Assembly: GCF_002556545.1 (NCBI RefSeq)
Contig: NZ_CP022685.1
Span: 5,372,001-5,436,000 of the forward strand
DNA from: Streptomyces formicae
GTDB taxonomy: Bacteria; Actinomycetota; Actinomycetes; Streptomycetales; Streptomycetaceae
DNA length: 64,000 bases
Direction: 5' to 3'
Each line of letters starts with the position of its first letter. Position 1 is the first letter of the stretch. The notes under the pieces are model-generated. The model saw nothing but the letters and a program-made list of their open reading frames with translations. It did not search any database and was not told the DNA's origin. The translations under genes were made by a program, and so were the position numbers. Below are positions 1-64,000 of the stretch, piece by piece.

Positions 1-51
1 GCTGCTCGCGCCGGTGACGATCGCGATGCGGGTGGCGGCGACGGCGGTCAT
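1..51 (-). CDS. short-chain dehydrogenase/reductase, N-terminal fragment
   Basis: Only the first 17 codons lie in the window; the gene runs off the left edge. The ATG (complement of 49-51) is followed by MTAVAATRIAIVTGASS, which is the first beta strand and the start of the TGxxxGxG dinucleotide-binding motif of the SDR family. Only the family can be assigned; the substrate cannot be inferred from this fragment. It is transcribed leftward, in the same direction as the YnfA gene to its right. Confidence 0.75.
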   Translation of the reverse strand, partial: MTAVAATRIAIVTGASS

Positions 52-132
52 GGTGCGCTCCTCGGGCAGGCGGATCCGGTGCGGTATCCGTACTGGTGAG
101 ATCGGTCCACCCGCCAGGATAGGCGGGCGGTT

Positions 133-468
133 TCAGCGGCCTCGCGGCGCGTACATGATCACGGCGACGCCCGCGAGGCAGACCAGCGCTCCCACGACGT
201 CCCACCGGTCGGGCCGGTAGCCGTCCGCGACCATGCCCCAGGCGAGCGATCCGGCGACGAAGACGCCGCCGTACGCGGCGAGGATGCGGCCGAACTCGGC
301 GTCCGGCTGGAGCGTGGCCACGAACCCGTACACGCCGAGCGCGATGACGCCCGCCCCGATCCAGGCCCACCCCCGGTGCTCCCGTACGCCCTGCCAGACG
401 AGCCAGGCGCCGCCGATCTCGAAGAGCGCGGCGAGGAGGAAGAGGGCGATGGAGCGGGTGGTGAGCAT
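133..468 (-). CDS. YnfA/UPF0060 family small membrane protein
   Basis: A 111-residue protein with four hydrophobic segments (about residues 5-27, 33-53, 62-82 and 88-107) separated by short loops, the size and layout of the YnfA (UPF0060) family, which is related in fold to small multidrug resistance transporters. Residues typical of the family include the [10 protein letters not shown] stretch near residue 16 and [11 protein letters not shown] in helix 3. The ATG at 468 sits just before helix 1; a much longer open frame upstream of it is non-coding by composition. Its physiological substrate is not established, and an efflux role is inferred from the fold only. Confidence 0.85.
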
Positions 469-558
469 GGTCAACAGGGTGGCATGGGGATATCTCGTGG
501 CCGAGATGTGGCATGTATCGGGGCAAAGTTCCCGGTAGGTGGGTGGAGGTCGCTTGCT

Positions 559-999
559 GTGTGGGGTGTGCTGAGTCTTGGGCTGAGTGCCGCGGCCGCT
601 CTCGGGATGGCCGTTCCCGAGGCCGATCTCGCCTTCCACGGCGAGGTGTCCCTGCACGCGGGCTCGGTACGCGTCCGCTTCACCCCGCAGAACCACGGCC
701 CGTCGGACCTCGCGGACGCCACGGTCCGCCTGCGCTGGTCGAAGCCCGTCGTAGAGGCGACGCGGCTGCCGGAGGGGTGTCTGCGGGCGGGGGTCAGTTC
801 GGTGCTGTGCCGTACGGGGGCGTTGGACGCGGGGAGCGTGGGTCGGGTTGTCGAGGTCGTGGTGCGGGTGGCGGGGGCGCCGGGGGAGGTCGGGGTGCGG
901 ATCGATACGGCGTGGTCCGGCGGGGCCGTGGACCACAACCCCCGAAACAACCGGCACGCGGTGCTGGCTCTCGATACGGGGGACGTCTACTACTTCTGA
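559..999 (+). CDS. small secreted protein with DUF11/CARDB-like beta domain
   Basis: The GTG at 559 follows a good ribosome binding site (GGAGGT at 545-550, spacing 8) and opens a 146-residue protein. Residues 1-20 form a hydrophobic signal peptide-like segment ([13 protein letters not shown]). The remainder alternates short beta-strand-like stretches ([38 protein letters not shown]) and carries [10 protein letters not shown], reminiscent of the 'N.GP..A..V' signature of DUF11/CARDB-type immunoglobulin-like domains in bacterial surface proteins. It is divergent from the YnfA gene. I infer an exported beta-sandwich protein of unknown role; no catalytic motif is visible. Confidence 0.65.
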
Positions 1000-1011
1000 G
1001 GTCTGGGGTCG

Positions 1012-1245
1012 GTGCGGGTCTTGCGCCTTGGGTTCGGCTGTGGGGCGGGGGTGGTCTTTCCTACCCCCACCCCCACCGATCCGCAGCCGCGTCTCAGCGT
1101 GAGGGGACGTGGCGGTATGTCCGCCCGGAGCACATGTGGCCACGCCCCGAGGTGCCCGGAGTGTGGCGGCCATCTGGGACGGCGAGGACGGACATACCGG
1201 CGCGGCCCCGCCCCACAACCGAGCCCCAATGCGCGATCCGGTGCG
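1012..1245 (-). repeat. palindromic dispersed element, copy A
   Basis: The outer arms, about 1012-1050 and 1201-1244, are imperfect inverted repeats (both contain TGTGGGGCGGGG or its complement). An inner inverted repeat, GGTATGTCC near 1111 and GGACATACC near 1190, is nested inside. The reverse complement of this copy aligns along nearly its full length with 28407-28625, including the central CGCCGTCCCAGATG block. This copy is given as minus relative to copy B. It fills the gap between the small secreted protein and the GNAT gene. It carries no credible reading frame; open frames through it in several phases are composition artefacts. Confidence 0.7.
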
Positions 1246-1297
1246 GATCAACGGGTGGGTGGGTGGGAAAGGCATCCGGCGCGAAGCGGCGGGCCAG

Positions 1298-1807
1298 TCA
1301 CCCCGCCACGGCGAGACGCCAGTCATTGCAGGGGTGCCAGTCCCCCTTCGGATACTCGATCACCGCCTCGCCGACCAACGTGAACCCCGCCTTACGGCAC
1401 ACCGCGTTGGACGCCCCGTGCCCCGTCACGGGAAACGCGTGGAGGAAGGCGTGGCGCCCCGCCGCCCCCGCCTCGGCGGCGACGAGCCGCGCCGCCCTCG
1501 CCGCCAGGCCCCTGCCCTGGAACGCGGGCAGGACGCCCCAGCCCGTCTCCCAGACCTCCTCGCCCTGCCAGGTCGTCTCCCAGTACCCGATGGAGCCCGC
1601 GACCTCGCCGCCCAGGGTGATGCGGAACATCTGGCCCCGGCCGTCGAGCCGGAGGTAGCGCCGGTGCCGGTCGACCACCTTCTCGGGGGTCTCGGGGCCG
1701 CCCAGGTGCTCGGTCAGCTCGGGGGTGTTGAGGGCGAGGAGCAGCTCGAGGCCGTCCTCGTCCGACCAGGGCTTGAGCTCTACGGCGGGCTGCTGTGAGG
1801 AGTCCAT
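1298..1807 (-). CDS. GNAT family N-acetyltransferase
   Basis: This 169-residue protein has the GNAT layout. Motif A, with the acetyl-CoA pyrophosphate loop QGRGLA, lies at about residues 97-102 inside [22 protein letters not shown]-terminal [14 protein letters not shown] segment (about 135-150) corresponds to motif B, where the acyl acceptor region packs. The family transfers an acetyl group from acetyl-CoA to an amine. RimJ/RimL-like acetyltransferases share the N-terminal 'L.PW...D...L' pattern seen here, but the acceptor cannot be named. It is convergent with nothing and lies next to the AraC-type gene on the same strand, 57 bases downstream of it. Confidence 0.85.
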
Positions 1808-1864
1808 GGACGCACGGTAGGGGCAGGGTCTGACAACGGGCCCCGGGCAAGGGGAGGGGCGAGT

Positions 1865-2695
1865 TCAGTGCGGGGCGTACGCGGTCGGCGGCACTCCCAC
1901 CGTCGCCGTGAAGTCCCGTACGAGGTGGGCCTGGTCGGCGTAGCCAAGTGACGCGGCGATGTCCGGCCAGTCGATGGCGGCGTGGGGCGTCGACTCGGCC
2001 TGCTCCAGGGCCTGGTGGATCCGGTAGTGCAGGATGATCCACTTCGGCCCGACCCCTACGTACGCGGAGAACAGCCGCTGCAACGACCGGACCGACAGAC
2101 CTTCCGTACGCGCGAGCACGGAGACGCGGCGCACCGAGCGGTCCTCGCGGACGCGGTCGACGAGGCGCATCGCGAGGTCGGCCCTCGGGTCGGGTGCGGG
2201 GCCGAGCGCCGTCAGGAACGCGTCCAGTGCCGCCACGCGCGCGTGCTCGTCGTCGGGGGCGATGATCCGCCGCGCCGTGTCGTCGGCGGCCGGGTCGGCG
2301 AGGTGGGGGAAGACGTCGGGCAGCGGCAGCCGGTGGCCCGTCAGCGACGCCACCTCCAGGTGCGGCGCGAAGGGGCGGAAGCCGCCAGGACGGAACTGCA
2401 CCCCGCAGACGCGTCCCCGCCCCGCCAGCTTCTTGGTGAAGAGGCCCGGCTGGATGCCCGCCACCTCGGCGGTGGGGTGGGGTTCGGACGACTGGAAGAC
2501 GACGTTCACGGACGGGTGCGGGACGACGTGGGAGGCGTAGGGCTCGGTGAGGTCCCAGTCGATCAGCCAGTAGTGCTCCAGGTAGGGGCGCAGCGCCTCG
2601 GCGGGTGCGTGGCGGCGGAACCGTACCCGGGCGAGGAGCCCGGCGGCGTCCACGATGCCCCGGGTGTCGCGGCGTGGGGTCCCGGGCGTGCGCAT
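1865..2695 (-). CDS. AraC family transcriptional regulator
   Basis: A 276-residue regulator. The C-terminal third has a double helix-turn-helix of AraC/XylS type (LSVRSLQRLFSAYVGVGPKW and IAASLGYADQAHLVRDF). The N-terminal part (HYWLIDWDL, VHPSVNVVF-like segments) matches the DUF6597-type sensor domain of actinobacterial AraC proteins. The open frame extends upstream to 2908 but would overlap the divergent gene, so I chose the ATG at 2695, where conservation-like sequence begins. It faces the DinB-fold protein at 2808, separated by 112 bases, and may control it; no dyad was recognised in the gap. Confidence 0.85.
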   Translation of the reverse strand: MRTPGTPRRDTRGIVDAAGLLARVRFRRHAPAEALRPYLEHYWLIDWDLTEPYASHVVPHPSVNVVFQSSEPHPTAEVAGIQPGLFTKKLAGRGRVCGVQFRPGGFRPFAPHLEVASLTGHRLPLPDVFPHLADPAADDTARRIIAPDDEHARVAALDAFLTALGPAPDPRADLAMRLVDRVREDRSVRRVSVLARTEGLSVRSLQRLFSAYVGVGPKWIILHYRIHQALEQAESTPHAAIDWPDIAASLGYADQAHLVRDFTATVGVPPTAYAPH

Positions 2696-2807
2696 GACGG
2701 GATCGTAGGCCGGAAAGGCCCTGCCGTCCCGGCGGGGGCGCTGTGCGCTGTGCGCGGTGTCGCGTTTCTTCAAGCCGGGGCGGGGGCCGTCTCCGTAGCG
2801 TGCGGGT

Positions 2808-3398
2808 ATGGACACCACAGCGAAGGTCAGTGAGCTGCTCGCTCTCGCCGCGACGAGAGCCGTTCCGGTCGTACGCGCGATTCCCGACGACCGTCTCGGC
2901 GACCCCACTCCTTGTGCCGACTACGACGTACGCGCCCTGGTCAATCACCTCCTCCAGGTGGTCGTGCAGTTCCAGGAGCTGGCGGCCAAGCGCGACTCCG
3001 ACTTCTCGGCCACGCCCGACTACGTGGGGGAGGGCGGCTGGCGCGAGCGGTTCGCCGTCGAGACCGGGCGGCTCGTCGACGCCTGGGGCGAGCCGGGTGC
3101 GGACCAGGGCACCACGGGCGCGATGGACATGCCCGCAGGGACCGTCGGCTGCATGGCGCTGCTCGACCTGACCGTGCACGCCTGGGACCTGGCCCGCGCC
3201 ACGGGGCAGGAGCCGGTGGCGGTGGACGAGCGGGTGGTCCTGCGGCTGACGGAGGCCGTCGAGGGGATGGCGCCGATGGCCAGGAAGATGGGCGTCTTCG
3301 GGGAGCCGGTGGCGGTGCGGGAGGGGGCTTCCGGTGTGGAGCGGCTGTTGGCGGCCACGGGGCGTGATCCGTACTGGGTGGCCGGGGGCGGCCAGTAG
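2808..3398 (+). CDS. TIGR03086-type DinB/maleylpyruvate isomerase-fold metal-binding protein
   Basis: A 196-residue protein with the four-helix DinB/MDMPI fold signature: DPTPCADYDVRALVNHLL (about residues 32-49, His47) and LTVHAWDLARATG (about 121-133, His124 and Asp127). These residues are expected to bind a divalent metal. The family is best known from mycothiol-dependent maleylpyruvate isomerase and other thiol-dependent transferases of actinobacteria, so a mycothiol-linked role is an inference from the family. The ATG at 2808 starts the recognisable domain. It is divergent from the AraC-type regulator. Confidence 0.85.
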   Translation: MDTTAKVSELLALAATRAVPVVRAIPDDRLGDPTPCADYDVRALVNHLLQVVVQFQELAAKRDSDFSATPDYVGEGGWRERFAVETGRLVDAWGEPGADQGTTGAMDMPAGTVGCMALLDLTVHAWDLARATGQEPVAVDERVVLRLTEAVEGMAPMARKMGVFGEPVAVREGASGVERLLAATGRDPYWVAGGGQ

Positions 3399-3449
3399 GC
3401 GGGGACCGCTGGCCGGGGAATACGAGAGCGACCCACCCCGTTCCGTAGG

Positions 3450-3467
3450 TATAGTTGAACGGTCAAC
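3450..3467 (+). promoter_or_regulatory. promoter -10 overlapped by MarR-type palindrome
   Basis: TATAGT (3450-3455) resembles a -10 hexamer and merges with the dyad GTTGAACGGTCAAC (3454-3467; arms GTTGA/TCAAC, 4-base centre). The TTGA-N4-TCAA pattern is typical of MarR-family operators. It lies 24-41 bases upstream of the monooxygenase ATG, so a bound repressor would occlude RNA polymerase. Confidence 0.6.
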
Positions 3468-3490
3468 AACCTGCGGAGAGTGAGCCAGCC

Positions 3491-4579
3491 ATGCAGTTCG
3501 GGATCTTCAGCGTCGGCGACGTGACCGCCGACCCGACCACCGGCCGCACCCCGACCGAGCGCGAGCGGATCAAGGCGATGGTCGCCATCGCGCTCAAGGC
3601 CGAGGAGGTAGGTCTCGACGTCTTCGCGACCGGCGAGCACCACAACCCGCCCTTCGTGCCCTCGTCCCCGACCACGATGCTCGGCTACATCGCCGCCCGC
3701 ACCGAGAAGCTGGTCCTGTCCACCTCCACCACGCTCATCACCACCAACGACCCGGTGAAGATCGCCGAGGACTTCGCGATGCTCCAGCACCTCGCGGACG
3801 GGCGGGTGGACCTGATGATGGGGCGCGGCAACACGGGCCCGGTCTATCCGTGGTTCGGCAAGGACATCCGCCAGGGCATCAACCTCGCCGTCGAGAACTA
3901 CGCGCTGCTGCGCAGGCTCTGGGACGAGGACGTGGTGACCTGGGAGGGGAAGTTCCGTACGCCGTTGCAGTCCTTCACCTCGACCCCCCGTCCCCTCGAC
4001 GGCGTCGCGCCGTTCGTCTGGCACGGGTCGATCAGGTCCCCGGAGATCGCGGAGCAGGCCGCCTACTACGGAGACGGCTTCTTCCACAACAACATCTTCT
4101 GGCCCGCCGAGCACACCAAGAAGATGGTCGACCTCTACCGGCAGCGTTACGCGCACTACGGGCACGGCACTCCGGAGCAGGCGATCGTCGGGCTCGGCGG
4201 ACAGGTCTTCATGCGGAAGAACTCCCAGGACGCGGTGCGGGAGTTCCGGCCGTACTTCGACAACGCGCCGGTCTACGGGCACGGCCCCTCGCTGGAGGAC
4301 TTCACCGAGCAGACCCCGCTGACCGTGGGCTCCCCGCAGCAGGTGATCGAGCGGACCCTGTCCTTCCGCGACAGCGTGGGGGACTACCAGCGCCAGCTGT
4401 TCCTGATGGACCACGCGGGGCTGCCGCTGAAGACCGTCCTCGAACAGCTCGACATCCTCGGCGAGGAGGTCGTCCCCGTGCTGCGCGAGGAGTTCGCCAA
4501 GAACCGTCCGGCCGACGTGCCGGAGGCGCCCACGCACGCCCTCCGCGTGGCCGGGGCCAAGGAAGGAGTCACCGCATGA
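3491..4579 (+). CDS. LLM class flavin-dependent monooxygenase (CE1758 family)
   Basis: This 362-residue bacterial luciferase-like monooxygenase begins MQFGIFSVGDVTADPTTGRTP and has the F420/FMN barrel features VFATGEHHNPPF (about residues 44-55), LADGRVDLMMGRGNTGPVYPWFG and the C-terminal VGSPQQVIERTLSF. The start and the coupling with a flavin reductase match the FMN-dependent CE1758/CE1759 pair. It would oxidise an unknown organic substrate with O2 and reduced FMN in the cytoplasm. I chose the ATG at 3491, not an earlier in-frame ATG at 3455, because the family begins here and the earlier codon lies in the promoter/operator. It is translationally coupled to the next gene (ATGA). Confidence 0.88.
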   Translation: MQFGIFSVGDVTADPTTGRTPTERERIKAMVAIALKAEEVGLDVFATGEHHNPPFVPSSPTTMLGYIAARTEKLVLSTSTTLITTNDPVKIAEDFAMLQHLADGRVDLMMGRGNTGPVYPWFGKDIRQGINLAVENYALLRRLWDEDVVTWEGKFRTPLQSFTSTPRPLDGVAPFVWHGSIRSPEIAEQAAYYGDGFFHNNIFWPAEHTKKMVDLYRQRYAHYGHGTPEQAIVGLGGQVFMRKNSQDAVREFRPYFDNAPVYGHGPSLEDFTEQTPLTVGSPQQVIERTLSFRDSVGDYQRQLFLMDHAGLPLKTVLEQLDILGEEVVPVLREEFAKNRPADVPEAPTHALRVAGAKEGVTA

Positions 4580-5190
4580 AGCTCGTCGTCGTATCCGCGG
4601 GGCTGAGCGTGCCCTCGTCGACCCGGCTGCTCGCCGACCGCCTCGCGGCGGCGGTGGGGCGGCAGGCCGACGCGGACGTGGAGTTCGTCGAACTGCGCGA
4701 CCTCGCCGTGGAGATCGCCCAGAGCCTCACCACCGGATTCCCGGGCCCCGCCCTGAGCCGCGCGGTCGAGGCGGTGTCGGGCGCCGACGGGCTGATCGCC
4801 GTGACGCCGGTCTTCTCCGCCTCCTACAGCGGTCTCTTCAAGTCCTTCTTCGACGCCGTGAGCGGCTTCGACAAGGACGCGCTCGTGGGGACTCCGGTCC
4901 TGATCGCGGCGACCGGCGGCACGGCGAGGCACTCCCTCGTCCTGGACCACGCGCTGCGCCCGCTCTTCGCCTATCTGCGGGCCGTCGTCGTACCCACCGG
5001 GGTGTACGCGGCCTCGGAGGACTGGGGAGCGCAGGGGCTCGCGGAACGGATCGAGCGGGCGGGGGCCGAACTGGCCCGGCTCGCGAGCCCCGCGGCAGCC
5101 CCTGCCGGCCCGGCGCGCAAGACCGCGTCGGGCGGGTTCGGAACCGTCGTGCCCTTCGAGGAGCAACTGGCCGCGCTGCGGGGGGAGTAG
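4576..5190 (+). CDS. NADPH-dependent FMN reductase (CE1759 family)
   Basis: A 204-residue flavodoxin-fold reductase. The N-terminal VVVSAGLSVPSSTRLLADRL corresponds to the FMN phosphate-binding loop, and TPVFSASYSGLFKSFFD (about residues 77-93) is the conserved flavin-contacting segment of the NADPH-dependent FMN reductase family. The ATG overlaps the stop of the monooxygenase gene by four bases, so the two are co-translated. The simplest reading is that this enzyme supplies reduced FMN to its partner. The C-terminal 40 residues are Ala/Pro-rich and probably disordered. Confidence 0.88.
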   Translation: MKLVVVSAGLSVPSSTRLLADRLAAAVGRQADADVEFVELRDLAVEIAQSLTTGFPGPALSRAVEAVSGADGLIAVTPVFSASYSGLFKSFFDAVSGFDKDALVGTPVLIAATGGTARHSLVLDHALRPLFAYLRAVVVPTGVYAASEDWGAQGLAERIERAGAELARLASPAAAPAGPARKTASGGFGTVVPFEEQLAALRGE

Positions 5191-5224
5191 GGGGAGCAGG
5201 GGGGGAGCGGAGCGGCAGGGGTCC

Positions 5225-5662
5225 TCAGGGCCACACCAGGCAGTACGCCTGGTGGCCCGCGTCATGCAGGCGATGGCTGAAGTCCTGCCACTCGTGCAGG
5301 AGTTGGTAGACGTTGAACGCGTCGCGCGGGCCGCCCCTGTCGGGGACCGTGGACCAGATGAACGCCGCCGCGCCCACCGACTCCTCGCCGATCCCGCGCA
5401 GCGGGTCGACGACGGTCATGGGGAGCTTCACGACGGCGTAGTCGGGGTGCAGGACGACCAGCTCCAGCGGGGGAACTCTGTGCAGGGGTATGCCCTCGAT
5501 GCCGGTCAGGACCATCGCGGCCATCGTCTCCGGCTTGATCTTCGTGAACATGCCGCCCATGCCGAGCTCGTCACCGCCGAGCTCCTCGGGGCGCATGGAG
5601 ATGGGCACGCGGGCGGCGGTCGCGCCGTCCGGGGCACCGAAGTACTTGTAGGTCACCCCCAC
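5225..5662 (-). CDS. conserved hypothetical protein
   Basis: This protein of about 145 residues has no family I recognise. The body from YKYFGAPDGATAARVPISMR to HEWQDFSHRLHDAGHQAYCL is well-formed and acidic-hydrophobic, with no signal peptide or membrane segment. The open frame extends to 5827, but the upstream part is basic, low-complexity and codon-atypical. A GTG at 5662 has AGGAG seven bases upstream, so I prefer it; GTG 5656 is an alternative. It is convergent with the FMN reductase and its 5' end faces hemL across 329 bases. Confidence 0.6.
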   Translation of the reverse strand: MGVTYKYFGAPDGATAARVPISMRPEELGGDELGMGGMFTKIKPETMAAMVLTGIEGIPLHRVPPLELVVLHPDYAVVKLPMTVVDPLRGIGEESVGAAAFIWSTVPDRGGPRDAFNVYQLLHEWQDFSHRLHDAGHQAYCLVWP

Positions 5663-5923
5663 CCCGCCACTCCTGCTGCTCGCCCGGTCCCGCTCGGTCC
5701 TGCCGGACCCGCTGCGTGCCTGTTCGGGCGCCTGCGCCGGTTCCGCGTCGCGCCGGTGCTTGCCACGCCGGGCACGCCGGGGGCCCAGGCCGTCGGTCCC
5801 CTCGCCCAGTCCGCCACCGCGATGCATATCTCCACCCGACTGCTTTGCCAGGGCGGCACGGCCCTGTCTTTTCTAGGCCCCGCGGCCCCGGCCACGCAAC
5901 CCGATCATCGTGTCAGTGACCTC

Positions 5924-5951
5924 CCCCACGGTCACCCGCTAAAACGTGGGG
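5924..5951 (+). promoter_or_regulatory. inverted repeat in the hemL upstream region
   Basis: The 329-base gap between the hypothetical gene (5662) and hemL (5992) holds no gene. CCCCACG (5924-5930) and CGTGGGG (5945-5951) form a 7-bp dyad with a 14-base spacer ending about 40 bases before the hemL start. It could be an operator or part of the 5' leader. No clear -10/-35 pair was recognised. Confidence 0.35.
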
Positions 5952-5991
5952 TGAAACACCTGTCCGCAGGATCTCCGAACCCTCTGACACC

Positions 5992-7317
5992 ATGGCTCGT
6001 GTGAGCTTCCCGTATAGCGCCCCAGTTTCGCAGACTCTTTTCGACCGTGCGGCGGCCGTGACGCCCGGCGGTGTGAACTCTCCCGTGCGCGCGTTCCGCG
6101 CTGTGGGTGGTACGCCCCGTTTCATGGTGTCCGGTACCGGTCCGTACCTCACGGACGCCGACGGCCGCGAGTACGTCGACCTCGTGTGTTCGTGGGGTCC
6201 GATGATCCTCGGCCACGCGCACCCCGAGGTGACCGCCGCCGTGCAGGAGGCCGTCGCGCGCGGCACCTCCTTCGGTACGCCCGGCGAGGGCGAGGTCGCC
6301 CTCGCCGAGGAGATCGTGGCCCGTGTCGCCCCCGTCGAGCAGGTGCGGCTCGTCTCCAGCGGCACCGAGGCGACCATGTCGGCCATCCGCCTGGCGCGCG
6401 GTTTCACCGGCCGGGCCAAGGTCCTCAAGTTCGCCGGGTGCTACCACGGCCACGTCGACGCCCTGCTCGCCGCCGCCGGTTCGGGCGTGGCCACGCTCGG
6501 CCTGCCCGACACCCCCGGTGTGACCGGCGCCCAGGCGGGCGACACCATCGTGGTGCCGTACAACGACCTGGAGGCCGTGCGGGCCGCGTTCGCCGCGAAC
6601 GCCGGTCAGGTCGCGTGTGTGATCACCGAGGCGTCGCCGGGCAACATGGGCGTCGTACCGCCGCGCGAGGGCTTCAACCAGGGGCTCGCCGACCTGTGCA
6701 GGGAGAACGGCGCGCTCTACATCTCCGACGAGGTGATGACCGGCTTCCGTACGTCGAAGGCGGGCTGGTTCGGCGTCGACGGCGTCACGCCCGACCTGCT
6801 GACCTTCGGCAAGGTCATGGGCGGCGGCTTCCCGGCCGCGGCCTTCGGCGGCCGCGCCGACGTCATGGCGCACCTGGCCCCCGCGGGCCCGGTCTACCAG
6901 GCGGGCACGCTCTCCGGTAACCCGGTCGCGACGGCCGCGGGCCTCGCCCAGCTGCGGCTGCTCGACGACGCCGCGTACGAGAAGGTCGACGCCGTGTCCG
7001 CGCGGGTGCGCGGCCTGGTGTCCGACGCGCTGAGCAAGGAGGGCGTCGCGCACCGCGTGCAGAACGCCTCCAACATGTTCTCCGTCTTCTTCACCGACCG
7101 TGACGTGCGGAATTACGACGACGCGAAGGCGCAGGAGTCGTTCCGCTTCACCGCCTTCTTCCACTCGATGCTGTCGCAGGGCGTCTACCTGCCGCCCTCG
7201 TCCTTCGAGTCCTGGTTCGTGTCCACCGCCCTCGACGAGCGGGCGATCGAGCGGATCGCCGCCGCCCTGCCGGGTGCCGCGCGCGCGGCCGCGGAAGCTA
7301 CGGAGGTCACCGCATGA
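5992..7317 (+). CDS. hemL: glutamate-1-semialdehyde 2,1-aminomutase
   Basis: A 441-residue PLP enzyme that converts glutamate-1-semialdehyde to 5-aminolevulinate, the last step of the C5 route to tetrapyrroles. Diagnostic features are [12 protein letters not shown] (about 24-35), [25 protein letters not shown] with the PLP aspartate Asp246, and [11 protein letters not shown] with the Schiff-base lysine Lys274. The ATG at 5992 is followed three codons later by GTG at 6001 ([11 protein letters not shown]), which may be the real start since family members often begin there; neither has a strong ribosome binding site. The histidine phosphatase gene overlaps its stop (ATGA), which indicates an operon. 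Confidence 0.95.
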
Positions 7318-8006
7318 CCGGCACGGCAGCGGGCGACGAGCTGACCGTCGTCCACCTGATGCGCCACGGCGAGGTGCACAACCCCGAGGGCATCCTCTAC
7401 GGGCGCCTGCCCGACTACCACCTGTCCGAGCTGGGCAGGCGGATGGCCGACCGGGTCGCCGAGCACCTCGCCCAGCGCGACATCACGCACGTGGTGGCCT
7501 CGCCGCTCGACCGCGCCCAGGAGACGGCCACGCCGATCGCCAAGGTGCACGGCATCGACCTGGCGACGGACGGGCGGCTCATCGAGGCGGGCAACGTCTT
7601 CGAGGGCAAGACCTTCGGGGTGGGGGACGGGGCGCTGAAGAACCCCGACAACTGGAAGCACCTCGTCAATCCCTTCAAGCCCTCCTGGGGCGAGCCGTAC
7701 ATCGAGCAGGTCGTGCGGATGATGGGCGCCCTGGACGCGGCCAAGGACGCGGCGCGCGGGCACGAGGCGGTGTGCGTCAGCCACCAGTTGCCGATCTGGA
7801 TCGTGCGGAGCTTCGTGGAGAAGCGGCGCCTGTGGCACGACCCGCGCAAGCGGCAGTGCACGCTCGCTTCGCTGACGACGTTCACCTATCGCGGCGACAA
7901 GATCGTTTCGGTGGGTTACACGGAGCCCGCGCGGGATCTGGTGCCCGCGCATCTTCTCGCCGGTGCCAAGCCGGTGAAGGGCAAGGGGAAGTCCTTCGGG
8001 GCCTGA
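7314..8006 (+). CDS. histidine phosphatase superfamily protein
   Basis: This 230-residue phosphoglycerate mutase-like phosphatase has the catalytic RHGE motif at residues 17-20, [15 protein letters not shown] with the second conserved arginine, and [12 protein letters not shown] carrying the second catalytic histidine. The family hydrolyses phosphomonoesters through a phosphohistidine. The substrate is unknown. Its start overlaps the hemL stop by four bases, so it is translated with hemL, an arrangement common in streptomycetes, but no haem-pathway reaction requires it; the functional link is unproven. Confidence 0.88.
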
Positions 8007-8188
8007 AATTCCCTCAGTGATCGACGTCGAGTAATCGCGTCGCGACTGTATGTCCCTTCCGGGCAAAAGCCCCATAAATATGTGCGACTTGTCGGAACCC
8101 CCGTGTTCGTCGCGCCCTCTAAGTGGTTGTCCGTCTTGCATGGCAGATACAGCAGGCACGGACCCAGGGCGCGACGAATGGGGATGGA

Positions 8189-9412
8189 ATGCGCGACATC
8201 AGCCGCAGGGGAATGATGGGGCTCGGCGCCGGTGCGGTGGCCGCGCTCGGACTTGCGGGCTGCGGAAGCGGAAGCAACTCCGGCGGTTCGGGAAAGGCCA
8301 AGGACGGGCAGCCGGGTGCGGAAAAGCACCCCGCGAAGCCGATCGGTGACGGCTCGACCGCCTATACCGGAAAGCAGCCCAACCAGCCCGGCAAGCCCGT
8401 GCCGCTCCAGCCGGGCGAGACGCCCCCTCAGTTCGTGATCTTCTCCTGGGACGGTGCCGGCGAGGTCGGCAACGGTCTGTTCCCGCGCTTTTTGAAGCTC
8501 GCAGAGGAACACGACGCGCGTATGACGTTCTTCCTCTCGGGGCTTTATCTGCTTCCCGAATCGAAGAAGCGCATGTACCGCCCGCCGAACAACGCGGTCG
8601 GCGCCTCCGACATCGGATATCTCACCGACGGTCACATCAAGGACACCCTGAAGTACGTCCGGCAGGCATGGCTCGAAGGCCATGAAATCGGCACGCACTT
8701 CAACGGGCACTTCTGCGCGGGAACGGGCTCTGTCGCCAACTGGACGTCCGCGCAGTGGCAGGACGAGATCGACCAGGCCAAGTCCTTTGTGAAGAAGTGG
8801 CGTACGAACACCGGCTGGACCGATCTGCCGTCGCTGCCCTTCGACTACGAGAAGGAACTCGTCGGCGGTCGCACGCCCTGTCTGCTCGGCCAGAACAACC
8901 TGCTGCCGACCGCCAAGAAGCTCGGCTGGCGCTACGACGCGTCCTCGCCCGGCGGCCGCCAGCGCTGGCCCGAGAAGAAGATGGGCATCTGGGACCTGCC
9001 GCTGCAGGCCGTGCCCTTCCCCGGGCACTCCTTCGAGGTCCTCTCGATGGACTACAACATCCTGGCCAACCAGTCGCAGAACTCCACGAAGGCACCGGCC
9101 CACAACTACCCGGGCTGGCGCAAGCAGGCCACCGAGGCCTACATCGCCGGATTCAAGCGGGCCTACGAGTCCAACAGGGCGCCGTTCTTCATCGGCAACC
9201 ACTTCGAGGAATGGAACGGCGGCATCTACATGGACGCCGTCGAGGAGGCCCTGAAGCACATCGCGGGCAAGAAGGACGTCCGCCTGGTCTCCTTCAAGCA
9301 GTTCGTGGACTGGCTGGACGTGCAGGACCCCAAGGTGCTCCGCGAGCTCCAGGGCCTCGACGTCGGCCAGGCCCCCGCGGGTGGCTGGAAGGGCCTCGGA
9401 AAGGCCGCCTGA
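8189..9412 (+). CDS. polysaccharide deacetylase-like Tat lipoprotein
   Basis: A 407-residue exported lipoprotein. The N terminus MRDISRRGMMGLGAGAVAAL has a twin-arginine motif followed by lipobox LAGC, with the acylated cysteine at 25. A Gly/Ser/Lys linker follows to about residue 60. The globular part resembles the NodB-type carbohydrate esterase 4 fold: FVIFSWDGAGE sits where TFDDG is usual, and GHEIGTHFNGHFC holds an H...H metal pair. Deacetylation of a cell-wall or capsule polymer at the membrane surface is the family inference, but the motif departures make the reaction uncertain. The ATG at 8189 is chosen because an earlier in-frame start at 8123 would bury the signal peptide. Confidence 0.75.
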   Translation: MRDISRRGMMGLGAGAVAALGLAGCGSGSNSGGSGKAKDGQPGAEKHPAKPIGDGSTAYTGKQPNQPGKPVPLQPGETPPQFVIFSWDGAGEVGNGLFPRFLKLAEEHDARMTFFLSGLYLLPESKKRMYRPPNNAVGASDIGYLTDGHIKDTLKYVRQAWLEGHEIGTHFNGHFCAGTGSVANWTSAQWQDEIDQAKSFVKKWRTNTGWTDLPSLPFDYEKELVGGRTPCLLGQNNLLPTAKKLGWRYDASSPGGRQRWPEKKMGIWDLPLQAVPFPGHSFEVLSMDYNILANQSQNSTKAPAHNYPGWRKQATEAYIAGFKRAYESNRAPFFIGNHFEEWNGGIYMDAVEEALKHIAGKKDVRLVSFKQFVDWLDVQDPKVLRELQGLDVGQAPAGGWKGLGKAA

Positions 9413-9415
9413 AAT

Positions 9416-9452
9416 GGGATCTTCCGCAACCCCGGGGGGTGCGGAAGATCCC
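9416..9452 (+). terminator. strong stem-loop after the deacetylase-like gene
   Basis: A perfect 13-bp stem, GGGATCTTCCGCA (9416-9428) with TGCGGAAGATCCC (9440-9452), begins one base after the upstream stop codon. The inner CCCC/GGGG can extend it. No T-tract follows, which is common for GC-rich actinobacterial terminators. It separates the lipoprotein gene from resA. Confidence 0.75.
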
Positions 9453-9478
9453 CGAAACGGGCATGCGAAACTTTTCAC

Positions 9479-10129
9479 ATGAGTGCCGCCTGCCGCGCCC
9501 CCAAGACCGCGAACCGCAGCCGCAGCCGCCGCCCCGGCGGCCGCCGCGGGCGTCTGGCCCTGTTCGCCGCAGGGGCCGCGGTCGGAGCCCTGGTCCTCAC
9601 GGCCTGCGGCTCGGGGGGCACCTCGGGCGGTTCGGGCAACACCAACTTCGTGGCCGGATCCGACGGCATCGCCACCGCCAAGAAGGCGGACCGCAAGCCG
9701 CTGCCCGAACTCGACGGCGAGACGCTCGAGGGCAAGCACCTCGACCTCTCCAAGGCGTACAAGGGCAAGATCCTCGTCATCAACGTCTGGGGATCCTGGT
9801 GCGCGCCGTGCCGGGCCGAGGCGCCGAACTTCGTGAAGGTCGCCGCCGACACCAAGGACAAGGGCGTCGAGTTCGTCGGCATCAACACCCGTGACCCCGA
9901 GCGCGGCCCGGCGATCCAGTTCGAGAAGGCGCACAAGATCACCTACCCGAGCCTGCACGACTCGACGGGCAAGCTGCTCCTTCGCTTCCCGCAGGGCTCG
10001 ATGAACCCCAACTTCATCCCCTCGACGCTCGTCGTCGACCGGGACGGCAAGATCGCGGCCCGCTCGCAGCAGCCACTGAACGAAGAGAAGCTGCGCAAGA
10101 TGATCGACCCCGTGCTCGCGGAGAAGTGA
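9479..10129 (+). CDS. resA: TlpA/ResA-type thiol-disulfide oxidoreductase lipoprotein
   Basis: A 216-residue thioredoxin-fold protein for cytochrome c maturation. A basic N terminus and hydrophobic stretch end in lipobox LTAC (Cys43), so it should be anchored outside the membrane. WGSWCAPCRAEAP carries the redox pair Cys108/Cys111 of the CxxC active site, and a cis-proline region follows near STLVVDRDG. ResA reduces the CxxCH disulfide of apocytochrome c so that haem can be attached. It is the first gene of a four-gene system II cluster; its stop overlaps the ccdA start. Confidence 0.92.
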   Translation: MSAACRAPKTANRSRSRRPGGRRGRLALFAAGAAVGALVLTACGSGGTSGGSGNTNFVAGSDGIATAKKADRKPLPELDGETLEGKHLDLSKAYKGKILVINVWGSWCAPCRAEAPNFVKVAADTKDKGVEFVGINTRDPERGPAIQFEKAHKITYPSLHDSTGKLLLRFPQGSMNPNFIPSTLVVDRDGKIAARSQQPLNEEKLRKMIDPVLAEK

Positions 10130-10893
10130 TGTCCACCCTCGCGGCCATCACGGGCCCGAACCAGACCGTCATGAGCGGAGCGCTGCTCCTCGCCGTGCCG
10201 GTCGCGGTGCTCGGCGGGCTCGTCTCCTTCTTCTCGCCGTGCGTCCTGCCGCTCGTACCCGGCTATCTCTCGTACGTCACCGGGGTCGGCGGCCAGGACC
10301 TGGCGGAGGCCAAGCGCGGCAGGATGGCCGCGGGAGCCGGTCTCTTCGTGGCCGGGTTCACCGTCGTCTTCGTCTCGGCGACCGTCTTCTTCGGAGCCAT
10401 CGGGCGCACCCTGAAGGAGCACCAGGACACCATCAACACCGTGCTCGGCGTGGTGATGATCGTGCTCGGCATCTTCTTCATGGGGCTCATGCCCTGGCTC
10501 ACCCAGCGCGAGTTCCGCTTCCACAAGCGGCCCGCGATCGGGCTCGCGGGCGCCCCGATAGTGGGCGCGCTCTTCGCCGTCGGCTGGACGCCGTGCATCG
10601 GCCCGACGCTCGCCTCCGTCCTCGCCCTCGCCGCCGACGGGGCCAACCCGCAGCGCGGTGCCATCCTGGGGGTCGCCTACTCCCTGGGGCTCGGCATCCC
10701 GTTCATCCTCGCCGCCGTCGCCTTCCGCAAGGCGCTCGGCGCCTTCGGGTGGATCAAGCGGCACTACACATGGGTGATGCGTATCGGCGGCATCATGATG
10801 ATCGCGACCGGCCTGCTGCTCGTCACCGGAGTGTGGGACAGCATGATCCAGCAGATGCAGGTCTGGTCCAACGGCTACACGGTGGGGATCTGA
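10129..10893 (+). CDS. ccdA: CcdA family cytochrome c biogenesis transmembrane thiol carrier
   Basis: A 254-residue polytopic protein with about six membrane helices. Conserved cysteines lie in SFFSPCVLPLVPG (Cys38) and VGWTPCIGPTLAS (Cys156), the pair that carries reducing equivalents across the membrane in the CcdA/DsbD family. It would relay electrons from cytoplasmic thioredoxin to ResA. The ATG at 10129 forms a TGATG overlap with resA; a GTG directly before it (10126) is an alternative that adds one residue. Confidence 0.93.
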   Translation: MSTLAAITGPNQTVMSGALLLAVPVAVLGGLVSFFSPCVLPLVPGYLSYVTGVGGQDLAEAKRGRMAAGAGLFVAGFTVVFVSATVFFGAIGRTLKEHQDTINTVLGVVMIVLGIFFMGLMPWLTQREFRFHKRPAIGLAGAPIVGALFAVGWTPCIGPTLASVLALAADGANPQRGAILGVAYSLGLGIPFILAAVAFRKALGAFGWIKRHYTWVMRIGGIMMIATGLLLVTGVWDSMIQQMQVWSNGYTVGI

Positions 10894-10896
10894 TCC

Positions 10897-12651
10897 ATGA
10901 GCAAGACCGAAGTCCCCGAAGAGCAGAGCGAGCAGAACGACCTCGGCGCGGCGGGCGCACAGCTGTCCACCGCGCCCAAGGAGGACGCGCCGAACCTTCC
11001 CTCGCTCGGCGTCATCGGCTGGCTGCGCTGGTTCTGGCGGCAGCTCACCTCGATGCGGGTCGCGCTGATCCTGCTCCTGCTGCTCTCGCTCGGCGCGATC
11101 CCGGGCTCGCTGATCCCGCAGAGCAACGTCGACGAGCTCAAGGTCCAGGACTTCATGGACCGGCACACCACGCTCGGTCCGATCTACGACAAGCTGCAGC
11201 TCTTCGACGTCTACAGCTCGGTGTGGTTCTCGGCGATCTACATCCTGCTGTTCGTCTCCCTCATCGGCTGCATCGTGCCCCGCACCTGGCAGTTCGTCGG
11301 CCAGCTGCGCGGCCGCCCGCCGGGCGCGCCCAAGAAGCTGACGCGCCTTCCCGCGTACGTGACGTGGCGCACCGACGCCGAGCCCGAGCAGGTGCACGCC
11401 ACCGCGCTCGCGCTCCTCAAGGAGCGCCGCTTCCGCGCGCACACCGCGGGCTCGGACACCTCGGGCTCGGGCACCTCGGTCGCCGCCGAGAAGGGCTATC
11501 TGCGCGAGGCGGGCAACCTGCTCTTCCACGTCGCGCTGATCGTGATGCTGATCGCCTTCGCCGCCGGGCAGCTCTTCAAGTCCGAGGGCGGCAAGCTGAT
11601 CATGGAGGGCGACGGCTTCGCCAACACGCTCTCGCAGTACGACGACTTCAAGTCCGGCAGCCTCTTCGACTCCGGCGAACTGGCGCCCTTCAGCTTCAAG
11701 CTCGACGACTTCGAGGGCACGTACCAGAAGTCGGGCCCCAACCGCGGCACGCCCCGCACCTACCGGGCCAACGTCACCTACACCGAGGGCGCCGACGGTC
11801 CGGAGAAGAAGAAGGCCATCGAGGTCAACAAGCCCCTCGAGGTCGACGGCTCGAAGGTCTACCTCATCGGCCACGGCTACGCCCCCACCGTCACGGTCCG
11901 CGATCCCAAGGGCAAGGTCGTCTACACGGCCTCCGTGCCGCTGCTCCCCATCGACCAGAACGGCACCGCGACCGGCGCCATCAAGGTCCTCGACGGCTAC
12001 AAGAACAAGAGCGGCAAGAAGGAACAGCTCGGCTTCAACGCCTTCTTCGTCCCGACCTTCGCGGGCGAGGGCAAGGGCCAGATGTTCTCCCAGTTCCCGG
12101 CCCCCGACTTCCCGGTGCTCGCGCTCTCCGCGTACCACGGCAGCCTGGGCGTCGACTCCGGCGTCCCGCAGAACGTGTACCAGCTGGACACCCGGAAGAT
12201 GACCAAGTTCAAGGACTCCAAGGGCGAGCTGTTCAAGAAGCGGCTGCTGCCCGGCGAGACCATGAAGCTGCCGAACGGCGCGGGCTCGATCACCTTCGAG
12301 AAGGGCATGAAGGAGTGGGCGACCTTCCAGATCTCGCAGCAGCCCGGCTCCGGCTGGGCCCTCGGCGCCGCGATCGCCGCCATCGCGGGCCTCGCCGGCT
12401 CCCTGTTCATCCAGCGCCGCCGCGTCTGGGTGCGAGCGGTGCGGGGCGCCGACGGCGTGACCGTGGTGGAGATGGCGGGCCTCGGCCGCAGCGAGTCCGC
12501 CAAGGTGCCCGAGGAACTGTCCGACCTCGCCGCCCTGCTGCACGAGAAGGCGCCGAGCGCGCCCGAGTCCGCTGCGGACACCGACCCGGAAGCCTCTTCG
12601 GCCTCCGACTCCGACCCCGATGTTGTTCCTGCCGAAGGGGCTGAGAAGTGA
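10897..12651 (+). CDS. resB: ResB family cytochrome c haem-attachment subunit
   Basis: A 584-residue ResB (Ccs1) protein with an N-terminal cytoplasmic tail, membrane helices near residues 50-70 (MRVALILLLLLSLGAIPGSL) and 105-125, a third near 205-225 (LIVMLIAFAAGQLF), a large extracytoplasmic domain, and a final helix around 485-505 before a charged C-terminal tail. With CcsB it forms the system II synthase that delivers haem across the membrane and attaches it to CxxCH motifs. It lies three bases after ccdA and its stop overlaps the ccsB start, so all four genes read as an operon. Confidence 0.93.
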   Translation: MSKTEVPEEQSEQNDLGAAGAQLSTAPKEDAPNLPSLGVIGWLRWFWRQLTSMRVALILLLLLSLGAIPGSLIPQSNVDELKVQDFMDRHTTLGPIYDKLQLFDVYSSVWFSAIYILLFVSLIGCIVPRTWQFVGQLRGRPPGAPKKLTRLPAYVTWRTDAEPEQVHATALALLKERRFRAHTAGSDTSGSGTSVAAEKGYLREAGNLLFHVALIVMLIAFAAGQLFKSEGGKLIMEGDGFANTLSQYDDFKSGSLFDSGELAPFSFKLDDFEGTYQKSGPNRGTPRTYRANVTYTEGADGPEKKKAIEVNKPLEVDGSKVYLIGHGYAPTVTVRDPKGKVVYTASVPLLPIDQNGTATGAIKVLDGYKNKSGKKEQLGFNAFFVPTFAGEGKGQMFSQFPAPDFPVLALSAYHGSLGVDSGVPQNVYQLDTRKMTKFKDSKGELFKKRLLPGETMKLPNGAGSITFEKGMKEWATFQISQQPGSGWALGAAIAAIAGLAGSLFIQRRRVWVRAVRGADGVTVVEMAGLGRSESAKVPEELSDLAALLHEKAPSAPESAADTDPEASSASDSDPDVVPAEGAEK

Positions 12652-13742
12652 ATCTCGCCACCACCCTGGCCGCCGAACCCAACGAGAACCTCGCGCACAT
12701 CAGCAACGTGCTGATCTACTCCGCGATGGCCGTCTACCTCCTGGCCTTCTTCGCGCACATGGCGGAGTGGCTCTTCGGCAGCCGCAGCAAGGTCGCCCGC
12801 ACCGCCGCCGCGCTCACCCCGGGCAAGACGGCCGCCGCCACCGCGCCCGCCGTCGCCGTCCAGGCCAAGGGCGGCACCGCCACCCTGGAGCGGCCGCAGG
12901 TCGTCACCCGGTCCGTCAGCGGATCCCGTGACGTGCCGGACGGTCCCGGCGCCGCGGCGGGCGACGAGAAGGGCGACCTCTACGGCCGCATCGCGGTGTC
13001 CCTCACCGTGCTCGCGTTCCTGCTCGAGTTCGGCGGTGTGCTCACCCGCGCCCTGTCGGTGCAGCGGGCGCCGTGGGGCAACATGTACGAGTTCAGCATC
13101 ACCTTCTCCACGGTCGCGGTGGCCGTGTACCTGGTGCTGATGGCCCTGAAGAAGAACATCGCCTGGCTCGGCCTCCCGCTGGTCACCACGGTCCTGCTCG
13201 ACCTCGGTCTCGCGGTCACCGTCCTGTACACCTCCAGCGACCAGCTGGTCCCGGCCCTGCACTCGTACTGGCTGTGGATCCACGTCTCCACCGCGATCTT
13301 CTGCGGCGCGGTCTTCTACGTCGGCTTCGTCGCGACGCTGCTCTACCTCTTCCGGGACAGCTACGAGTCGAAGCTGATGCGGGGCGGTCAGCCGGGCAAG
13401 TTCGCCACGTCCGTCATGGAGCGCCTCCCCTCGGCGGCCTCGCTCGACAAGTTCTCGTACCGCGTGAACGCCGCGGTCTTCCCGCTGTGGACGTTCACGA
13501 TCATCGCGGGCGCGATCTGGGCGGGCGACGCCTGGGGCCGCTACTGGGGCTGGGACCCCAAGGAGGTCTGGTCCTTCATCACCTGGGTCGCCTTCGCCTG
13601 CTACCTGCACGCTCGCGCGACGGCGGGCTGGAAGGGCCGCAAGGCCGCCTACCTGGCGCTGATCGCCTTCGGCTGCTGGCTGTTCAACTACTACGGCGTG
13701 AACATCTTCGTCACCGGCAAGCACTCGTACGCCGGGGTCTGA
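12648..13742 (+). CDS. ccsB: CcsB/CcsA-type cytochrome c haem handling protein
   Basis: A 364-residue integral membrane protein. The tryptophan-rich haem-binding signature WGRYWGWDPKEVWSFITW lies at about residues 292-309 and identifies the CcsA/ResC/CcmF family. About eight hydrophobic segments are visible. An Ala/Lys-rich cytoplasmic loop (about 45-110) between helix 1 and the rest is typical of actinobacterial members. The GTG at 12648 overlaps the resB stop. It is the partner subunit of ResB in haem export and ligation for respiratory c-type cytochromes. Confidence 0.95.
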   Translation: MNLATTLAAEPNENLAHISNVLIYSAMAVYLLAFFAHMAEWLFGSRSKVARTAAALTPGKTAAATAPAVAVQAKGGTATLERPQVVTRSVSGSRDVPDGPGAAAGDEKGDLYGRIAVSLTVLAFLLEFGGVLTRALSVQRAPWGNMYEFSITFSTVAVAVYLVLMALKKNIAWLGLPLVTTVLLDLGLAVTVLYTSSDQLVPALHSYWLWIHVSTAIFCGAVFYVGFVATLLYLFRDSYESKLMRGGQPGKFATSVMERLPSAASLDKFSYRVNAAVFPLWTFTIIAGAIWAGDAWGRYWGWDPKEVWSFITWVAFACYLHARATAGWKGRKAAYLALIAFGCWLFNYYGVNIFVTGKHSYAGV

Positions 13743-13816
13743 CAAGACCCGGGGCCGCTTCCCCCGAACCGCGCGCAAGGCGTGCGGAACGGGGCGTACC
13801 GGGCGAGGCTTGTGCC

Positions 13817-14323
13817 ATGACCGCGACGATCGGACAAGGCACGAGCCGGAGCCAGGGCCCCGCCCAGCACCTGCGCTTCACGCTGCACCTTCCCCACCCT
13901 GTGGAAAAGGTCTGGGCGGCGGTGGCCACCCCCGGGGGACTTCCCGGCTGGCTGGCCGCCGCCGACGTGCTCGAACCGCGCCTGGGCGGCGCGGTCACGT
14001 TGCGCTGGCTCAACGGCGAGGCGGACGCGACGCACTCCGGGCACGTCACGGCCTGGGACCCGGACGTGGTCGCCGAGTACACGATCGACCTGCACGGCCG
14101 GTGCCGTTTCCACCTGGAACCGGCGGGTGCCTCGGCCACCACGCTGCGCTTCACCAACGACTTCGACGGCGACGACGCGCTGCGCCTCGACTGCCTTGCC
14201 GGGTGGCACCACCACTTCGAGTTCCTGGTGGACGCGCTGGACGGCCGTCCCAAGGACTGGTCGACGTGGAGCCTGGACCGCTGGCGGGAGCTGCGGGACG
14301 GGTACGAGGGCGCTAAGGGCTGA
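13817..14323 (+). CDS. SRPBCC (START/Bet v 1-like) domain protein
   Basis: A 168-residue protein with the AHSA1/SRPBCC pattern: FTLHLPHPVEKVWAAVATPGGLPGWLAA at the N terminus, GHVTAWDPDVVAEYTI in the middle and a C-terminal amphipathic helix with WHHHFEFLVDALDG. These helix-grip proteins bind hydrophobic ligands; some are polyketide cyclases or stress proteins. Nothing in the neighbourhood names a ligand. The ATG at 13817 is the natural start. Its last 11 bases overlap the convergent quinone oxidoreductase gene. Confidence 0.8.
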   Translation: MTATIGQGTSRSQGPAQHLRFTLHLPHPVEKVWAAVATPGGLPGWLAAADVLEPRLGGAVTLRWLNGEADATHSGHVTAWDPDVVAEYTIDLHGRCRFHLEPAGASATTLRFTNDFDGDDALRLDCLAGWHHHFEFLVDALDGRPKDWSTWSLDRWRELRDGYEGAKG

Positions 14324-15287
14324 CCCGCAGCAGCAGCTTGCCCGTCGTCGTACGGCCGCCCATCAGGCGGTGCGCCTCCGCGGCCGCCGCGAGCGGGAAC
14401 TCGGCGGTGACCGGCAGGGCCACCGTGCCGTCGGCGACCGTGCGGAAGGCGCGCTCGGCGAGCGCGCGCAGCTCCCGGGGGGCGGTCTGCGCCAGGGTGA
14501 GGATCGAGAACCCGGAGACCGTGGTGGCCCCCGGGTAGAGCTCGGGCTGGCCCACCCGCCACGGCTCGGCGGCGCTCGCGTTGCCGAAGGAGACCAGGCG
14601 GCCGAAGACGGCGAGCGCGGCGAGTCCGGCGCGGAACGTGTCGCCGCCGACCGGGTCGAGCACGAGGTCGACGCCCCGGCCGCCGGTGGCGCGGCGGGCG
14701 TCCTCGGCGAAGGCGTCGCCCACGAAGACCTCGTCGTAGCCGTACTTGAGGGCGTACTCGGCCTTGGCCGCGCTCGACACGACGCCGAACACCCTGGCGC
14801 CCGCCGCCTTCGCCAACTGCCCGACGACGGTGCCGACACCGCCCGCCGCGCCCTGTACGAGCACGGTCTCGCCGGCCCGGAGGCGGCCCACCTCGTGGAC
14901 CAGGGCGTGGGCGGTCGGCAGCACGGTGGGCAGGGTGGCCGCCGTGCGCGGGGTGACGCCTTCGGGGAGCGCGAAGACGGTGTCCGCGCTCGCGAGGGCC
15001 ACCTCCGCGTAGGCGCCGCCCGCGGTGAGCGCGGCGACCTCCTGGCCGGGGGCGAGCCCCTCGACGCCCGTGCCGACGGCGCGGACGCGGCCGGAGACCT
15101 CCAGGCCCGGTACGTACGGCAGGGCGGGCACGCGGTAGCCCTCGGCGCGGGCCTTGAGGTCGGCGAAGTTGACGCCCGTGTAGGCGACGTCGACGGTGAC
15201 CTGGCCGGGGCCGGGGTCGGGGACGGCCGTGTCCACGACGTGGAGGACCTCGGGTCCACCGGTCTGCTCGAACCGCACTGCGCGCAT
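14313..15287 (-). CDS. zinc-free MDR family NADPH:quinone oxidoreductase
   Basis: A 324-residue medium-chain dehydrogenase/reductase. It begins MRAVRFEQTGGPEVL, has VDVAYTGVNFADL in the catalytic fold, and the NADPH-binding VLVQGAAGGVGTVVGQLAKAAGARV (AAGGVGTVV motif, about 143-151). Zinc-ligand cysteines are absent, as in quinone reductases and enoyl reductases of this family. It probably reduces quinones or electrophilic alkenes. It is divergent from a small ArsR-type regulator across 96 bases that contain a dyad and a direct repeat, so it is the likely regulated target. Confidence 0.9.
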   Translation of the reverse strand: MRAVRFEQTGGPEVLHVVDTAVPDPGPGQVTVDVAYTGVNFADLKARAEGYRVPALPYVPGLEVSGRVRAVGTGVEGLAPGQEVAALTAGGAYAEVALASADTVFALPEGVTPRTAATLPTVLPTAHALVHEVGRLRAGETVLVQGAAGGVGTVVGQLAKAAGARVFGVVSSAAKAEYALKYGYDEVFVGDAFAEDARRATGGRGVDLVLDPVGGDTFRAGLAALAVFGRLVSFGNASAAEPWRVGQPELYPGATTVSGFSILTLAQTAPRELRALAERAFRTVADGTVALPVTAEFPLAAAAEAHRLMGGRTTTGKLLLRVSP

Positions 15288-15323
15288 GGCTGTGCCACCT
15301 CTCCCCTTGGCTGTTCAACGAAA

Positions 15324-15364
15324 ATCGAACACTCGGGAGTGTATGGTTTTCATCGAACACTCGG
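15324..15364. promoter_or_regulatory. operator region between oxidoreductase and ArsR regulator
   Basis: ATCGAACACTCGG occurs twice as a direct repeat, at 15324-15336 and 15352-15364 (period 28). The first copy merges with a perfect palindrome ACACTCGGGAGTGT (15329-15342). It lies between divergent starts at 15287 and 15384, so it is well placed to regulate both. I infer it is the binding site of the adjacent ArsR protein. Confidence 0.6.
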
Positions 15365-15383
15365 CAAGACGGAGGCACGGAGC

Positions 15384-15701
15384 ATGGCCAGTCACCGCGC
15401 GGCACCGGTGCACACGCACCCCGACGAGGTCTCCGTCCAGACGGCCCTCGCCGCGCTCGCCGACCCCGTACGCCTGTACCTGGTAAGGGAGTTGGCGTCG
15501 TCCGACGACTGGACGAGGTCCTGCGGCAGCTTCGACGTCTCCGTCGGCAAGGCGGCGCTGAGCCACCACTTCACGGCGTTGCGCGCCGCGGGTCTCGTGG
15601 AGCAGCGCGACGAGGGCCCCCGCCGCGTGAACCGCCTGCGCCGCGCGGAGTTCGACGCCCGCTTTCCTGGGCTCCTGACGCTGGTGCTGCGCGGCGACTG
15701 A
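15384..15701 (+). CDS. ArsR family winged-helix transcriptional regulator
   Basis: A 105-residue winged-helix protein. ALAALADPVRLYLVRELAS is the classic ArsR start helix, VGKAALSHHFTALRAAGLVEQRDEGPRRVNRLRR contains the recognition helix and wing. The cysteine pair of metal-sensing members is not evident; the single Cys in WTRSCGSFDV is in the position before the recognition helix, so a redox or electrophile signal is possible. GGAGG at 15371-15375 supports the ATG at 15384. Divergent from the quinone oxidoreductase it probably represses. Confidence 0.88.
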   Translation: MASHRAAPVHTHPDEVSVQTALAALADPVRLYLVRELASSDDWTRSCGSFDVSVGKAALSHHFTALRAAGLVEQRDEGPRRVNRLRRAEFDARFPGLLTLVLRGD

Positions 15702-15720
15702 GCCGCGCCGCGGGCCGCCC

Positions 15721-16665
15721 CTACTCCCCGTCCTCCGTCACCGCGATCGCGTCCAACTGCCCCCGCAAGTACACGTGCGAGTCGACTCCCCGGACGTCCG
15801 TGCCCGGATCGCACTCGTAGAAGTACACCAGCGACATCAGCTCCTCGGCGGGCAGCTCAGCCGGTGGGGGCAGCACCCGATGGCGGCCCGACTGCCACCG
15901 CCCGTCGGTCCAACGCGCCATCAGGTCCCCGATGTTGACCGTGAACGCGTCCGGGTCGAACGGGGCGTCCTCCCAGCCGCCCTCCTCCGTGAACACCTGC
16001 AACCCACCCCGGCCCGCCTGCCGGTCGAGGACCGTCACCGTGCCGAAGTCGGTGTGCGCACCGATGCGGAACTGCCCCGGCTCCGGCACCCCGACGACCT
16101 CGGTGCCCGGGTACCAGTTGATGTTGAAGCCCCACGTGGGGTGTCCCGTATGCCGGGTGAAGAAGTCCTCGCCCTCGCCCAGCGCGACACCGAGGAGTTC
16201 GAGCAGGAGGTCGGAGAGCGACCGCATCTGCCGCAGGTACGCCTCCACGGGACCCCGCAGCCCCGGCGTCTGCGAGGGCCACGCGTTCGGCGCGAACCAC
16301 TCCGCGTCCACCACCGGGTCACCCGTCGGCTCGTCCGCGGCGAAGGACAGCGACTCCTTCAGGTCGGGCGGCGCCGCCGTGCCCTCCGCATAGCTGTTGG
16401 CCTCCGCCCCGGGCCCGAGCCACCCGCGCCCGCCCACCCGCACCGCGTACGCCCGCTTCACCTCGTCGGGCAGACGGAAGAACCCACGGGCCGACTCCCG
16501 GATCGTGGCGCGCAGGGCCGGGTCGACCCCGTGCCCGGTCACCAGGAGGAACCCCGCGCTGCGCAGGGCCCCGTCCACCACGCGCGCCGTCCGCGCGCGG
16601 GCCTCGGGATCGCCGGAGAGCCAGGGCCGCAGGTCGACCGTGGGAATGCGGGATGCGCTGCTCAT
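15721..16665 (-). CDS. isopenicillin N synthase-like non-haem iron oxygenase
   Basis: A 314-residue jelly-roll oxygenase of the IPNS/2-oxoglutarate dioxygenase family. The N-terminal DIOX_N part has IPTVDLRPWL and GFLLVTGHGVDP. Iron ligands are visible as AHTDFGT (His204, Asp206) and SGRHRV (His262). The downstream R-x-S motif that normally anchors 2-oxoglutarate or substrate reads L-M-S here (in EELMSLVYF), so cofactor use is doubtful. ATG 16665 begins the family sequence; ATG 16674 and a longer frame to 16899 are alternatives. No beta-lactam genes surround it, so substrate is unknown. Confidence 0.82.
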   Translation of the reverse strand: MSSASRIPTVDLRPWLSGDPEARARTARVVDGALRSAGFLLVTGHGVDPALRATIRESARGFFRLPDEVKRAYAVRVGGRGWLGPGAEANSYAEGTAAPPDLKESLSFAADEPTGDPVVDAEWFAPNAWPSQTPGLRGPVEAYLRQMRSLSDLLLELLGVALGEGEDFFTRHTGHPTWGFNINWYPGTEVVGVPEPGQFRIGAHTDFGTVTVLDRQAGRGGLQVFTEEGGWEDAPFDPDAFTVNIGDLMARWTDGRWQSGRHRVLPPPAELPAEELMSLVYFYECDPGTDVRGVDSHVYLRGQLDAIAVTEDGE

Positions 16666-16786
16666 GCCTGACATGGTGCCCACACAGGCCCCCTGCCAGC
16701 CCTCATCGACAGGGCCGATCGCCCCATCGGCAGAACGCCCCACCAGCGCGTGGACCAGCACACACGCCCCCTCGTACGTTCCTGGC

Positions 16787-17734
16787 ATGACCACAAGGAA
16801 CGCCCTGGAGAACCGGGGCACGGCCCAGCTCACCGCCGCCATGATGCTCTCGGGCACCCTCGGGATCTTCGTCGTCGAATCCGGCGCGAGCGCCTTCAAC
16901 GTCGTCTTCTTCCGCGTCCTGTTCGGCGCCCTCGCCCTCGGCGCGTACGCGTTCGCCCGGGGCTACTTCCGCGACCACGGACTCACCCTCAAGAAGCTCG
17001 GACTCGCCGCGCTCGGCGGTGTGTTCATCGTCTTCAACTGGGTGTTCCTCTTCACGGCGTACGAGGCCACCTCGATCTCCCTGGCCACCGTCGTCTACCA
17101 CACGCAGCCGTTCTTCCTCGTGCTGCTCAGCGCCCTCGTCCTGCGCGAACGCCTCTCCCGCTTCCAACTGGGCTGGCTGGCCGCCGCGTTCGCGGGCCTC
17201 CTGCTCGTCTCCGGGGTGCGCCCCGGCGACGCGGGATCGCTCGCGGGCATCGGCCTCGCCCTGCTCGCCGCGCTGCTCTACGCGCTCTCCACGCTCGTCA
17301 CCAAGCGCGTCACCGGAGTCCGCCCCCACCTCATCGCCCTGGTCCAAGTCCTCGTGGGCATACCGCTGTTGCTCCCCTTCGCCGACTTCGGCGCGATGAG
17401 CGGCACCGGCACCGGATGGGCCTGGCTCGCGGGACTCGGCGTGATCCACACCGGCCTGATGTACGTCCTGATGTACGCGGCGTACGCGAAGCTGCCCACC
17501 GCCAAGATCGCGGTGCTCGCCTTCACCTACCCGGCCGTCGCGATGGTCGCCGACTGGGCGGTCTACGGCCACCACATCGGACTCGTCCAGGCGCTCGGCG
17601 TCCCGCTGATCGTGCTCGCCAGCCTCAAGGTGACGCTTGCTCCCGCACGAGCCGCACGGCCTGCTCCACGAACAGCCGCACCTGCGCGGGAAGACGCTTC
17701 CCCGAGCGCCAGGCGAGCTGTGTCCACAGGGTGA
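16787..17734 (+). CDS. EamA (DMT superfamily) transporter
   Basis: A 315-residue membrane protein with ten hydrophobic helices in two EamA repeats: the first around residues 15-135 (ending FQLGWLAAAFAGLLLVSG), the second from about 145 to 285 (IALVQVLVGIPLLLPF, LPTAKIAVLAFTYPAVAMVADW). Members export amino acids, nucleotides or other metabolites; the substrate is unknown. The last 30 residues (Ala/Pro/Arg-rich) are encoded in a 110-base overlap with the convergent LysR gene, and may be a non-conserved tail. It is divergent from the oxygenase gene. Confidence 0.88.
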   Translation: MTTRNALENRGTAQLTAAMMLSGTLGIFVVESGASAFNVVFFRVLFGALALGAYAFARGYFRDHGLTLKKLGLAALGGVFIVFNWVFLFTAYEATSISLATVVYHTQPFFLVLLSALVLRERLSRFQLGWLAAAFAGLLLVSGVRPGDAGSLAGIGLALLAALLYALSTLVTKRVTGVRPHLIALVQVLVGIPLLLPFADFGAMSGTGTGWAWLAGLGVIHTGLMYVLMYAAYAKLPTAKIAVLAFTYPAVAMVADWAVYGHHIGLVQALGVPLIVLASLKVTLAPARAARPAPRTAAPAREDASPSARRAVSTG

Positions 17735-18521
17735 ACGGCGGTTCCCACGGCAGCCGCACGAGGGTGCCTCCGGCCAGCTCGCGCCCGACCGTCACGGCGG
17801 GCAGGAGCGCCACGCCGAGCCCACCGGACGCACCCTGCTTCGTCGCCTCGATCGTGCCGAACTCCATGAAGGAGACCCCGTGCGGGGCGAGGGAGACGAG
17901 CTCCTGCTCGAACAGGTCGCGGTAGGCGCAGCCCGGCTCGGTCGCGAGCAGCGAGACCTCGGTCAGCTCGGCCGTCGTCACGGCGGAGCGGGCGGCCAGC
18001 GGGTGCGCGGGCGCGGCGACCAGGGCGAGCGGCTCCTCGGCCAGCACCTCGGTCTCCAGGCCCGGGTGGACGCGCTCGCGCTCCATGAGGAAACCCACGT
18101 CGTAGGTGCCCTGCCGCAGCGCCTCCTTGGTGGCATCACCGATGGTCGTACGCAGCGAGAGCCGTACGCCGGGATAGCGGTGGTGGAAGAGTTCCAGGAG
18201 CGGCGGAAGGCGGTAGGAGGTCAGCGACTCCATGGTGGCGACCGCGACGGCGCCGGAGGGTTCCTCGGCGCCGACGACCGCGGCCCGCGCCTCCTCGGTG
18301 AGCTCGATGATCTGCCGGGCGTAGGGGAGCAGCCGCTCGCCCGCCTCGGTGAGCCGGATCCGGCTGCCGAGCCGGTCGAAGAGCTCGGTGCCCAGCGACG
18401 TCTCCAGGGCGCGGACCTGGCTGGTCACGCTGGACTGGGCGTACTTCAGCTCGGCGGCGGCACGGGTGAAGCTGAGGACGGTGGCGACCTTCTCGAAGGT
18501 CACGAGCAGCCGCAGCTCCAT
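17625..18521 (-). CDS. LysR family transcriptional regulator
   Basis: A 298-residue LysR-type regulator. The winged helix-turn-helix occupies about residues 1-60 (FTRAAAELKYAQSSVTSQVRALE), followed by a coiled linker helix and a periplasmic-binding-protein-like effector domain (VAVATMESLTSYRLPPLLELF ... GLGVALLPAVTVGREL). The ATG overlaps the stop of the upstream PLDc_N-domain gene (TGATG), so the two are co-translated. Its 3' end overlaps the EamA gene, a plausible target because LysR-EamA neighbours are frequent, but LysR targets are usually divergent. Confidence 0.9.
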   Translation of the reverse strand: MELRLLVTFEKVATVLSFTRAAAELKYAQSSVTSQVRALETSLGTELFDRLGSRIRLTEAGERLLPYARQIIELTEEARAAVVGAEEPSGAVAVATMESLTSYRLPPLLELFHHRYPGVRLSLRTTIGDATKEALRQGTYDVGFLMERERVHPGLETEVLAEEPLALVAAPAHPLAARSAVTTAELTEVSLLATEPGCAYRDLFEQELVSLAPHGVSFMEFGTIEATKQGASGGLGVALLPAVTVGRELAGGTLVRLPWEPPFTLWTQLAWRSGKRLPAQVRLFVEQAVRLVREQASP

Positions 18522-18853
18522 CAGCTGTCGCTGCCCTTGTCCCGCTTCTTCTGCTCGTCGTCGGGGGTCTCGGGCTTGTCGTCCCTGAGGGACTTCAGGA
18601 ACTCCGGGTTGTCGTCGGGCGCCACCCACTGGGTGCGGCCCCTTCCGGCGCCGCCCGCGCCGGGCCCCCGCCGCTTCTTGCCGGTGACGAACCAGGCGAT
18701 CGGGCCGAGCAGCACCTCGCCGAAGAGCAGGACGAGGATGACCCACACCACCTTGGGGAAGTGCCTGACTTCCTTCTCCGGGGTGTTCAGGACGTCGATG
18801 AAGGCATAGATCCACACCGCCAGGACCAGCAGGAACGGCAGATACCTGAGCAT
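18521..18853 (-). CDS. PLDc_N-domain small membrane protein
   Basis: A 110-residue protein with two membrane helices near residues 3-22 ([18 protein letters not shown]) and 34-57 ([22 protein letters not shown]), which is the PLDc_N module also found in cardiolipin synthases and antitoxin-like small proteins. The C-terminal half is charged and probably cytoplasmic ([21 protein letters not shown]). There is no catalytic domain. Function is unknown. It starts 90 bases from the divergent menaquinone decarboxylase gene, and overlaps the LysR gene start. Confidence 0.8.
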
Positions 18854-18943
18854 GGTGGTGCGATCCCCCAAGCGGTGGTGGCTGGGGGCGGTGCGAGCCC
18901 CCGGTGACGGGGCCAGGGTAGCCGGTGCCGGATACTGGAGCGC

Positions 18944-20401
18944 ATGGCTTATGACGATCTTCGCTCCCTGCTCCGTGCACTGGAGCGCGAGGGCGATCTC
19001 AAGCGCATCAAGGCCGAGGTCGACCCGTACCTGGAGGTCGGCGAGATCACCGACCGCGTCCAGAAGGCCGGTGGCCCCGCGCTCCTCTTCGAGAACGTGC
19101 GCGGCTCGGCGATGCCCCTCGCGATGAACGTGTACGGCACGGACCGGCGCCTGCTCAAGGCGCTCGGCCTGAAGTCGTACGGCGAGATCAGCGAGAAGAT
19201 CGGCGGCCTGCTCAAGCCGGAGCTGCCGCACGGCTTCGTCGGGGTGCGCGAGGCGTTCGGGAAGCTCGGCGCGATGACGCACGTACCGCCGAAGAAGGTG
19301 AAGTCCGACAGCGCGCCCGTCCAGGAGGTCGTCCTCACCGGCGACGACGTGGACCTGGAGCGGCTGCCCGCGCTCTTCACCTGGCCCGAGGACGGCGGCT
19401 CCTTCTTCAACCTGGGCCTGACCCACACCAAGGACCCGGACACCGGGGTGCGCAACCTCGGCCTGTACCGCCTCCAGCGCCACGACAAGCGCACCATCGG
19501 CATGCACTGGCAGATCCACAAGGACAGCCGCAACCACTACCAGGTGGCAGCGCGCAGGGGCGAGAAGCTCCCCGTCGCGATCGCCTTCGGCTGCCCGCCC
19601 GCCGTGACGTACGCCTCGACGGCGCCGCTGCCCGGCGACATGGACGAGTACATGCTGGCCGGGTTCATCCAGGGCAAGCGCGTCGAGATGGTCGACTGCA
19701 AGACGGTCCCGCTCCAGGTCCCCGCGCACGCCGAGGTCGTCATCGAGGGCTGGCTCGAGCCCGGCGAGATGCTCCCCGAGGGCCCCTTCGGCGACCACAC
19801 GGGCTTCTACACGCCGCAGGAACCGTTCCCCGCGCTGAAGATCGACTGCGTGACGATGCGGCGGCGTCCGCTGCTCCAGTCGATCGTGGTCGGCCGCCCG
19901 CCGACGGAGGACGGCCCCCTCGGCCGCGCCACCGAGCGCTTCTTCCTGCCCCTGCTCAAGGTGATCGTCCCGGACATCGTCGACTACCACCTGCCGGAGT
20001 CGGGCGGCTTCCACAACTGCGCGATCGTCTCGATCGACAAGAAGTACCCGAAGCACGCGCAGAAGGTGATGCACGCCATCTGGGGCGCGCACATGATGTC
20101 CCTGACGAAGCTGATCATCGTGGTGGACAAGGACTGCGACGTGCACAACCTGCACGAGGTGTCCTGGCGCGCGCTCGGCAACACCGACTACGCCCGTGAC
20201 CTGACCGTCGTGGAAGGCCCGGTCGACCACCTCGACCACGCCTCCTACCAGCAGTTCTGGGGCGGCAAGGCGGGCATCGACGCGACGAAGAAGCTGCCCG
20301 AAGAGGGCTACGTACGGGACGGGGGCTGGCCGAACATGGTCGAGTCCGACCCGGAGACGGCGGCGACGGTCGACCGCCGCTGGAAGGAATACGGACTGTG
20401 A
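18944..20401 (+). CDS. menaquinone biosynthesis decarboxylase, UbiD family
   Basis: A 485-residue UbiD-type decarboxylase beginning [22 protein letters not shown]. Features are [13 protein letters not shown], the central prenyl-FMN/metal region with [16 protein letters not shown] and [16 protein letters not shown], and [20 protein letters not shown]. It matches the menaquinone-specific group of the futalosine pathway, where it removes the carboxyl group of prenylated 1,4-dihydroxy-6-naphthoate using prenylated FMN. It overlaps the mqnP start by four bases and is followed by ubiX, which supplies its cofactor; the three genes form one operon. Confidence 0.93.
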
Positions 20402-21300
20402 GCTCAGCCTCCGCAGCGATCCCGCAGCCGGGGCGCACCAAAGCCTTCCTGCGCCTCGTCATGATCGAGCACTCGGTCTTCGCGCTGCCCTTCGCCTACA
20501 TCGCCGCGCTCACCGCCATGTTCCAGCTGGACGAGAACATCCACTGGGGACGGCTGCTCCTGGTCACCGTCTGCATGGTGGGCCTGCGCACGTTCGCCAT
20601 GGCGGCGAACCGGATCATCGACCGCGAGATCGACGCCCGCAACCCGAGGACCGCGCACCGCGAGCTCGTCACCGGCGCGGTGTCCGTGAAGTCCGCGTGG
20701 ACGGGCGCGCTCATCGCGCTCGTGATCTTCCTGGGCTCGGCCGCGCTGCTCAACCCGCTCTGCCTGGCGCTCGCGCCGGTCGCGGTGGTCCCGATGGTGG
20801 TCTATCCGTACGGCAAGCGGTTCACGAACTTCCCGCAGGCGATCCTCGGCATCGCGCAGGCGATGGGCCCGGTCGGCGCGTGGATCGCGATCACCGGCGA
20901 GTGGTCGGGCCAGGCGGTGATCCTCGGGCTCGCGGTCGGCGTGTGGATCGGCGGCTTCGACCTGATCTACGCCTGCCAGGACGTGGAGACGGACCGCGAG
21001 GTCGGCGTGATGTCGGTGCCCGCGCGGTTCGGCATCCCTGCCTCCATCTGGGGCGCCCGCGCCTGCCACCTGGTGACCACGGCGCTGCTCGTCTGGTACG
21101 CGGCGGCCAGCGACGCGGGCGGGTTCTTCTGGTTCGGGCTCGCGATCGTCGCGGGTGCCTTCGTGTACGAGCACTCGATCGTGAAGCCGACCGACCTGTC
21201 CCGGCTGAACCGGGCGTTCTTCCAAGTCAACGGCTTCATCGGCATCGCGCTGTTCGTCTGCGCGCTGCTCGATCTGCTCGTCCGCGGGCTCACGGTCTAG
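20398..21300 (+). CDS. mqnP: menaquinone biosynthesis prenyltransferase, UbiA family
   Basis: A 300-residue integral membrane prenyltransferase. [23 protein letters not shown] is the first Asp-rich NDxxDxxxD-like motif (here NRIIDREID) and [19 protein letters not shown] is the second, both used to bind Mg-diphosphate. Eight or nine hydrophobic helices surround them. In the futalosine route MqnP attaches the polyprenyl chain to dihydroxynaphthoate. The GTG at 20398 overlaps the decarboxylase stop. Co-location with UbiD- and UbiX-like genes makes the menaquinone assignment safer than 4-hydroxybenzoate. Confidence 0.93.
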
Positions 21301-21310
21301 GCTGCACAGC

Positions 21311-22003
21311 GTGAACGCAGGAGATACGCGGCGTAAGCCTTGGATCGTAGGGGTGTCCGGCGCCTCAGGGACCCCGTATGCCGCTTCCATGCTGCGTGCG
21401 CTGCTCGCGGCCGGGGAGAGCGTGGATCTGGTCGTGTCCCGGGCCTCGCGGCTGACCCTGCTCGACGAGACGGGGATCTCCTTCAGGGACGCGCACTGGC
21501 GCGACGACCTGCGGGAGTGGCTGGCGCGGGGCGCGGACGGGAAGCCGGACACCTTCGACGCGGACGTCTCGGACGTGCGGTACTGGGCGGCCGGTGATCT
21601 GGCGGCCGGGCCCTCGTCGGGGTCGTACGCGACGAAGGGGATGCTGATCGTTCCGGCGTCCACGGCGTGTGTGGCCGGGGTGGCGCTCGGACTCTCGAAG
21701 GACCTGCTGCAGCGGTCGGCGAGCGTGACGCTGAAGGAAGGCCGACGCCTGGTGGTCTGCGTACGCGAGACACCGCTGAACGGGCAGACGCTGAAGCACT
21801 TGGTGAGCCTGGACGAGGCGGGCGCGATCGTGCTGCCCGCCTCTCCGGCGTTCTACGCGGGGGCGACGCACATCCAGGATCTGGTGGACTTCGTCGCCGG
21901 GCGGGTGCTCGACGCGGCAGGGGTGCCGCACGGCCTGTACCGCCGATGGGAGGGCGAGCTCGGCTCCGGATCCGGAGGCGGCTCGGGCTCCCGGGGGGAC
22001 TAG
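21311..22003 (+). CDS. ubiX: flavin prenyltransferase, UbiX family
   Basis: A 230-residue flavoprotein of the UbiX/Pad1 family. IVGVSGASGTPYAASMLRALLAAGESVDLVVS carries the N-terminal FMN-binding loop, MLIVPASTACVAGVALGLSKDLLQR the central segment, and VVCVRETPLNGQTLKHLVSLDEAGAIVLPASPAFY the C-terminal active site. It prenylates FMN to make the cofactor of the UbiD decarboxylase two genes upstream. The GTG start at 21311 lies 11 bases after mqnP. Its final TAG overlaps the stop of the small convergent gene at 22000. Confidence 0.92.
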   Translation: MNAGDTRRKPWIVGVSGASGTPYAASMLRALLAAGESVDLVVSRASRLTLLDETGISFRDAHWRDDLREWLARGADGKPDTFDADVSDVRYWAAGDLAAGPSSGSYATKGMLIVPASTACVAGVALGLSKDLLQRSASVTLKEGRRLVVCVRETPLNGQTLKHLVSLDEAGAIVLPASPAFYAGATHIQDLVDFVAGRVLDAAGVPHGLYRRWEGELGSGSGGGSGSRGD

Positions 22004-22128
22004 CGCTTCTTGGCGGCGCGCTTCCTGAGGGCGCCGGCCTTGTGCGCGGTGGGCTGGTGGGCACGCGAGCGGTTGGCCAGGTCCTGAAGCTCGCGCATGC
22101 GGGCGTAGGCCATCTCGATCGAGTACAC
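22000..22128 (-). CDS. 42-residue conserved-looking basic protein
   Basis: This gene is short enough to be missed. A GTG at 22128 has AGGAG about nine bases upstream and starts VYSIEMAYARMRELQDLANR, followed by a basic tail ending RKRAAKKR; the stop at 22000 overlaps the ubiX stop on the other strand. The N-terminal half is an amphipathic helix with Tyr, Glu and Met, the C-terminal half is Lys/Arg-rich and likely binds nucleic acid or ribosome. No known family was recognised. It is divergent from the Lrp-type regulator. Confidence 0.65.
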   Translation of the reverse strand: MYSIEMAYARMRELQDLANRSRAHQPTAHKAGALRKRAAKKR

Positions 22129-22181
22129 GGTGACACGCTCCTGAAGGATCGTCGTTGATCGGCTGAAACTGAGAAAGATTC

Positions 22182-22199
22182 ACAGGGCGCAAACCCTGT
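22182..22199. promoter_or_regulatory. dyad between the 42-aa gene and the Lrp-type gene
   Basis: ACAGGG (22182-22187) and CCCTGT (22194-22199) form an inverted repeat around CGCAAA. It lies between divergent starts at 22128 and 22261, in a relatively AT-rich stretch likely to hold both promoters. Lrp-type proteins often autoregulate, so it could be their operator. Confidence 0.4.
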
Positions 22200-22260
22200 T
22201 ACGCCTTAGATTCTACACATAGACTCGCGGTATCGCTGAATAATGAAAGGCATCGCACCT

Positions 22261-22716
22261 ATGGACGCCGTGGACAGGCAGCTCATCCAGGCCCTGCGGG
22301 AGAACGGCAGGGCCTCGTACGCCGAACTCGGGCGGCTCGTGGGCCTCTCAGGGCCCAGCGTCACGGACCGGATCAACCGCCTCGAAGCGGCCGGTGTCAT
22401 CACCGGCTACCGCGCGACCGTCGACTCCGCGTCGCTCGGTCTCGGTGTCATCGCCCTCATCGGCATCTCGCTCTCCGACGCCGCCGACCACGAGGACGTG
22501 GCGCGGCGCCTGAAGGACCTGCACGAGATCGAGGACTGCTGGTTCATCGCGGGCGACGACTCGTACATGCTCAAGGTCAGGGCCAGCGACGTGGACGGCC
22601 TGGAGAAGACGATCCGCAGACTCAGCGGCACCCGGGGGGTCTCCCGCACGCGCACCACGATCGTGCTCTCGACCAAGTGGGAGAACCGCGTCGGGGAGCT
22701 TCCCGAAGAGGTGTAG
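22261..22716 (+). CDS. Lrp/AsnC family transcriptional regulator
   Basis: A 151-residue feast/famine regulator. The helix-turn-helix (DRQLIQALRENGRASYAELGRLVGLSGPSVTDRINRLEAAG, first 50 residues) is followed by a RAM ligand-binding domain (SLGLGVIALIGISL ... CWFIAGDDSYMLKVRASDVDGLEKTI). ATG 22261 is preceded by GAAAGG at proper spacing; ATG 22243 would add six residues (MKGIAP) and lacks a ribosome binding site. It sits between ubiX and mqnE, so it may link amino-acid status to menaquinone synthesis, an inference from position only. Confidence 0.88.
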   Translation: MDAVDRQLIQALRENGRASYAELGRLVGLSGPSVTDRINRLEAAGVITGYRATVDSASLGLGVIALIGISLSDAADHEDVARRLKDLHEIEDCWFIAGDDSYMLKVRASDVDGLEKTIRRLSGTRGVSRTRTTIVLSTKWENRVGELPEEV

Positions 22717-22806
22717 GCCGCACCGCCCGCCCGGTGGGCGGGGGAGTACGGTTGGCGGAGTTTGTGGCAGGGCGCGCAGGTCGCGGTGAGAGGTAAGGGC
22801 GAAGGC

Positions 22807-23970
22807 ATGGACGCAGGTCTCAAGCGCGATCTTGAGCAGAAGGTCCGCGACGGCGAGCGGCTGTCCCGTGAGGACGGCATCGCGCTCTACGAGTCGGACG
22901 ACCTGGCCTGGCTCGGCGGCCTCGCCCACGAGGTGCGCACGCGCAAGAACGGCGACGTCGTGCACTTCAACGTCAACCGTCACCTCAACATGACGAACGT
23001 GTGCACCGCGTCCTGCGCGTACTGCTCGTTCCAGCGCAAGCCGGGCGAGAAGGACGCGTACACGATGCGCATCGAGGAGGCCGTCCGCCTCGCCAAGGCG
23101 ATGGAGGGCGAGAACCTCACCGAGCTGCACATCGTCAACGGCCTGCACCCCAACCTGCCGTGGCGCTACTACCCGCGTTCGCTGAGCGAGCTCAAGAAGG
23201 CGCTCCCGAACGTGTCGTTGAAGGCGTTCACGGCCACCGAGATCCACCACTTCGAGACGATCTCCGGCATGTCGGCCTCCGGCATCCTGGACGAGCTCAT
23301 CGAGGCGGGCCTCGAATCGCTGACCGGCGGCGGTGCGGAGATCTTCGACTGGGAAGTGCGCCAGCACATCGTCGACCACCGCACCCACTGGGAGGACTGG
23401 TCGCGCATCCACCGGCTCGCGCACGAGAAGGGCCTCAAGACCCCGTGCACGATGCTGTACGGCCACATCGAGGAGCCCAGGCACCGGGTCGACCACGTCC
23501 TGCGGCTGCGTGAACTCCAGGACGAGACCGGCGGGTTCCAGGTCTTCATCCCGCTGCGCTACCAGCACGACTTCGTGGACATGCAGGACGGCAAGGTCCG
23601 CAACAAGCTCCAGGCGCGCACCACGATGGCGTCCGGCGCGGAGGCCCTCAAGACCTTCGCGGTCTCCCGCCTCCTCTTCGACAACGTCCCGCACGTCAAG
23701 GTCTTCTGGGTGATGCACGGCCTGCAGACCACGCAGCTCGCGCTCCAGCACGGCGCGGACGACATGGACGGCTCGGTCGTCGAGTACAAGATCACGCACG
23801 ACGCGGACAACTTCGGTACGCCGAACAAGCTGACCCGCGAGGACCTGCTCGACCTGATCCGCGAGGCGGGCTTCCGCCCGATCGAGCGGAACACGCGCTA
23901 CGAGGCGATCCGCGAGTACGAGGGTCCCGACCTGACGCTGCGGGAGACGCCGCAGGCGATGCGGGTCTGA
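22807..23970 (+). CDS. mqnE: aminofutalosine synthase, radical SAM
   Basis: A 387-residue radical SAM enzyme of the futalosine menaquinone pathway. The [4Fe-4S] cluster motif CTASCAYC is at residues 66-73 (Cys66, Cys70, Cys73), preceded by HFNVNRHLNMTNV. ELHIVNGLHPNLPWRYY and FTATEIHHFETISG are characteristic of MqnE, and EIFDWEVRQHIVDHRTHWEDW distinguishes it from MqnC. It joins the MqnA product to SAM to form 6-amino-6-deoxyfutalosine. The ATG at 22807 is preceded by weak GGCGAAGG. A strong stem-loop follows the stop. Confidence 0.95.
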   Translation: MDAGLKRDLEQKVRDGERLSREDGIALYESDDLAWLGGLAHEVRTRKNGDVVHFNVNRHLNMTNVCTASCAYCSFQRKPGEKDAYTMRIEEAVRLAKAMEGENLTELHIVNGLHPNLPWRYYPRSLSELKKALPNVSLKAFTATEIHHFETISGMSASGILDELIEAGLESLTGGGAEIFDWEVRQHIVDHRTHWEDWSRIHRLAHEKGLKTPCTMLYGHIEEPRHRVDHVLRLRELQDETGGFQVFIPLRYQHDFVDMQDGKVRNKLQARTTMASGAEALKTFAVSRLLFDNVPHVKVFWVMHGLQTTQLALQHGADDMDGSVVEYKITHDADNFGTPNKLTREDLLDLIREAGFRPIERNTRYEAIREYEGPDLTLRETPQAMRV

Positions 23971-23990
23971 CCCGCCTCCGTTCCTCACCC

Positions 23991-24017
23991 GAGCCCCGGC
24001 CCGCACGGCCGGGGCTC
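23991..24017 (+). terminator. terminator hairpin after mqnE
   Basis: GAGCCCCGGCC (23991-24001) pairs with GGCCGGGGCTC (24007-24017) around a five-base loop CGCAC. It begins 20 bases after the mqnE stop. The stem is perfect and GC-only at its base, with no marked T-tract. Confidence 0.75.
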
Positions 24018-24085
24018 GTCGCGTTCTCCGTCCGGGATGCGGAATGCGGTTGAGGCACCGCGCTAGTAATAGTTAACTTCACCGC

Positions 24086-24610
24086 ATGGCACTTACATTT
24101 CAGCTGGACCCGGAGGTCGACCCGGCGCTGCGCGACGGCGTCCTCGCGCTCTGGGCCGACGTGTCCAACGCGGGCGGGGCCGTCGGCTTCGTCCCGCCCG
24201 TGACTGTCGACGAGATACGCCCGGAGTGGATCAAGCGCCTGGCCGAGCTGAGCGAGGGCCGCACCCGGCTGCTCGTGGGGTACGACGAGGAGGGCGCCGT
24301 CGCCGCGACCGCCTTCCTCGCGTACAACCAGCACCGCCTGATGAAGCACTGGATCTGGCTGTACGTCGTGATGGTGCACCCGCGCCACCAGGGCAAGGGG
24401 TACGGGCGCGACCTGATGGCCGCCGTCGCGGACGCGGCCCGCTCCCTCGACGGCGTCGAGGCGATCCGGCTCACCTGCCGCGGCGGCACCGGCGTCGACC
24501 GCTTCTACGCCTCCTGCGGATACAAGGAGGTCGGGCGGGTGCCCGGCGCGATCCGGGTGGCTCCCGGCGACGACCGCGACGACATCACGATGCTGCTGCC
24601 GTTGCCGTAG
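24086..24610 (+). CDS. GNAT family N-acetyltransferase
   Basis: A 174-residue acetyltransferase. Motif A reads VVMVHPRHQGKGYGRDLMAAVADAAR, with the acetyl-CoA loop QGKGYG at about residues 109-114, preceded by strand LYVVMVHP. The C-terminal FYASCGYKEVGRVPGAIRV is motif B. The N-terminal substrate region (LRDGVLALWADVSNAGGAVGF) is of the type seen in standalone streptomycete GNATs. Acceptor unknown. The upstream sequence is unusually AT-rich (AGTAATAGTTAACTT, just before the ATG), so a promoter probably lies there; no strong ribosome binding site is visible. Confidence 0.85.
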   Translation: MALTFQLDPEVDPALRDGVLALWADVSNAGGAVGFVPPVTVDEIRPEWIKRLAELSEGRTRLLVGYDEEGAVAATAFLAYNQHRLMKHWIWLYVVMVHPRHQGKGYGRDLMAAVADAARSLDGVEAIRLTCRGGTGVDRFYASCGYKEVGRVPGAIRVAPGDDRDDITMLLPLP

Positions 24611-24706
24611 GACGGGGCACCCCCTTGCCGGACGCGGGCCCTCCCATGCTTCACTGGAGAGGCTCGTCCAGCTCGGGCCCATTTCGGAACGGAAGAGTGG
24701 ATTGAC

Positions 24707-25003
24707 ATGCTCCGCTACACGCTGATGCGCCTCGGGATCTTCGTGGGTTGCTTCTTGGTCGTCTGGGGCCTCGTCTACTCCGAGATCCTGCCGCGTGGGC
24801 TCGGCGACTCGAACATGCTGTGGGTGCTGCTGCTCTCGCTGATCATCTCCGCGCCCATCAGCTTCGTGGCGCTGCGCAAGGAGCGGGACCGCGCGTCGGC
24901 CACGGTCGTCGCGCGCGTGGACCGCACCAAGGCCAACCTGGAGGCGAACCGCACCCAGGAGGACGAGGCTGACGACGTCGCCCGCGCGCGGACGCAGGGC
25001 TGA
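24707..25003 (+). CDS. DUF4229 small membrane protein
   Basis: A 98-residue protein with two membrane helices (about residues 4-27 and 37-56: MLWVLLLSLIISAPISFVAL) and a charged C-terminal tail rich in Arg, Glu, Asp and Thr. Length, two-helix layout and the ending LRKERDRASATV match the actinobacterial DUF4229 family, whose function is not known. It follows the GNAT gene by 96 bases and ends before a long terminator-type hairpin. Confidence 0.82.
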   Translation: MLRYTLMRLGIFVGCFLVVWGLVYSEILPRGLGDSNMLWVLLLSLIISAPISFVALRKERDRASATVVARVDRTKANLEANRTQEDEADDVARARTQG

Positions 25004-25070
25004 CGACACCAGGCTCGTACGCCTCGAAGCCGTCCGCCTCGAAGCTCGTAAGCTTCGTCACACACTTCTC

Positions 25071-25113
25071 GGGACCCCGGTCCTGGAGCGCATCGCTCCG
25101 GGGCCGGGGTTCC
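25071..25113 (+). terminator. terminator hairpin after the DUF4229 gene
   Basis: GGGACCCCGGTCCTGGAGCG (from 25071) pairs with the complement ending at 25113 (CGCTCCGGGGCCGGGGTTCC) around CAT, an imperfect 20-bp stem with a few G-U or mismatched positions. It closes the GNAT/DUF4229 segment and separates it from the leader-peptide region. Confidence 0.7.
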
Positions 25114-25189
25114 GTGCGTCGCGGGGCAGTTGGGGCCGCCGGGAAACGGATCAAGCGGGGCCCGTCGCTCCGCTTACCTCAAACAAGAC

Positions 25190-25206
25190 CTTTGATGTTC
25201 TCAAAG
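25190..25206 (+). promoter_or_regulatory. dyad upstream of the Cys-rich leader ORF
   Basis: CTTTGA (25190-25195) and TCAAAG (25201-25206) flank a five-base centre TGTTC. The stretch 25180-25228 is AT-rich for this genome and directly precedes the leader ORF at 25229, so it probably contains the promoter and an operator. Confidence 0.45.
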
Positions 25207-25228
25207 TACAAGTGTTAACGTGTTCGAC

Positions 25229-25330
25229 ATGAAGACAGCAGCAGCGCACCGCAACGCCATGAGCGTCCCGCTCGTGGCGCGCCTGCATGTCGACCTCTGC
25301 CGCTGCATGTCCGCGGCCTGTCACGTCTGA
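25229..25330 (+). CDS. Cys-rich putative leader peptide (attenuation uORF)
   Basis: A 33-codon ORF ending ...VARLHVDLCRCMSAACHV. The HVDLCRC...C signature, with two Cys codons flanking Arg and a further Cys near the end, is that of the actinobacterial 'putative leader peptide' ORFs found before sulfur and other transport genes. Cysteine-rich uORFs of this sort act as cysteine-responsive attenuators in mycobacteria. ATG 25229 has no ribosome binding site, so leaderless translation from a start at or near the ATG is possible; in-frame ATG 25259 is an alternative. The symporter starts 93 bases after its stop, with stem-forming sequence (GCGAC ... GTCGC) between. Confidence 0.75.
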   Translation: MKTAAAHRNAMSVPLVARLHVDLCRCMSAACHV

Positions 25331-25423
25331 TCGTGATCCCCGCTGCAGCGACGCCGCTGACCCTTCGCGGTCGCCGCTCCCGTACGTCCCCAACCCCCTG
25401 ACTTTCCTCACCGGAGTGTGTCC

Positions 25424-26788
25424 GTGTCCGCGAATTCCGCGACGCCCGCCGACAAGGCAGGCGACACCGAGAAGCCCGAGTCCGGCTTCCGGATACCCAA
25501 GTTCCTCAAGATCCCCTTCTGGGCGCAGATCCTCGGCGGCCTCGTCCTGGGTGTCCTGCTCGGCTGGATCGCCCGTGACCAGGACGTCGACTGGCTCGTC
25601 ACCACCCTCTCCAAGGTCGGCGACACCTTCATCGGGCTCCTGAAGCTGGCGGTCGCCCCGCTCGTCTTCTTCGCGATCCTGGTGTCGATCACCAACCTGC
25701 GGAAGGTCAACAACGCCGCGCGCCTGGCCACCCGCACCCTGCTCTGGTTCATGATCACGTCGCTGATCGCGGTGGCCATCGGCCTCACCATCGGTCTGAT
25801 CACCAACCCGGGCTCCGGCACCGGCCTCACCCCGAAGGACGGCAAGGCCCCCGACCACGCGGGCTCCTGGATCGACTTCCTGACCGGGATCATCCCGACG
25901 GACGTCATCACGCCCTTCACCGAGCTCAACGTCCTGCAGATCGTCTTCATGGCCGCCGTCGCCGGCATCGCCGTACTGAAGATCGGTGACAAGGCCCAGC
26001 CGATCCTGGAGCTGAGCGAGTCCGTCCTCGCCCTCCTCCAGAAGGCCCTGTGGTGGGTCATCAAGCTCTCCCCGATCGGCACCATCGGCCTCATCGGCTT
26101 CGCCATCGCGGACTACGGCTGGAACCTCATCAGCAAGTACGCGACGTTCACCGCGGACATCTACATCGGCTGCGCCCTGGTGATGTTCGGCGTCTACCCG
26201 CTGCTGCTCGCGTTCGTCGCCAAGGTCAACCCGCTCCAGTTCTTCAAGGGCGCCTGGCCCGCGATCCAGCTGGCCTTCGTCTCGCGCTCCTCGGTCGGCA
26301 CCATGCCGATCACCCAGAAGGTCACCGAGCGCCTCGGCGTGCCGAAGGAGTACACGTCCTTCGCGGTGCCCTTCGGCGCCACGACGAAGATGGACGGCTG
26401 CGCCGCGATCTACCCGTCGATCGCCGCGATCTTCGTCGCGCAGATCTTCGACGTGAACCTGGGCATCAAGGAGTACCTGCTCATCGCGTTCGTCTCGGTC
26501 GTCGGCTCCGCCGCCACCGCCGGTCTCACCGGCGCCACGGTCATGCTGACGCTGACCCTGTCGACGCTCGGCCTGCCGATGGAAGGCGTGGGCCTCCTGC
26601 TCGCCATCGACCCGGTCCTCGACATGATGCGCACCGCCACCAACGTGGCCGGGCAGGCGCTGGTCCCGGTGATCGTCGCGGCCCGCGAGAAGATCCTCGA
26701 CCACACGGCGTACGAGAGCGCGTCGGCGTCCCCGCTGGACGACTTCGACGAGTCGCCCTCGTCGCGTGCGGTGGCTGCGGCCGCCTGA
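25424..26788 (+). CDS. dicarboxylate/amino acid:cation symporter (DAACS family)
   Basis: A 454-residue secondary transporter of the glutamate/aspartate/dicarboxylate:cation symporter fold, with about eight helices and two re-entrant loops. AFVSRSSVGTMPITQKV is the HP1 serine-rich loop, PFGATTKMDGCAAIYPSIAAIFVAQ the TM7 NMDGT-equivalent (TKMDG), and GLTGATVMLTLTLSTLGLPMEGVGLLLAIDPVLDMMRTATNVAGQ the HP2-TM8 region. GTG 25424 has CGGAG seven bases upstream, better spaced than GTG 25418. Substrate is unproven: the Cys-rich leader upstream argues for cystine or another sulfur-containing anion rather than C4-dicarboxylates. Confidence 0.88.
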   Translation: MSANSATPADKAGDTEKPESGFRIPKFLKIPFWAQILGGLVLGVLLGWIARDQDVDWLVTTLSKVGDTFIGLLKLAVAPLVFFAILVSITNLRKVNNAARLATRTLLWFMITSLIAVAIGLTIGLITNPGSGTGLTPKDGKAPDHAGSWIDFLTGIIPTDVITPFTELNVLQIVFMAAVAGIAVLKIGDKAQPILELSESVLALLQKALWWVIKLSPIGTIGLIGFAIADYGWNLISKYATFTADIYIGCALVMFGVYPLLLAFVAKVNPLQFFKGAWPAIQLAFVSRSSVGTMPITQKVTERLGVPKEYTSFAVPFGATTKMDGCAAIYPSIAAIFVAQIFDVNLGIKEYLLIAFVSVVGSAATAGLTGATVMLTLTLSTLGLPMEGVGLLLAIDPVLDMMRTATNVAGQALVPVIVAAREKILDHTAYESASASPLDDFDESPSSRAVAAAA

Positions 26789-26813
26789 GTCCCCGGGTCT
26801 CCTTTCGACCCCT

Positions 26814-26850
26814 GGAGCCCCGCCCCGGAACCATTCCGGAGCGGGGCTCC
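26814..26850 (+). terminator. terminator hairpin after the symporter gene
   Basis: GGAGCCCCGC (26814-26823) pairs with GCGGGGCTCC (26841-26850); CCGGAA and TTCCGG extend the stem inside, leaving a loop of about three bases. It starts 26 bases after the symporter stop and precedes the TetR gene. Confidence 0.8.
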
Positions 26851-26923
26851 GTCAATCGTGTCCTGACCTCCGTTGACCGTACGCTGACCTCGGACGGGGT
26901 CGCGCGGGAAGACGGGGACTGAC

Positions 26924-27562
26924 GTGGTCGAGAAGCAGCGGCAGAAGCGGATGCCGCGTGCCGTGCGTGAGCAGCAGATGATGGACGCCGCGGTGCGGAT
27001 CTTCGGGCAGCGGGGGTACCGGGCCGCATCCATGGACGAGATAGCCGAACTCGCCGGAGTCTCCAAGCCGTTGGTCTACCTCTACCTGAACTCCAAGGAA
27101 GAGCTCTTCACCGCCTGCATCCGGCGGGAGGCCGCCGCGCTCGTCGCCGCGGTGCGTGACGGGGTGTCGGCGGCGGAGCCCGCCGACCGGCAACTCTGGT
27201 CCGGGCTCACGGCGTTCTTCGAGCACACCGCGGAGCGGCCCGACGGGTGGGCGGTGCTGCACGCCCAGGCGCGTACGCACGGGGAGCCGTTCGCCGCCGA
27301 GGTCGCGGGGATGCGGGAGGAGATCCTCGCGTTCGTGACGCTGCTGATCGCCGAGGCGGCGCGGGAGGCGCACCGGAACCCCGCGCTGCCCGACCGCGAG
27401 GTGGCCGGGCTCGCGCAGGCGCTGGTCGGGGCGGCGGAGTCGCTGGCCGACTGGGCCAACACGGACGCGACCGTCTCCGCGAAGGAGGCCGCGGCGACCC
27501 TCATGAACTTCGCCTGGGCGGGGCTCGGCGACCTCATGGAAGGACGGCGCTGGACCCCGTGA
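26924..27562 (+). CDS. TetR family transcriptional regulator
   Basis: A 212-residue TetR-type repressor. The DNA-binding region at residues 15-60 reads REQQMMDAAVRIFGQRGYRAASMDEIAELAGVSKPLVYLYLNSKEELF. The remaining helices form the effector-binding and dimer domain. GTG 26924 opens the frame. Its 3' end overlaps the convergent MaoC-type gene by 29 bases. Closeness to the MaoC-FabG-FadA locus makes fatty-acid control a reasonable guess, and the operators at 30215-30236 are TetR-like in shape, but this pairing is not shown by the sequence. Confidence 0.9.
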   Translation: MVEKQRQKRMPRAVREQQMMDAAVRIFGQRGYRAASMDEIAELAGVSKPLVYLYLNSKEELFTACIRREAAALVAAVRDGVSAAEPADRQLWSGLTAFFEHTAERPDGWAVLHAQARTHGEPFAAEVAGMREEILAFVTLLIAEAAREAHRNPALPDREVAGLAQALVGAAESLADWANTDATVSAKEAAATLMNFAWAGLGDLMEGRRWTP

Positions 27563-28370
27563 GGTGAGTCCTGCCGGTGGCGGTGGCGCGGAGCTCGAAG
27601 GCGGGGCCGCGGGCCGTGTAGGTCACGGTGGAGGGGAGGGGGACGGGGGCCTTGAACTCGACGTGGACGTGCAGCGGCGACTCGGGATCCGCGTTCCGCG
27701 TCGGCTCGTGCGCCGCGAGGCACCTGGCGGCGGTCCACATGCCGTGGGCGATGGCGCGCGGGAAGCCGAAGGGGCGGGCGGTCAGCGGGTGCAGGTGGAT
27801 GGGGTTCCGGTCGCCGCTGACGGAGGCGTAGCGGCGGCCCAGGTCGGACGCGAGGTGCCAGTCGGTGCCGGGTCCGGCGGGTGTCGCCCCGTCTCGCGGT
27901 CGCCCGGAGCCGGCCGACGTCTTGTGGCGGGCCAGGAACGTGCTGCGCGACTCCCAGCGGAGGGTGCCGTCCGTGGTGCGTGCCTCGGTGGCGAGGGTGG
28001 CTTCCGTGCCGCGCCTGTGCGGGGCCAACTGTGCGACGTGTACGTCCAGTTCGAGCGCCTCGGTGGGGTGTACGGCATGGTGCTGGGTGATGTCGATGGA
28101 CGTGTGCACGAGGCCGAGGAGCGGGAGCGGGAAGTCCCTGGCGGACATCAGGCGCATGGCCAGGGGGAAGGCGAGGACGTGCGGGTAGGTGGGCGGCAGG
28201 GTGCGGAGGTCGTCGCGACCGCGGCCGGTGGCGAATCCGCAGACGCGTTCGTAGGCGGCGAGGTGTGGGGGCTTGACGTGGGCGACTTCGCGGAGGTGGG
28301 TGGTGGGGGGCTGGGCGTCGGGGTGGGGGCGCTTGAAGGGGGAGGCCAGTACGGCGCGGAGGAGGGGCAT
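27534..28370 (-). CDS. MaoC/HtdX-type (R)-3-hydroxyacyl thioester dehydratase
   Basis: A 278-residue double hot-dog protein. The hydratase-2 motif DRNPIHLHPLTARPFGFPRAIAHGMW (residues about 186-211) carries the catalytic Asp and His. The N-terminal half (LPPTYPHVLAFPLAMRLMS) is the degenerate hot-dog. It hydrates or dehydrates enoyl/3-hydroxyacyl thioesters. Together with the reductase at 28871 and thiolase at 30260 it reproduces the order of Mycobacterium tuberculosis htdX-fabG4-fadA2. It reads in the same direction as the reductase but is separated from it by 500 bases of repeats, so co-transcription is uncertain. Confidence 0.88.
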   Translation of the reverse strand: MPLLRAVLASPFKRPHPDAQPPTTHLREVAHVKPPHLAAYERVCGFATGRGRDDLRTLPPTYPHVLAFPLAMRLMSARDFPLPLLGLVHTSIDITQHHAVHPTEALELDVHVAQLAPHRRGTEATLATEARTTDGTLRWESRSTFLARHKTSAGSGRPRDGATPAGPGTDWHLASDLGRRYASVSGDRNPIHLHPLTARPFGFPRAIAHGMWTAARCLAAHEPTRNADPESPLHVHVEFKAPVPLPSTVTYTARGPAFELRATATGRTHLTGSSAVLP

Positions 28371-28406
28371 GGGGGTCCTTTCCGGGGGTGGGGTCGCGGG
28401 GCTCGG

Positions 28407-28625
28407 GTGGGTGCGGGTCTTGCGCCTTGGGTTCGGTTGTGGGGCGGGGCCGCGGGGGTATGTGCGTACTCGCCGTCCCAGATGACCGCCAACGGACTTG
28501 CTTCCTTGCCTCGTTCACTTATGTGCTCCGTGCGCACATACCCCCACGTCCCCTCGCGCGCGCTCGCGACCGCCCCCCGGCGGGGGTTCCCGGCCCCCAC
28601 CGGGCCGCGGCCCCGCCCCACAGAC
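28407..28625 (+). repeat. palindromic dispersed element, copy B
   Basis: The outer arms near 28407-28455 and 28600-28622 contain TGTGGGGCGGGGCC and its complement, and inner arms GGGGGTATGTGCG (about 28460) and CGCACATACCCCC (about 28537). It is the same element as 1012-1245 in the other orientation: both share the arms, the CGCCGTCCCAGATG block and a CCCCCACGTCCCCTC-like tail; the central 25 bases differ. Together with the tandem repeat that follows it fills the 500-base gap between the MaoC and FabG genes. Confidence 0.7.
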
Positions 28626-28680
28626 GGGCGGTGGCCGCTCCCGCAGCCGAACGCGAACGGCAGCGCCCCTCAAGGGGCGC

Positions 28681-28834
28681 GGGGAACTGCGCGAAACCCC
28701 GGTGTGACACCGCACAGGACGTGGGGGAGATACCACCACCTCCCCCACCCACCCGGCGGGGAACTGCGCGAAACCCCGGTGTGACACCGCACAGGACGTG
28801 GGGGAGATACCACCACCTCCCCCACCCACCCGGC
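28681..28834 (+). repeat. two 77-bp tandem repeats with stem-loops
   Basis: Units at 28681-28757 and 28758-28834 are nearly identical. Each starts with GGGGAACTGCGCGAAACCCC, holds the palindrome GGTGTGACACC, and ends with GTGGGGGAG ... CTCCCCCAC, a 9-bp stem with about ten loop bases. The first unit is preceded by the perfect stem GCGCCCCTCAAGGGGCGC (28663-28680), which is the head of the widespread GGGGCGCGGGGAACTGCGC element. Confidence 0.85.
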
Positions 28835-28870
28835 AGGGACAACGCCCCGACCCACCCCGTGGGCCCCGCG

Positions 28871-30187
28871 CTACGCGCCCAAGAGGCTCTGGCCACACGT
28901 GCGGATCACCTGCGCGTTCACACCCCCCGTAGCCAGCCACGCCGTCACCTCCGCCACGTCCGTGGGAAGCCCGCCCTGGGACAGGGAGTTCATGCGGCGA
29001 CCCGCCTCGCGGATCAGGAGAGGGACCGCCGCCGTCATCTTCGTCTCGATGAAGCCGGGCGCCACCGCGTTCACCGTGACGCCGTGCTCCGCCAGCGCCC
29101 GGGGCGCGAGGGAACGGGTCAGGCCGATGATCCCGGCCTTGCTGGCCGCGTAGTTGGTCTGGCCCGCGTTCCCGGCGATCCCCGCGATCGAGGAGGTGGC
29201 GACGATCCGGCCGCCGGGTCGCAGCACCCCGGTCCGCAGGAGCGTGTCCGTGGTGGAGAGGACGGCGCCGAGGTTCACGTCGAGCACCGCGTTCCAGCGG
29301 TCGCGCGGCATGTTCGCCAGGGTGCGGTCGCGGGTGATGCCCGCGTTGTGGACGAGGACGTCGAGGCCCCCGTCGGTGGGCAGCGCGGCGACGATGCGTT
29401 CGCCCGCGTCGTCCGCCGTGATGTCCAGGGGGAGCGCCGTGCCGCCAAGGCGGTCGGCCACGCGGATCAGGTCCTGTTGGGCCGCGGGCACGTCGAGGAG
29501 GACCACGCGCGCGCCGTCGCGGACCAGGACGTCCGCCACCGCTTCGCCGATGCCGCGTGCGGCGCCCGTGACCAGTGCCGTACGCCCGGCGAGGGGGCGC
29601 TCCCAGTCGTCGGGGTCGCGCACCGCCGCCTCGGGGCCGGTCTCGATGACCTGGCCCGTGACGTACGCGGACTTGGGGGAGAGGAGGAAGCGGAGGGTGG
29701 AGGACGCGGAGCCGGTCGGGCCGGGGACGCGGACGAGGTTGGCGGTGCGGCCGCGGCCCAGTTCCTTGCCGAGGGAGCGTACGAAGCCTTCGAGTGCCTG
29801 TTGGGCGGCTGCCTGGTGGTGGTCGGCGGGGTCGGGCGGGGAGCCGATGACGACGACGCGGCCGTTGTCGGCGACCGAGCGGACCACGGGGTGGAGCGCG
29901 GTGTGCACCTCGGTGAGGTCGGCGACGCAGGACGCTCCCGTCGCGTCGAGGACGACCGCCGCGGGCCGGGAGGACGCGGTGGCGGGCGGCAGGCCCTGGG
30001 AGGTGAGGAGTTCCACGAGGGCGTCGGTGTGGCGGGAGCCGCCCGTGGTCAGGAGCAGCACATCGCCGTCCAGGCGCGGGTGTTCGGGCGACCAGCGGCG
30101 CAGTGCGACCGGCCGGGGCAGGCCGAGGCGGCGGGTGAGGAAGCGGCCGGGCGCGGTGCCGGTGAAGTGCAGATAGCGGTCGGCCAT
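28871..30187 (-). CDS. fabG: high-molecular-weight 3-oxoacyl-ACP/CoA reductase (FabG4 type)
   Basis: A 438-residue two-domain SDR. Residues 1 to about 215 form a flavodoxin-like domain without catalysis (VLLLTTGGSRHTDALVELLT). The SDR domain starts at GRTALVTGAARGIGEAVADVL, has NAGITRDRTLANM, the catalytic SSIAGIAGNAGQTNYAASKAG (Ser, Tyr, Lys), and PGFIETKMT. This architecture is that of FabG4/HMwFabG, which reduces 3-oxoacyl thioesters with NADH. It is divergent from the thiolase over a 72-base gap holding overlapping palindromes. Confidence 0.92.
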   Translation of the reverse strand: MADRYLHFTGTAPGRFLTRRLGLPRPVALRRWSPEHPRLDGDVLLLTTGGSRHTDALVELLTSQGLPPATASSRPAAVVLDATGASCVADLTEVHTALHPVVRSVADNGRVVVIGSPPDPADHHQAAAQQALEGFVRSLGKELGRGRTANLVRVPGPTGSASSTLRFLLSPKSAYVTGQVIETGPEAAVRDPDDWERPLAGRTALVTGAARGIGEAVADVLVRDGARVVLLDVPAAQQDLIRVADRLGGTALPLDITADDAGERIVAALPTDGGLDVLVHNAGITRDRTLANMPRDRWNAVLDVNLGAVLSTTDTLLRTGVLRPGGRIVATSSIAGIAGNAGQTNYAASKAGIIGLTRSLAPRALAEHGVTVNAVAPGFIETKMTAAVPLLIREAGRRMNSLSQGGLPTDVAEVTAWLATGGVNAQVIRTCGQSLLGA

Positions 30188-30214
30188 TGTCCAACTCCCA
30201 GCTGAGTCCTAAAT

Positions 30215-30236
30215 TTACTTCCGAGTAAGGTTACTC
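30215..30236. promoter_or_regulatory. overlapping palindromes in the fabG-fadA divergent promoter
   Basis: TTACTTCCGAGTAA (30215-30228, arms TTACT/AGTAA) overlaps GAGTAAGGTTACTC (30223-30236, perfect 6-bp arms). Both sit in the 72-base gap between the divergent fabG (30187) and fadA (30260) starts. The GAGTAA half-site recurs before the lipase at 43820. Such dyads are typical TetR-family operators of fatty-acid genes. Confidence 0.65.
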
Positions 30237-30259
30237 AAGGGTCAGGAGCTGGTCGAGAC

Positions 30260-31537
30260 ATGAGCCTTCCTTCCGTACGACGCGTGGCCGTGGTCGGCGG
30301 CTGCCGCATCCCGTTCGCGCGCTCCGACGGGCCGTACGCGACCGCGTCCAACCAGGACATGCTCACCGCGGCCGTCGACGGTCTCGCGGCACGCCACTCC
30401 CTGCAAGGGGAGGGATCCGTGGGGGAGTTGGTTGCCGGGGCGGTGCTCAAGCACAGCAGGGACTTCAACCTGGCGAGGGAGGTCGTCCTCGGGTCGACGC
30501 TCGATGCCAGGACGCCCGCGTACGACATCCAGCAGGCCTGCGGGACCGGGCTGCAAGCCGTCATCGCCGTCGCCAACAAGATCATGCTGGGGCAGGTGGA
30601 GTCCGGCATCGCGGGTGGCGCCGACACCGCGAGCGACGCGCCGCTCGGGCTCAACGACGACCTGCGCAAGGTCCTGCTCGCCGCCCGGCGGGCCACCTCG
30701 CCGGGCGGGCGGCTGCGCGCGCTGGGGCGGGTGCGGCCCCGGCACGTCGTGCCGGACGTCCCGCGCAACGCCGAGCCGCGCACCGGGCTCTCGATGGGCG
30801 AGCACGCCGCCGTGACCGCGCGCGCGTGGGGCATCGGGCGCGCGGCGCAGGACGAGCTGGCGGCCGCGAGTCACCAGCGGCTCGCTGCCGCGTACGAGCG
30901 GGGGTTCTTCCAGGACCTCGTCGTACCGTTCCGCGGGCTTGCCAGGGACCAGAACCTGCGGCCGGGGTCCTCGGTGGAGCAACTCGCCAGGCTCAAGCCG
31001 GTGTTCGGCCTCGACGGGCCCAACCCGACGATGACGGCGGGCAATTCGACGCCGCTGACCGACGGGGCGGCCGTGGTGCTGCTCGCCGGCGAGGAGTGGG
31101 CCGCGCGGCGCGGCGCCGAACCGCTCGCGTATCTCACCGCGTGCGAGACGGCCGCCGTGGACTTCGTGCGCGGCGATGTCGCGGGCGGCGACGACGGGCT
31201 CCTGATGGCGCCCGCCCGCGCGGTGCCCAGGATGCTGGAGCGGGCCGGGCTCGGGCTCGGCGACTTCGACTTCGTGGAGGTCCACGAGGCGTTCGCCTCA
31301 CAGGTCCTCGCGACGCTGGCCGCGTGGGAGAAGCGGGGCATCGGCACCGTGCCAAGGGAGCGGCTCAACGTCGCCGGGTCCTCGCTCGCCACCGGGCATC
31401 CCTTCGCGGCCACCGGGGCGCGGATCGTCGCGACGCTCGCCCGGCTGCTCGCGGAGCGGGGGCGGCCGGGGCGCGGTCTCATCTCCGTCTGCGCGGCGGG
31501 CGGGCAGGGCGTCACGGCGATCCTGGAGCGGGACTGA
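30260..31537 (+). CDS. fadA: acetyl-CoA acyltransferase (thiolase, FadA2 type)
   Basis: A 425-residue thiolase. The acyl-enzyme cysteine is in DIQQACGTGLQAV (Cys94), the histidine in NVAGSSLATGHPFAATGAR, and the second cysteine in ISVCAAGGQG. It cleaves 3-oxoacyl-CoA with CoA, or condenses acetyl-CoA, in fatty-acid oxidation. The ATG at 30260 directly follows the operator region shared with fabG. It is longer than the usual 390-residue degradative thiolases and fits the FadI/FadA2 group that works with trifunctional-type partners. Confidence 0.92.
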   Translation: MSLPSVRRVAVVGGCRIPFARSDGPYATASNQDMLTAAVDGLAARHSLQGEGSVGELVAGAVLKHSRDFNLAREVVLGSTLDARTPAYDIQQACGTGLQAVIAVANKIMLGQVESGIAGGADTASDAPLGLNDDLRKVLLAARRATSPGGRLRALGRVRPRHVVPDVPRNAEPRTGLSMGEHAAVTARAWGIGRAAQDELAAASHQRLAAAYERGFFQDLVVPFRGLARDQNLRPGSSVEQLARLKPVFGLDGPNPTMTAGNSTPLTDGAAVVLLAGEEWAARRGAEPLAYLTACETAAVDFVRGDVAGGDDGLLMAPARAVPRMLERAGLGLGDFDFVEVHEAFASQVLATLAAWEKRGIGTVPRERLNVAGSSLATGHPFAATGARIVATLARLLAERGRPGRGLISVCAAGGQGVTAILERD

Positions 31538-31663
31538 GAGCGGAACTGAGAGCGGGATCGTCGCGGAGGGTGATCGGCGTGTGCGTAAGGTGACCGCCGC
31601 TGAACGGGCGGGGCCCGTGCCCGGCGCTTAGGGTGAGCGAGGGGCACACCCTGGGAGGTTGCC

Positions 31664-33232
31664 GTGCGCGGAGCCTGTGCACTCGCCGGCGTCACCGTGC
31701 TGATCGTCGTGGGAGCGGGCGCGCCGGGAGCCTTCCCGGCCGCCTCGGCCGACGCGGACGGCGGGCGGCCCGATCTGTCGCGCTACTACACGCAGAAGAT
31801 CAAGTGGTCCGCCTGCGAGGGCGCGACCGGGGACGTCGCGGAGGCCACGGGCCACGCCAAGGACGTCCGGTGCGGGAAGGTGACCGTGCCGCTCGACTAC
31901 GGGCAGCCGACGAAGGGCACCGTCGATCTCGCGATGATCAAGATGCGGTCGAGCGCGAGCGGCAAGCCGCGCGGCTCCCTGCTCCTGAACTTCGGCGGTC
32001 CCGGCGGCCCCGGCGTCTCCGCGCTGGCAGGGTCGCAGAAGGAGTTCGGGTACCTCAGCAAGGGGTACGACGTGGTCTCCTTCGATCCGCGCGGGGTCGG
32101 CGAGAGCGCGCCCGTCAGCTGCGGCGACGCCGCGGACGCCACGGAGGAGCCGGGCGCCGGTGAGAAGGGCTCCGACGACCCGGCCGCCCTGCTCGCCCAG
32201 TTGCGCGAGGTCGCCGCGGAGTGCGCGGCCAAGTCGGGGCCCGTGCTGGGCCACATCGGGACGGTCAACGTCTCCCGCGACATGGACGTCATGCGCCAGG
32301 CGCTCGGCGACAAGAAGCTCAACTACCTCGGCTTCTCGTACGGGACGCGGCTCGGCGCGGTCTACGCGGCACAGTTCCCCAAGAAGGTCGGGCGGATGGT
32401 GCTCGACGGCGTGGACACGCTGACCGAGCCGGTCGCCGAGCAGTCCCTGGCCACCGCCGAGGGCAGGCAGACCGCCCTGGACAACTTCCTCGCCTGGTGC
32501 ACGGGCAACGCGGGCTGTGTGTTCGGCACGGACGCGCGGGCGGCCCGGCAGGGCATGGTCCAGCTCATCAGGGACATGGACGAGATGCCCCTCCAGGCCG
32601 CGGACGGCGGGGAGTTCACCGGGCAGGACGTCGTCGGCGTGCTCAGCCAGGCGCTCTACAGCAGGCAGGCGTGGCCCGCGCTCTCGCAGGCGCTCGGCGG
32701 GCTGCTCGCGGACGGGGACCCGCGCGCGCTGATCCGGATGAGCGGCGGTCTCGGCAACGGGCCCGTCGGCATGTCCTGGCGTGCCGAGGACGTGCCCGCC
32801 GACAACATGACCGCCGCGCTGATGGCCGTGAACTGCGCCGACGACCCCGACCGGCCCGACGCCGCCCGTATCGAGAAGGAGGTCGGCACGCTCCGGAAGG
32901 AGTTCGAGGAGGCGTCGCCGGTCTTCGGCAAGTCGATGCTGATGCCGGTGCTGCTCTGCTTCGGGCGGCCTGCGGGCACCGACTACATCCGTGCGGACGT
33001 ACGGGACGTGAAGACGCCGAAGATGCTGCTCGTCGGCACGCGCGGCGACCCGGCCACCCCCTACCGGTGGACGGAGGAGACCGCAGAGCGCCTCGGTTCG
33101 CAGGCCGTCGTCCTGGACAACAAGGGGGACGGACACACCGGTTACCTGGGCTCCACGTGCGTGCGGGACAAGGTCGACGGGTTCCTGCTGTACGGGGAGA
33201 AGCCGACGGCCGGGACGTGCGCGGCGGAGTGA
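31664..33232 (+). CDS. secreted alpha/beta hydrolase (tripeptidyl aminopeptidase-like)
   Basis: A 522-residue exported alpha/beta hydrolase. Residues 1-32 are a signal peptide (LAGVTVLIVVGAGAPGAFPA). The oxyanion region is LLLNFGGPGGPGVS, the nucleophile elbow LGFSYGTRLGAVYA, and the C-terminal TAP-like lid/His region has TPKMLLVGTRGDPATPYRW and DGHTGYLGSTCV. This is the organisation of streptomycete SlpD/SlpE and tripeptidyl aminopeptidases, which release peptides from N termini outside the cell. The GTG at 31664 has GGGAGG upstream. It stands alone between the thiolase and a convergent regulator. Confidence 0.88.
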   Translation: MRGACALAGVTVLIVVGAGAPGAFPAASADADGGRPDLSRYYTQKIKWSACEGATGDVAEATGHAKDVRCGKVTVPLDYGQPTKGTVDLAMIKMRSSASGKPRGSLLLNFGGPGGPGVSALAGSQKEFGYLSKGYDVVSFDPRGVGESAPVSCGDAADATEEPGAGEKGSDDPAALLAQLREVAAECAAKSGPVLGHIGTVNVSRDMDVMRQALGDKKLNYLGFSYGTRLGAVYAAQFPKKVGRMVLDGVDTLTEPVAEQSLATAEGRQTALDNFLAWCTGNAGCVFGTDARAARQGMVQLIRDMDEMPLQAADGGEFTGQDVVGVLSQALYSRQAWPALSQALGGLLADGDPRALIRMSGGLGNGPVGMSWRAEDVPADNMTAALMAVNCADDPDRPDAARIEKEVGTLRKEFEEASPVFGKSMLMPVLLCFGRPAGTDYIRADVRDVKTPKMLLVGTRGDPATPYRWTEETAERLGSQAVVLDNKGDGHTGYLGSTCVRDKVDGFLLYGEKPTAGTCAAE

Positions 33233-33261
33233 GGTCGCGGCGGAGTGAGGGCGCGGGTGGG

Positions 33262-34152
33262 CTACTCCTTGGGGGAGGGGTCCGGCGCCGGGGTCAGGCG
33301 CAGCATCGCCGCCTCGTCGGGCGTGCCTTCCGGCGCCTGGTAGGCCACCAGGCGCTGGCCGCCCGTCCTGGCCAGCTGCATCACCTCGTACGTCAGGGTC
33401 ATCGGGCCGACCTTCGGGTGGGCGAAGGTCTTGCTGCCGCCGCCGCGCTCGCGCACGTCGTACCGCTCCCACAGCCGGGCGAAGTCCGGTGACTTGAGCA
33501 GGAGTTCGCCGACGAGCGAGGTCAGCTGCGGCGAGTCGGGGTCGGTGCCGCCGACCGCGCGCAGATGGGCCACGGACTGCGCGACGGTCTCCTCCCACGG
33601 CTGGTAGAGCTCCCGGCCCACCGGGTGCAGGAAGACGTAGCGGGTGACGTTGCGCTGCTCGGGGGGCCAGTCCCACAGGCCGGGCATCAGGGCCCTGCCG
33701 GGGGCGTTGGCGGCCAGCATGTAGCTGTGCCTGCTCACCACGTACGCGGGCAGCGGGCTCAGCGCCTCCAGCATCCTCAGGGTGGACGCGCGGACCGTCT
33801 GGTCGCTCGTGGGGTGCGGTTCCGTGAGGCGGCCCGAGGCCAGCTCGGCGAGGTCGTGCAGGCGGTCGTGGGCGTCGCCCGTCAGGCGCAGGGCGCGGGC
33901 CAGCGCGTCGATGACGGCGGCCGACGGGTTCGTCTCCCGGCCGCGCTCCAGGCGCGTGTAGTAGTCGACGCTCACCCCGGCGAGCGTCGCGAGCTCCTCG
34001 CGGCGCAGGCCCGGGGTGCGGCGCAGGCCCGTGCCTGCGGGCAGGCCCGCTTCGGCGGGGGTGACGCGGGCGCGCCGGGCGCGGAGGTATCTGCCCAGTT
34101 CCGTGCCGGTGGTCGCCACCGGGGGTGGCGCGCTCCTTGTGCTTTCGGTCAT
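33262..34152 (-). CDS. XRE family regulator with MmyB-like ligand-binding domain
   Basis: A 296-residue helix-turn-helix protein. Residues about 15-85 are an XRE HTH (LGRYLRARRARVTPAEAGL, then RREELATLAGVSVDYYTRLERGRETNPS). The rest matches the MmyB-like LBD (ALSPLPAYVVSRHSYMLAANAPGRAL ... VFLHPVGRELYQPWE), common in actinobacteria and thought to bind a fatty-acid-like ligand. The ATG at 34152 is chosen because upstream frames run through repeats. It is divergent from the MFS exporter across a 490-base repeat-rich gap; regulation of that exporter is a reasonable inference. Confidence 0.88.
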   Translation of the reverse strand: MTESTRSAPPPVATTGTELGRYLRARRARVTPAEAGLPAGTGLRRTPGLRREELATLAGVSVDYYTRLERGRETNPSAAVIDALARALRLTGDAHDRLHDLAELASGRLTEPHPTSDQTVRASTLRMLEALSPLPAYVVSRHSYMLAANAPGRALMPGLWDWPPEQRNVTRYVFLHPVGRELYQPWEETVAQSVAHLRAVGGTDPDSPQLTSLVGELLLKSPDFARLWERYDVRERGGGSKTFAHPKVGPMTLTYEVMQLARTGGQRLVAYQAPEGTPDEAAMLRLTPAPDPSPKE

Positions 34153-34399
34153 CTGTCCATTGTCGCTGGTGCGTTCCTGGTGCGTGTGGGGTGTGGGGGG
34201 CTGTGTCAGGGCCTGGAACGTGGGGGCCGGGTGAAGCGCGGCCTGCCACTGCGTGGGGCTTGGGCGGAGAGTTGGTCCTGTTGCGGGCGGCTCGGGTGTC
34301 TTGGCCCAGGGGGTACGAGTTGCCGGGCCGCGGTCTTGGTGTTCGGTGCCGCCCGCACGTGGCTTGTTGTTGTTCTTCTTCGTCGCTCCGCGACGGGGC

Positions 34400-34641
34400 C
34401 CGCCCACCCATCCGTATCTCCGCGCCGGGTCCCGCCTGTAGGGGCCTTTCCCGCCCGCCCGTATCTCTGCGCCGAGCCCTGTTTGTAGGGGCCTTTCCCG
34501 CCCGCCCGCCCGTTTCTCCGCGTCGAACCCTGCTTGTAGGGGCCCTTCCCGCCCGCCCACCCGTATCTCCGCGCCGGGCCCCGCCTGTAGGGGCCTTTCC
34601 CGTCCGCCCGTTTCTCCGCGTCGAGCCCCGCCTGTAGGAGC
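34400..34641 (+). repeat. tandem repeats of about 47-51 bp reaching the MFS start codon
   Basis: Five imperfect units each contain CCCGTATCTCCGCGCC or a variant, a CCGCCTGT-like stretch and TGTAGGGGC. The TGTAGG marks fall at 34437, 34484, 34535, 34586 and 34633, giving spacings of 47, 51, 51 and 47. In the last unit TGTAGGGG is replaced by TGTAGGAG, which is the ribosome binding site of the gene starting at 34645. The rest of the gap (34153-34400) is GC-rich with no gene recognised. Confidence 0.85.
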
Positions 34642-34644
34642 ACC

Positions 34645-36033
34645 ATGTCCGTCGTTCTTGATCCGCCCCGTGTGCTGGGGCGTCGTTCCCGTTCCTCCTC
34701 GTCCCCCGTCGCCCTCATCGCCGCCCTCCTCGGCTTCACCGTCATCACCATCGACGTCACCGCGGTGAACATCGCGCTGCCCGACATCCGTGACTCCCTG
34801 CACGGCGGCATGGCCGGGTTGCAGTGGGTCGTGGACGCGTACACGTTGATGTTCGCGGCGCTGATGCTCTCCGCGGGGGCGCTCGCCGACCGGGCGGGGG
34901 CGCGGCGGGCTTACGCGTGGGGCGTGGGGCTCTTCACCGCCGCCTCGCTGGCCTGCGCCCTCGCGCCGGGCATCGGTTCGCTGATCGCCGCCCGCGTCGC
35001 GCAGGGCGGGGCCGCCGCCGTCGTGATGCCCGCCTCGCTCGCGCTGATCCGGCAGGCGTACGACGACCCGCGCCGCAGGGCCCGCGCCATCGCCCTGTGG
35101 ACGGTGGGCGGGTCGGTGGCCGTCGCGGTCGGGCCCGTGCTCGGCGGCGCCCTCACCGAGACCGCCGGGTGGCGTGCCGTGTTCCTGCTCAACCTGCCGG
35201 TGGGCGCGCTGATCCTGGCCCTTCTGACCCGCACCGCCGTCTCGCCCCGCAGGCCCGCGCCGCTGGACCTGGTGGGTCAGGTGACCGCCGTACTCACCCT
35301 GGCGGGGCTCGCGTTCGCGGTCATCGAGGGCGGGCACCTCGGGTGGACGAGCGCGCCGGTGCTCGCCGCCTTCGCCGTCGCCGTCGGCGCCGGATTCGCC
35401 TTCCACGCCGCCGAGAAGCGGCACCGCGCGCCCATGGTGCCGCTGGAGATGCTGCGCGAGCGGCCGGTGGCCGTGGCACTCGCGGTCGGCTTCGCCGTGA
35501 ACGCCGGGTTCTACGGCGTGACCTTCCTCCTCGGCCTCTACTACCAGCAGTTGCGCGGCATGTCCGGCGTCGAGGCGGGCCTGATGTTCGTGCCGCTCGC
35601 CGTGCTCATCACCGCCACCAACCTGATGTCGCCGCGCGTCGCCGAGCGGTTCGGGCGGCGCCCGGTGATCGTCGTGGGGCAGGCCGTGCTCGCGCTCGCG
35701 ATGTTCGCCCTGCTGCCGCTCGGTGCCGAAACGCCGCTCTGGCAGGTCCTGTTGCTGCTCGTACCGACCGGACTCGGCGGTGCCTTCGCGGTCCCGGCGC
35801 TGACCGCGCAGCTCATGGACAGCGTGCCCGGCGAACGCGCGGGCACGGCATCGGGTCTGCTCAACTCCCTTCGCCAGACCGGCGGTGCGATGTCCGTCGC
35901 CCTGTTCGGCGCGCTCCTCGCGGGCGGCGGCTCCGGCTTCTCGCTCGCGGGCATGCACCTGGGACTCCTGGTCGTCGGGCTCCTCCTGTGCGTCACCACG
36001 GCCCTCGCCGCGTGGCTGCTGCCGCGCGGCTGA
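34645..36033 (+). CDS. MFS drug/proton antiporter (DHA2/EmrB-type)
   Basis: A 462-residue major facilitator with about 14 hydrophobic helices. The N terminus reads FTVITIDVTAVNIALPDIRDSL, followed by motif A GALADRAGARRAYAWG between helices 2 and 3, and the motif C-like VAVAVGPVLGGALTE (about 157-171) typical of antiporters. DHA2 members export cationic drugs and antibiotics. A ribosome binding site AGGAG (34636-34640) lies in the last repeat unit. The XRE regulator sits divergently upstream. Substrate unknown; self-resistance or general efflux are both possible. Confidence 0.9.
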   Translation: MSVVLDPPRVLGRRSRSSSSPVALIAALLGFTVITIDVTAVNIALPDIRDSLHGGMAGLQWVVDAYTLMFAALMLSAGALADRAGARRAYAWGVGLFTAASLACALAPGIGSLIAARVAQGGAAAVVMPASLALIRQAYDDPRRRARAIALWTVGGSVAVAVGPVLGGALTETAGWRAVFLLNLPVGALILALLTRTAVSPRRPAPLDLVGQVTAVLTLAGLAFAVIEGGHLGWTSAPVLAAFAVAVGAGFAFHAAEKRHRAPMVPLEMLRERPVAVALAVGFAVNAGFYGVTFLLGLYYQQLRGMSGVEAGLMFVPLAVLITATNLMSPRVAERFGRRPVIVVGQAVLALAMFALLPLGAETPLWQVLLLLVPTGLGGAFAVPALTAQLMDSVPGERAGTASGLLNSLRQTGGAMSVALFGALLAGGGSGFSLAGMHLGLLVVGLLLCVTTALAAWLLPRG

Positions 36034-36116
36034 GCCGGGAAGGTCCCTCGGTACGGGAGTGGACATCCGTGCGAGAGTGGCGACTTGGCAGCACAGTGAC
36101 GACAGGGGTGGGGCAC

Positions 36117-36944
36117 ATGGCACGGGGGACGGTCACCTACAGAGTGCGGTACGCGAGTTTTCCACCGGTCGTGATGGGCGGCAGCGGCGGCGGTAGCGGC
36201 CGCGGTGGCGGTGGCGGTGGCGGTGGTGGGCAGGGCGCGGAGTTCGTGGTGCGGCTGTGCCGTGACGGTGACGCGCCCGCGCGGGACCAGGGGCGGTCCT
36301 TGCGCGCCTTTCACATCGCGGCGGACGGGCAGGGGACGCCTCCCGGCACGCATCCGGGAACCCCTCCGGGAACACCGCCCGGAACCCCTCCGGGGACCCC
36401 ACCCGGAACCCCTCCGGGGGGAACGCTGGCCCGCGTGAGCACCGAGCAGCCGCTCGGCCCGCGCGGCAGCGGACGCCCCGCCGTCTACCGCGTCGACGAC
36501 GACCAGGGCGCGCCGATCGGCCGGATCACGTTCAGGGCCGGCAGGCCGTCCCGGTTCGGCCGGTCGCGGTGGACCGTGGAGCCCGTCGCGGGTCCCGCCG
36601 TCCGCGGCTACCGGGGCCGTCTGCTGTGGTGGGCGGTGTGGTGGCCGCTCGGCCTGCCGGTCAGCCTGGTGTGGGCGGTCCTCTCGCTCCTGGGCGAGGG
36701 CGACGACGGGTTCGGCAAGCCCCGCAGGGTCGTCTGGCGCGACGGATCGCGCAGGGCGCACCTCGTCTTCCGCGGGATCGCCGACGAGTACAAGGTGCGG
36801 GCGGCGGAATGGGACCCGCGCCTCGTCGTGGCGCTGATCGGGCTGCACCAGTCGTTCGACCCGTCCGAGGGTGCGCCCTCCACCGGTTGGTACGAGACGG
36901 TCAGCGCGCCAGGTCGTGGGCCCAGCCCCTGGCCAGTTCGGTGA
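36117..36944 (+). CDS. membrane protein with Gly-rich and PGTP repeats, unknown function
   Basis: A 275-residue protein of unknown function. The ATG at 36117 has AGGGG upstream. Residues 1-25 are basic and beta-like (GTVTYRVRYASFPPVVMGG), 26-38 form a Gly-rich run, and about 73-102 hold consecutive PPGTP repeats. A conserved-looking region begins at VYRVDDDQGAPIGRITFRAGRPSRFGR, followed by one membrane segment (LLWWAVWWPLGLPVSLVWAVLSLL) and a final soluble part HLVFRGIADEYKVRAAEWDPRL. The Gly-rich run looks like variable-length linker DNA. It follows the MFS gene and overlaps the convergent regulator by 44 bases. Confidence 0.6.
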   Translation: MARGTVTYRVRYASFPPVVMGGSGGGSGRGGGGGGGGGQGAEFVVRLCRDGDAPARDQGRSLRAFHIAADGQGTPPGTHPGTPPGTPPGTPPGTPPGTPPGGTLARVSTEQPLGPRGSGRPAVYRVDDDQGAPIGRITFRAGRPSRFGRSRWTVEPVAGPAVRGYRGRLLWWAVWWPLGLPVSLVWAVLSLLGEGDDGFGKPRRVVWRDGSRRAHLVFRGIADEYKVRAAEWDPRLVVALIGLHQSFDPSEGAPSTGWYETVSAPGRGPSPWPVR

Positions 36945-37803
36945 ACGCGCGGGCCGCCGCCGTCTCGTAGGCGTTCTCCCTGCGCAGCAGCGTGACCGTG
37001 CGGGCGGGCAGCGCGGGGGAGAGCGGCACGGGGTGCAGGTGCGGGTGGTCGCGGGTCAGCGCGTCGGGCAGGACCGTGGCCAGCGGGGTGCGCCGGACGA
37101 TCTCCGTCAGCGCGCTGATCGAGTCCGCCTGGACGGCGATGCGCGGCTGGACGCGGTGCCTGGCGAAGTGCGCGTCGATGTGGTCGCGGGTGGCGAAGCC
37201 GGGGCTGAGCAGCGCGAGCGGGCAGTCGGCGAGTTCGCGGACGGGTAGCGGGCGGGCGCGGCCCGCGTGCGGGTGGGCGTCGCCGACGACCAGGCCGAGC
37301 GTCTCGGTGAACAGGTCCGTGCCGGTGACGCCCGCCCGGTGCGGCCGTGGTCCGTCGAAGGCGATGCCCAGGTCGAGTTCGTCGGCGAGCAGGCCGCTCT
37401 CGATGTCGTCCTGGGACCTCTCCCTGACGTTCAGGGCGATCCCCGGGTGCCGTTCGTGCAGCCGGGCGGCGAGCGGGCCGACCAGGTAGGCGGTGAACGT
37501 CGGGGTCGTCGCCAGGCGCAGCGTGCCGCGCGAGAGGTCGGCCACCTCGCCGAGGGCGCGCTCGGCGGCGGCCAGGTCCTGGAGCGCGCGGCGGGCGTAG
37601 TGGGCGTAGGCGCTGCCCGCGTCGGTGAGCCGGACGGCGCGGCCCGTGCGGTCGAGCAACTGCGCGCCGACGGTCCTTTCGAGCTGCTTGATCTGCTGCG
37701 ACAGGGTCGGCTGCGAGACGCGCAGCTCCTCGGCGGCGTACGTGAAGCTGGCGTGTTCGGCGACGGCGAGCAGGTAGCGCAGATGACGGAGTTCCGGGGC
37801 CAT
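36901..37803 (-). CDS. cynR: LysR family regulator, CynR-like
   Basis: A 300-residue LysR-type regulator. HTH: LRHLRYLLAVAEHASFTYAAEELRVSQPTLSQQIKQLE. The effector domain includes LRLATTPTFTAYLVGPLAARLHERHPGIAL. It is divergent from a carbonic anhydrase-cyanase pair, the same arrangement as cynR-cynTS in Escherichia coli, where CynR with cyanate activates the operon. I place the start at ATG 37803 (MAPELRHLRYL), because the extension to 37872 is the intergenic region. The gene symbol rests on context. Confidence 0.85.
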   Translation of the reverse strand: MAPELRHLRYLLAVAEHASFTYAAEELRVSQPTLSQQIKQLERTVGAQLLDRTGRAVRLTDAGSAYAHYARRALQDLAAAERALGEVADLSRGTLRLATTPTFTAYLVGPLAARLHERHPGIALNVRERSQDDIESGLLADELDLGIAFDGPRPHRAGVTGTDLFTETLGLVVGDAHPHAGRARPLPVRELADCPLALLSPGFATRDHIDAHFARHRVQPRIAVQADSISALTEIVRRTPLATVLPDALTRDHPHLHPVPLSPALPARTVTLLRRENAYETAAARAFTELARGWAHDLAR

Positions 37804-37944
37804 GCAGTAACTATAGATGTGGTCGATAGGAGTCATCTGTAGTACGTCTTGGACGCTATAGGTGCAGGTCATGCATGGTGGATCTCAGGCCGATCCCGCA
37901 GCGGAATCCCGGTGGGACCGGCCGCCACCGAAGGGAGTGACCAC
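37804..37944 (+). promoter_or_regulatory. cynR-cynT divergent control region
   Basis: CTATAG occurs twice, at about 37811 and 37856, in relatively AT-rich DNA between the two starts. LysR proteins typically bind such spaced sites and touch the -35 region of the target. The cynT ribosome binding site GGGAG at about 37933 is followed by GTG 37945. No exact promoter can be fixed. Confidence 0.4.
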
Positions 37945-38535
37945 GTGACCACGCACGACCTCGGCGAGGGCGTCGCCCGATTCCAGCGCGACGTCTTCCC
38001 CGGCAAGGCGGATCTGTTCGCCCGCCTCGCGACCACGCACCGGCCCGGCACGCTGTTCATCAGCTGCTCCGACGCCCGCGTCGTGCCCGAGCTGATCACC
38101 CAGCGCGAGCCGGGCGAGCTGTTCGTCATCCGTACGGCGGGGAACCTCGTGCCTCCGTACGCCCCCGGCGCGGACGGGGTCGCCGCGAGCGTCGAGTACG
38201 CCGTCGCGGTCCTCGGCGTCGAGGACATCGTGGTCTGCGGGCACTCGGGCTGCGGCGCGATGACCGCGCTCGCCGAGGAGCACGACCTGGGCGCGCTGCC
38301 CGCCGTCGCCGACTGGCTGCGGCACGTGGGCGCGGTGCCCACGCGTGACGTGGCCGCCCTGGTGCGCGCCAACGTCGGCGCCCAGCTGGCCCATCTGGCC
38401 ACCCATCCCTCGGTGGCCCGCGCCCTTGAGGCGCGGACGCTCACGCTGCGCGGCTGGGTCTTCGACATCGCCACCGGTTCGGTGGAGCACGTCGGCTTCC
38501 CACGTCGCCTCGCCAGTACGCCTGTTCACTCATAG
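37945..38535 (+). CDS. cynT: beta-class carbonic anhydrase
   Basis: A 196-residue zinc enzyme. Zinc ligands are Cys41 (with CSDAR, Asp43-Arg45 dyad), His100 and Cys103 ([11 protein letters not shown]). It hydrates CO2 to bicarbonate; with cyanase it keeps bicarbonate, which cyanase consumes and which would otherwise be lost as CO2. GTG 37945 has GGGAG at the right distance; an earlier ATG (37849) would put promoter DNA in the protein. Followed by cyanase 37 bases downstream. Confidence 0.92.
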
Positions 38536-38572
38536 GCCCCGCACGTCCATGAACACGAAAGGGAACACCCCC

Positions 38573-39046
38573 ATGCCGCACGCCCAGTTCGACCCCACCG
38601 CCCGTCAGGCCCTCGCCGTCGCCGCCGTCGACGCCAAGACCCGCAAGGACCTGTCCTGGCAGCAGATCGCCGACGTGACCGGTGGCCTCTCCGTCGCCTT
38701 CGTCACCGCCGCCGTGCTCGGCCAGCACGCCCTGCCCGACCACGCGGCCGACGCCGTCGCCGAGCTGCTCGGCCTGGACGCGGACGCGGCGATGCTGCTG
38801 CGGACCATCCCGACGCGCGGTTCCCTCGGCGGCGCCGTCCCCACCGACCCGACGATCTACCGCTTCTACGAGATGCTCCAGGTCTACGGCACCACCCTGA
38901 AGGCCCTGGTCCACGAGGAGTTCGGCGACGGCATCATCAGCGCCATCAACTTCAAGCTGGACGTGAAGAAGGTCGCCGACCCCGAGGGCGGCGAGCGCGC
39001 GGTCATCACGCTCGACGGCAAGTACCTGCCGACCAAGCCCTTCTGA
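38573..39046 (+). CDS. cynS: cyanate hydratase (cyanase)
   Basis: A 157-residue enzyme that converts cyanate and bicarbonate to ammonia and two CO2. The catalytic triad is visible: Arg97 and Glu100 in [11 protein letters not shown] and Ser123 in [12 protein letters not shown]. The N-terminal part is an HTH-like helical domain; the protein forms decamers in known cases. ATG 38573 is preceded by AAGGGAA; an ATG at 38549 would add eight residues without an evident ribosome binding site. Its length is nearly that of the E. coli enzyme (156). Confidence 0.95.
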
Positions 39047-39072
39047 CGGGCCGTAAGCCGCCGGGTCGGCGC

Positions 39073-40068
39073 TCAGTCCGTGACCGTGAACGCCACCTCG
39101 TGCACCGAGTTGCGCGATCCCGGCGGGGGCTGCACCCGGCCCGCGCGGTCCCTCGCCCGCGAGCGGACCGTGTGCGGTCCCGGTGGCAGGGCGCGCATCA
39201 GGTGGAAGCCCTGCCAGGTCGGTTCGGCGCCGAGGACGTCGAGGTGGGCCCGTTCCCACGGTCCTTCGTCGACGGAGACCTCGACCGAGACGACCTCCGT
39301 GCTGCTCCACGCCCGTCCCCTGAACACCTGGGTGCCCGGGCCGAGTTCGGCGCCGGGCGCGGGGGAGAGCAGCTTGCTGCTCACGTCGACCTCGCGCACC
39401 GGCTGCGGGGTGTCGTGGCCCGGCAGGACGCGCGTGTAGAACCGCGTGGTGAAGGTGTGCTCGGGGCGGGTGTCCGTGAGGACGATCCGGGTCAGCCACT
39501 TCACCGAGTTGGTGCCGAACATCCTCGGCACGACGGCCCGCAACGGGTAGCCGTGCCGGGGTCGCAGCGGCTCGCCGTTCATGCCGTGGGCCAGGAACAC
39601 GTCGCGGCGCGCGGTGGCCAGGGGCAGGTCCTTCACGTACGAGACGTTGTCGTCGCCCTGGAACGAGCCGGTGTCCGCGCCCTCGAAGCGCACGTGCCGG
39701 GCGGAGGCGAGCGGCACCGCGCGGGCCAGGAGCGTGGCGAGCGGCAGGCCCGTCCACTCGATGTTCGTCACGGCACGCGTCGGCGTCTCGGGGCGGAACG
39801 GGCTGCCGAAGCACTCGTGCACCGCCGTGAGCTGCTCGGCGGGCAGCGCGAGCACGTCGGCGATGCCGATGCGGAACGGGCGCTCGACCAGGCCCTCCAC
39901 CGACAGGGTCCAGGTGCTCGCGTCGATCTCGGGCACGCCCATGTGCGCGCGTACGAAGACGTTGTCCACCGGCGTCACGAAGTCGGGCCCCGGCGCGGGG
40001 TCCGCGAGGGAAGGGTCGCCGGGCGGTGGCGTGAGCGGGGCGGACGCCGCGGTCGGCGGTGCGGTCAT
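39073..40068 (-). CDS. sulfite oxidase-like molybdopterin oxidoreductase
   Basis: A 331-residue molybdoenzyme of the sulfite oxidase family. The cysteine that binds Mo is probably Cys86 in TAVHECFGSPFRPE; VRFEGADTGSFQGDDNVSYVKDLPL, HGYPLRAVVPRMFGTNSVKWL and the C-terminal dimer domain follow. The usual CxGN/CxxxR pattern after the cysteine is altered to CFGSPF, so substrate may be other than sulfite. No signal peptide or haem domain is seen, so it may be cytosolic. It overlaps a 47-residue membrane ORF upstream (ATGA), implying an operon. Confidence 0.85.
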   Translation of the reverse strand: MTAPPTAASAPLTPPPGDPSLADPAPGPDFVTPVDNVFVRAHMGVPEIDASTWTLSVEGLVERPFRIGIADVLALPAEQLTAVHECFGSPFRPETPTRAVTNIEWTGLPLATLLARAVPLASARHVRFEGADTGSFQGDDNVSYVKDLPLATARRDVFLAHGMNGEPLRPRHGYPLRAVVPRMFGTNSVKWLTRIVLTDTRPEHTFTTRFYTRVLPGHDTPQPVREVDVSSKLLSPAPGAELGPGTQVFRGRAWSSTEVVSVEVSVDEGPWERAHLDVLGAEPTWQGFHLMRALPPGPHTVRSRARDRAGRVQPPPGSRNSVHEVAFTVTD

Positions 40069-40208
40069 CGGGTGACTCCCCTTCCGGGTCCCTCCGGTTC
40101 CGCCGCCGGGTCCGCCGCGCGGCGCTGCGGCATCGCGTCGGACGCCTTCATCGCCAGGACGAACAGGGCCAGCATGGCCAGAGACAGTGCGGTCGGCGCT
40201 ATGAGCAT
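40065..40208 (-). CDS. 47-residue single-helix membrane protein
   Basis: A small ORF with ATG 40208. Residues 2-20 (LIAPTALSLAMLALFVLAM) are one membrane helix; the rest is charged and Pro/Glu-rich. Its TGA overlaps the start of the sulfite oxidase-like gene by four bases, which is strong evidence for translation. It may anchor or tether that enzyme, or serve as electron-transfer accessory; both are inferred from position. No named family was recognised. Confidence 0.65.
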   Translation of the reverse strand: MLIAPTALSLAMLALFVLAMKASDAMPQRRAADPAAEPEGPGRGVTR

Positions 40209-40625
40209 GACGAGTAGTTCCCCCCGGTCTCCAAGTCCTGCGAACCTCAAGATCCTATGAGGGACAGGGCGGACCCGCCCAGTCCTTTTCGGCGCGAGGG
40301 ACGTTCGTCGGGGTGCAGGGCGTGGTGCCTGTCGCTGCGTGTGGCGTGGGACCTGCCCTGGTGCCTGCCGCTGCGCGCGGCGTGACACCCACCTCGGCGC
40401 CCGCCGCGCCGACCGGCCCCTCGGCGCCCGCCGCGCCGACCGGCCCCCCGGTGCCCGTCGAGCCCTCGGTACCCCGGCACCCCGGCCCCCCCCGGCGCCC
40501 CGCGCCACCCGGCAGCCAGGTGAATCCGCCCGCCGCCCCCGCGAGCCGCGACCGCCCCGCGCCTCCGGCCCTCCCATGTGGTTCCGGTACGCCGTCGCAT
40601 CCGGACCCCGAGGAGGTCCCTCCCG
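40209..40625 (+). other. intergenic region with a 27-bp duplication, no gene seen
   Basis: This 417-base stretch is GC-rich and holds a 27-bp tandem duplication (40394-40420 and 40421-40447, TCGGCGCCCGCCGCGCCGACC start). Frames through it give collagen-like Gly-Pro-Ala repeats on both strands and are not credible genes. The ribosome binding site of the metalloprotease gene (GGAGG, about 40611) lies at its right end. Confidence 0.5.
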
Positions 40626-42542
40626 ATGTCCCGCCCCAGACACGCGCCACGCGCCGTCCGGTCCGCTCTGACCGCGCTGTTGGTCACCGTGGGCCTGGCC
40701 GCCCCCGTGGCCGCCGCGAGTCCGCGTGAGCCCGTGCCCGGATCCGATCCCTGGGTGATCCGCACCGCCACCGTCGAGCTGCGCCGCGAGCACTTCTCCT
40801 ACCTCTGCGACCGCCCCGAGGCGGGCCCGCCGCCCCGGCCGACGCTCACCTTCTTCCCGTACGACGTGACGGCCCAGGTCGTCGAGGACCACTCGATGGA
40901 CGACGGCCAGGGCACCATCTCCTGGTCGGGGCACGAGGTCGGGCACCCGGACAACCAGGTGGACGTCGAGGTCAGCAACGCCTGTGCCGGGGACGACAGC
41001 GGCAAGCCCATCGTGCTCGAAGGATTCGCCGATCTCGGGGCCCGGGGCGCGTACGCCGTGCATCCCGCCGAGGGCAGGCCGAGCACCGCCGTCTTCGAGG
41101 AGTGGGACCTGTCGAAGCTGCCCAGGGACACCGAGGACGACGCGGTGGACTCCCAGGAGGCCGACGCGCCCCCGGCGCCGCCGCGCGGGCGCGACAGGAG
41201 CGAGCGGTCGCGGCCCGCCGTCGTCGACGTCCTGCTCCTGTTCACGCCCAAGGAGGCCGCGAAGGCGCGCGGTCACCGCTCGTTCCGGAGCCTGCGGGCG
41301 ACGGCGTCCACCATCGAGACCCGGATGAACCGCGCCCTGTCCGACAGCGGGGTCCGGGCGAGCGTCGACGTCGTGCACGCCCAGGAGGTCACCGGCTTCA
41401 AGAACGCACGGGCCGAGTCCGACGCGGGCGCCATGCTCGACCTGCTCTCGAACCCCACGGATCGCCACGTCGGCGCGGAGGCGGCCGCCCTGCGCGAGCG
41501 GTACGCCGCCGACACCGTCATGATCCTCGCCGACAACGGCGGCAGCGGCATGGCCAACCGCCCCGACGACCCCGGGCCCGGCACCGCCGAGCAGGCCTTC
41601 GCCGTCGAGGGCCTCGAAGCCGTCTTCACCGACGGCGTCAGCCACGAGATGGGCCACAACCTCGGCCTGGACCACGACCGTTGGACGCTCGCCCACGACA
41701 AGTACGGCCGGGGCACGCCGAGTACGACCTACCCGTACAACACCGGCTGGATCACGCCCGACCAGAAGTACTCCACGGTGATGGCGTACGAATGGAACTG
41801 CGCGGCGGGCAAGAAGTGGTGCGACCAGGTCAACCAGTACGCCAACCGCACCAACCGCTACGGCGGACAGCCGCTCGGCGACAAGGACAACGACCAGGCG
41901 CGGGTGCTCAAGAAGACCACCCGGCTGGTCGGCGACTACCGCGTGCCCGCCGCGCCGCGCCCCCGGCACACCCTGACCCTCGCCGCGTCCCCGGCGCGCG
42001 GCGGCACCACCCGCGCCTTCGTCTGGGGCCCCTACAAGACGGGGACGCGCGTCGTCGTGCGGGCCTACCCGGCGGCCGGGTACGCCTTCGCGGGATGGAC
42101 CCTCGACGGCACGCCGCACGCGAACAAGAGCCGCGACATGTCGCTCGCGATGAACGCGGGGCACCGGCTCGTCGCCCGCTTCACGGCGGGCTGCGCCAAG
42201 CCGCCCACCGGTGGCTTCCTCAAGAAGTGGACCCAACTGGGCGGCGCCAAGGGCCGGTTGAAGTGCCCGACGGGCGACCGCCGCGCGCTGCCGAAGGGCG
42301 GCGGGTTCCAGCACTTCCAGGGCGGATCGCTCTACTACTCGCCGAAGACCGGCATGCACCCGGTGTGGGGCGCGTTCCGCACCGCGTGGCAGAAGGGCGG
42401 CTGGGAGCGCGGCAGGCTCGGCTACCCGAGGTCCGGCGAGAAGCGGCTCAACGCGGCGGGCGACGTGCGCCAGTGGTTCCAGGGCGGCTCACTGACGTGG
42501 CACGCCAAGAGCAGGAAGGTCACGGCCTGGTACGCGAAGTAG
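40626..42542 (+). CDS. secreted zinc metalloprotease with LGFP repeats
   Basis: A 638-residue exported peptidase. A signal peptide (residues 1-31, ending PVAAAS) precedes a pro-domain of about 170 residues. The M12-like catalytic domain contains HEMGHNLGLDHD with zinc ligands His340, His344 and His350 and catalytic Glu341, and a downstream Met-turn, VMAYEWNCAAG. Next come an InlB/Flg_new-type beta repeat (VVRAYPAAGYAFAGWTLDG) and C-terminal LGFP repeats (FQGGSLYYSPKTG, WFQGGSLTWHAKS) that bind cell wall. GGAGG supports ATG 40626. Proteolysis at or beyond the cell wall is the likely role. Confidence 0.88.
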   Translation: MSRPRHAPRAVRSALTALLVTVGLAAPVAAASPREPVPGSDPWVIRTATVELRREHFSYLCDRPEAGPPPRPTLTFFPYDVTAQVVEDHSMDDGQGTISWSGHEVGHPDNQVDVEVSNACAGDDSGKPIVLEGFADLGARGAYAVHPAEGRPSTAVFEEWDLSKLPRDTEDDAVDSQEADAPPAPPRGRDRSERSRPAVVDVLLLFTPKEAAKARGHRSFRSLRATASTIETRMNRALSDSGVRASVDVVHAQEVTGFKNARAESDAGAMLDLLSNPTDRHVGAEAAALRERYAADTVMILADNGGSGMANRPDDPGPGTAEQAFAVEGLEAVFTDGVSHEMGHNLGLDHDRWTLAHDKYGRGTPSTTYPYNTGWITPDQKYSTVMAYEWNCAAGKKWCDQVNQYANRTNRYGGQPLGDKDNDQARVLKKTTRLVGDYRVPAAPRPRHTLTLAASPARGGTTRAFVWGPYKTGTRVVVRAYPAAGYAFAGWTLDGTPHANKSRDMSLAMNAGHRLVARFTAGCAKPPTGGFLKKWTQLGGAKGRLKCPTGDRRALPKGGGFQHFQGGSLYYSPKTGMHPVWGAFRTAWQKGGWERGRLGYPRSGEKRLNAAGDVRQWFQGGSLTWHAKSRKVTAWYAK

Positions 42543-42550
42543 GGAATGCC

Positions 42551-42601
42551 GGGGCGCCCCGCCAGGGGGCGCCCCCGACAGGGGCGCGGGGAGCTGCGCG
42601 A
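42551..42601 (+). terminator. hairpin and dispersed element after the metalloprotease
   Basis: GGGGCGCCCC (42551-42560) and the following GGGGGCGCCCCC (42565-42576) can fold as a strong stem. It is followed by a copy of the dispersed element GGGGCGCGGGGAGCTGCGCGA (42581-42601). It begins eight bases after the stop and probably terminates both this gene and the convergent lipase. Confidence 0.6.
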
Positions 42602-42635
42602 CCAGCCCCCACGCCCCCGCACCCGAAGCCCGAGC

Positions 42636-43820
42636 TCAGCAGTTACCCCGCACCGGCCGACCGGCAAACCGCTCCGCGAGCCACTGCGCGGCGAAGGGCG
42701 ACTGCGTGATCACCCCGCTCACGTGCTCGCCGACCGGCACCGTGTGCCACTCCACGTTCGCCCCCTCCCCGCACCAGTCCGCACGGACCCGCTTGCCCAC
42801 CCCGTACGGAATGAGCTCGTCGGCGAGCGCGTGGTAGAGGTAGACCGGCGCGTCCGGCTTGTGCGTGCCGACCCTGGACTCCCGCAGGCGCTGTTGCCAG
42901 TCGGGCTGTTCGAGGGGGTTCTTCGTCGTCATCGACGCGATCGTCTTGAACGAGCCGAGCACCGCGCCGTCCGCCACGCAGCTGTTCTTCAGGGCGCCGA
43001 CGAGCGCCTTGCCCGCCGGGTTCAGGTACGACTCCAGCTTCAGCTCGGGGAAGGCCGCGTTCTGGCCGATGGCCGCCATGAAGATCAGGCCCGAGCCGTA
43101 CGAACCGTCGTTGAAGGCGGCGACCTTCTCCAGGTCACCGGGGACGCCGCCGGTCGCCGTGCCCTTGACGTCGAGGTCGGGCGCGTAGGAGTCGTGCAGC
43201 TCGGCCGCCCACGACGCGGCCTGGCCGCCCTGCGAGTAGCCCATGATGCCGACCGGGGAGTCCTCGCCGAGTCCGGCCTCGGGCAGCCGGATCGCGGCGC
43301 GGGCCGCGTCCAGCATGGCCTGGCCCTCGGCGCGGCCCACCGTGTAGGTGTGGTCGCCCGGCGTGCCGAGCCCTTCGTAGTCGGTGACGGCCACCGCCCA
43401 GCCGCGCAGGGTGAGTTGCTGGATGAGGTTGGCTTCCAGAGCGGTGCCCTTGGGGAAGCCCGCGCTGGGCGCGCAGCGGTCGGCCACGCCGACGGTCCCC
43501 ACGGCGTACGTGATGAGCGGGCGCGGCCCCTTCCTGCCGTCCCTCGGCACGATGACCGTGCCGGAGACGGTGTTCGGCTCGCCCTTCGCCGTGGTCGACC
43601 GGTAGTCGATCTTCCACGCGTCGGTGTTCGTCGGCTGTCCCGGCAGGGGGTGGAAGCTGCTCGGCTCGGAGTTCACGAGGTCGCCGGGGGACAGGGCGTC
43701 CCCGGCGACCGCCGACGCGCCCGTGCCCGGTTCGGCGTGGGCCGAGGTGAGCGGGGCGATGACCGAAAGGCCGAGCGCGGCGGCCACGGCCAGGGCTCTG
43801 CGGCCGGTGCGGGTGTGCAT
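42636..43820 (-). CDS. secreted lipase/esterase (LIP family)
   Basis: A 394-residue secreted alpha/beta hydrolase. Signal peptide residues 1-29 (ALGLSVIAPLTSAHAE). The nucleophile is in GIMGYSQGGQAA (Ser196), preceded by VAVTDYEGLGTPGDH; a C-terminal HALADELIPY provides an Asp position and VPVGEHVSGV the His. It matches the secretory lipase (LIP) family first described in Candida and actinobacteria, which hydrolyse lipid esters. The promoter carries a GAGT/ACTC palindrome resembling the fabG-fadA operators, which suggests common control. Confidence 0.88.
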   Translation of the reverse strand: MHTRTGRRALAVAAALGLSVIAPLTSAHAEPGTGASAVAGDALSPGDLVNSEPSSFHPLPGQPTNTDAWKIDYRSTTAKGEPNTVSGTVIVPRDGRKGPRPLITYAVGTVGVADRCAPSAGFPKGTALEANLIQQLTLRGWAVAVTDYEGLGTPGDHTYTVGRAEGQAMLDAARAAIRLPEAGLGEDSPVGIMGYSQGGQAASWAAELHDSYAPDLDVKGTATGGVPGDLEKVAAFNDGSYGSGLIFMAAIGQNAAFPELKLESYLNPAGKALVGALKNSCVADGAVLGSFKTIASMTTKNPLEQPDWQQRLRESRVGTHKPDAPVYLYHALADELIPYGVGKRVRADWCGEGANVEWHTVPVGEHVSGVITQSPFAAQWLAERFAGRPVRGNC

Positions 43821-43891
43821 GCGGCTCTCCCAACTGTCTGCTGTGCCTTGGCTGTTCCTTCGAGGCTCTGCTGTTCCGTCGAAGAACGTAG

Positions 43892-43905
43892 TGACTCATG
43901 AGTAA
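43892..43905. promoter_or_regulatory. palindrome upstream of the lipase
   Basis: ACTCATGAGT (43894-43903) is a perfect 10-bp palindrome inside TGACTCATGAGTAA (43892-43905). It lies 72-85 bases upstream of the lipase ATG (43820). The GAGTAA half-site equals those at 30215-30236. Confidence 0.5.
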
Positions 43906-44013
43906 GTAACGGGCTGACCGGGACGCTCACCTTCGTTGACCCCGGCACGCAGGTATCCAGGCGGGCGGCACGGCGCTACGTTCACAGAGGGGGAGCCGCG
44001 GGCTCTGGAACGA

Positions 44014-44523
44014 GTGGGGGTGGTGGCGGTGCTCGACGACGCCATGACAGCGCTGGCGGCCGCGGGAGCATCGGCCGTCGTGCAGGCCGCGGGAACGGAC
44101 GCCTGGACAGCCGTGCGGGACGCGGTGGCCCGCTGGTTCGGCCGCGGCGACGCGGCGCGCGAGCGGGCGGAGCTCGCCAGGCTCGACCGGACGGGCACCG
44201 CGCTCTCGGCCGCCGACGGCGAACTCGGCAGGCGGCTGCGGGACGACGAACGGATCTCCTGGCGCACCCGCTTCGAGATCGTCCTCGACGACCTGGACGG
44301 CACGGTCCGCCAGGAGCTCGGCGACGAACTGCAGTCTCTGGTGGATGAGTTGCGGCGGGCCATCGCCGAGCGGGCGCCGCACGTCGTGCAGGTCTCCGCG
44401 TCGGGGCCCGGCGCGCAGGCCGCCGAGCACCTGGTGACCTACGGCAACGCGATCAACATCGACAAGATGTACGGGAACCTGGGCCTCGACCGCCCTTCGT
44501 CGCCGGATCCGACCGAGGGCTGA
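44014..44523 (+). CDS. small helical protein coupled to a STAND NTPase
   Basis: A protein of about 169 residues of unknown family. The N-terminal helix (LDDAMTALAAAGASAVVQAA) is followed by TDAWTAVRDAVARWFGRGDAARERAELARLD, a long charged helical region, and a C-terminal tail, GNAINIDKMYGNLGLDRP. There is no signal peptide. The start is uncertain: GTG codons at 44014, 44020, 44023 and 44029 lie in frame and no ribosome binding site is decisive. It ends at the point where the STAND NTPase frame opens, so the pair is likely co-translated, with this protein acting as sensor, adaptor or effector of the next one (inference). Confidence 0.65.
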   Translation: MGVVAVLDDAMTALAAAGASAVVQAAGTDAWTAVRDAVARWFGRGDAARERAELARLDRTGTALSAADGELGRRLRDDERISWRTRFEIVLDDLDGTVRQELGDELQSLVDELRRAIAERAPHVVQVSASGPGAQAAEHLVTYGNAINIDKMYGNLGLDRPSSPDPTEG

Positions 44524-44576
44524 GCGGACCGGCGGGCCCGAGGCCGCTCACGCGGCGCAGCCCGCACATCGTCGGA

Positions 44577-47500
44577 GTGCTGCCCCAGGAGGCGCACTGT
44601 TTCCAGGACCGCGGCGCGGGCAGACGGCTCGCCCGGGAGATGGCAGGAGGCGGCACCGCCGTGCTCGGCCAGGTGCTCGCGGGCACCGGTGGCGTCGGCA
44701 AGACCCAGCTCGCCGCCCGCTACGCCCGTGACCTGCTGCGCGACCGCGAGATCGACGTGCTGCTCTGGATCACCGCGGTCAAGCGCAAGGCCGTCGTCGA
44801 CGCGTACGCGCAGGCCGCCGAGGAGCTCCTCGGCATCGTGCACGCCGACTCCGAGCAGGCCGCCGCCCAGTTCCTGGCCTGGTTGCAGCCGCGCGGGACC
44901 GGTTCCGACGGGGAGCGGGGGCCCGGCTGGATGGTGGTGCTCGACGATCTGGCCGACCCCGTCGACCTGCTCGCCGACCCCGCCGTGCCGCACATCGGCC
45001 TGTGGCCGCCCGCGGGGCCGCACGGCAGGACGCTGGTCACCACGCGGCGCAGGGACGCGGTGCTGACCGGGCACGGGCACCGCTGCATCGACGTCGGCCT
45101 GTTCGCCAGGGACGAGTCCGTCGGCTACCTCACCCAGGTGCTCTCCGGTGCCCGCCGCGGGCCCGGCGCCCGTACCGCCGACCACGACGACTGCGTCGCC
45201 CGGCTCGCGGGCGACCTCGGCGATCTGCCGCTCGCCCTCTCGCAGGCCGCCGCCTACCTCCTGGAGACCGAGCTGAGCTGCGCCGAGTACCGCGCGCTGC
45301 TCTCCAGCCGCACCCGGAGCCTGGCCCGTCTCGTACCCGAACGCGGCATGCTCCCCGACACCCAGAGCGTCAGCGTCGCCGCGGCCTGGTCCCTCTCCCT
45401 GGACCGGGCCGACCGCATGCGGCCACGCGGTCTCGCGTCGCCGATGTTCGAACTCATCGCGCTGCTCGACCCGAGCGGTATCCCGGGGGCTGTGCTCACC
45501 GGGGACGTGGCCCGCGCTTATCTCGCCGTGCGGCGGGAGCGGGGAGACAGGGGCTTGGGCGGGGGCGGTTGGGATGAGGGTGGTGCGGGTGCGGGTGCGG
45601 GCGCCGAGGGGGCTGTCGGCGGGGGTGCGGTTGGCCAGGGCGCGGTTGGTGAAGGCGTGGTGGGGGCGAGGGGCGGCGGTGAAGGTGCTGGTGGCGAGGG
45701 AGTCGTGGATGAGGAGGATGCCGTCGAGGCGCTGCGCGCCCTGCACCGCATGCACCTCATCGACTACACCCCGGCCGTGCCCCACCAGGCCGTCCGCGTC
45801 CACCAGCTCGTCCAGCGCAGCATCCGCGAGTCCCTGACGCGCGACCGCGTCGACGAGGCGGCAAGGACGGCAGCCACCGCGCTCTCGTACGCCTGGCCCG
45901 AGGTCGAGCGCGACACCGCGCTGAGCGGCGCGCTGCGCGCCAACACCGATGCCCTGCGCCGCGTCGCCGAGCCCGCGCTGTGGGGCGAGGGGGCGAGCAA
46001 GGTGCTCTTCGACGCCGGGAGCAGCCTGTCGGACGCGGGCCGTTACAGCGACGCCAGGGACTACTTCGAGGACCTCGCCGAGCAGGCCGCCCGGCGCCTC
46101 GGGCCCGACCACCGCGACACCCTGGAGGCCCGGCTCCACCTGGCCGACCTCTGGGCGCTCACCGGGCACCCGGGCGAGTCGCTCGCGGCGCTCCTCGCCC
46201 TGCTCGACGACTACGAGCGGGTCTGCGGGCCCGACGACATCGACACCCTGCGGGCCCGCCACGAAGTGGCCCACGCGCGCGGCCTGATCGGGGACGTCTC
46301 CGGTGCCCTGATGGGCTTCGAGCAACTGCTCGTCGACCTCCAGCGGGAGGTGGGCGACGACCGGCCCGAGACGCTGAGCGCGCGCGGCTTCCTCGCGCTG
46401 TGGTGGGGCGAGGCGGGCGACACGGCGGGGGCCGTCGCCGCCCTCGAACAGCTCGTCGCCGACCGCGAGCGCGTCCTCGGCCGCGACCACCCCGAGCCGT
46501 TCAGGGCCCGCCACAACCTCGCCCGCTACCGGGGGCAGGCGGGCGACGCGGCGGGGGCCGTCGCCGCGTACGAGGAACTGCTCGCCGACCGGGAACGGGT
46601 GCTCGGGCCCGACCACACGGAGACGCTCGGCAACCGGGGCGAACTCGCCTACTGGACGGGGGAGTCGGGCGACTCCGCAGGCGCGCTCGTCCTCTTCGAG
46701 CAACTCCTCGTCGACATGCACCGGGTGCTCGGACCCGACCACATCGAGTCGCTCGCGGCCCGCGGCAGCCTGGCGTACGACTGGGAGCAGGCGGGCGATC
46801 TGCCGGGCTCCGTCCTCGCCTACCGGCAGCTCCTCGACGACCTGCTCCGTCTTTTCGGACCGCACCACAGCCAGACGGCGACCGGTGCCACGAACCTGGC
46901 GTCCGTGCTGATCACCCGGGGACGCCAGCACCTGCGCGAGGGCCGGGCGATGGCCCGCGACGGCACAGCGCGGCGAGATCACCACAGGCCACCGACACCC
47001 GACGCCGAACGGAGAACTCCCATGCCGGAAGAGACAAGCCCACCGCGCCCCGCGAGGTTCGAGCAGGCACTCGCCTGCTTCCACGAGGCCCGCGACCTGA
47101 CCCATCCCGAGGAGTCGCCGGGTGTCTACGGCGTCATCCTGCACGACATCGCGGACACCTACCGCGACGCCCGCGACCTCAAGGAGGCCGTCGAGTACTT
47201 CCGGCAGGCCGTCTCGTACAAGCTGCGCGCCGACAACCCGAGCGACCTCGCCACCACCATGACCGCGCTGGCCAACACCCTGGTCTCGATGGGCGAACCG
47301 ACCGAGGCGCGGGACGTCCTTGAGCAACTCCTCGCCGAGGTCCCCAAGATCGAGGAGGGGGAGCGGCGGGCAGCGGTCCTGCACAACATCGGCCTCACCT
47401 ACGAGGAGTTGGGCAACCTCGGCGTGGAGGGCGCCTACCAGGACGGCATCGCGGCCTACCGCGAGGTGCTCGAACTGATCGACGGCGAGGCCGACCCCGG

Positions 47501-47909
47501 CTGGTACGCCTCCGTCCTCAAGGACATCGGCGACGCCTACGAGGCGCAGGACCTCCTGGCGCAGGCGCACGCCTCGTACGAGGACGCCGTGCGGTACACG
47601 CGGCGCATCGAGGGGGCGTCCGCCTCGCTGATCACCGTCCTGATCGCGCTCGGCAGGGTCAGCAGGCGGCTCGGCAAACTGGAGGGCGAGTCGGCGGTGA
47701 ACGGCGCGGCGGCCACGCTCGGCGGTGCGGCCGCTGTCGTCAACGGCAGGGTGATCGAGGACGCGGCGGGGGCCGGGGCCGAGGCGGGCGAGCGGGATCA
47801 GGAGGACGTGCCGCCACCGGCTGACGGCATCCCGCCGCTGCCGGACGCGCCGCCGCCGGACTCGCGTCCGGACTCGCTGCCGGACTCCCCTCCGGGTGAG
47901 GGCTCGTAG
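44577..47909 (+). CDS. STAND NTPase with NB-ARC-like domain and TPR repeats
   Basis: A 1,110-residue regulatory ATPase. The P-loop GTGGVGKT is at residues 36-43 and a Walker B-like VVLDDLAD at 120-127; TLVTTRRRDAV follows and LPLALSQAAAYLLE is the GLPLA-type helical motif, as in NB-ARC/STAND proteins. Residues about 322-381 are a Gly/Ala/Glu-rich insert. From about 480 to 1040 come TPR units (LGPDHRDTLEARLHLADLWALTG-type). The frame is open upstream, and the sequence PRPLTRRSPHIVGVLPQEAHCF suggests the true start is CTG 44520, overlapping the prior stop as CTGA. GTG 44577 is the first standard start. STAND proteins couple ligand sensing to oligomerisation; target unknown. Confidence 0.82.
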   Translation: MLPQEAHCFQDRGAGRRLAREMAGGGTAVLGQVLAGTGGVGKTQLAARYARDLLRDREIDVLLWITAVKRKAVVDAYAQAAEELLGIVHADSEQAAAQFLAWLQPRGTGSDGERGPGWMVVLDDLADPVDLLADPAVPHIGLWPPAGPHGRTLVTTRRRDAVLTGHGHRCIDVGLFARDESVGYLTQVLSGARRGPGARTADHDDCVARLAGDLGDLPLALSQAAAYLLETELSCAEYRALLSSRTRSLARLVPERGMLPDTQSVSVAAAWSLSLDRADRMRPRGLASPMFELIALLDPSGIPGAVLTGDVARAYLAVRRERGDRGLGGGGWDEGGAGAGAGAEGAVGGGAVGQGAVGEGVVGARGGGEGAGGEGVVDEEDAVEALRALHRMHLIDYTPAVPHQAVRVHQLVQRSIRESLTRDRVDEAARTAATALSYAWPEVERDTALSGALRANTDALRRVAEPALWGEGASKVLFDAGSSLSDAGRYSDARDYFEDLAEQAARRLGPDHRDTLEARLHLADLWALTGHPGESLAALLALLDDYERVCGPDDIDTLRARHEVAHARGLIGDVSGALMGFEQLLVDLQREVGDDRPETLSARGFLALWWGEAGDTAGAVAALEQLVADRERVLGRDHPEPFRARHNLARYRGQAGDAAGAVAAYEELLADRERVLGPDHTETLGNRGELAYWTGESGDSAGALVLFEQLLVDMHRVLGPDHIESLAARGSLAYDWEQAGDLPGSVLAYRQLLDDLLRLFGPHHSQTATGATNLASVLITRGRQHLREGRAMARDGTARRDHHRPPTPDAERRTPMPEETSPPRPARFEQALACFHEARDLTHPEESPGVYGVILHDIADTYRDARDLKEAVEYFRQAVSYKLRADNPSDLATTMTALANTLVSMGEPTEARDVLEQLLAEVPKIEEGERRAAVLHNIGLTYEELGNLGVEGAYQDGIAAYREVLELIDGEADPGWYASVLKDIGDAYEAQDLLAQAHASYEDAVRYTRRIEGASASLITVLIALGRVSRRLGKLEGESAVNGAAATLGGAAAVVNGRVIEDAAGAGAEAGERDQEDVPPPADGIPPLPDAPPPDSRPDSLPDSPPGEGS

Positions 47910-48940
47910 GCAGGGGACGCAGCGCCGGGCGCCGGGCGAAGGGGGCGTTCCGTCCGGTAGGCGCCCGGGGTCGTGCCCGTCCAGCGACGGAACGCCCGGT
48001 GGAAGGCGGTGTCCTCGGAGAACCCGAGCCGCGCCGCGAGCACGGCGATCGGCTCACCGCCCTCCACCAGGCCCGCGATGGCCGCGTCGCGCCGCACCGC
48101 GTCCTTCAACCGCTGGTACGACGTGGCCTCCTGGGCGAGCCTGCGGCGCAGCGTCGCCGGGCTCACGGCGAGCCGCGCGGCGATCTCGCCGAGCGAGGGC
48201 AGCCGGGGCGAGGTGCGCAGGGCGCGGGCGAGCACCCGGCCCACCTGCTCGGCGACCGTCGTGCCGTACTCGTGCCGGGTGAGCAGTTCGAAGGGCGCGC
48301 GGCGCAGCATCTCGTCGAGCGCCGCCTCGTCCCTGACCAGCGGCGCGGCCAGCCAGCGCGGGTCGAACCCGGCCCCTGTCCGCGCGGCGCCGAACCGCAC
48401 GGGGCAGCCGAAGAGCAGCTCGTACTCGTCCTTGTGCGGGGGCGGCGGATGCCCGAACTCGGCCCAGCGCAGCGGGATGCGACGGCCGATCAGCCAGCTG
48501 CACAGCCGGTGCCAGATGATGACGAGGCACTCGGCGAGGAAGTAGTCCTGTTCGAGGTCGTTGCGGACGCCGAAGACGGCGTCGTCGGCGCGGCGTTCCA
48601 GGACGAGGTCGGGGCCGCCGGGGAACAGGCCGTAGAAGGCGACGCCCCGGCGTACGGCGGCGTCCAGGTCGCGGCAGCCGAGCGAGGCCCTGCACATCAT
48701 CGCGAACGTCCCCGGTCTGCTCGCGGCCGATCCGAGGCCGAGGAACTCGTCCTGGGTCGCGCGGTACAACTCCCGGAACAGGCGGGTGAACTGGGGCGCG
48801 GTGACCCGGGCCCTGTCGTCGCCGAGGAGCAGCGGTGGGATCTCCGCGCCCCGCAGCAGCGGCACGGTGTCCACGCCGCGCCGCTCGGCGCCGCGCAGCA
48901 CGGCCCGTACGTGGTGCACGGTGATCGTCCGCCTGGCCAT
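47798..48940 (-). CDS. AraC family transcriptional regulator
   Basis: A 380-residue regulator. The C-terminal AraC HTH spans about residues 255-340 (IAARLAVSPATLRRRLAQEATSYQRLKDAVRRDAAIA, LAARLGFSEDTAFHRAFRRWTGTTPGAYR). The N-terminal region is an arabinose-regulator-like (Arabinose_bd/OruR) domain with VPLLRGAEIPP. The last 35 residues are a Gly/Ser tail in the 112-base overlap with the convergent STAND gene, so may be a weakly constrained extension. It is divergent from an acyl-CoA ligase across 119 bases and may regulate it. Confidence 0.88.
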   Translation of the reverse strand: MARRTITVHHVRAVLRGAERRGVDTVPLLRGAEIPPLLLGDDRARVTAPQFTRLFRELYRATQDEFLGLGSAASRPGTFAMMCRASLGCRDLDAAVRRGVAFYGLFPGGPDLVLERRADDAVFGVRNDLEQDYFLAECLVIIWHRLCSWLIGRRIPLRWAEFGHPPPPHKDEYELLFGCPVRFGAARTGAGFDPRWLAAPLVRDEAALDEMLRRAPFELLTRHEYGTTVAEQVGRVLARALRTSPRLPSLGEIAARLAVSPATLRRRLAQEATSYQRLKDAVRRDAAIAGLVEGGEPIAVLAARLGFSEDTAFHRAFRRWTGTTPGAYRTERPLRPAPGAASPAYEPSPGGESGSESGRESGGGASGSGGMPSAGGGTSS

Positions 48941-49059
48941 GTCACGACGTTAGCGCCGGGAAGGGCGGCCCGACACACCGCGTCGCTGAGCGCGCCGGTC
49001 AGTGGTGCTGACGTTTCCCGTCATCCCGGCGGCCGGACCCGCTCCCTAGCGTCGTACGC

Positions 49060-50895
49060 ATGCAGCAGACGCGGAAGGACCCACCGGCACCGGCCGAACT
49101 GCCCGCCACCCTCGCCCTGTTGGCCGAATGGGCGGCCGCCCGGCACGGAGCGCTGCCCGCCCTGCGCTTCCGCCGCGAGGGGCCGGGAGAGGGGGCGGGG
49201 AAGGACACGGCGTGGTCCGAGCTCTCGTACGACGGGCTGCGGGACGCCGTACGCCGGGTGGGCCGCGCCCTGATCGCGCTCGGCGTGCGGCCCGACGACC
49301 GCGTGGCGATCCTCGCCGAGACCCGACCGGAGTGGACCCGCACGCACTTCGGCGTCCTGGCGGCGGGCGCGGTCGTCGTCCCGGTCTATCCGACGGCGGG
49401 CGACGAGGAGGTCGCCTGGGTCCTGTCCGACTCCGGCGCGACGGTGGTGATCTGCGAGGACGCCGCGCAGGCGGCGAAGGTGGAGCAGCTGCGGGGCCGG
49501 CTGCCGGGGCTGCGGCACCTGGTCCTGATGGGCGAGGAGCCGGATGAACTCGCCTCCGAGGAAGACTTGTTGGAGCGGGCCACGGCGCGGCGCCCCGGTG
49601 ACCTGGCCACCATCATCTACACCTCGGGCACCACGGGCCTGCCCAAGGGGTGCCTGCTCACCCACGGGAACCTGCTCGCCGTGCAGGGCGCCACGCTGCC
49701 GCTGATCGACGGGGGGCCCGGCGACTCGACGTACCTCTATCTGCCGCTGGCCCATCTCCTGGCCCAGCTCATCGAGTTCACCACGCTCATCGACGGCGGG
49801 GCGCTCACGTTCTACGGCGGGCGCGTCGAGAACGTCGTCGCGGAGCTGGCCGAGGCGCGCCCCACCCATCTGCCGTCCGTGCCACGGCTCTTCGAGAAGG
49901 TGCGGTCCGTCGTGCTGTCCCTCGCCGAGGCCGAGGAGGGCGGCCGCGAGCGGTTCGACGAGGCCGTGCGCATCGGGGTGCTGGCCGCCGACGGCGTCCT
50001 GCCGCCCGAGCTCAGGGACGCCCACGAGGCCGCCGACAAGGCGCTCTACGCCCTGGTCAGGCAGGCGCTCGGCGGCCGCGTCCGGTGGGCGCTGACCGGT
50101 GGCGCGCCCATCGCCCCGGACACCGTCGACTTCCTGCGGGCCTGCGGCATCGCGGTCTACGAGGGGTACGGCATGACGGAGTCGGCCGGGGCGCTCACCC
50201 TCAACCACCCGGGCGCGGTGCGGTACGGGACGGTCGGCCGCCCCCTCGACGGCGTCGAGCTGCGGATCGCGGACGACGGGGAGGTGCTCGCCAGGGGCGC
50301 CATGGTCTTCCCCGGCTACCACCACAACGAGGCGGCGACGCGCGACGCCGTCGACGCCGAAGGCTGGCTGCACACGGGTGACCTGGGGGAACTCGACGCG
50401 GACGGCTTCCTCACCATCACGGGGCGCAAGAAGGACCTCATCATCACCTCCGCGGGCAAGAACCTCACGCCTTCGCTGAGCGAACTCGCCCTGCAGAACT
50501 CGCGGTTCGTGTCGCGCGCGGTGATGGTGGGGGACCGCAGGCCCTATCCGGTGGCGCTGATCACGCTGGACGCGGAGGAGGTCGCCGGGTGGGCCGCGCG
50601 GACCGGCGTGCGGCTCGGGGACGGTCCGCCGTCCCGCGACCCTCGGGTGCGCGCCCTGGTCCAGGAGGCCGTGGACACCGCCAACGCCGCCGTCTCGCGC
50701 CCCGCCCGCATCCGCGGATTCGCCGTACTGGACGAGGACTTCACGGTGGAGGGCGGCCTGCTCACACCGAGCCTGAAGGTGCGCAGGAAGGCGGTGACGG
50801 AGCGGTACGCGGAGGTGGTGGAGGGCTTGTACGGGGAGCGGGGCGCGGCCTCGGCCCCGGCTACTGGACCCCGGCCAGACGCAGCAGCGCCGTAG
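49060..50895 (+). CDS. long-chain fatty acyl-CoA synthetase (FadD15-like)
   Basis: A 611-residue AMP-forming ligase of the ANL family. Motifs: AMP-binding loop YTSGTTGLPKGCLLTHGN (about residues 186-203), VYEGYGMTESAGALTLN, TGDLGELDADGFLTITGRKKDLIITSAGKNLTPS. The structure matches long-chain acyl-CoA synthetases that activate fatty acids with ATP and CoA. ATG 49060 is the only good start. Its stop overlaps the convergent azlD gene by 35 bases. Divergent AraC regulator suggests inducible control. Confidence 0.93.
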   Translation: MQQTRKDPPAPAELPATLALLAEWAAARHGALPALRFRREGPGEGAGKDTAWSELSYDGLRDAVRRVGRALIALGVRPDDRVAILAETRPEWTRTHFGVLAAGAVVVPVYPTAGDEEVAWVLSDSGATVVICEDAAQAAKVEQLRGRLPGLRHLVLMGEEPDELASEEDLLERATARRPGDLATIIYTSGTTGLPKGCLLTHGNLLAVQGATLPLIDGGPGDSTYLYLPLAHLLAQLIEFTTLIDGGALTFYGGRVENVVAELAEARPTHLPSVPRLFEKVRSVVLSLAEAEEGGRERFDEAVRIGVLAADGVLPPELRDAHEAADKALYALVRQALGGRVRWALTGGAPIAPDTVDFLRACGIAVYEGYGMTESAGALTLNHPGAVRYGTVGRPLDGVELRIADDGEVLARGAMVFPGYHHNEAATRDAVDAEGWLHTGDLGELDADGFLTITGRKKDLIITSAGKNLTPSLSELALQNSRFVSRAVMVGDRRPYPVALITLDAEEVAGWAARTGVRLGDGPPSRDPRVRALVQEAVDTANAAVSRPARIRGFAVLDEDFTVEGGLLTPSLKVRRKAVTERYAEVVEGLYGERGAASAPATGPRPDAAAP

Positions 50896-51175
50896 CCGCG
50901 GCCGCGCCCACCACGACCACCGCGAACGGCGCCCTGCGCCAGGCGAGGACCCCGCCGACGAGCACACCGGCGGGCCTGGCCCACCCGGCGAACCCCTGCC
51001 CCTCGGTGAACGCGCCCGTGGCGAGCAGCGCGACGAGCAGGACGGTGGCGCCCACGGTCAGCAACTCCTGCATGCGGGCGGGCAGTTCGACCCGTCCGTG
51101 CAGCACGGGACCGGCCAGGCGGAAGACGTAGGTGCCCGCGGCGAGGGCGAGGACGCAGGCGAGCGTGGCGTTCAC
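50861..51175 (-). CDS. azlD: AzlD family branched-chain amino acid permease subunit
   Basis: A 104-residue protein with four hydrophobic helices (first: LACVLALAAGTYVFRLAGPVL), the size and pattern of AzlD (BrnE). Together with AzlC it forms a two-subunit exporter of branched-chain amino acids. GTG 51175 overlaps the azlC stop by four bases (GTGA), so the pair is co-translated. Its last codons overlap the acyl-CoA ligase gene. Confidence 0.9.
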   Translation of the reverse strand: MNATLACVLALAAGTYVFRLAGPVLHGRVELPARMQELLTVGATVLLVALLATGAFTEGQGFAGWARPAGVLVGGVLAWRRAPFAVVVVGAAAATALLRLAGVQ

Positions 51176-51975
51176 GAGGCACTCCCGGAGGTGGCGGTAC
51201 GGGGGCGTCGGGGGTCGCGGCGCGCCGCGAGCAGACCGAGCAGGGCGAGCAGCACGGGAACGCCCGCGGGCAGCAGCGGCGCCGCCACGACGGCGATCAC
51301 CGCACCGGCCGCCGACGCCCGTCGCGCCGCGCTGTCGGCGCGCAGCGCGGGAAGCACCAGGGCGAGCAGCACGGCGGGGAACGCCGCGTCGAGCCCGAAC
51401 CGGTCCGTGTCGCCGAGCGCGGATCCGGCGAGCGCGCCCGCGAGCACGCTGAGGTTCCACGCCGCGAACAGGCCGATGCCGGATATCCAGAAGGCGGCCC
51501 TGCGCTGCCTGGCGCCGCTTTGGGCGAGCACGAACGCGGCCGTCTCGTCCGTGATGAGGTGCGCGCCGATGAGCCGCGCGGTCCAGGAGCGGCCCAGGTC
51601 GTCGGCGAGGGCCAGACTGAACGCGGCCGTACGGGAGTTGAGGAGCAGCCCTGTCGCCGCGGCGGCCACCGGGCCGCCGCCCGCGGTGAGGATGCCGACG
51701 GCGCTGAACTGGGCGGAGCCCGCGTACACGAGCAGCGACATGAGGACGGGGACCCAGACGGGAAGCCCGCCCGCGACGGCGATGGCGCCGAAGGGGACGC
51801 CGACGACGGCGTCGGCGAGCCAGACGAGCGCGATGTCGCGCAGGACGCCGGGGGGCAGGTGGGAGACGTGAACGAGACCGGAGCACGATTCCTCGCCCTC
51901 GCCCTCGCCCTCGCCTTGATACTCACCCCCGTTCGTTCGTCGTGTCGGGTCATCTGTTCGGTGTGACGAACGCAT
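51172..51975 (-). CDS. azlC: AzlC family branched-chain amino acid permease
   Basis: A 267-residue membrane protein with about eight helices: GVLRDIALVWLADAVVGVPFGAIAVAGG and YAGSAQFSAVGILTAGGGPVAAAATGLLLNSR are AzlC hallmarks. It exports branched-chain amino acids or analogues with AzlD. The start at ATG 51975 gives a charged tail with EGEGEGE repeats before the first helix; no better start codon lies between, but this tail may not be native. Divergent from the XRE-cupin regulator, a common pairing for AzlCD. Confidence 0.87.
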   Translation of the reverse strand: MRSSHRTDDPTRRTNGGEYQGEGEGEGEESCSGLVHVSHLPPGVLRDIALVWLADAVVGVPFGAIAVAGGLPVWVPVLMSLLVYAGSAQFSAVGILTAGGGPVAAAATGLLLNSRTAAFSLALADDLGRSWTARLIGAHLITDETAAFVLAQSGARQRRAAFWISGIGLFAAWNLSVLAGALAGSALGDTDRFGLDAAFPAVLLALVLPALRADSAARRASAAGAVIAVVAAPLLPAGVPVLLALLGLLAARRDPRRPRTATSGSAS

Positions 51976-52067
51976 GCGTCGTAGGATGGGTGGAGCGGGG
52001 CGTGTTCGTCAAGCCGAACGATCGGTCCCCTACAGCGAACGCACGGGGAGAAACAGGAGCGAACGAC

Positions 52068-52631
52068 GTGACGACCGACGGGTCCCGCATGCCCCGCGAG
52101 TGGGTCGCTGCCGCGCTGCGCCGCGAGCGGGCCAGGGCAGGCATCTCCCTCTCCGAGCTGGCCAAACGGGCGGGCATCGCCAAGTCCACGCTGTCCCAGC
52201 TGGAGGCGGCCACCGGCAACCCCGGCATCGAGACGCTCTGGGCCCTCGCGGTGGCGCTCGGCGTCCCCTTCAGCGTCCTCGTGGAGTCACCGGCCCCCGC
52301 GGTCACGGTGATCCGCGCGGGTGAGGGGCCCTCGATGCGCGCCGAGAACTCCTCGTACGTGGGCACGCTGCTCTCCGGGGGGCCGACGGGGGTGCGCCGT
52401 GACATCTACCACGGGGCGCTGGAGCCCGGCCCCGCCCGCGAGTCCGAGCCTCACATTCCCGGGTCGGTGGAGCACGTCATCATCAGTACGGGGCGGTTGC
52501 TCGCGGGGCCGCGGGGGGAGGCGGTGGAGTTGGCGGCGGGTGACTACATGTCCTACCGGGGGGATGTGCCGCATGCCTATGAGGCGCTGGAGGCGGGGAC
52601 GACGTTCGTCCTGGTCATGCAACACGTGTGA
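52068..52631 (+). CDS. XRE family regulator with C-terminal cupin domain
   Basis: A 187-residue protein. HTH in residues about 22-75 (LRRERARAGISLSELAKRAGIAKSTLSQLEAATGNPGIETL); cupin barrel about 110-185 (EPHIPGSVEHVIISTGRLLAG ... AGDYMSYRGDVPHAYEAL). GTG 52068 has AGGAG (52056-52060). Such regulators next to azlCD sense amino acids or related effectors. The 92-base gap to azlC has CGAACG-type repeats around 51968-52021, candidate operator sequence. Confidence 0.88.
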   Translation: MTTDGSRMPREWVAAALRRERARAGISLSELAKRAGIAKSTLSQLEAATGNPGIETLWALAVALGVPFSVLVESPAPAVTVIRAGEGPSMRAENSSYVGTLLSGGPTGVRRDIYHGALEPGPARESEPHIPGSVEHVIISTGRLLAGPRGEAVELAAGDYMSYRGDVPHAYEALEAGTTFVLVMQHV

Positions 52632-52682
52632 GGCTTTGCTGGGGGGCGGAGGTTCGTCTGCGGGTGGGTGGGCGCTGCCCGC

Positions 52683-53023
52683 GCCGCCCCTACGTCCCTG
52701 GAAGCGCGCGAGCCCTCCGTCCCGGCCTAAAGATCGCGCAGTTCCCCGCGCCCCTGAGCGGTCCGCGCCGCCCCTGCGCCTCTGGAAGCGCGCGAGCCCT
52801 CCGTCCCGGCCTAAAGATCGCGCAGTTCCCCGCGCCCCTAAGAGGTCCGCGCCGCCCCTGCGCCCCTGGAAGCGCGCGAGCCCCACGCCCAGTTCCCCGC
52901 GCCCCTTAATCGCCGCGCCCGGGGGGGGGCTTTAGGGGCGCGGGGAACTGCGCAATCTTTGAGGCGCGCGGGCAGCGGCGAGCAGCCGTTCAGGGCGTCA
53001 GGGGCGCGGGGAACTGCGCGATC
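52683..53023. repeat. 84-bp tandem array and hairpin of the GGGGCGCGGGGAACTGCGC element
   Basis: The gap between the convergent XRE-cupin and RpiR genes is mostly repeats. Minus-oriented copies of the element lie at 52731-52755 and 52815-52839 (period 84, including CGCCCCTGCGCC and the GAAGCGCGCGAGCC block) and a degenerate one at 52889-52907. Plus-oriented copies lie at 52935-52957 and 53001-53023. The facing copies 52889-52908 and 52932-52950 can fold into a stem of about 19 bp, which would act as a bidirectional terminator. Confidence 0.8.
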
Positions 53024-53059
53024 AGCCCCCGCCGGCCCGCGGACGGCGACGAGGCCGGA

Positions 53060-53953
53060 TCAAGGCTTCCGGGGCCTAGAGGCCAGCAACTGCTCGCGCA
53101 AAGCCGTAAGTTGATGCGACGTATCAACGGCGCGCCCCTCATCCAGCGTGGTCAGCGCCAGCAACACCGCATCGGCGACGACCAACGCCGTCAGCGCCTC
53201 CGCAGTGATCCCCGTCGGCGTATGCGGCGCGGTGAGGACCGCGTCGACCCGGCCCCCGTACAGCTCGGCCAGCTCGTCCGTCATCAGGACAACCCTCGCC
53301 CCCACCGCCCGCGCCCGGTCGACCAGCACGGAGATCTCCGCCAGCGCCCGCCCGGGCTGGAAGACCACCACCGCGTCACCCTGCCGGATGCCGAGCAGAT
53401 GGTCGGCGAGCGCGAACCCGGTCGCGCCCACGTACCGGGCGCGTCGCCCGATCCTGCCCAGCGCCAGCGCCATGTGCCGGGCGGCGAGTTCGGACGCCGC
53501 GACCCCGTAGCAGTGGATCTCGGCGGCCTCCGCGAGCACGCCCACCGCGTCCCGCAGCGCGTCGTCAGGCGTGAGGCGCCGCGCGTGCTCGATGCGCTCC
53601 TGCGCCTCGTCGAAGACGTCGCCCCAGATGTCGCCGAGGTCCCTGCCGACATGGGCGATGCGCTGCTTGAGGCGCACCTCGGGCGCCACCGCCGAGGTGA
53701 AGTCCGACGCCAACTCCCGCTTGAGGGCGGGGAGTCCGGCATAGCCGAGGCGCTGGAGCGCGCGCACGACCGTCGCGTTGCTCGTGCCGCTCGCCGCACC
53801 GAGCTCCTGCGCGCTGGCGAAGAGCAGCGACTCGGGCGGCGCGCTCGCCAGGTACTGGGCGACCGCGCGCTCGGAGGCGGAGAGCGCCTCCCACTGGTCG
53901 CGCACGGCCGCACGCAGCCGGTCCACACCCGCTGAGCTCTCTGAAATTTCCAT
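53060..53953 (-). CDS. MurR/RpiR family transcriptional regulator
   Basis: A 297-residue regulator: N-terminal HTH_6 (ALSASERAVAQYLASAPPESLLFASAQELGAASGTSNATVVRALQRLGYAGL) and C-terminal SIS sugar-phosphate-binding domain (IHCYGVAASELAARHMALALGRIGRRARYVG ... VVVFQPGRALAEISVLVDRARAVGARVVLMTD). RpiR-type proteins sense sugar phosphates or related metabolites. ATG 53953 begins the domain; a longer frame goes to 53998. Divergent from the C45 peptidase/ABC operon, with a strong inverted repeat in between, so it almost surely controls that operon. Confidence 0.92.
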   Translation of the reverse strand: MEISESSAGVDRLRAAVRDQWEALSASERAVAQYLASAPPESLLFASAQELGAASGTSNATVVRALQRLGYAGLPALKRELASDFTSAVAPEVRLKQRIAHVGRDLGDIWGDVFDEAQERIEHARRLTPDDALRDAVGVLAEAAEIHCYGVAASELAARHMALALGRIGRRARYVGATGFALADHLLGIRQGDAVVVFQPGRALAEISVLVDRARAVGARVVLMTDELAELYGGRVDAVLTAPHTPTGITAEALTALVVADAVLLALTTLDEGRAVDTSHQLTALREQLLASRPRKP

Positions 53954-53984
53954 TACGGCTGTTGACTCTCGTGTGATGACGGTT

Positions 53985-54017
53985 ACTCTCCTGGGCAACG
54001 CATTCCAAGAGGAGAGT
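53985..54017. promoter_or_regulatory. inverted repeat between RpiR gene and C45/ABC operon
   Basis: ACTCTCCT (53985-53992) and AGGAGAGT (54010-54017) form a perfect 8-bp dyad with a 17-base spacer. A second, shorter dyad GTAA-N6-TTAC lies at about 54023-54036. The region 53954-54060 holds both divergent promoters and the operon ribosome binding site AGGAGA before ATG 54061. Confidence 0.55.
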
Positions 54018-54060
54018 TTCTCGTAATTGACGTTACAGGCTCTCCGTCGCTAGGAGAACC

Positions 54061-55206
54061 ATGGCACCCCGCACGCTCCCCGTGATCGAGATCTCCGGTG
54101 GCCCCACCGAACGCGGCCGTCAGTACGGCGAGGCCGTCCGCCCCCTGATCCACTCCGCGCTCGGCTACTACGAGGAGGCGTTCGGCCACTCCGCGGGGCT
54201 GACCTGGGACCGCGTCACCACGCGGGCCGCCCGCTGGCTGGAACCCGTCCGCGCCTACGCTCCCGACCTCGTCGACGAGATGCGGGGCATAGCCGAGGGG
54301 GCCGGGGTGACCCTCCTCGACGTCCTCGCGCTCAACGCCCGCGGCGAGGTCATCTACGACAAGTCCTTCGCCGACATGGCCGCGGACGAGGAACCCGCCG
54401 AGGGCTGCACCTCCTTCGCCGCCTACGGCGAGGCCAGCGGCGACGGCCACGTCTGGGCGGGACAGAACTGGGACTGGCGCGCCGGGGTCGCCGACACCGT
54501 CGTCATGCTGCGGATCGTGCAGCCCCCGAAGCCCACCCTGATCATGCAGGTCGAGGCCGGGCAGATCGGCCGCCAGGGCGCCAACTCCGCCGGGATCGCG
54601 CTCAACGCCAACGGCCTCGGCGGCCGCTTCAGCGACGCGGTGGGCCTGCCGCAGACCGTCGTACGCCGCAGCGTCCTGGACCAGCCCACCATCACCGACG
54701 CGCTCGACGTGCTCTGCCGCACCCGCGCCCACATCGCCAGCAACGCCCTGCTCACCTGCCGCGAGGGCTTCGCCATCGACCTGGAGACGACGCCCGCGGG
54801 GCACGGCTGGATGTATCCGACCGACGGCCTCCTCGTCCACGGCAACCACTACCAGGCGGGCATCCCCGCCGCCCTCGCCGACGGCTACCGCCCCCTGTCG
54901 TCCGACTCCCTCGTCCGCGTCCCGCGCGCCGAACAAGGGCTGCGGGCCCTGCGCGACGCCACCGGACCCGACGAGTCCCGCAAGATCGTCAAGCAGGCCA
55001 TGTCCGACCACCTCGGCCTCCCCGAGTCGCTCTGCACCCACCCGGACCCGCGCCAGGAACCCGTCCGGCACTGGGCCACGCTCGTCTCCTCCTGTGTGGA
55101 CCTGACCAGCGGCGACTACCACGTCACCGCGGGCACCCCGTGCGACCGCGACTACCAGCACCTGCCCTGGAACCTCTACGAAGGACCGTACGGAGACCCC
55201 TCATGA
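54061..55206 (+). CDS. C45 family Ntn-hydrolase (acyltransferase/amidase-like)
   Basis: A 381-residue protein of peptidase family C45 (isopenicillin N acyltransferase-like). It has the N-terminal GGPTERGRQYGEAVRPLI and, after self-cleavage, would expose Cys116 in EEPAEGCTSFAAYGE as nucleophile. WAGQNWDWRAGVADTVVMLRI and GANSAGIALNANGLGG are typical. The family cleaves or transfers N-acyl groups. The ribosome binding site AGGAGA is six bases upstream. It overlaps the ABC binding-protein gene start (ATGA), and thus heads the operon; it has no signal peptide and should act on imported substrate. Confidence 0.88.
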   Translation: MAPRTLPVIEISGGPTERGRQYGEAVRPLIHSALGYYEEAFGHSAGLTWDRVTTRAARWLEPVRAYAPDLVDEMRGIAEGAGVTLLDVLALNARGEVIYDKSFADMAADEEPAEGCTSFAAYGEASGDGHVWAGQNWDWRAGVADTVVMLRIVQPPKPTLIMQVEAGQIGRQGANSAGIALNANGLGGRFSDAVGLPQTVVRRSVLDQPTITDALDVLCRTRAHIASNALLTCREGFAIDLETTPAGHGWMYPTDGLLVHGNHYQAGIPAALADGYRPLSSDSLVRVPRAEQGLRALRDATGPDESRKIVKQAMSDHLGLPESLCTHPDPRQEPVRHWATLVSSCVDLTSGDYHVTAGTPCDRDYQHLPWNLYEGPYGDPS

Positions 55207-56855
55207 GAACGTCCCAGCGCGGCCGGCACGCGGTCGCCGCGGGCCTCGCCGCCACCGCCCTGCTCGCCACCGCCTCGTGCAGCGGCGCCGACACGGCCGC
55301 CACCGGCGGCGCCCCCGCCGACGCCGCGAAGCTGAAGCTGACCGCCGAGACCCCGGCCGCCAAGGGGCACCAGGACAAGGCCAACTGGCTCCTGGAGGAC
55401 GAGCCCGACTCGCTCGACCTGGACACCCAGGGCTCCAGCGCGGGACGCGTCGTCCTCACCAACGTCTGCGAGCGGCTCTACCAGCTCAAGCCCGACATGA
55501 CGGTCAAGCCCTTCCTTGCCGGGAAGGCCCGCACGCCCGACGACAGGACCCTCGTCCTGACCGTGCGCGACGGCGTCACCTTCCACGACGGCTCCGAGCT
55601 CACCGCCGACGACGTGCTGTGGAGCCTGGAGCGGCACGCCGACCCCGACATGGAACAGGCCGACGAGTTCGGCAACGTCCGCTCCATGAAGAAGACCGGC
55701 GCCCGCGAGATCACCATCCGCTTCAAGGCCCCCGACGCCCTGTTCACCAAGGCGCTTGCGGGCGACGCGGGCATCGTCTGGAACAAGGAGCAAGTCGTCG
55801 CGGCTGGAAAGGAGTTCGGCACACCGGGGCAGGACGACGCCTGCTCGGGGCCGTACACCCTGGGGAGCTGGAAGTCCGGCGACTCCCTCACCATCGAGGC
55901 GTACGACACGTACTGGGGAACCAAGCCGCTCACCGACCGCGTGACCTTCCGCTGGGCGTCCGACAGCGCCCTGGTCAACGCGCTCAAGACCGGCGCGGCC
56001 GACGGTGCCTACGCGGAATCGCCCAACACCGCCTCCGCGTTGCGCGGCGCCAAGGGCATCGACCAGTACTACGGCCCCTCCACGGCCTCCCTCGTCCTCA
56101 TCCCGACCGCCCGCGGCGGCCTCAAGGACCCGCAGATCCGCCGCGCCCTCTCCCTCGCCATCGACCGCACCGGCATCGCGAGGTCCGGCTTCGGCGGGCT
56201 CGTCCAGCCCTGGGCCACCCCCGTCGGATCCGGCGCCTGGGGCTACGAGAAGCAGCGATTCGCCGCCGCACAGCGCGAGTTGGACGACGTGGCGCCCGCC
56301 TCGCCCACCGCCGACGACCTCGCCGAGGCCAAGCGCCTGGTGAAGTCCGCGGGCGCCCCCACCGACCCCGTCGTCATCGGCACCGACAGCAGCCAGGGCC
56401 GCACCGTCGTCGCCAACGCGGTCCGCGCCGCCCTCCAGCGCATCGGCCTCAAGGGGCAGATCAAGACCGTCCCCACCGCCCAGTTCGAGGAGTTCTACAG
56501 CGACCCGGGCGCCCGCGCCGACATCGACGTCCTGGTCGGCGACTGGTACATCTCCAAGGCCGACCCCATGGGCTTCTACGACAACGGCCTTTCCGACTCC
56601 TCCAACAACTGGGTCGGCTTTAAGGACAAGGCGTACGACAAGCTCGTCCACCGGGCGCTCGGCACCCTCGACGACAAGCGCCGGGCCGATCTCACCCTCG
56701 ACGTGCAGCGCCGCTTCTCCGACGCGGCCGTCTGGATCCCGCTCGCCCAGGTGCCCTCCGCCCTCGTCATCGACGACCGCATGACGGGCCCGCCCGCGTC
56801 CCAGTCCTACCTCTACTACCCGTGGGCCGCCCGACTCGGCCTGAAGAAGGGCTAG
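55203..56855 (+). CDS. peptide-type ABC transporter substrate-binding lipoprotein
   Basis: A 550-residue SBP_bac_5 (OppA/DppA class) binding protein. Lipobox LATASC (Cys26) follows a basic/hydrophobic signal peptide. The NWLLEDEPDSLDL start, FHDGSELTADDVLWSLER, DPQIRRALSLAIDRTGI are characteristic of the family. It captures a peptide-, nickel- or glycoside-type ligand. ATG overlaps the C45 gene stop. It lacks obvious residues that specify dipeptide or opine; ligand therefore unknown, but probably the substrate (amide, N-acyl peptide) of the preceding hydrolase. Confidence 0.9.
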   Translation: MRTSQRGRHAVAAGLAATALLATASCSGADTAATGGAPADAAKLKLTAETPAAKGHQDKANWLLEDEPDSLDLDTQGSSAGRVVLTNVCERLYQLKPDMTVKPFLAGKARTPDDRTLVLTVRDGVTFHDGSELTADDVLWSLERHADPDMEQADEFGNVRSMKKTGAREITIRFKAPDALFTKALAGDAGIVWNKEQVVAAGKEFGTPGQDDACSGPYTLGSWKSGDSLTIEAYDTYWGTKPLTDRVTFRWASDSALVNALKTGAADGAYAESPNTASALRGAKGIDQYYGPSTASLVLIPTARGGLKDPQIRRALSLAIDRTGIARSGFGGLVQPWATPVGSGAWGYEKQRFAAAQRELDDVAPASPTADDLAEAKRLVKSAGAPTDPVVIGTDSSQGRTVVANAVRAALQRIGLKGQIKTVPTAQFEEFYSDPGARADIDVLVGDWYISKADPMGFYDNGLSDSSNNWVGFKDKAYDKLVHRALGTLDDKRRADLTLDVQRRFSDAAVWIPLAQVPSALVIDDRMTGPPASQSYLYYPWAARLGLKKG

Positions 56856-57821
56856 GTGAGCCACGTGATGTCACTCGTCTCCCGGGTGTCCCGCCGCCTG
56901 CTCGGCCTGCTCGCCACGCTCTTCGCCGCGTCGTTCGTCATCTTCGCCGCCGTCTACGCGGCGCCCGGCGACCCCGCGGTGTTCCTCGCGGGCGGCCGCG
57001 ACAAGCTGACCCCCGAGCGGCTCGCCACCGTCCGCGCCCAGTACCACCTCGACGAACCCCTCGTCGTCCAGTACGGACGGTGGCTGTGGGACTGCGTCCA
57101 CTTCGACCTGGGCCGCTCCTTCAAGTACAGCGACCAGGTGTCCGACCTGGTCGCGGCCCGCTTCCCCACCACGCTCCAACTCGTCGCGTACGCCACGGTC
57201 CTGTTCGTCGTCCTCGGCGTCGGCGCGGGCGTCCTGGCCGCCGTCAAGCGCTCCACCTGGGTCGACTCGGCGGTGGTCGGCGGCACGACCCTCGCCGCGT
57301 CCGTGCCGTCCTTCGTCGCCGCCATCGCGCTCGTCTCGCTCTTCGGCGTCCAGCTCGGCTGGTTCCCCGTCACCGGCAGCGGCGAGGGATTCACCGGCAC
57401 CCTGCACCATCTGACCCTGCCCGCCCTGTCGTTGGCGCTCGGCGCCCTCGCGATCATCAGCCGCGTCACCCGCCAGGCCATGGCCGACGCGGCGGCCTCC
57501 GACCACGTGGAGGCGGCCCGCGCCTCCGGCGTCCCCGAGCGCGACATCATCCGCCGCCACGTGCTGCGCAACGCCCTCGGCCCGATCGTCACCATGTGCG
57601 GCCTGGTCACCGCGGGCATGCTCGCGGGCACCGTCGTCGTCGAGACCGCCTTCGGCATCAGCGGCATCGGCTCGCTGCTCGTCGGCGCCATCAACACCCA
57701 CGACTTCCCCGTCGCCCAGGCCGTCCTGCTCCTCATGGTCACCGGCTACATCGTGGTGACCACGCTCGTGGACGTCGTCCATCCGCTCCTCGACCCCCGC
57801 GTGAAGGGAGCCACGTCATGA
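56856..57821 (+). CDS. peptide ABC transporter permease (DppB/OppB type)
   Basis: A 321-residue permease with six helices; first helix RRLLGLLATLFAASFVIFAAVYAAPGDPA. The EAA coupling loop is AMADAAASDHVEAARASGVPERDIIRRHVLRNA (about residues 210-242). It pairs with the permease at 57818. GTG 56856 directly follows the binding-protein stop. Operon gene. Confidence 0.9.
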   Translation: MSHVMSLVSRVSRRLLGLLATLFAASFVIFAAVYAAPGDPAVFLAGGRDKLTPERLATVRAQYHLDEPLVVQYGRWLWDCVHFDLGRSFKYSDQVSDLVAARFPTTLQLVAYATVLFVVLGVGAGVLAAVKRSTWVDSAVVGGTTLAASVPSFVAAIALVSLFGVQLGWFPVTGSGEGFTGTLHHLTLPALSLALGALAIISRVTRQAMADAAASDHVEAARASGVPERDIIRRHVLRNALGPIVTMCGLVTAGMLAGTVVVETAFGISGIGSLLVGAINTHDFPVAQAVLLLMVTGYIVVTTLVDVVHPLLDPRVKGATS

Positions 57822-58663
57822 CCGCGCCCGCCGTCGCGCTCGCCCCTGTGGCCGTACGCCACCGACGCCCTCTCGGCGTCATCGTCGCCGGGACCTTCCT
57901 CGCCCTCGTGGTCATCGCCGCGGTCTTCGCACCCCTCCTCGCGCCCTACGCCCTTGACGCCATCGACCTGTCCGCATCCCTGGTCGGCACGGGCGGCGAC
58001 CACCTCCTCGGCACCGACTCCTCCGGGCAGGACCTCCTCTCGCGCGCCCTGTACGGGGCCCGCACCAGCCTGATCGCACCGGTCCTGCTGCTCGCGGTCG
58101 CCGCCGCGCTCGGCGTCACGCTCGGCGTGCTCGCCGCCTGGCGCGGCGGCTGGGTCGACGCCCTCGTCTCCCGCCTCACGGACGTGATGTACGCCTTCCC
58201 CGGCCTCCTCTTCACCGTCCTGATCATCGCCGTCTTCGGCGCGGGCATGACGACGTCCGTCCTCGCGCTCGGCCTCGCCTTCACCCCGACCATCGCCAAG
58301 TACACGCGCTCCCTGGCCCTTTCGGAGGCGCGCAAGCCCTACGTCGACGCCTACCGGGTCCTCGGCATGGGCGGCGCCCGCATCTGCGCCGCCCACGTCG
58401 TACCGAACCTGGCCCGCGCCGTACTCGGCTACCTGGTCGTCCTCTTCGGCGAGGCCCTGATGTCCCTCGCGACGCTCTCCTACCTCGGCTTCGGCGCCCA
58501 ACCCCCGTCATCCGACTGGGGCTTGATGGTGCAGGAGGGCCAGGCCGCCGTCGTCCAGGGCGCCCTGCTGCCCGCGATGGTGCCCGGCACGGCCATCGCG
58601 CTCGTCGTCGTGTCCTTCAACGTGGTCGGGGTCTGGGCCGCCGACCGGCTAGGGAGGCAGTGA
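57818..58663 (+). CDS. peptide ABC transporter permease (DppC/OppC type)
   Basis: A 281-residue permease: N-terminal helix at 20-45 (GVIVAGTFLALVVIAAVFAPLLAPYALDAIDL), HLLGTDSSGQDLLSRALYGARTSL is the DppC signature, and KPYVDAYRVLGMGGARICAAHVVPNLARAVLGYL is the EAA loop. ATG 57818 overlaps the previous stop by four bases. Transmembrane partner of the DppB-like protein. Confidence 0.9.
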   Translation: MTAPAVALAPVAVRHRRPLGVIVAGTFLALVVIAAVFAPLLAPYALDAIDLSASLVGTGGDHLLGTDSSGQDLLSRALYGARTSLIAPVLLLAVAAALGVTLGVLAAWRGGWVDALVSRLTDVMYAFPGLLFTVLIIAVFGAGMTTSVLALGLAFTPTIAKYTRSLALSEARKPYVDAYRVLGMGGARICAAHVVPNLARAVLGYLVVLFGEALMSLATLSYLGFGAQPPSSDWGLMVQEGQAAVVQGALLPAMVPGTAIALVVVSFNVVGVWAADRLGRQ

Positions 58664-58669
58664 AAAGCC

Positions 58670-59674
58670 ATGACGCTGCTCGACATCCAAGACCTCACCG
58701 TCCGCGTCCCCGGCGCCGCGCGCCCCGTCCTCGACTCGGTCTCGCTCCACGTCGCCCCCGGCGAAGTCGTCGGCCTGGTCGGCGAGTCCGGCTCGGGCAA
58801 GTCGACCACGGCGAAGGCCGCGATCGGTCTGCTGCCCGCAGGCGCGACGGCGACCGGCGCGGTCCGCTTCGAGGACACCGACGTCCTCAGCCTCACCGGA
58901 GAAGGACTCCGTGCCCACCGGGCGGGCCCCGTCGCCATGGTCCACCAGGACCCGCGCGCCGCCCTCAACCCGGTGCGCCGCATCGGCGACTTCCTGACCG
59001 AACGCGGCGCGACGCGGGCCCGCGCGGCCGAACTCCTGGCAGCGGTGGGCCTCTCGTCCCCCGAACGCCGCCTGCGCCAGCGCCCCCACGAACTCTCCGG
59101 CGGCATGCTGCAACGCGTCGTCATCGCGGGCGCCCTGGCCGCCGAACCCCGCTTGCTCCTCGCCGACGAGGCGACCAGCGCCCTGGACGTGACGACCCAG
59201 GCGGAGATCCTCGCCCTCCTGCGCACCCTGCGCGCCGACCGCGACCTCGGCCTGCTCCTGATCACCCACGACCTGCACCTGGCGGCGGCGTACTGCGACC
59301 GCGTGTACGTGATGTACGCGGGCCGAGTGGTCGAAGAACGCTCGGCCCGGGCCCTGTTCACGACCCCGGCCCACCCCTACACCCGCGGCCTCCTCTCCTG
59401 CTCCCCGACCCTGGGTACCACCCACCCCCTCCACCCGATCCCGGGCCGCCCCCCATCCCTCTCGGACACGTTCACGGGCTGCCCGTTCGTGACGAGGTGC
59501 GGGGAGGCGGAGGAGAACTGCGAGACGTGGACCCCGGCCCGCACACAGTTGCACGAGGGCGGCACGGTCGAGTGCGCCGTCGCTCCCGTTGTGGGCAGGC
59601 GTTCCGCCCGGCGGAACGGGTGGGCACAACCCCCGTCGCCGAGCACCGCTACGACGGAGGCAAGCCACTCATGA
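58670..59674 (+). CDS. peptide ABC transporter ATP-binding protein (DppD type)
   Basis: A 334-residue ABC ATPase. Walker A GESGSGKSTTAK (about residues 39-50), signature LSGGMLQRVVIAGALA, Walker B LLLADEATSALD, switch H in LITHDLHLAAAYCDR. The C-terminal Cys-rich extension SDTFTGCPFVTRCGEAEENCETW is the oligopeptide/dipeptide transporter C-terminal motif (possible Fe-S site in DppD-like proteins). ATG 58670 follows seven bases after the previous stop. Confidence 0.92.
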   Translation: MTLLDIQDLTVRVPGAARPVLDSVSLHVAPGEVVGLVGESGSGKSTTAKAAIGLLPAGATATGAVRFEDTDVLSLTGEGLRAHRAGPVAMVHQDPRAALNPVRRIGDFLTERGATRARAAELLAAVGLSSPERRLRQRPHELSGGMLQRVVIAGALAAEPRLLLADEATSALDVTTQAEILALLRTLRADRDLGLLLITHDLHLAAAYCDRVYVMYAGRVVEERSARALFTTPAHPYTRGLLSCSPTLGTTHPLHPIPGRPPSLSDTFTGCPFVTRCGEAEENCETWTPARTQLHEGGTVECAVAPVVGRRSARRNGWAQPPSPSTATTEASHS

Positions 59675-60483
59675 CAACGCACCTGCTGAAGGCAGAGAAC
59701 CTCACCAAGACGTACCCCCTCCCCGGAGGGGAGCGCCACACCGCGGCGCAGGCGGTGACCTTCACCGTCCCCCGAGCCGGCTCCCTGGGAATCGTCGGCG
59801 AATCAGGCTCGGGCAAGACCACCGTGGCAAGAATGCTCGTGGGCCTGGTCCGCCCGGACAGAGGCACGATCAGCATCGACGGCACGCCACGCGAACCCCG
59901 TACGCCCAGAGGAAAGGCCGCCCGTCTCGCCCGAGCCCGGGAGATCCAGATGGTCTTCCAGGACCCCTACATCTCCCTGGACCCGAGGCTCACGGCCAGC
60001 CAGTGCGTACGGACGGCCCTGCGCCTGCACGCCAAGGACGAAAGCCGGGCCGAAGCCCTCCTCGACCAGGTGGGCCTGGGCACCAGAGAGGCGGGCGCCC
60101 GCCCGAGGGAACTCTCCGGCGGCCAACGCCAGCGCCTCGCCATCGCGAGATCGCTGGCCGTGGACCCCCGGGTACTCGTCCTGGACGAGGCCGTCGCCGC
60201 CCTGGACGTATCGATCCAGGCCCAGATCCTGAAGCTGCTCGACGAGATCCGCGGGGAGACGGGCGTGGCCCTGGTCTTCGTCAGCCACGACCTGGCCGTG
60301 GTGCGGCACGTCACGGACGAGGTCCTGGTGATGCGCAGGGGCAGGGTGGTGGAGCAGGGCCCCACGGACGCGGTCCTGAGCGCCCCCGAGGACCCGTACA
60401 CGGAACTCCTCCTGGCCTCGGTCCCCGGCGAGGGCTGGGACCCGGCGAACGCGGCCCGCGCAAGAGCGGCCCTACCCACCTGA
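59671..60483 (+). CDS. peptide ABC transporter ATP-binding protein (DppF type)
   Basis: A 270-residue ABC ATPase. Walker A GESGSGKTTVAR, Q-loop FQDPYISLDPRLTASQ, signature LSGGQRQRLAIARSLA, Walker B LVLDEAVAALDVS, switch FVSHDLAVVRHVT. It pairs with the DppD-like ATPase as in dipeptide/oligopeptide importers. It lacks the Cys-rich C-terminal extension. ATG 59671 overlaps the preceding stop (ATGA). It is the last gene of the RpiR-controlled operon. Confidence 0.92.
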   Translation: MTTHLLKAENLTKTYPLPGGERHTAAQAVTFTVPRAGSLGIVGESGSGKTTVARMLVGLVRPDRGTISIDGTPREPRTPRGKAARLARAREIQMVFQDPYISLDPRLTASQCVRTALRLHAKDESRAEALLDQVGLGTREAGARPRELSGGQRQRLAIARSLAVDPRVLVLDEAVAALDVSIQAQILKLLDEIRGETGVALVFVSHDLAVVRHVTDEVLVMRRGRVVEQGPTDAVLSAPEDPYTELLLASVPGEGWDPANAARARAALPT

Positions 60484-60496
60484 GCCCCAGGGCTCC

Positions 60497-60557
60497 GGCC
60501 CAGAGGGGCCAGCGCCCAAGGCCCAGAGGGGCCAGCGCCCAAGGCCCAGGGGCCAGA
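60497..60557 (+). repeat. 23-bp tandem repeat
   Basis: GGCCCAGAGGGGCCAGCGCC is repeated at 60497, 60520 and partly at 60543 (period 23). It is GGCC-rich and follows the operon's last stop. It could be a terminator-like structured tail; not coding. Confidence 0.6.
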
Positions 60558-60565
60558 AAAAGGCA

Positions 60566-60606
60566 GGAGCCCCGCTTCCCCCGCTCACGCGGAGGAGCAG
60601 GGCTCC
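60566..60606 (-). terminator. bidirectional terminator between ABC operon and cold-shock gene
   Basis: GGAGCCC (60566-60572) and GGGCTCC (60600-60606) close a stem of about 16 bp with minor bulges (CGCTTCCCCC/GGAGGAGC). Read on the minus strand it is followed by CTGCCTTTTTC, a T-run, making an intrinsic terminator for the cold-shock gene at 60678; on the plus strand it follows the ABC operon. Confidence 0.75.
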
Positions 60607-60677
60607 TTGGGTACTGCATCCATGTCCGGATCAAGTCACCGGAGGAATCACACGCTCCACTTTCGTGGAGCGTCCGA

Positions 60678-60881
60678 TTACATCGGGGTGACGTTCTCCG
60701 CCTGCGGGCCCTTCGGACCCTGCGTCACGTCGAAGGAAACGGCCTGGTTCTCCTCAAGGGAGCGGAAGCCGTTCGCGTTGATCGCGGAGTAGTGGACGAA
60801 GACGTCCGGGCCGCCGCCTTCCTGGGCAATGAAGCCAAAGCCCTTTTCAGCGTTGAACCACTTCACGGTTCCGGTAGCCAT
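60678..60881 (-). CDS. cold-shock domain protein (CspA family)
   Basis: A 67-residue single cold-shock domain: [18 protein letters not shown] contains RNP1-like KGFGFI, and DVFVHYSAI is RNP2. It binds single-stranded RNA/DNA and melts secondary structure. A very strong ribosome binding site AAGGAGG precedes ATG 60881. The last residues ([14 protein letters not shown]) match streptomycete Csp/SC family. It has a likely long structured 5' leader, with a hairpin at 60961-60993. Confidence 0.95.
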
Positions 60882-60926
60882 AAGCCCTCCTTGGGCCAAA
60901 GGGTTGCCCTGCTCCAGAACCAGCGA

Positions 60927-60993
60927 TTGTTTAAACAACTGCATAAGTCTGAAAACGACGAGAGCCCGCGGGGTCACATGCTCCGCAGGCTCT
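60927..60993 (-). promoter_or_regulatory. cold-shock gene leader: palindrome and terminator-like hairpin
   Basis: In the 325-base gap between the cold-shock gene and mqnA. Read on the minus strand, AGAGCCTGCGG ... CCGCGGGCTCT (60993 to 60961, one mismatch) is followed by CGTCGTTTTC, an intrinsic-terminator shape. Downstream of it is the 12-bp palindrome TTGTTTAAACAA (60927-60938). Both lie 46-112 bases before the start codon. The rest of the gap to 61206 holds no gene; mqnA's promoter must be there. Confidence 0.55.
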
Positions 60994-61110
60994 GTACTGC
61001 AAGGGAAACCAAACTGCAACTTGCGGCGAGCTTAGCACGCAGACAGCCGAATGCAATAGGGGGCAAGATCACGTCACCCGGAGGTTTGATGTGGCTCCCA
61101 GCAGGGTTGA

Positions 61111-62109
<999 letters not shown>

Positions 62110-62144
62110 CGGGCTGGGCAGCTAGCGGGCGCGGGCGATCGGGC

Positions 62145-63182
62145 TCAGGAGCTCGGGATCGGCCCCTGCATGTGCTCGCTGATCCACTGGATGGGTCCGT
62201 CGGCCATGGCGGGGACGTAGCTGCGCGCGTTGTGGCCGCCGCCCTGGATGACGTTGAGGCGCGTCTTCACGGGGCCCTTCCCGTACGCCTTCATGAAGGA
62301 GCGCAGGTTCGCCTGCCCGGACTCCTTGGTGCCGATCTGGAAGGCGATGTCGACCTCGGGGCCCTTGCGGTCGATGAGGTGCCTGGCCAGCTTCTCCGGG
62401 TTGTTGGCCTGGCGCTCCTTCTCGTGCCCGGCCCAGAGCGGGGAGTCGGGGACGGTGTCGGGGCCGCTCGCGATGACGGCCCGGAACTTCTCCGGGCGCT
62501 GCAGGACCGACTTCAGGCCGACGAAGCCGCCGGAGGAGGAACCCATGAAGGCCCAGCCGTCCCGCGACTTGAAGGTACGGAAATTGGCCTTGACGAAATC
62601 GGGGACGTCGTCCGTCATCCAGGTGCCCATTTTCGGCTGGCCCGGAATATCGCTGCCGTCGTAATAGTTCTTTGCGTCCGGATTGAGTACCGGCATCACC
62701 ACGATGAACGGCAGGCTCTTGCCTTGCTTCGACCACGTGGCGATGGAGCTCTCCAGCTTGAGGTCGGTCCCCATCCAGTAATTGTTCGGGTAGCCGGGGC
62801 CGCCGGGCAGGGCTATCAGAACGGGGAAGCCGCTGTGGGCGTACTTCGGGTCGAAGTACTGCTTCGGTGCCCAGACCCATACCTTGCCGGTGAATCCGGA
62901 CTTCTTCCCCTTGAGTGTCGTCACCCCGATCTTCGTGCCGTCCTCCAGGGTGTTCTCGGTCGTGAAGTGCGACCGGGGCCCGGTGGGCAGCCGCGTCTTG
63001 TCGGCCGCGGGGCCCTTCGCCTGGCGCGCGGTGTCGGACGACGAGGCCGGGCTGTCGAAGGTGACGGGGGCGCCCTCGTCGGAGGAGCAGGCCGACAGGA
63101 GCAGCGCCGAGGTCAGGGCCGCGGCGGTCGCGGCGAGAGCGGTGGGGGAGGGGCGGCGGCGGTTCGTGCGGCGGCGGTTCAT
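62145..63182 (-). CDS. esterase-family lipoprotein (alpha/beta hydrolase)
   Basis: A 345-residue lipoprotein: Arg-rich start MNRRRTNRRR, lipobox LLSAC (Cys32), short Ser/Ala linker. The hydrolase domain resembles the FrmB/mycolyltransferase-type esterase family with ALPGGPGYPNNYWMG and nucleophile GSSSGGFVGL (Ser216). VIQGGGHNARSYVPAM likely contains the catalytic His. ATG 63182 has GAGG upstream; an earlier frame to 63317 is rejected. It is convergent with mqnA. Substrate unknown; membrane-surface acyl ester hydrolysis or transfer. Confidence 0.82.
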   Translation of the reverse strand: MNRRRTNRRRPSPTALAATAAALTSALLLSACSSDEGAPVTFDSPASSSDTARQAKGPAADKTRLPTGPRSHFTTENTLEDGTKIGVTTLKGKKSGFTGKVWVWAPKQYFDPKYAHSGFPVLIALPGGPGYPNNYWMGTDLKLESSIATWSKQGKSLPFIVVMPVLNPDAKNYYDGSDIPGQPKMGTWMTDDVPDFVKANFRTFKSRDGWAFMGSSSGGFVGLKSVLQRPEKFRAVIASGPDTVPDSPLWAGHEKERQANNPEKLARHLIDRKGPEVDIAFQIGTKESGQANLRSFMKAYGKGPVKTRLNVIQGGGHNARSYVPAMADGPIQWISEHMQGPIPSS

Positions 63183-63221
63183 GGGGACCTCGGGGCGGGG
63201 ACGGAGCAGGTGATGATGTGG

Positions 63222-63249
63222 GCATTTACTCCCCTGTAGAGGTAAATGC
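63222..63249. promoter_or_regulatory. inverted repeat upstream of the esterase lipoprotein
   Basis: GCATTTAC (63222-63229) and GTAAATGC (63242-63249) form a perfect 8-bp dyad with 12-base spacer, 40 bases before the esterase start. It is AT-rich against the background. Likely operator or promoter element. Confidence 0.5.
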
Positions 63250-63382
63250 GCGTCCCCGCGTTCCCTCGGTGGTCCGGTGCGCCCCTTCCTTTCCCCTTTC
63301 ATTGCCCGGGCCCGCACTACGCTGATCCGCAGTGGTAAGGCGCGCGAGGTGTCCGGCGGCGTGCCTGGGGGAGGCCAACGTC

Positions 63383-64000
63383 ATGCGACCGCTCGAAGCC
63401 GACGAACCCACCGTGATCGGGCCCTACCGGCTGCTCGGCCGACTCGGTTCGGGCGGGATGGGCCGGGTCTATCTGGGGCGCAGCGCGGGCGGCCGCACCG
63501 TCGCGGTCAAGGTCGTCCATCCCCACTTCGCGCTCGACGAGGAGTTCCGCGCCCGCTTCCGCCGCGAGGTGGACGCGGCGCGGCGGGTGGGCGGCGACTG
63601 GACGGCCCCCGTCCTCGACGCCGACCCGGACGCGTCCGTGCCCTGGGTCGCCACCGGGTACGCGGCGGGCCCCTCGCTCACCGAGGCGGTGCGGGACGGG
63701 GCGCCGCTGCCCGACCACTCCGTACGCGTCCTGGGCGCGGGCCTCGCCGAGGCGCTGACGCACGTCCACGGGCTCGGCCTGGTCCACCGCGACGTGAAGC
63801 CGTCGAACGTGCTGCTCACCCTCGACGGGCCGCGCCTGATCGACTTCGGCATCGCGCGGGCCACGGACGGCACGGCCTCGCTGACCTCCACGGGCGTCTC
63901 CATCGGCTCGCCCGGCTACATGTCGCCCGAGCAGATCCTCGGCAAGGGCGTCACCGGGGCGGCGGACGTCTTCTCGCTGGGCGCGGTCCTTGTCTACGCG
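63383..64000 (+). CDS. Ser/Thr protein kinase, N-terminal part (runs off window)
   Basis: The first 206 codons of a Hanks-type kinase; the gene continues beyond 64000. Gly-rich loop GSGGMGRVYLG (residues 22-32), ATP-binding Lys43 in TVAVKVV, catalytic VHRDVKPSNVL (Asp137) and RLIDFGIAR (DFG 154-156), then an activation loop with SLTSTGVSIGSPGYMSPEQ. All catalytic residues are present. GGGGAGG (63368-63374) is eight bases before ATG 63383. Any sensor domain or membrane helix would be C-terminal and out of the window. Confidence 0.93.
   Translation, partial: MRPLEADEPTVIGPYRLLGRLGSGGMGRVYLGRSAGGRTVAVKVVHPHFALDEEFRARFRREVDAARRVGGDWTAPVLDADPDASVPWVATGYAAGPSLTEAVRDGAPLPDHSVRVLGAGLAEALTHVHGLGLVHRDVKPSNVLLTLDGPRLIDFGIARATDGTASLTSTGVSIGSPGYMSPEQILGKGVTGAADVFSLGAVLVYA

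Follow-up and report, generated by a model that had tools for sequence, protein, structure and literature searches.

The window, by which we mean the whole stretch of 64,000 nucleotides that was analysed, covers positions 5,372,001-5,436,000 of a 9.61 Mb genome consisting of a single contig. On its forward strand a short open reading frame (ORF) with cysteine codons near its end precedes a gene encoding a symporter of the DAACS (SDF) family (Table 1). A preceding sequence-only reading had described a 33-codon ORF with Cys codons 93 bases ahead of the symporter, and this is borne out. The spacing, counted from the leader stop codon, follows from taking the GTG at 25424, seven nt past the GGAG Shine-Dalgarno (SD) sequence, as the likely start of the symporter; the GTG at 25418, two codons earlier, which is given in the mechanical ORF list, is the poorer choice because it lies too close to the SD. 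The C-terminal end of the leader peptide reads RLHVDLCRCMSAACHV, and its Cys codons are TGC at 25298-25300 and 25304-25306 and TGT at 25319-25321. Stem-forming sequence downstream of the leader is present, as had been noted. The dyad reported ahead of the ORF is also there, but it belongs to the promoter/operator region and not to an attenuator, since its last base lies 23 nt before the leader start.

Table 1. Coordinates of the features at the leader-symporter locus (positions in the window)
Feature	Position	Strand	Description
Operator-like repeat	25178-25206	+	Half-site CTCAAAC (25178-25184, degenerate in the window) and dyad CTTTGATGTTCTCAAAG (25190-25206)
-10-like element TAACGT	25216-25221	+	Spacing to the leader ATG 7 nt; transcript predicted to be leaderless
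Cys leader peptide ORF	25229-25330	+	33 codons encoding MKTAAAHRNAMSVPLVARLHVDLCRCMSAACHV, then stop
Element 2, Cys-Arg-Cys-Met codons	25298-25309	+	TGCCGCTGCATG; can pair with element 3
Element 3, TGCAGCG	25344-25350	+	Pairs with CGCTGCA of element 2, 7 bp
Possible 3:4 GC-rich hairpin	25347-25378	+	AGCGACGCCGC ... GCGGTCGCCGCT; by eye; no U-run after it
C-rich, G-poor spacer	25357-25406	+	C 0.50, G 0.18; possible Rho-loading stretch
DAACS (SDF family) symporter	25424-26788	+	GTG start, SD GGAG at 25413-25416; KMDGCAAIYP in TM7

Linkage of leader and symporter, for which a scan of other genomes had been proposed, was found in 180 of 184 Streptomyces loci by a protein pattern that sets no condition on the promoter or on codon 4. 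These loci comprise 104, including that of the window, and the best 80 named relatives of the symporter, all of them from Streptomyces; some genomes are present twice, and 164 of the leader regions are distinct. Filtering on the promoter yields 178 leaders (175 strict and three relaxed) and loses L180 and L233, and two loci with a degenerate or altered core, L216 and L151, are scored as present. The leader is absent at L155, L178, L179 and L268. At these four loci the symporter directly follows the promoter region, CAAAG/CTTTG repeats included, as in natural leader losses. Outside Streptomyces, 85 genomes carry an orthologue, and among the 67 orthologues read (18 were left unread) a leader of the HVDLxR...C type was detected in 42, namely in 39 of 60 and in three of a further seven (L080, L081, L082), while the reverse-strand scan of the same 60 served as a control and returned none. 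The leader is thus conserved before orthologues, the opposite of what had been named as evidence against the reading, yet it was not found in 25 of the 67 orthologues read outside the genus; none was seen in the rows read from the families coded f2, f5, f7, f8, f111, f114 and f115, nor in some of f3 and f99. No such ORF occurs in the 2.3 kb read around either of the two DctA-like paralogues in this genome. Concerning the distribution of the symporter itself, an orthologue at >=70% identity occurs in 102 of 150 sampled Streptomyces genomes (two of them partial). The other 48 have none at this level, and a few of the assemblies are incomplete. Across the class, 112 of 394 genomes carry an orthologue at E <= 1e-100, including the 85 outside Streptomyces.

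Cys occupies tail position 4 in 178 of the 180 Streptomyces leaders (Arg or Gly in L119 and L140), position 6 in 145 and position 11 in 178, the codon at position 11 being TGT in 175. TGT is otherwise rare, as the symporter ORFs of the 80 named loci contain 153 TGC and a single TGT; its retention at position 11 therefore points to a constraint at the nucleotide level, for which tRNA decoding or RNA pairing are candidate reasons. Across the 164 distinct leader regions (tail codons -5 to 11), mean entropy at codon positions 1, 2 and 3 was 0.27, 0.25 and 0.53; restricted to codons that the selection pattern of the 161-member set does not cover, it was 0.34, 0.33 and 0.44, so that the coding signature of the leader is clear but modest. 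The sets used for promoter, pairing and folding analyses were chosen by a DNA pattern requiring Cys or Arg at tail position 4, which drops 14 of the 184 loci (L072, L123, L140, L151, L155, L163, L178, L179, L209, L212, L216, L222, L230 and L268).

Upstream of the leader, the logo of 157 promoters aligned at the leader start displays consensus half-sites CAAAG at -49, CTTTGA at -39 and CTCAAAG at -29. In 146 of the 161 regions the TAACGT element lies 7 nt ahead of the start, in 11 it lies 6 nt ahead, and in four it was not found. Since the leader start was picked as an in-frame ATG or GTG with TANNNT upstream, the T, the A and the final T of this element are partly given by construction; the selection does not account for its C (82%), its G (96%) or the GTG that precedes it. 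The leader transcript is predicted from this arrangement to be leaderless, beginning at or beside the leader ATG. Searching the genome with CTTTGANNNNCTCAAAG gave 45 strand-matches at up to two mismatches compared to 34 for the reversed control pattern. The exact dyad produced three strand-matches at two places in 9.6 Mb, one before the leader and two, on both strands, before cds1, where it forms the perfect palindrome CTTTGAGCACCTCAAAG (L281:3483-3499, G000:C1:1061982-1061998). Inexact matches are near chance, apart from the reverse strand of the leader's own site. The cds1 ORF passes the Cds1 L-cysteine desulfhydrase model with 606.7 bits (cut-off 600). Of 61 genomes searched, 56 had a cds1 match, and among the Streptomyces loci of the best 30 a relaxed dyad (one substitution, spacer 4-5) lies within 400 nt upstream of cds1 in 25, compared to 0.3% of mononucleotide shuffles. 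We therefore regard the dyad as operator-like and as common to an import and a degradation gene. NdgR was rejected as its regulator, as its published motif, [GT]T[CT]CAC...GGAC (PMC4340878), differs. A gene for an Lrp/AsnC-type regulator is located on the same strand about 2.5 kb upstream (window positions 22243-22716).

Elements 2 and 3 can form up to 13 consecutive pairs, including G-U, in relatives. In 33 of 160 sequences, complementarity of the Cys-Arg-Cys-Met codons (TGCCGCTG[CT]ATG) to the spacer element CATGCAGCGGCG extends over 12 consecutive pairs, two of them G-U, and shorter matches occur in many of the others. Best complementarity averages 23.2, compared to 21.5 when leaders and spacers are swapped among orthologues and 17.9 with shuffled spacers. 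When 145 of the 160 spacers (75-180 nt) were aligned with MAFFT, 86% of the cells of the helix paired versus 18-67% in eight slid registers, the highest of which is a period-3 slip, and 16 extra pair types were counted versus 5-12. Double-change cells numbered 22 versus 2-22, and covariation is thus not above these controls. The helix is absent or displaced in several clades; by eye, where Cys 6 is replaced by Arg, the spacer element ACAGCAGCGG can pair with later Cys codons. The 3:4 hairpin is not supported as a conserved feature. Its 3' end, CGCTCC (25375-25380), can pair with the SD instead, which the minimum free energy (MFE) fold favours, and pairing of the window SD with CGCTCC reaches 0.99 versus 0.53 for shuffled sequence, with or without a modelled ribosome. 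Among relatives the SD is predicted to be paired in most sequences, but its masking by the spacer does not exceed that in dinucleotide shuffles (0.55 versus 0.60, the real value being higher in 74 of 155). With the Cys codons masked, modelled SD accessibility changes by a mean of +0.03, rising by >0.1 in 32 of 157 and falling by >0.1 in 12; the stall model on 60 sequences drawn at random gives a mean of +0.025, with nine up and four down. An RNAalifold consensus of leader and spacer (40 of 127 sequences) contains weak local helices only. The stretch separating leader and gene holds no intrinsic terminator, the sole match (25648-25662) lying inside the gene, and Rfam returned nothing at the gathering threshold over the window and nothing up to E=1 over 25100-25500.

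The symporter matches PF00375 with 350 bits and carries the binding-site motifs SRSSVGT, KMDGCAAIYP and DPVLDMMRTATNVAGQ, the residue roles of which are known from GltPh. An extra TM7 residue together with GCA.(I/L)YP was found only in nine rows of its clade and in E. coli TcyP among 20 rows compared, a comparison in which TcyP is represented by this one sequence. In TM8 the symporter reads LDMMR where DctA, like the genome's two paralogues, reads MSE(A/C)R; the D and the R are kept, the R corresponding to GltPh R397. This pattern of motifs in TM7 and TM8 argues for an amino acid over a C4-dicarboxylate as substrate. Pairwise scores are 149 bits with TcyP (31% identity), 166 with GltP and 163 with DctA. 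In a 40-row tree the symporter group forms its own deep clade (100/100), and the one TcyP included is placed on a long branch that is unreliable. Scores are far under the DctA and GltP cut-offs, and assignment to DctA was rejected on 217.9 bits against a cut-off of 513 (NF002461) and on the TM7 and TM8 motifs. YdjN/TcyP, named cystine/sulfocysteine symporter in RefSeq, has been shown by experiment to be a DAACS cystine importer of E. coli (PMC4383340). Because the DAACS family includes cystine importers, the remark of the sequence-only reading that a leader of this class before a dicarboxylate-type symporter is unusual was a misreading: the protein has the TM7 signature of TcyP and lacks the DctA motif in TM8.

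Short ORFs of the kind described by the NCBIfam model NF042934 (cis_reg_atten, putative leader peptide) lie before sulfur genes. The leader of the window scores 24.2 bits against this model, and 23.1 in the genome search, with a cut-off of 27 that seven of ten orthologous leaders chosen from different clades do pass; since the group straddles the cut-off, we leave the window's own peptide outside the family. Against NF042936, the model of the Cys-rich leader Ms4527A, it scores 17.9 bits (cut-off 45). A search of this genome, in which 150 of 336 first-look candidates were scored with NF042934, detected at least seven leaders above the cut-off and two just below it, including that of the window. 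In 14 control genomes no match exceeded the cut-off, though weaker ones occurred in ten. Scanning this genome with a sequence pattern instead gave 25 sites, few of which were leaders. All of the eight other leaders listed (>=24 bits) have sulfur genes downstream: a sulfatase, a ThiS/CysO-like gene with a CysM-like PLP enzyme, two SsuA-type sulfonate systems, a sulfite/nitrite reductase followed by PAPS reductase (CysH), a rhodanese, a flavin reductase and a cysteine dioxygenase, where names finer than the Pfam or NCBIfam matches are our own reading. The leader therefore marks a sulfur regulon, and by extension the symporter would have a link to sulfur as well. The leader ahead of the cysteine dioxygenase, a cysteine-degrading enzyme (PF05995), is VHMDLVRYAGCVCHPSC (L110:3462-4004, minus strand). 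A further leader, that of S. lividans metNIQ, is called methionine-dependent in Table 4 of PMC8079986; ending in CMCRRMCAF, it contains three Cys codons and could instead be a Cys leader, in which case the importer may carry cystine. Among the matches listed from the open-licence PMC literature no paper deals with the leader-symporter pair.

By comparison of genomes, we can thus document the leader, its Cys codons, the linkage to the symporter, the promoter-like element at a fixed distance and, in most relatives, the complementarity of Cys codons and spacer; the leaderless start, the stalling, the direction of the response and the substrate are what we infer. We consider it probable that the leader mediates attenuation by sensing charged Cys-tRNA, the symporter being made under cysteine shortage and likely importing cystine or cysteine. 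The transcript would start at or next to the leader ATG. With charged Cys-tRNA, the ribosome would pass the Cys codons and symporter expression would stay low, whereas with uncharged Cys-tRNA it would stall there and the symporter would be expressed, so that a sulfur amino acid, with cystine or cysteine as the likeliest, would be taken up by the cell. A ribosome stalled at the Cys codons would open the helices that these form with the spacer, and the output step would be either release of the ribosome-binding site (RBS) or a block of Rho-dependent termination in the C-rich spacer, which we hold to be about equally likely. A DNA-binding regulator common to cds1 would probably act on the promoter as a second layer. 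Against a simple response to shortage speak the operator common to a cysteine-degrading enzyme and the Cys leader before cysteine dioxygenase, which fits poorly with a rule of being on when cysteine is short. The cysteine-responsive attenuation proposed from the sequence gains from the comparison, given that the Cys codons extend far beyond the genus, that the leader is near curated models and that its kin precede sulfur genes.

That the leader works through Rho-dependent transcription termination in the spacer instead of translation initiation falls a little short of an even chance in our view. The last 50 nt before the SD have on average 0.48 C and 0.20 G in 157 relatives, and this average is more C-skewed than 98% of window stretches (2.0% of the 50-nt stretches are as skewed, and 1.4% as skewed as the spacer of the window itself) and than 99% of 178 SD-preceded ORF controls, although these controls are non-independent and C-richness by itself is weak evidence. 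The lack of a U-run terminator and SD masking at chance level fit with Rho, which was suggested in 2005 for terminator-lacking Cys leaders of Mycobacterium, P. acnes and B. longum (PMC1262725); the mycobacterial precedent speaks for the other side, since translation attenuation is given as the mode of regulation of the M. smegmatis cysteine genes (PMC13236596, citing Canestrari 2020). The operator at the promoter could also be what regulates, with the leader minor or vestigial. Repeats in the 157 aligned promoters, the relaxed dyad before cds1 and the four loci that have lost the leader and keep the promoter repeats directly before the symporter agree with this, but a vestige would decay, and the retention of the leader in all but four of the 184 loci, with near-invariant first and last Cys codons, makes it unlikely. 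Its small size is all that would make the leader a chance ORF, an explanation refuted by its conservation and by the empty reverse-strand control and to which we assign practically no probability.

The same Cys attenuator might alternatively govern a symporter for cysteate, sulfocysteine or glutamate/aspartate, any of which would be useful under sulfur shortage. We regard this as possible, though less likely than not: the GltP score is as good as that of TcyP, the R equivalent to GltPh R397 is kept as in carriers of acidic amino acids, the best PDB match is an aspartate transporter (266 bits) and the RefSeq name of TcyP includes sulfocysteine, but the TM7 insertion with GCA.(I/L)YP is shared with TcyP alone among the rows compared. 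Returning to cystine or cysteine as substrate, we put forward tentatively, at somewhat less than even probability, the wider proposal that DAACS symporters of the KMDGCA type constitute a hitherto unrecognised actinobacterial family of cystine/cysteine importers that is controlled at two levels, by a Cys leader read by the ribosome and by a regulator acting at a CTTTGA-N4-CTCAAAG operator shared with the cysteine-degrading Cds1.

The leader-symporter pair is real, conserved and functionally coherent, and it belongs to a known actinobacterial kind of Cys leader. The surprise lies in the target, a candidate actinobacterial importer of cyst(e)ine that an operator-like site connects with cysteine breakdown. 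Leader and operator jointly pick out one conserved symporter family as candidate importer; if this is true, an import gene joins the actinobacterial Cys-leader regulon and is linked to cysteine breakdown. According to a 2025 study of a Streptomyces that degrades feathers, the genome of that strain has no annotated cystine/cysteine transporter (PMC12763843).

Compared with known systems, the symporter resembles DctA in matching NF002461, and differs from it in LDMMR instead of MSEAR in TM8 and in the TM7 insertion, which DctA is missing. With TcyP/YdjN it shares the PF00375 superfamily by alignment, the TM7 motif with its one-residue insertion and the D and R of TM8, but it has K-M-D where TcyP has G-Q-N before the glycine, and the low identity and separate deep clade set the two apart. 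The leader has the R.HVDL.R..SA.C core of NF042934 leaders and their position before sulfur genes in this genome; in contrast to the genome's other leaders, it has more tail Cys codons and is followed by a DAACS symporter. For the Cys-rich leaders of mycobacteria (Ms4527A), Canestrari 2020 reportedly describes release of the RBS by stalling. For the leader of the window RBS sequestration is not demonstrable; with the mycobacterial leaders it has in common a start predicted to be leaderless, Cys codons close to the end of the ORF and complementarity of these codons to downstream RNA.
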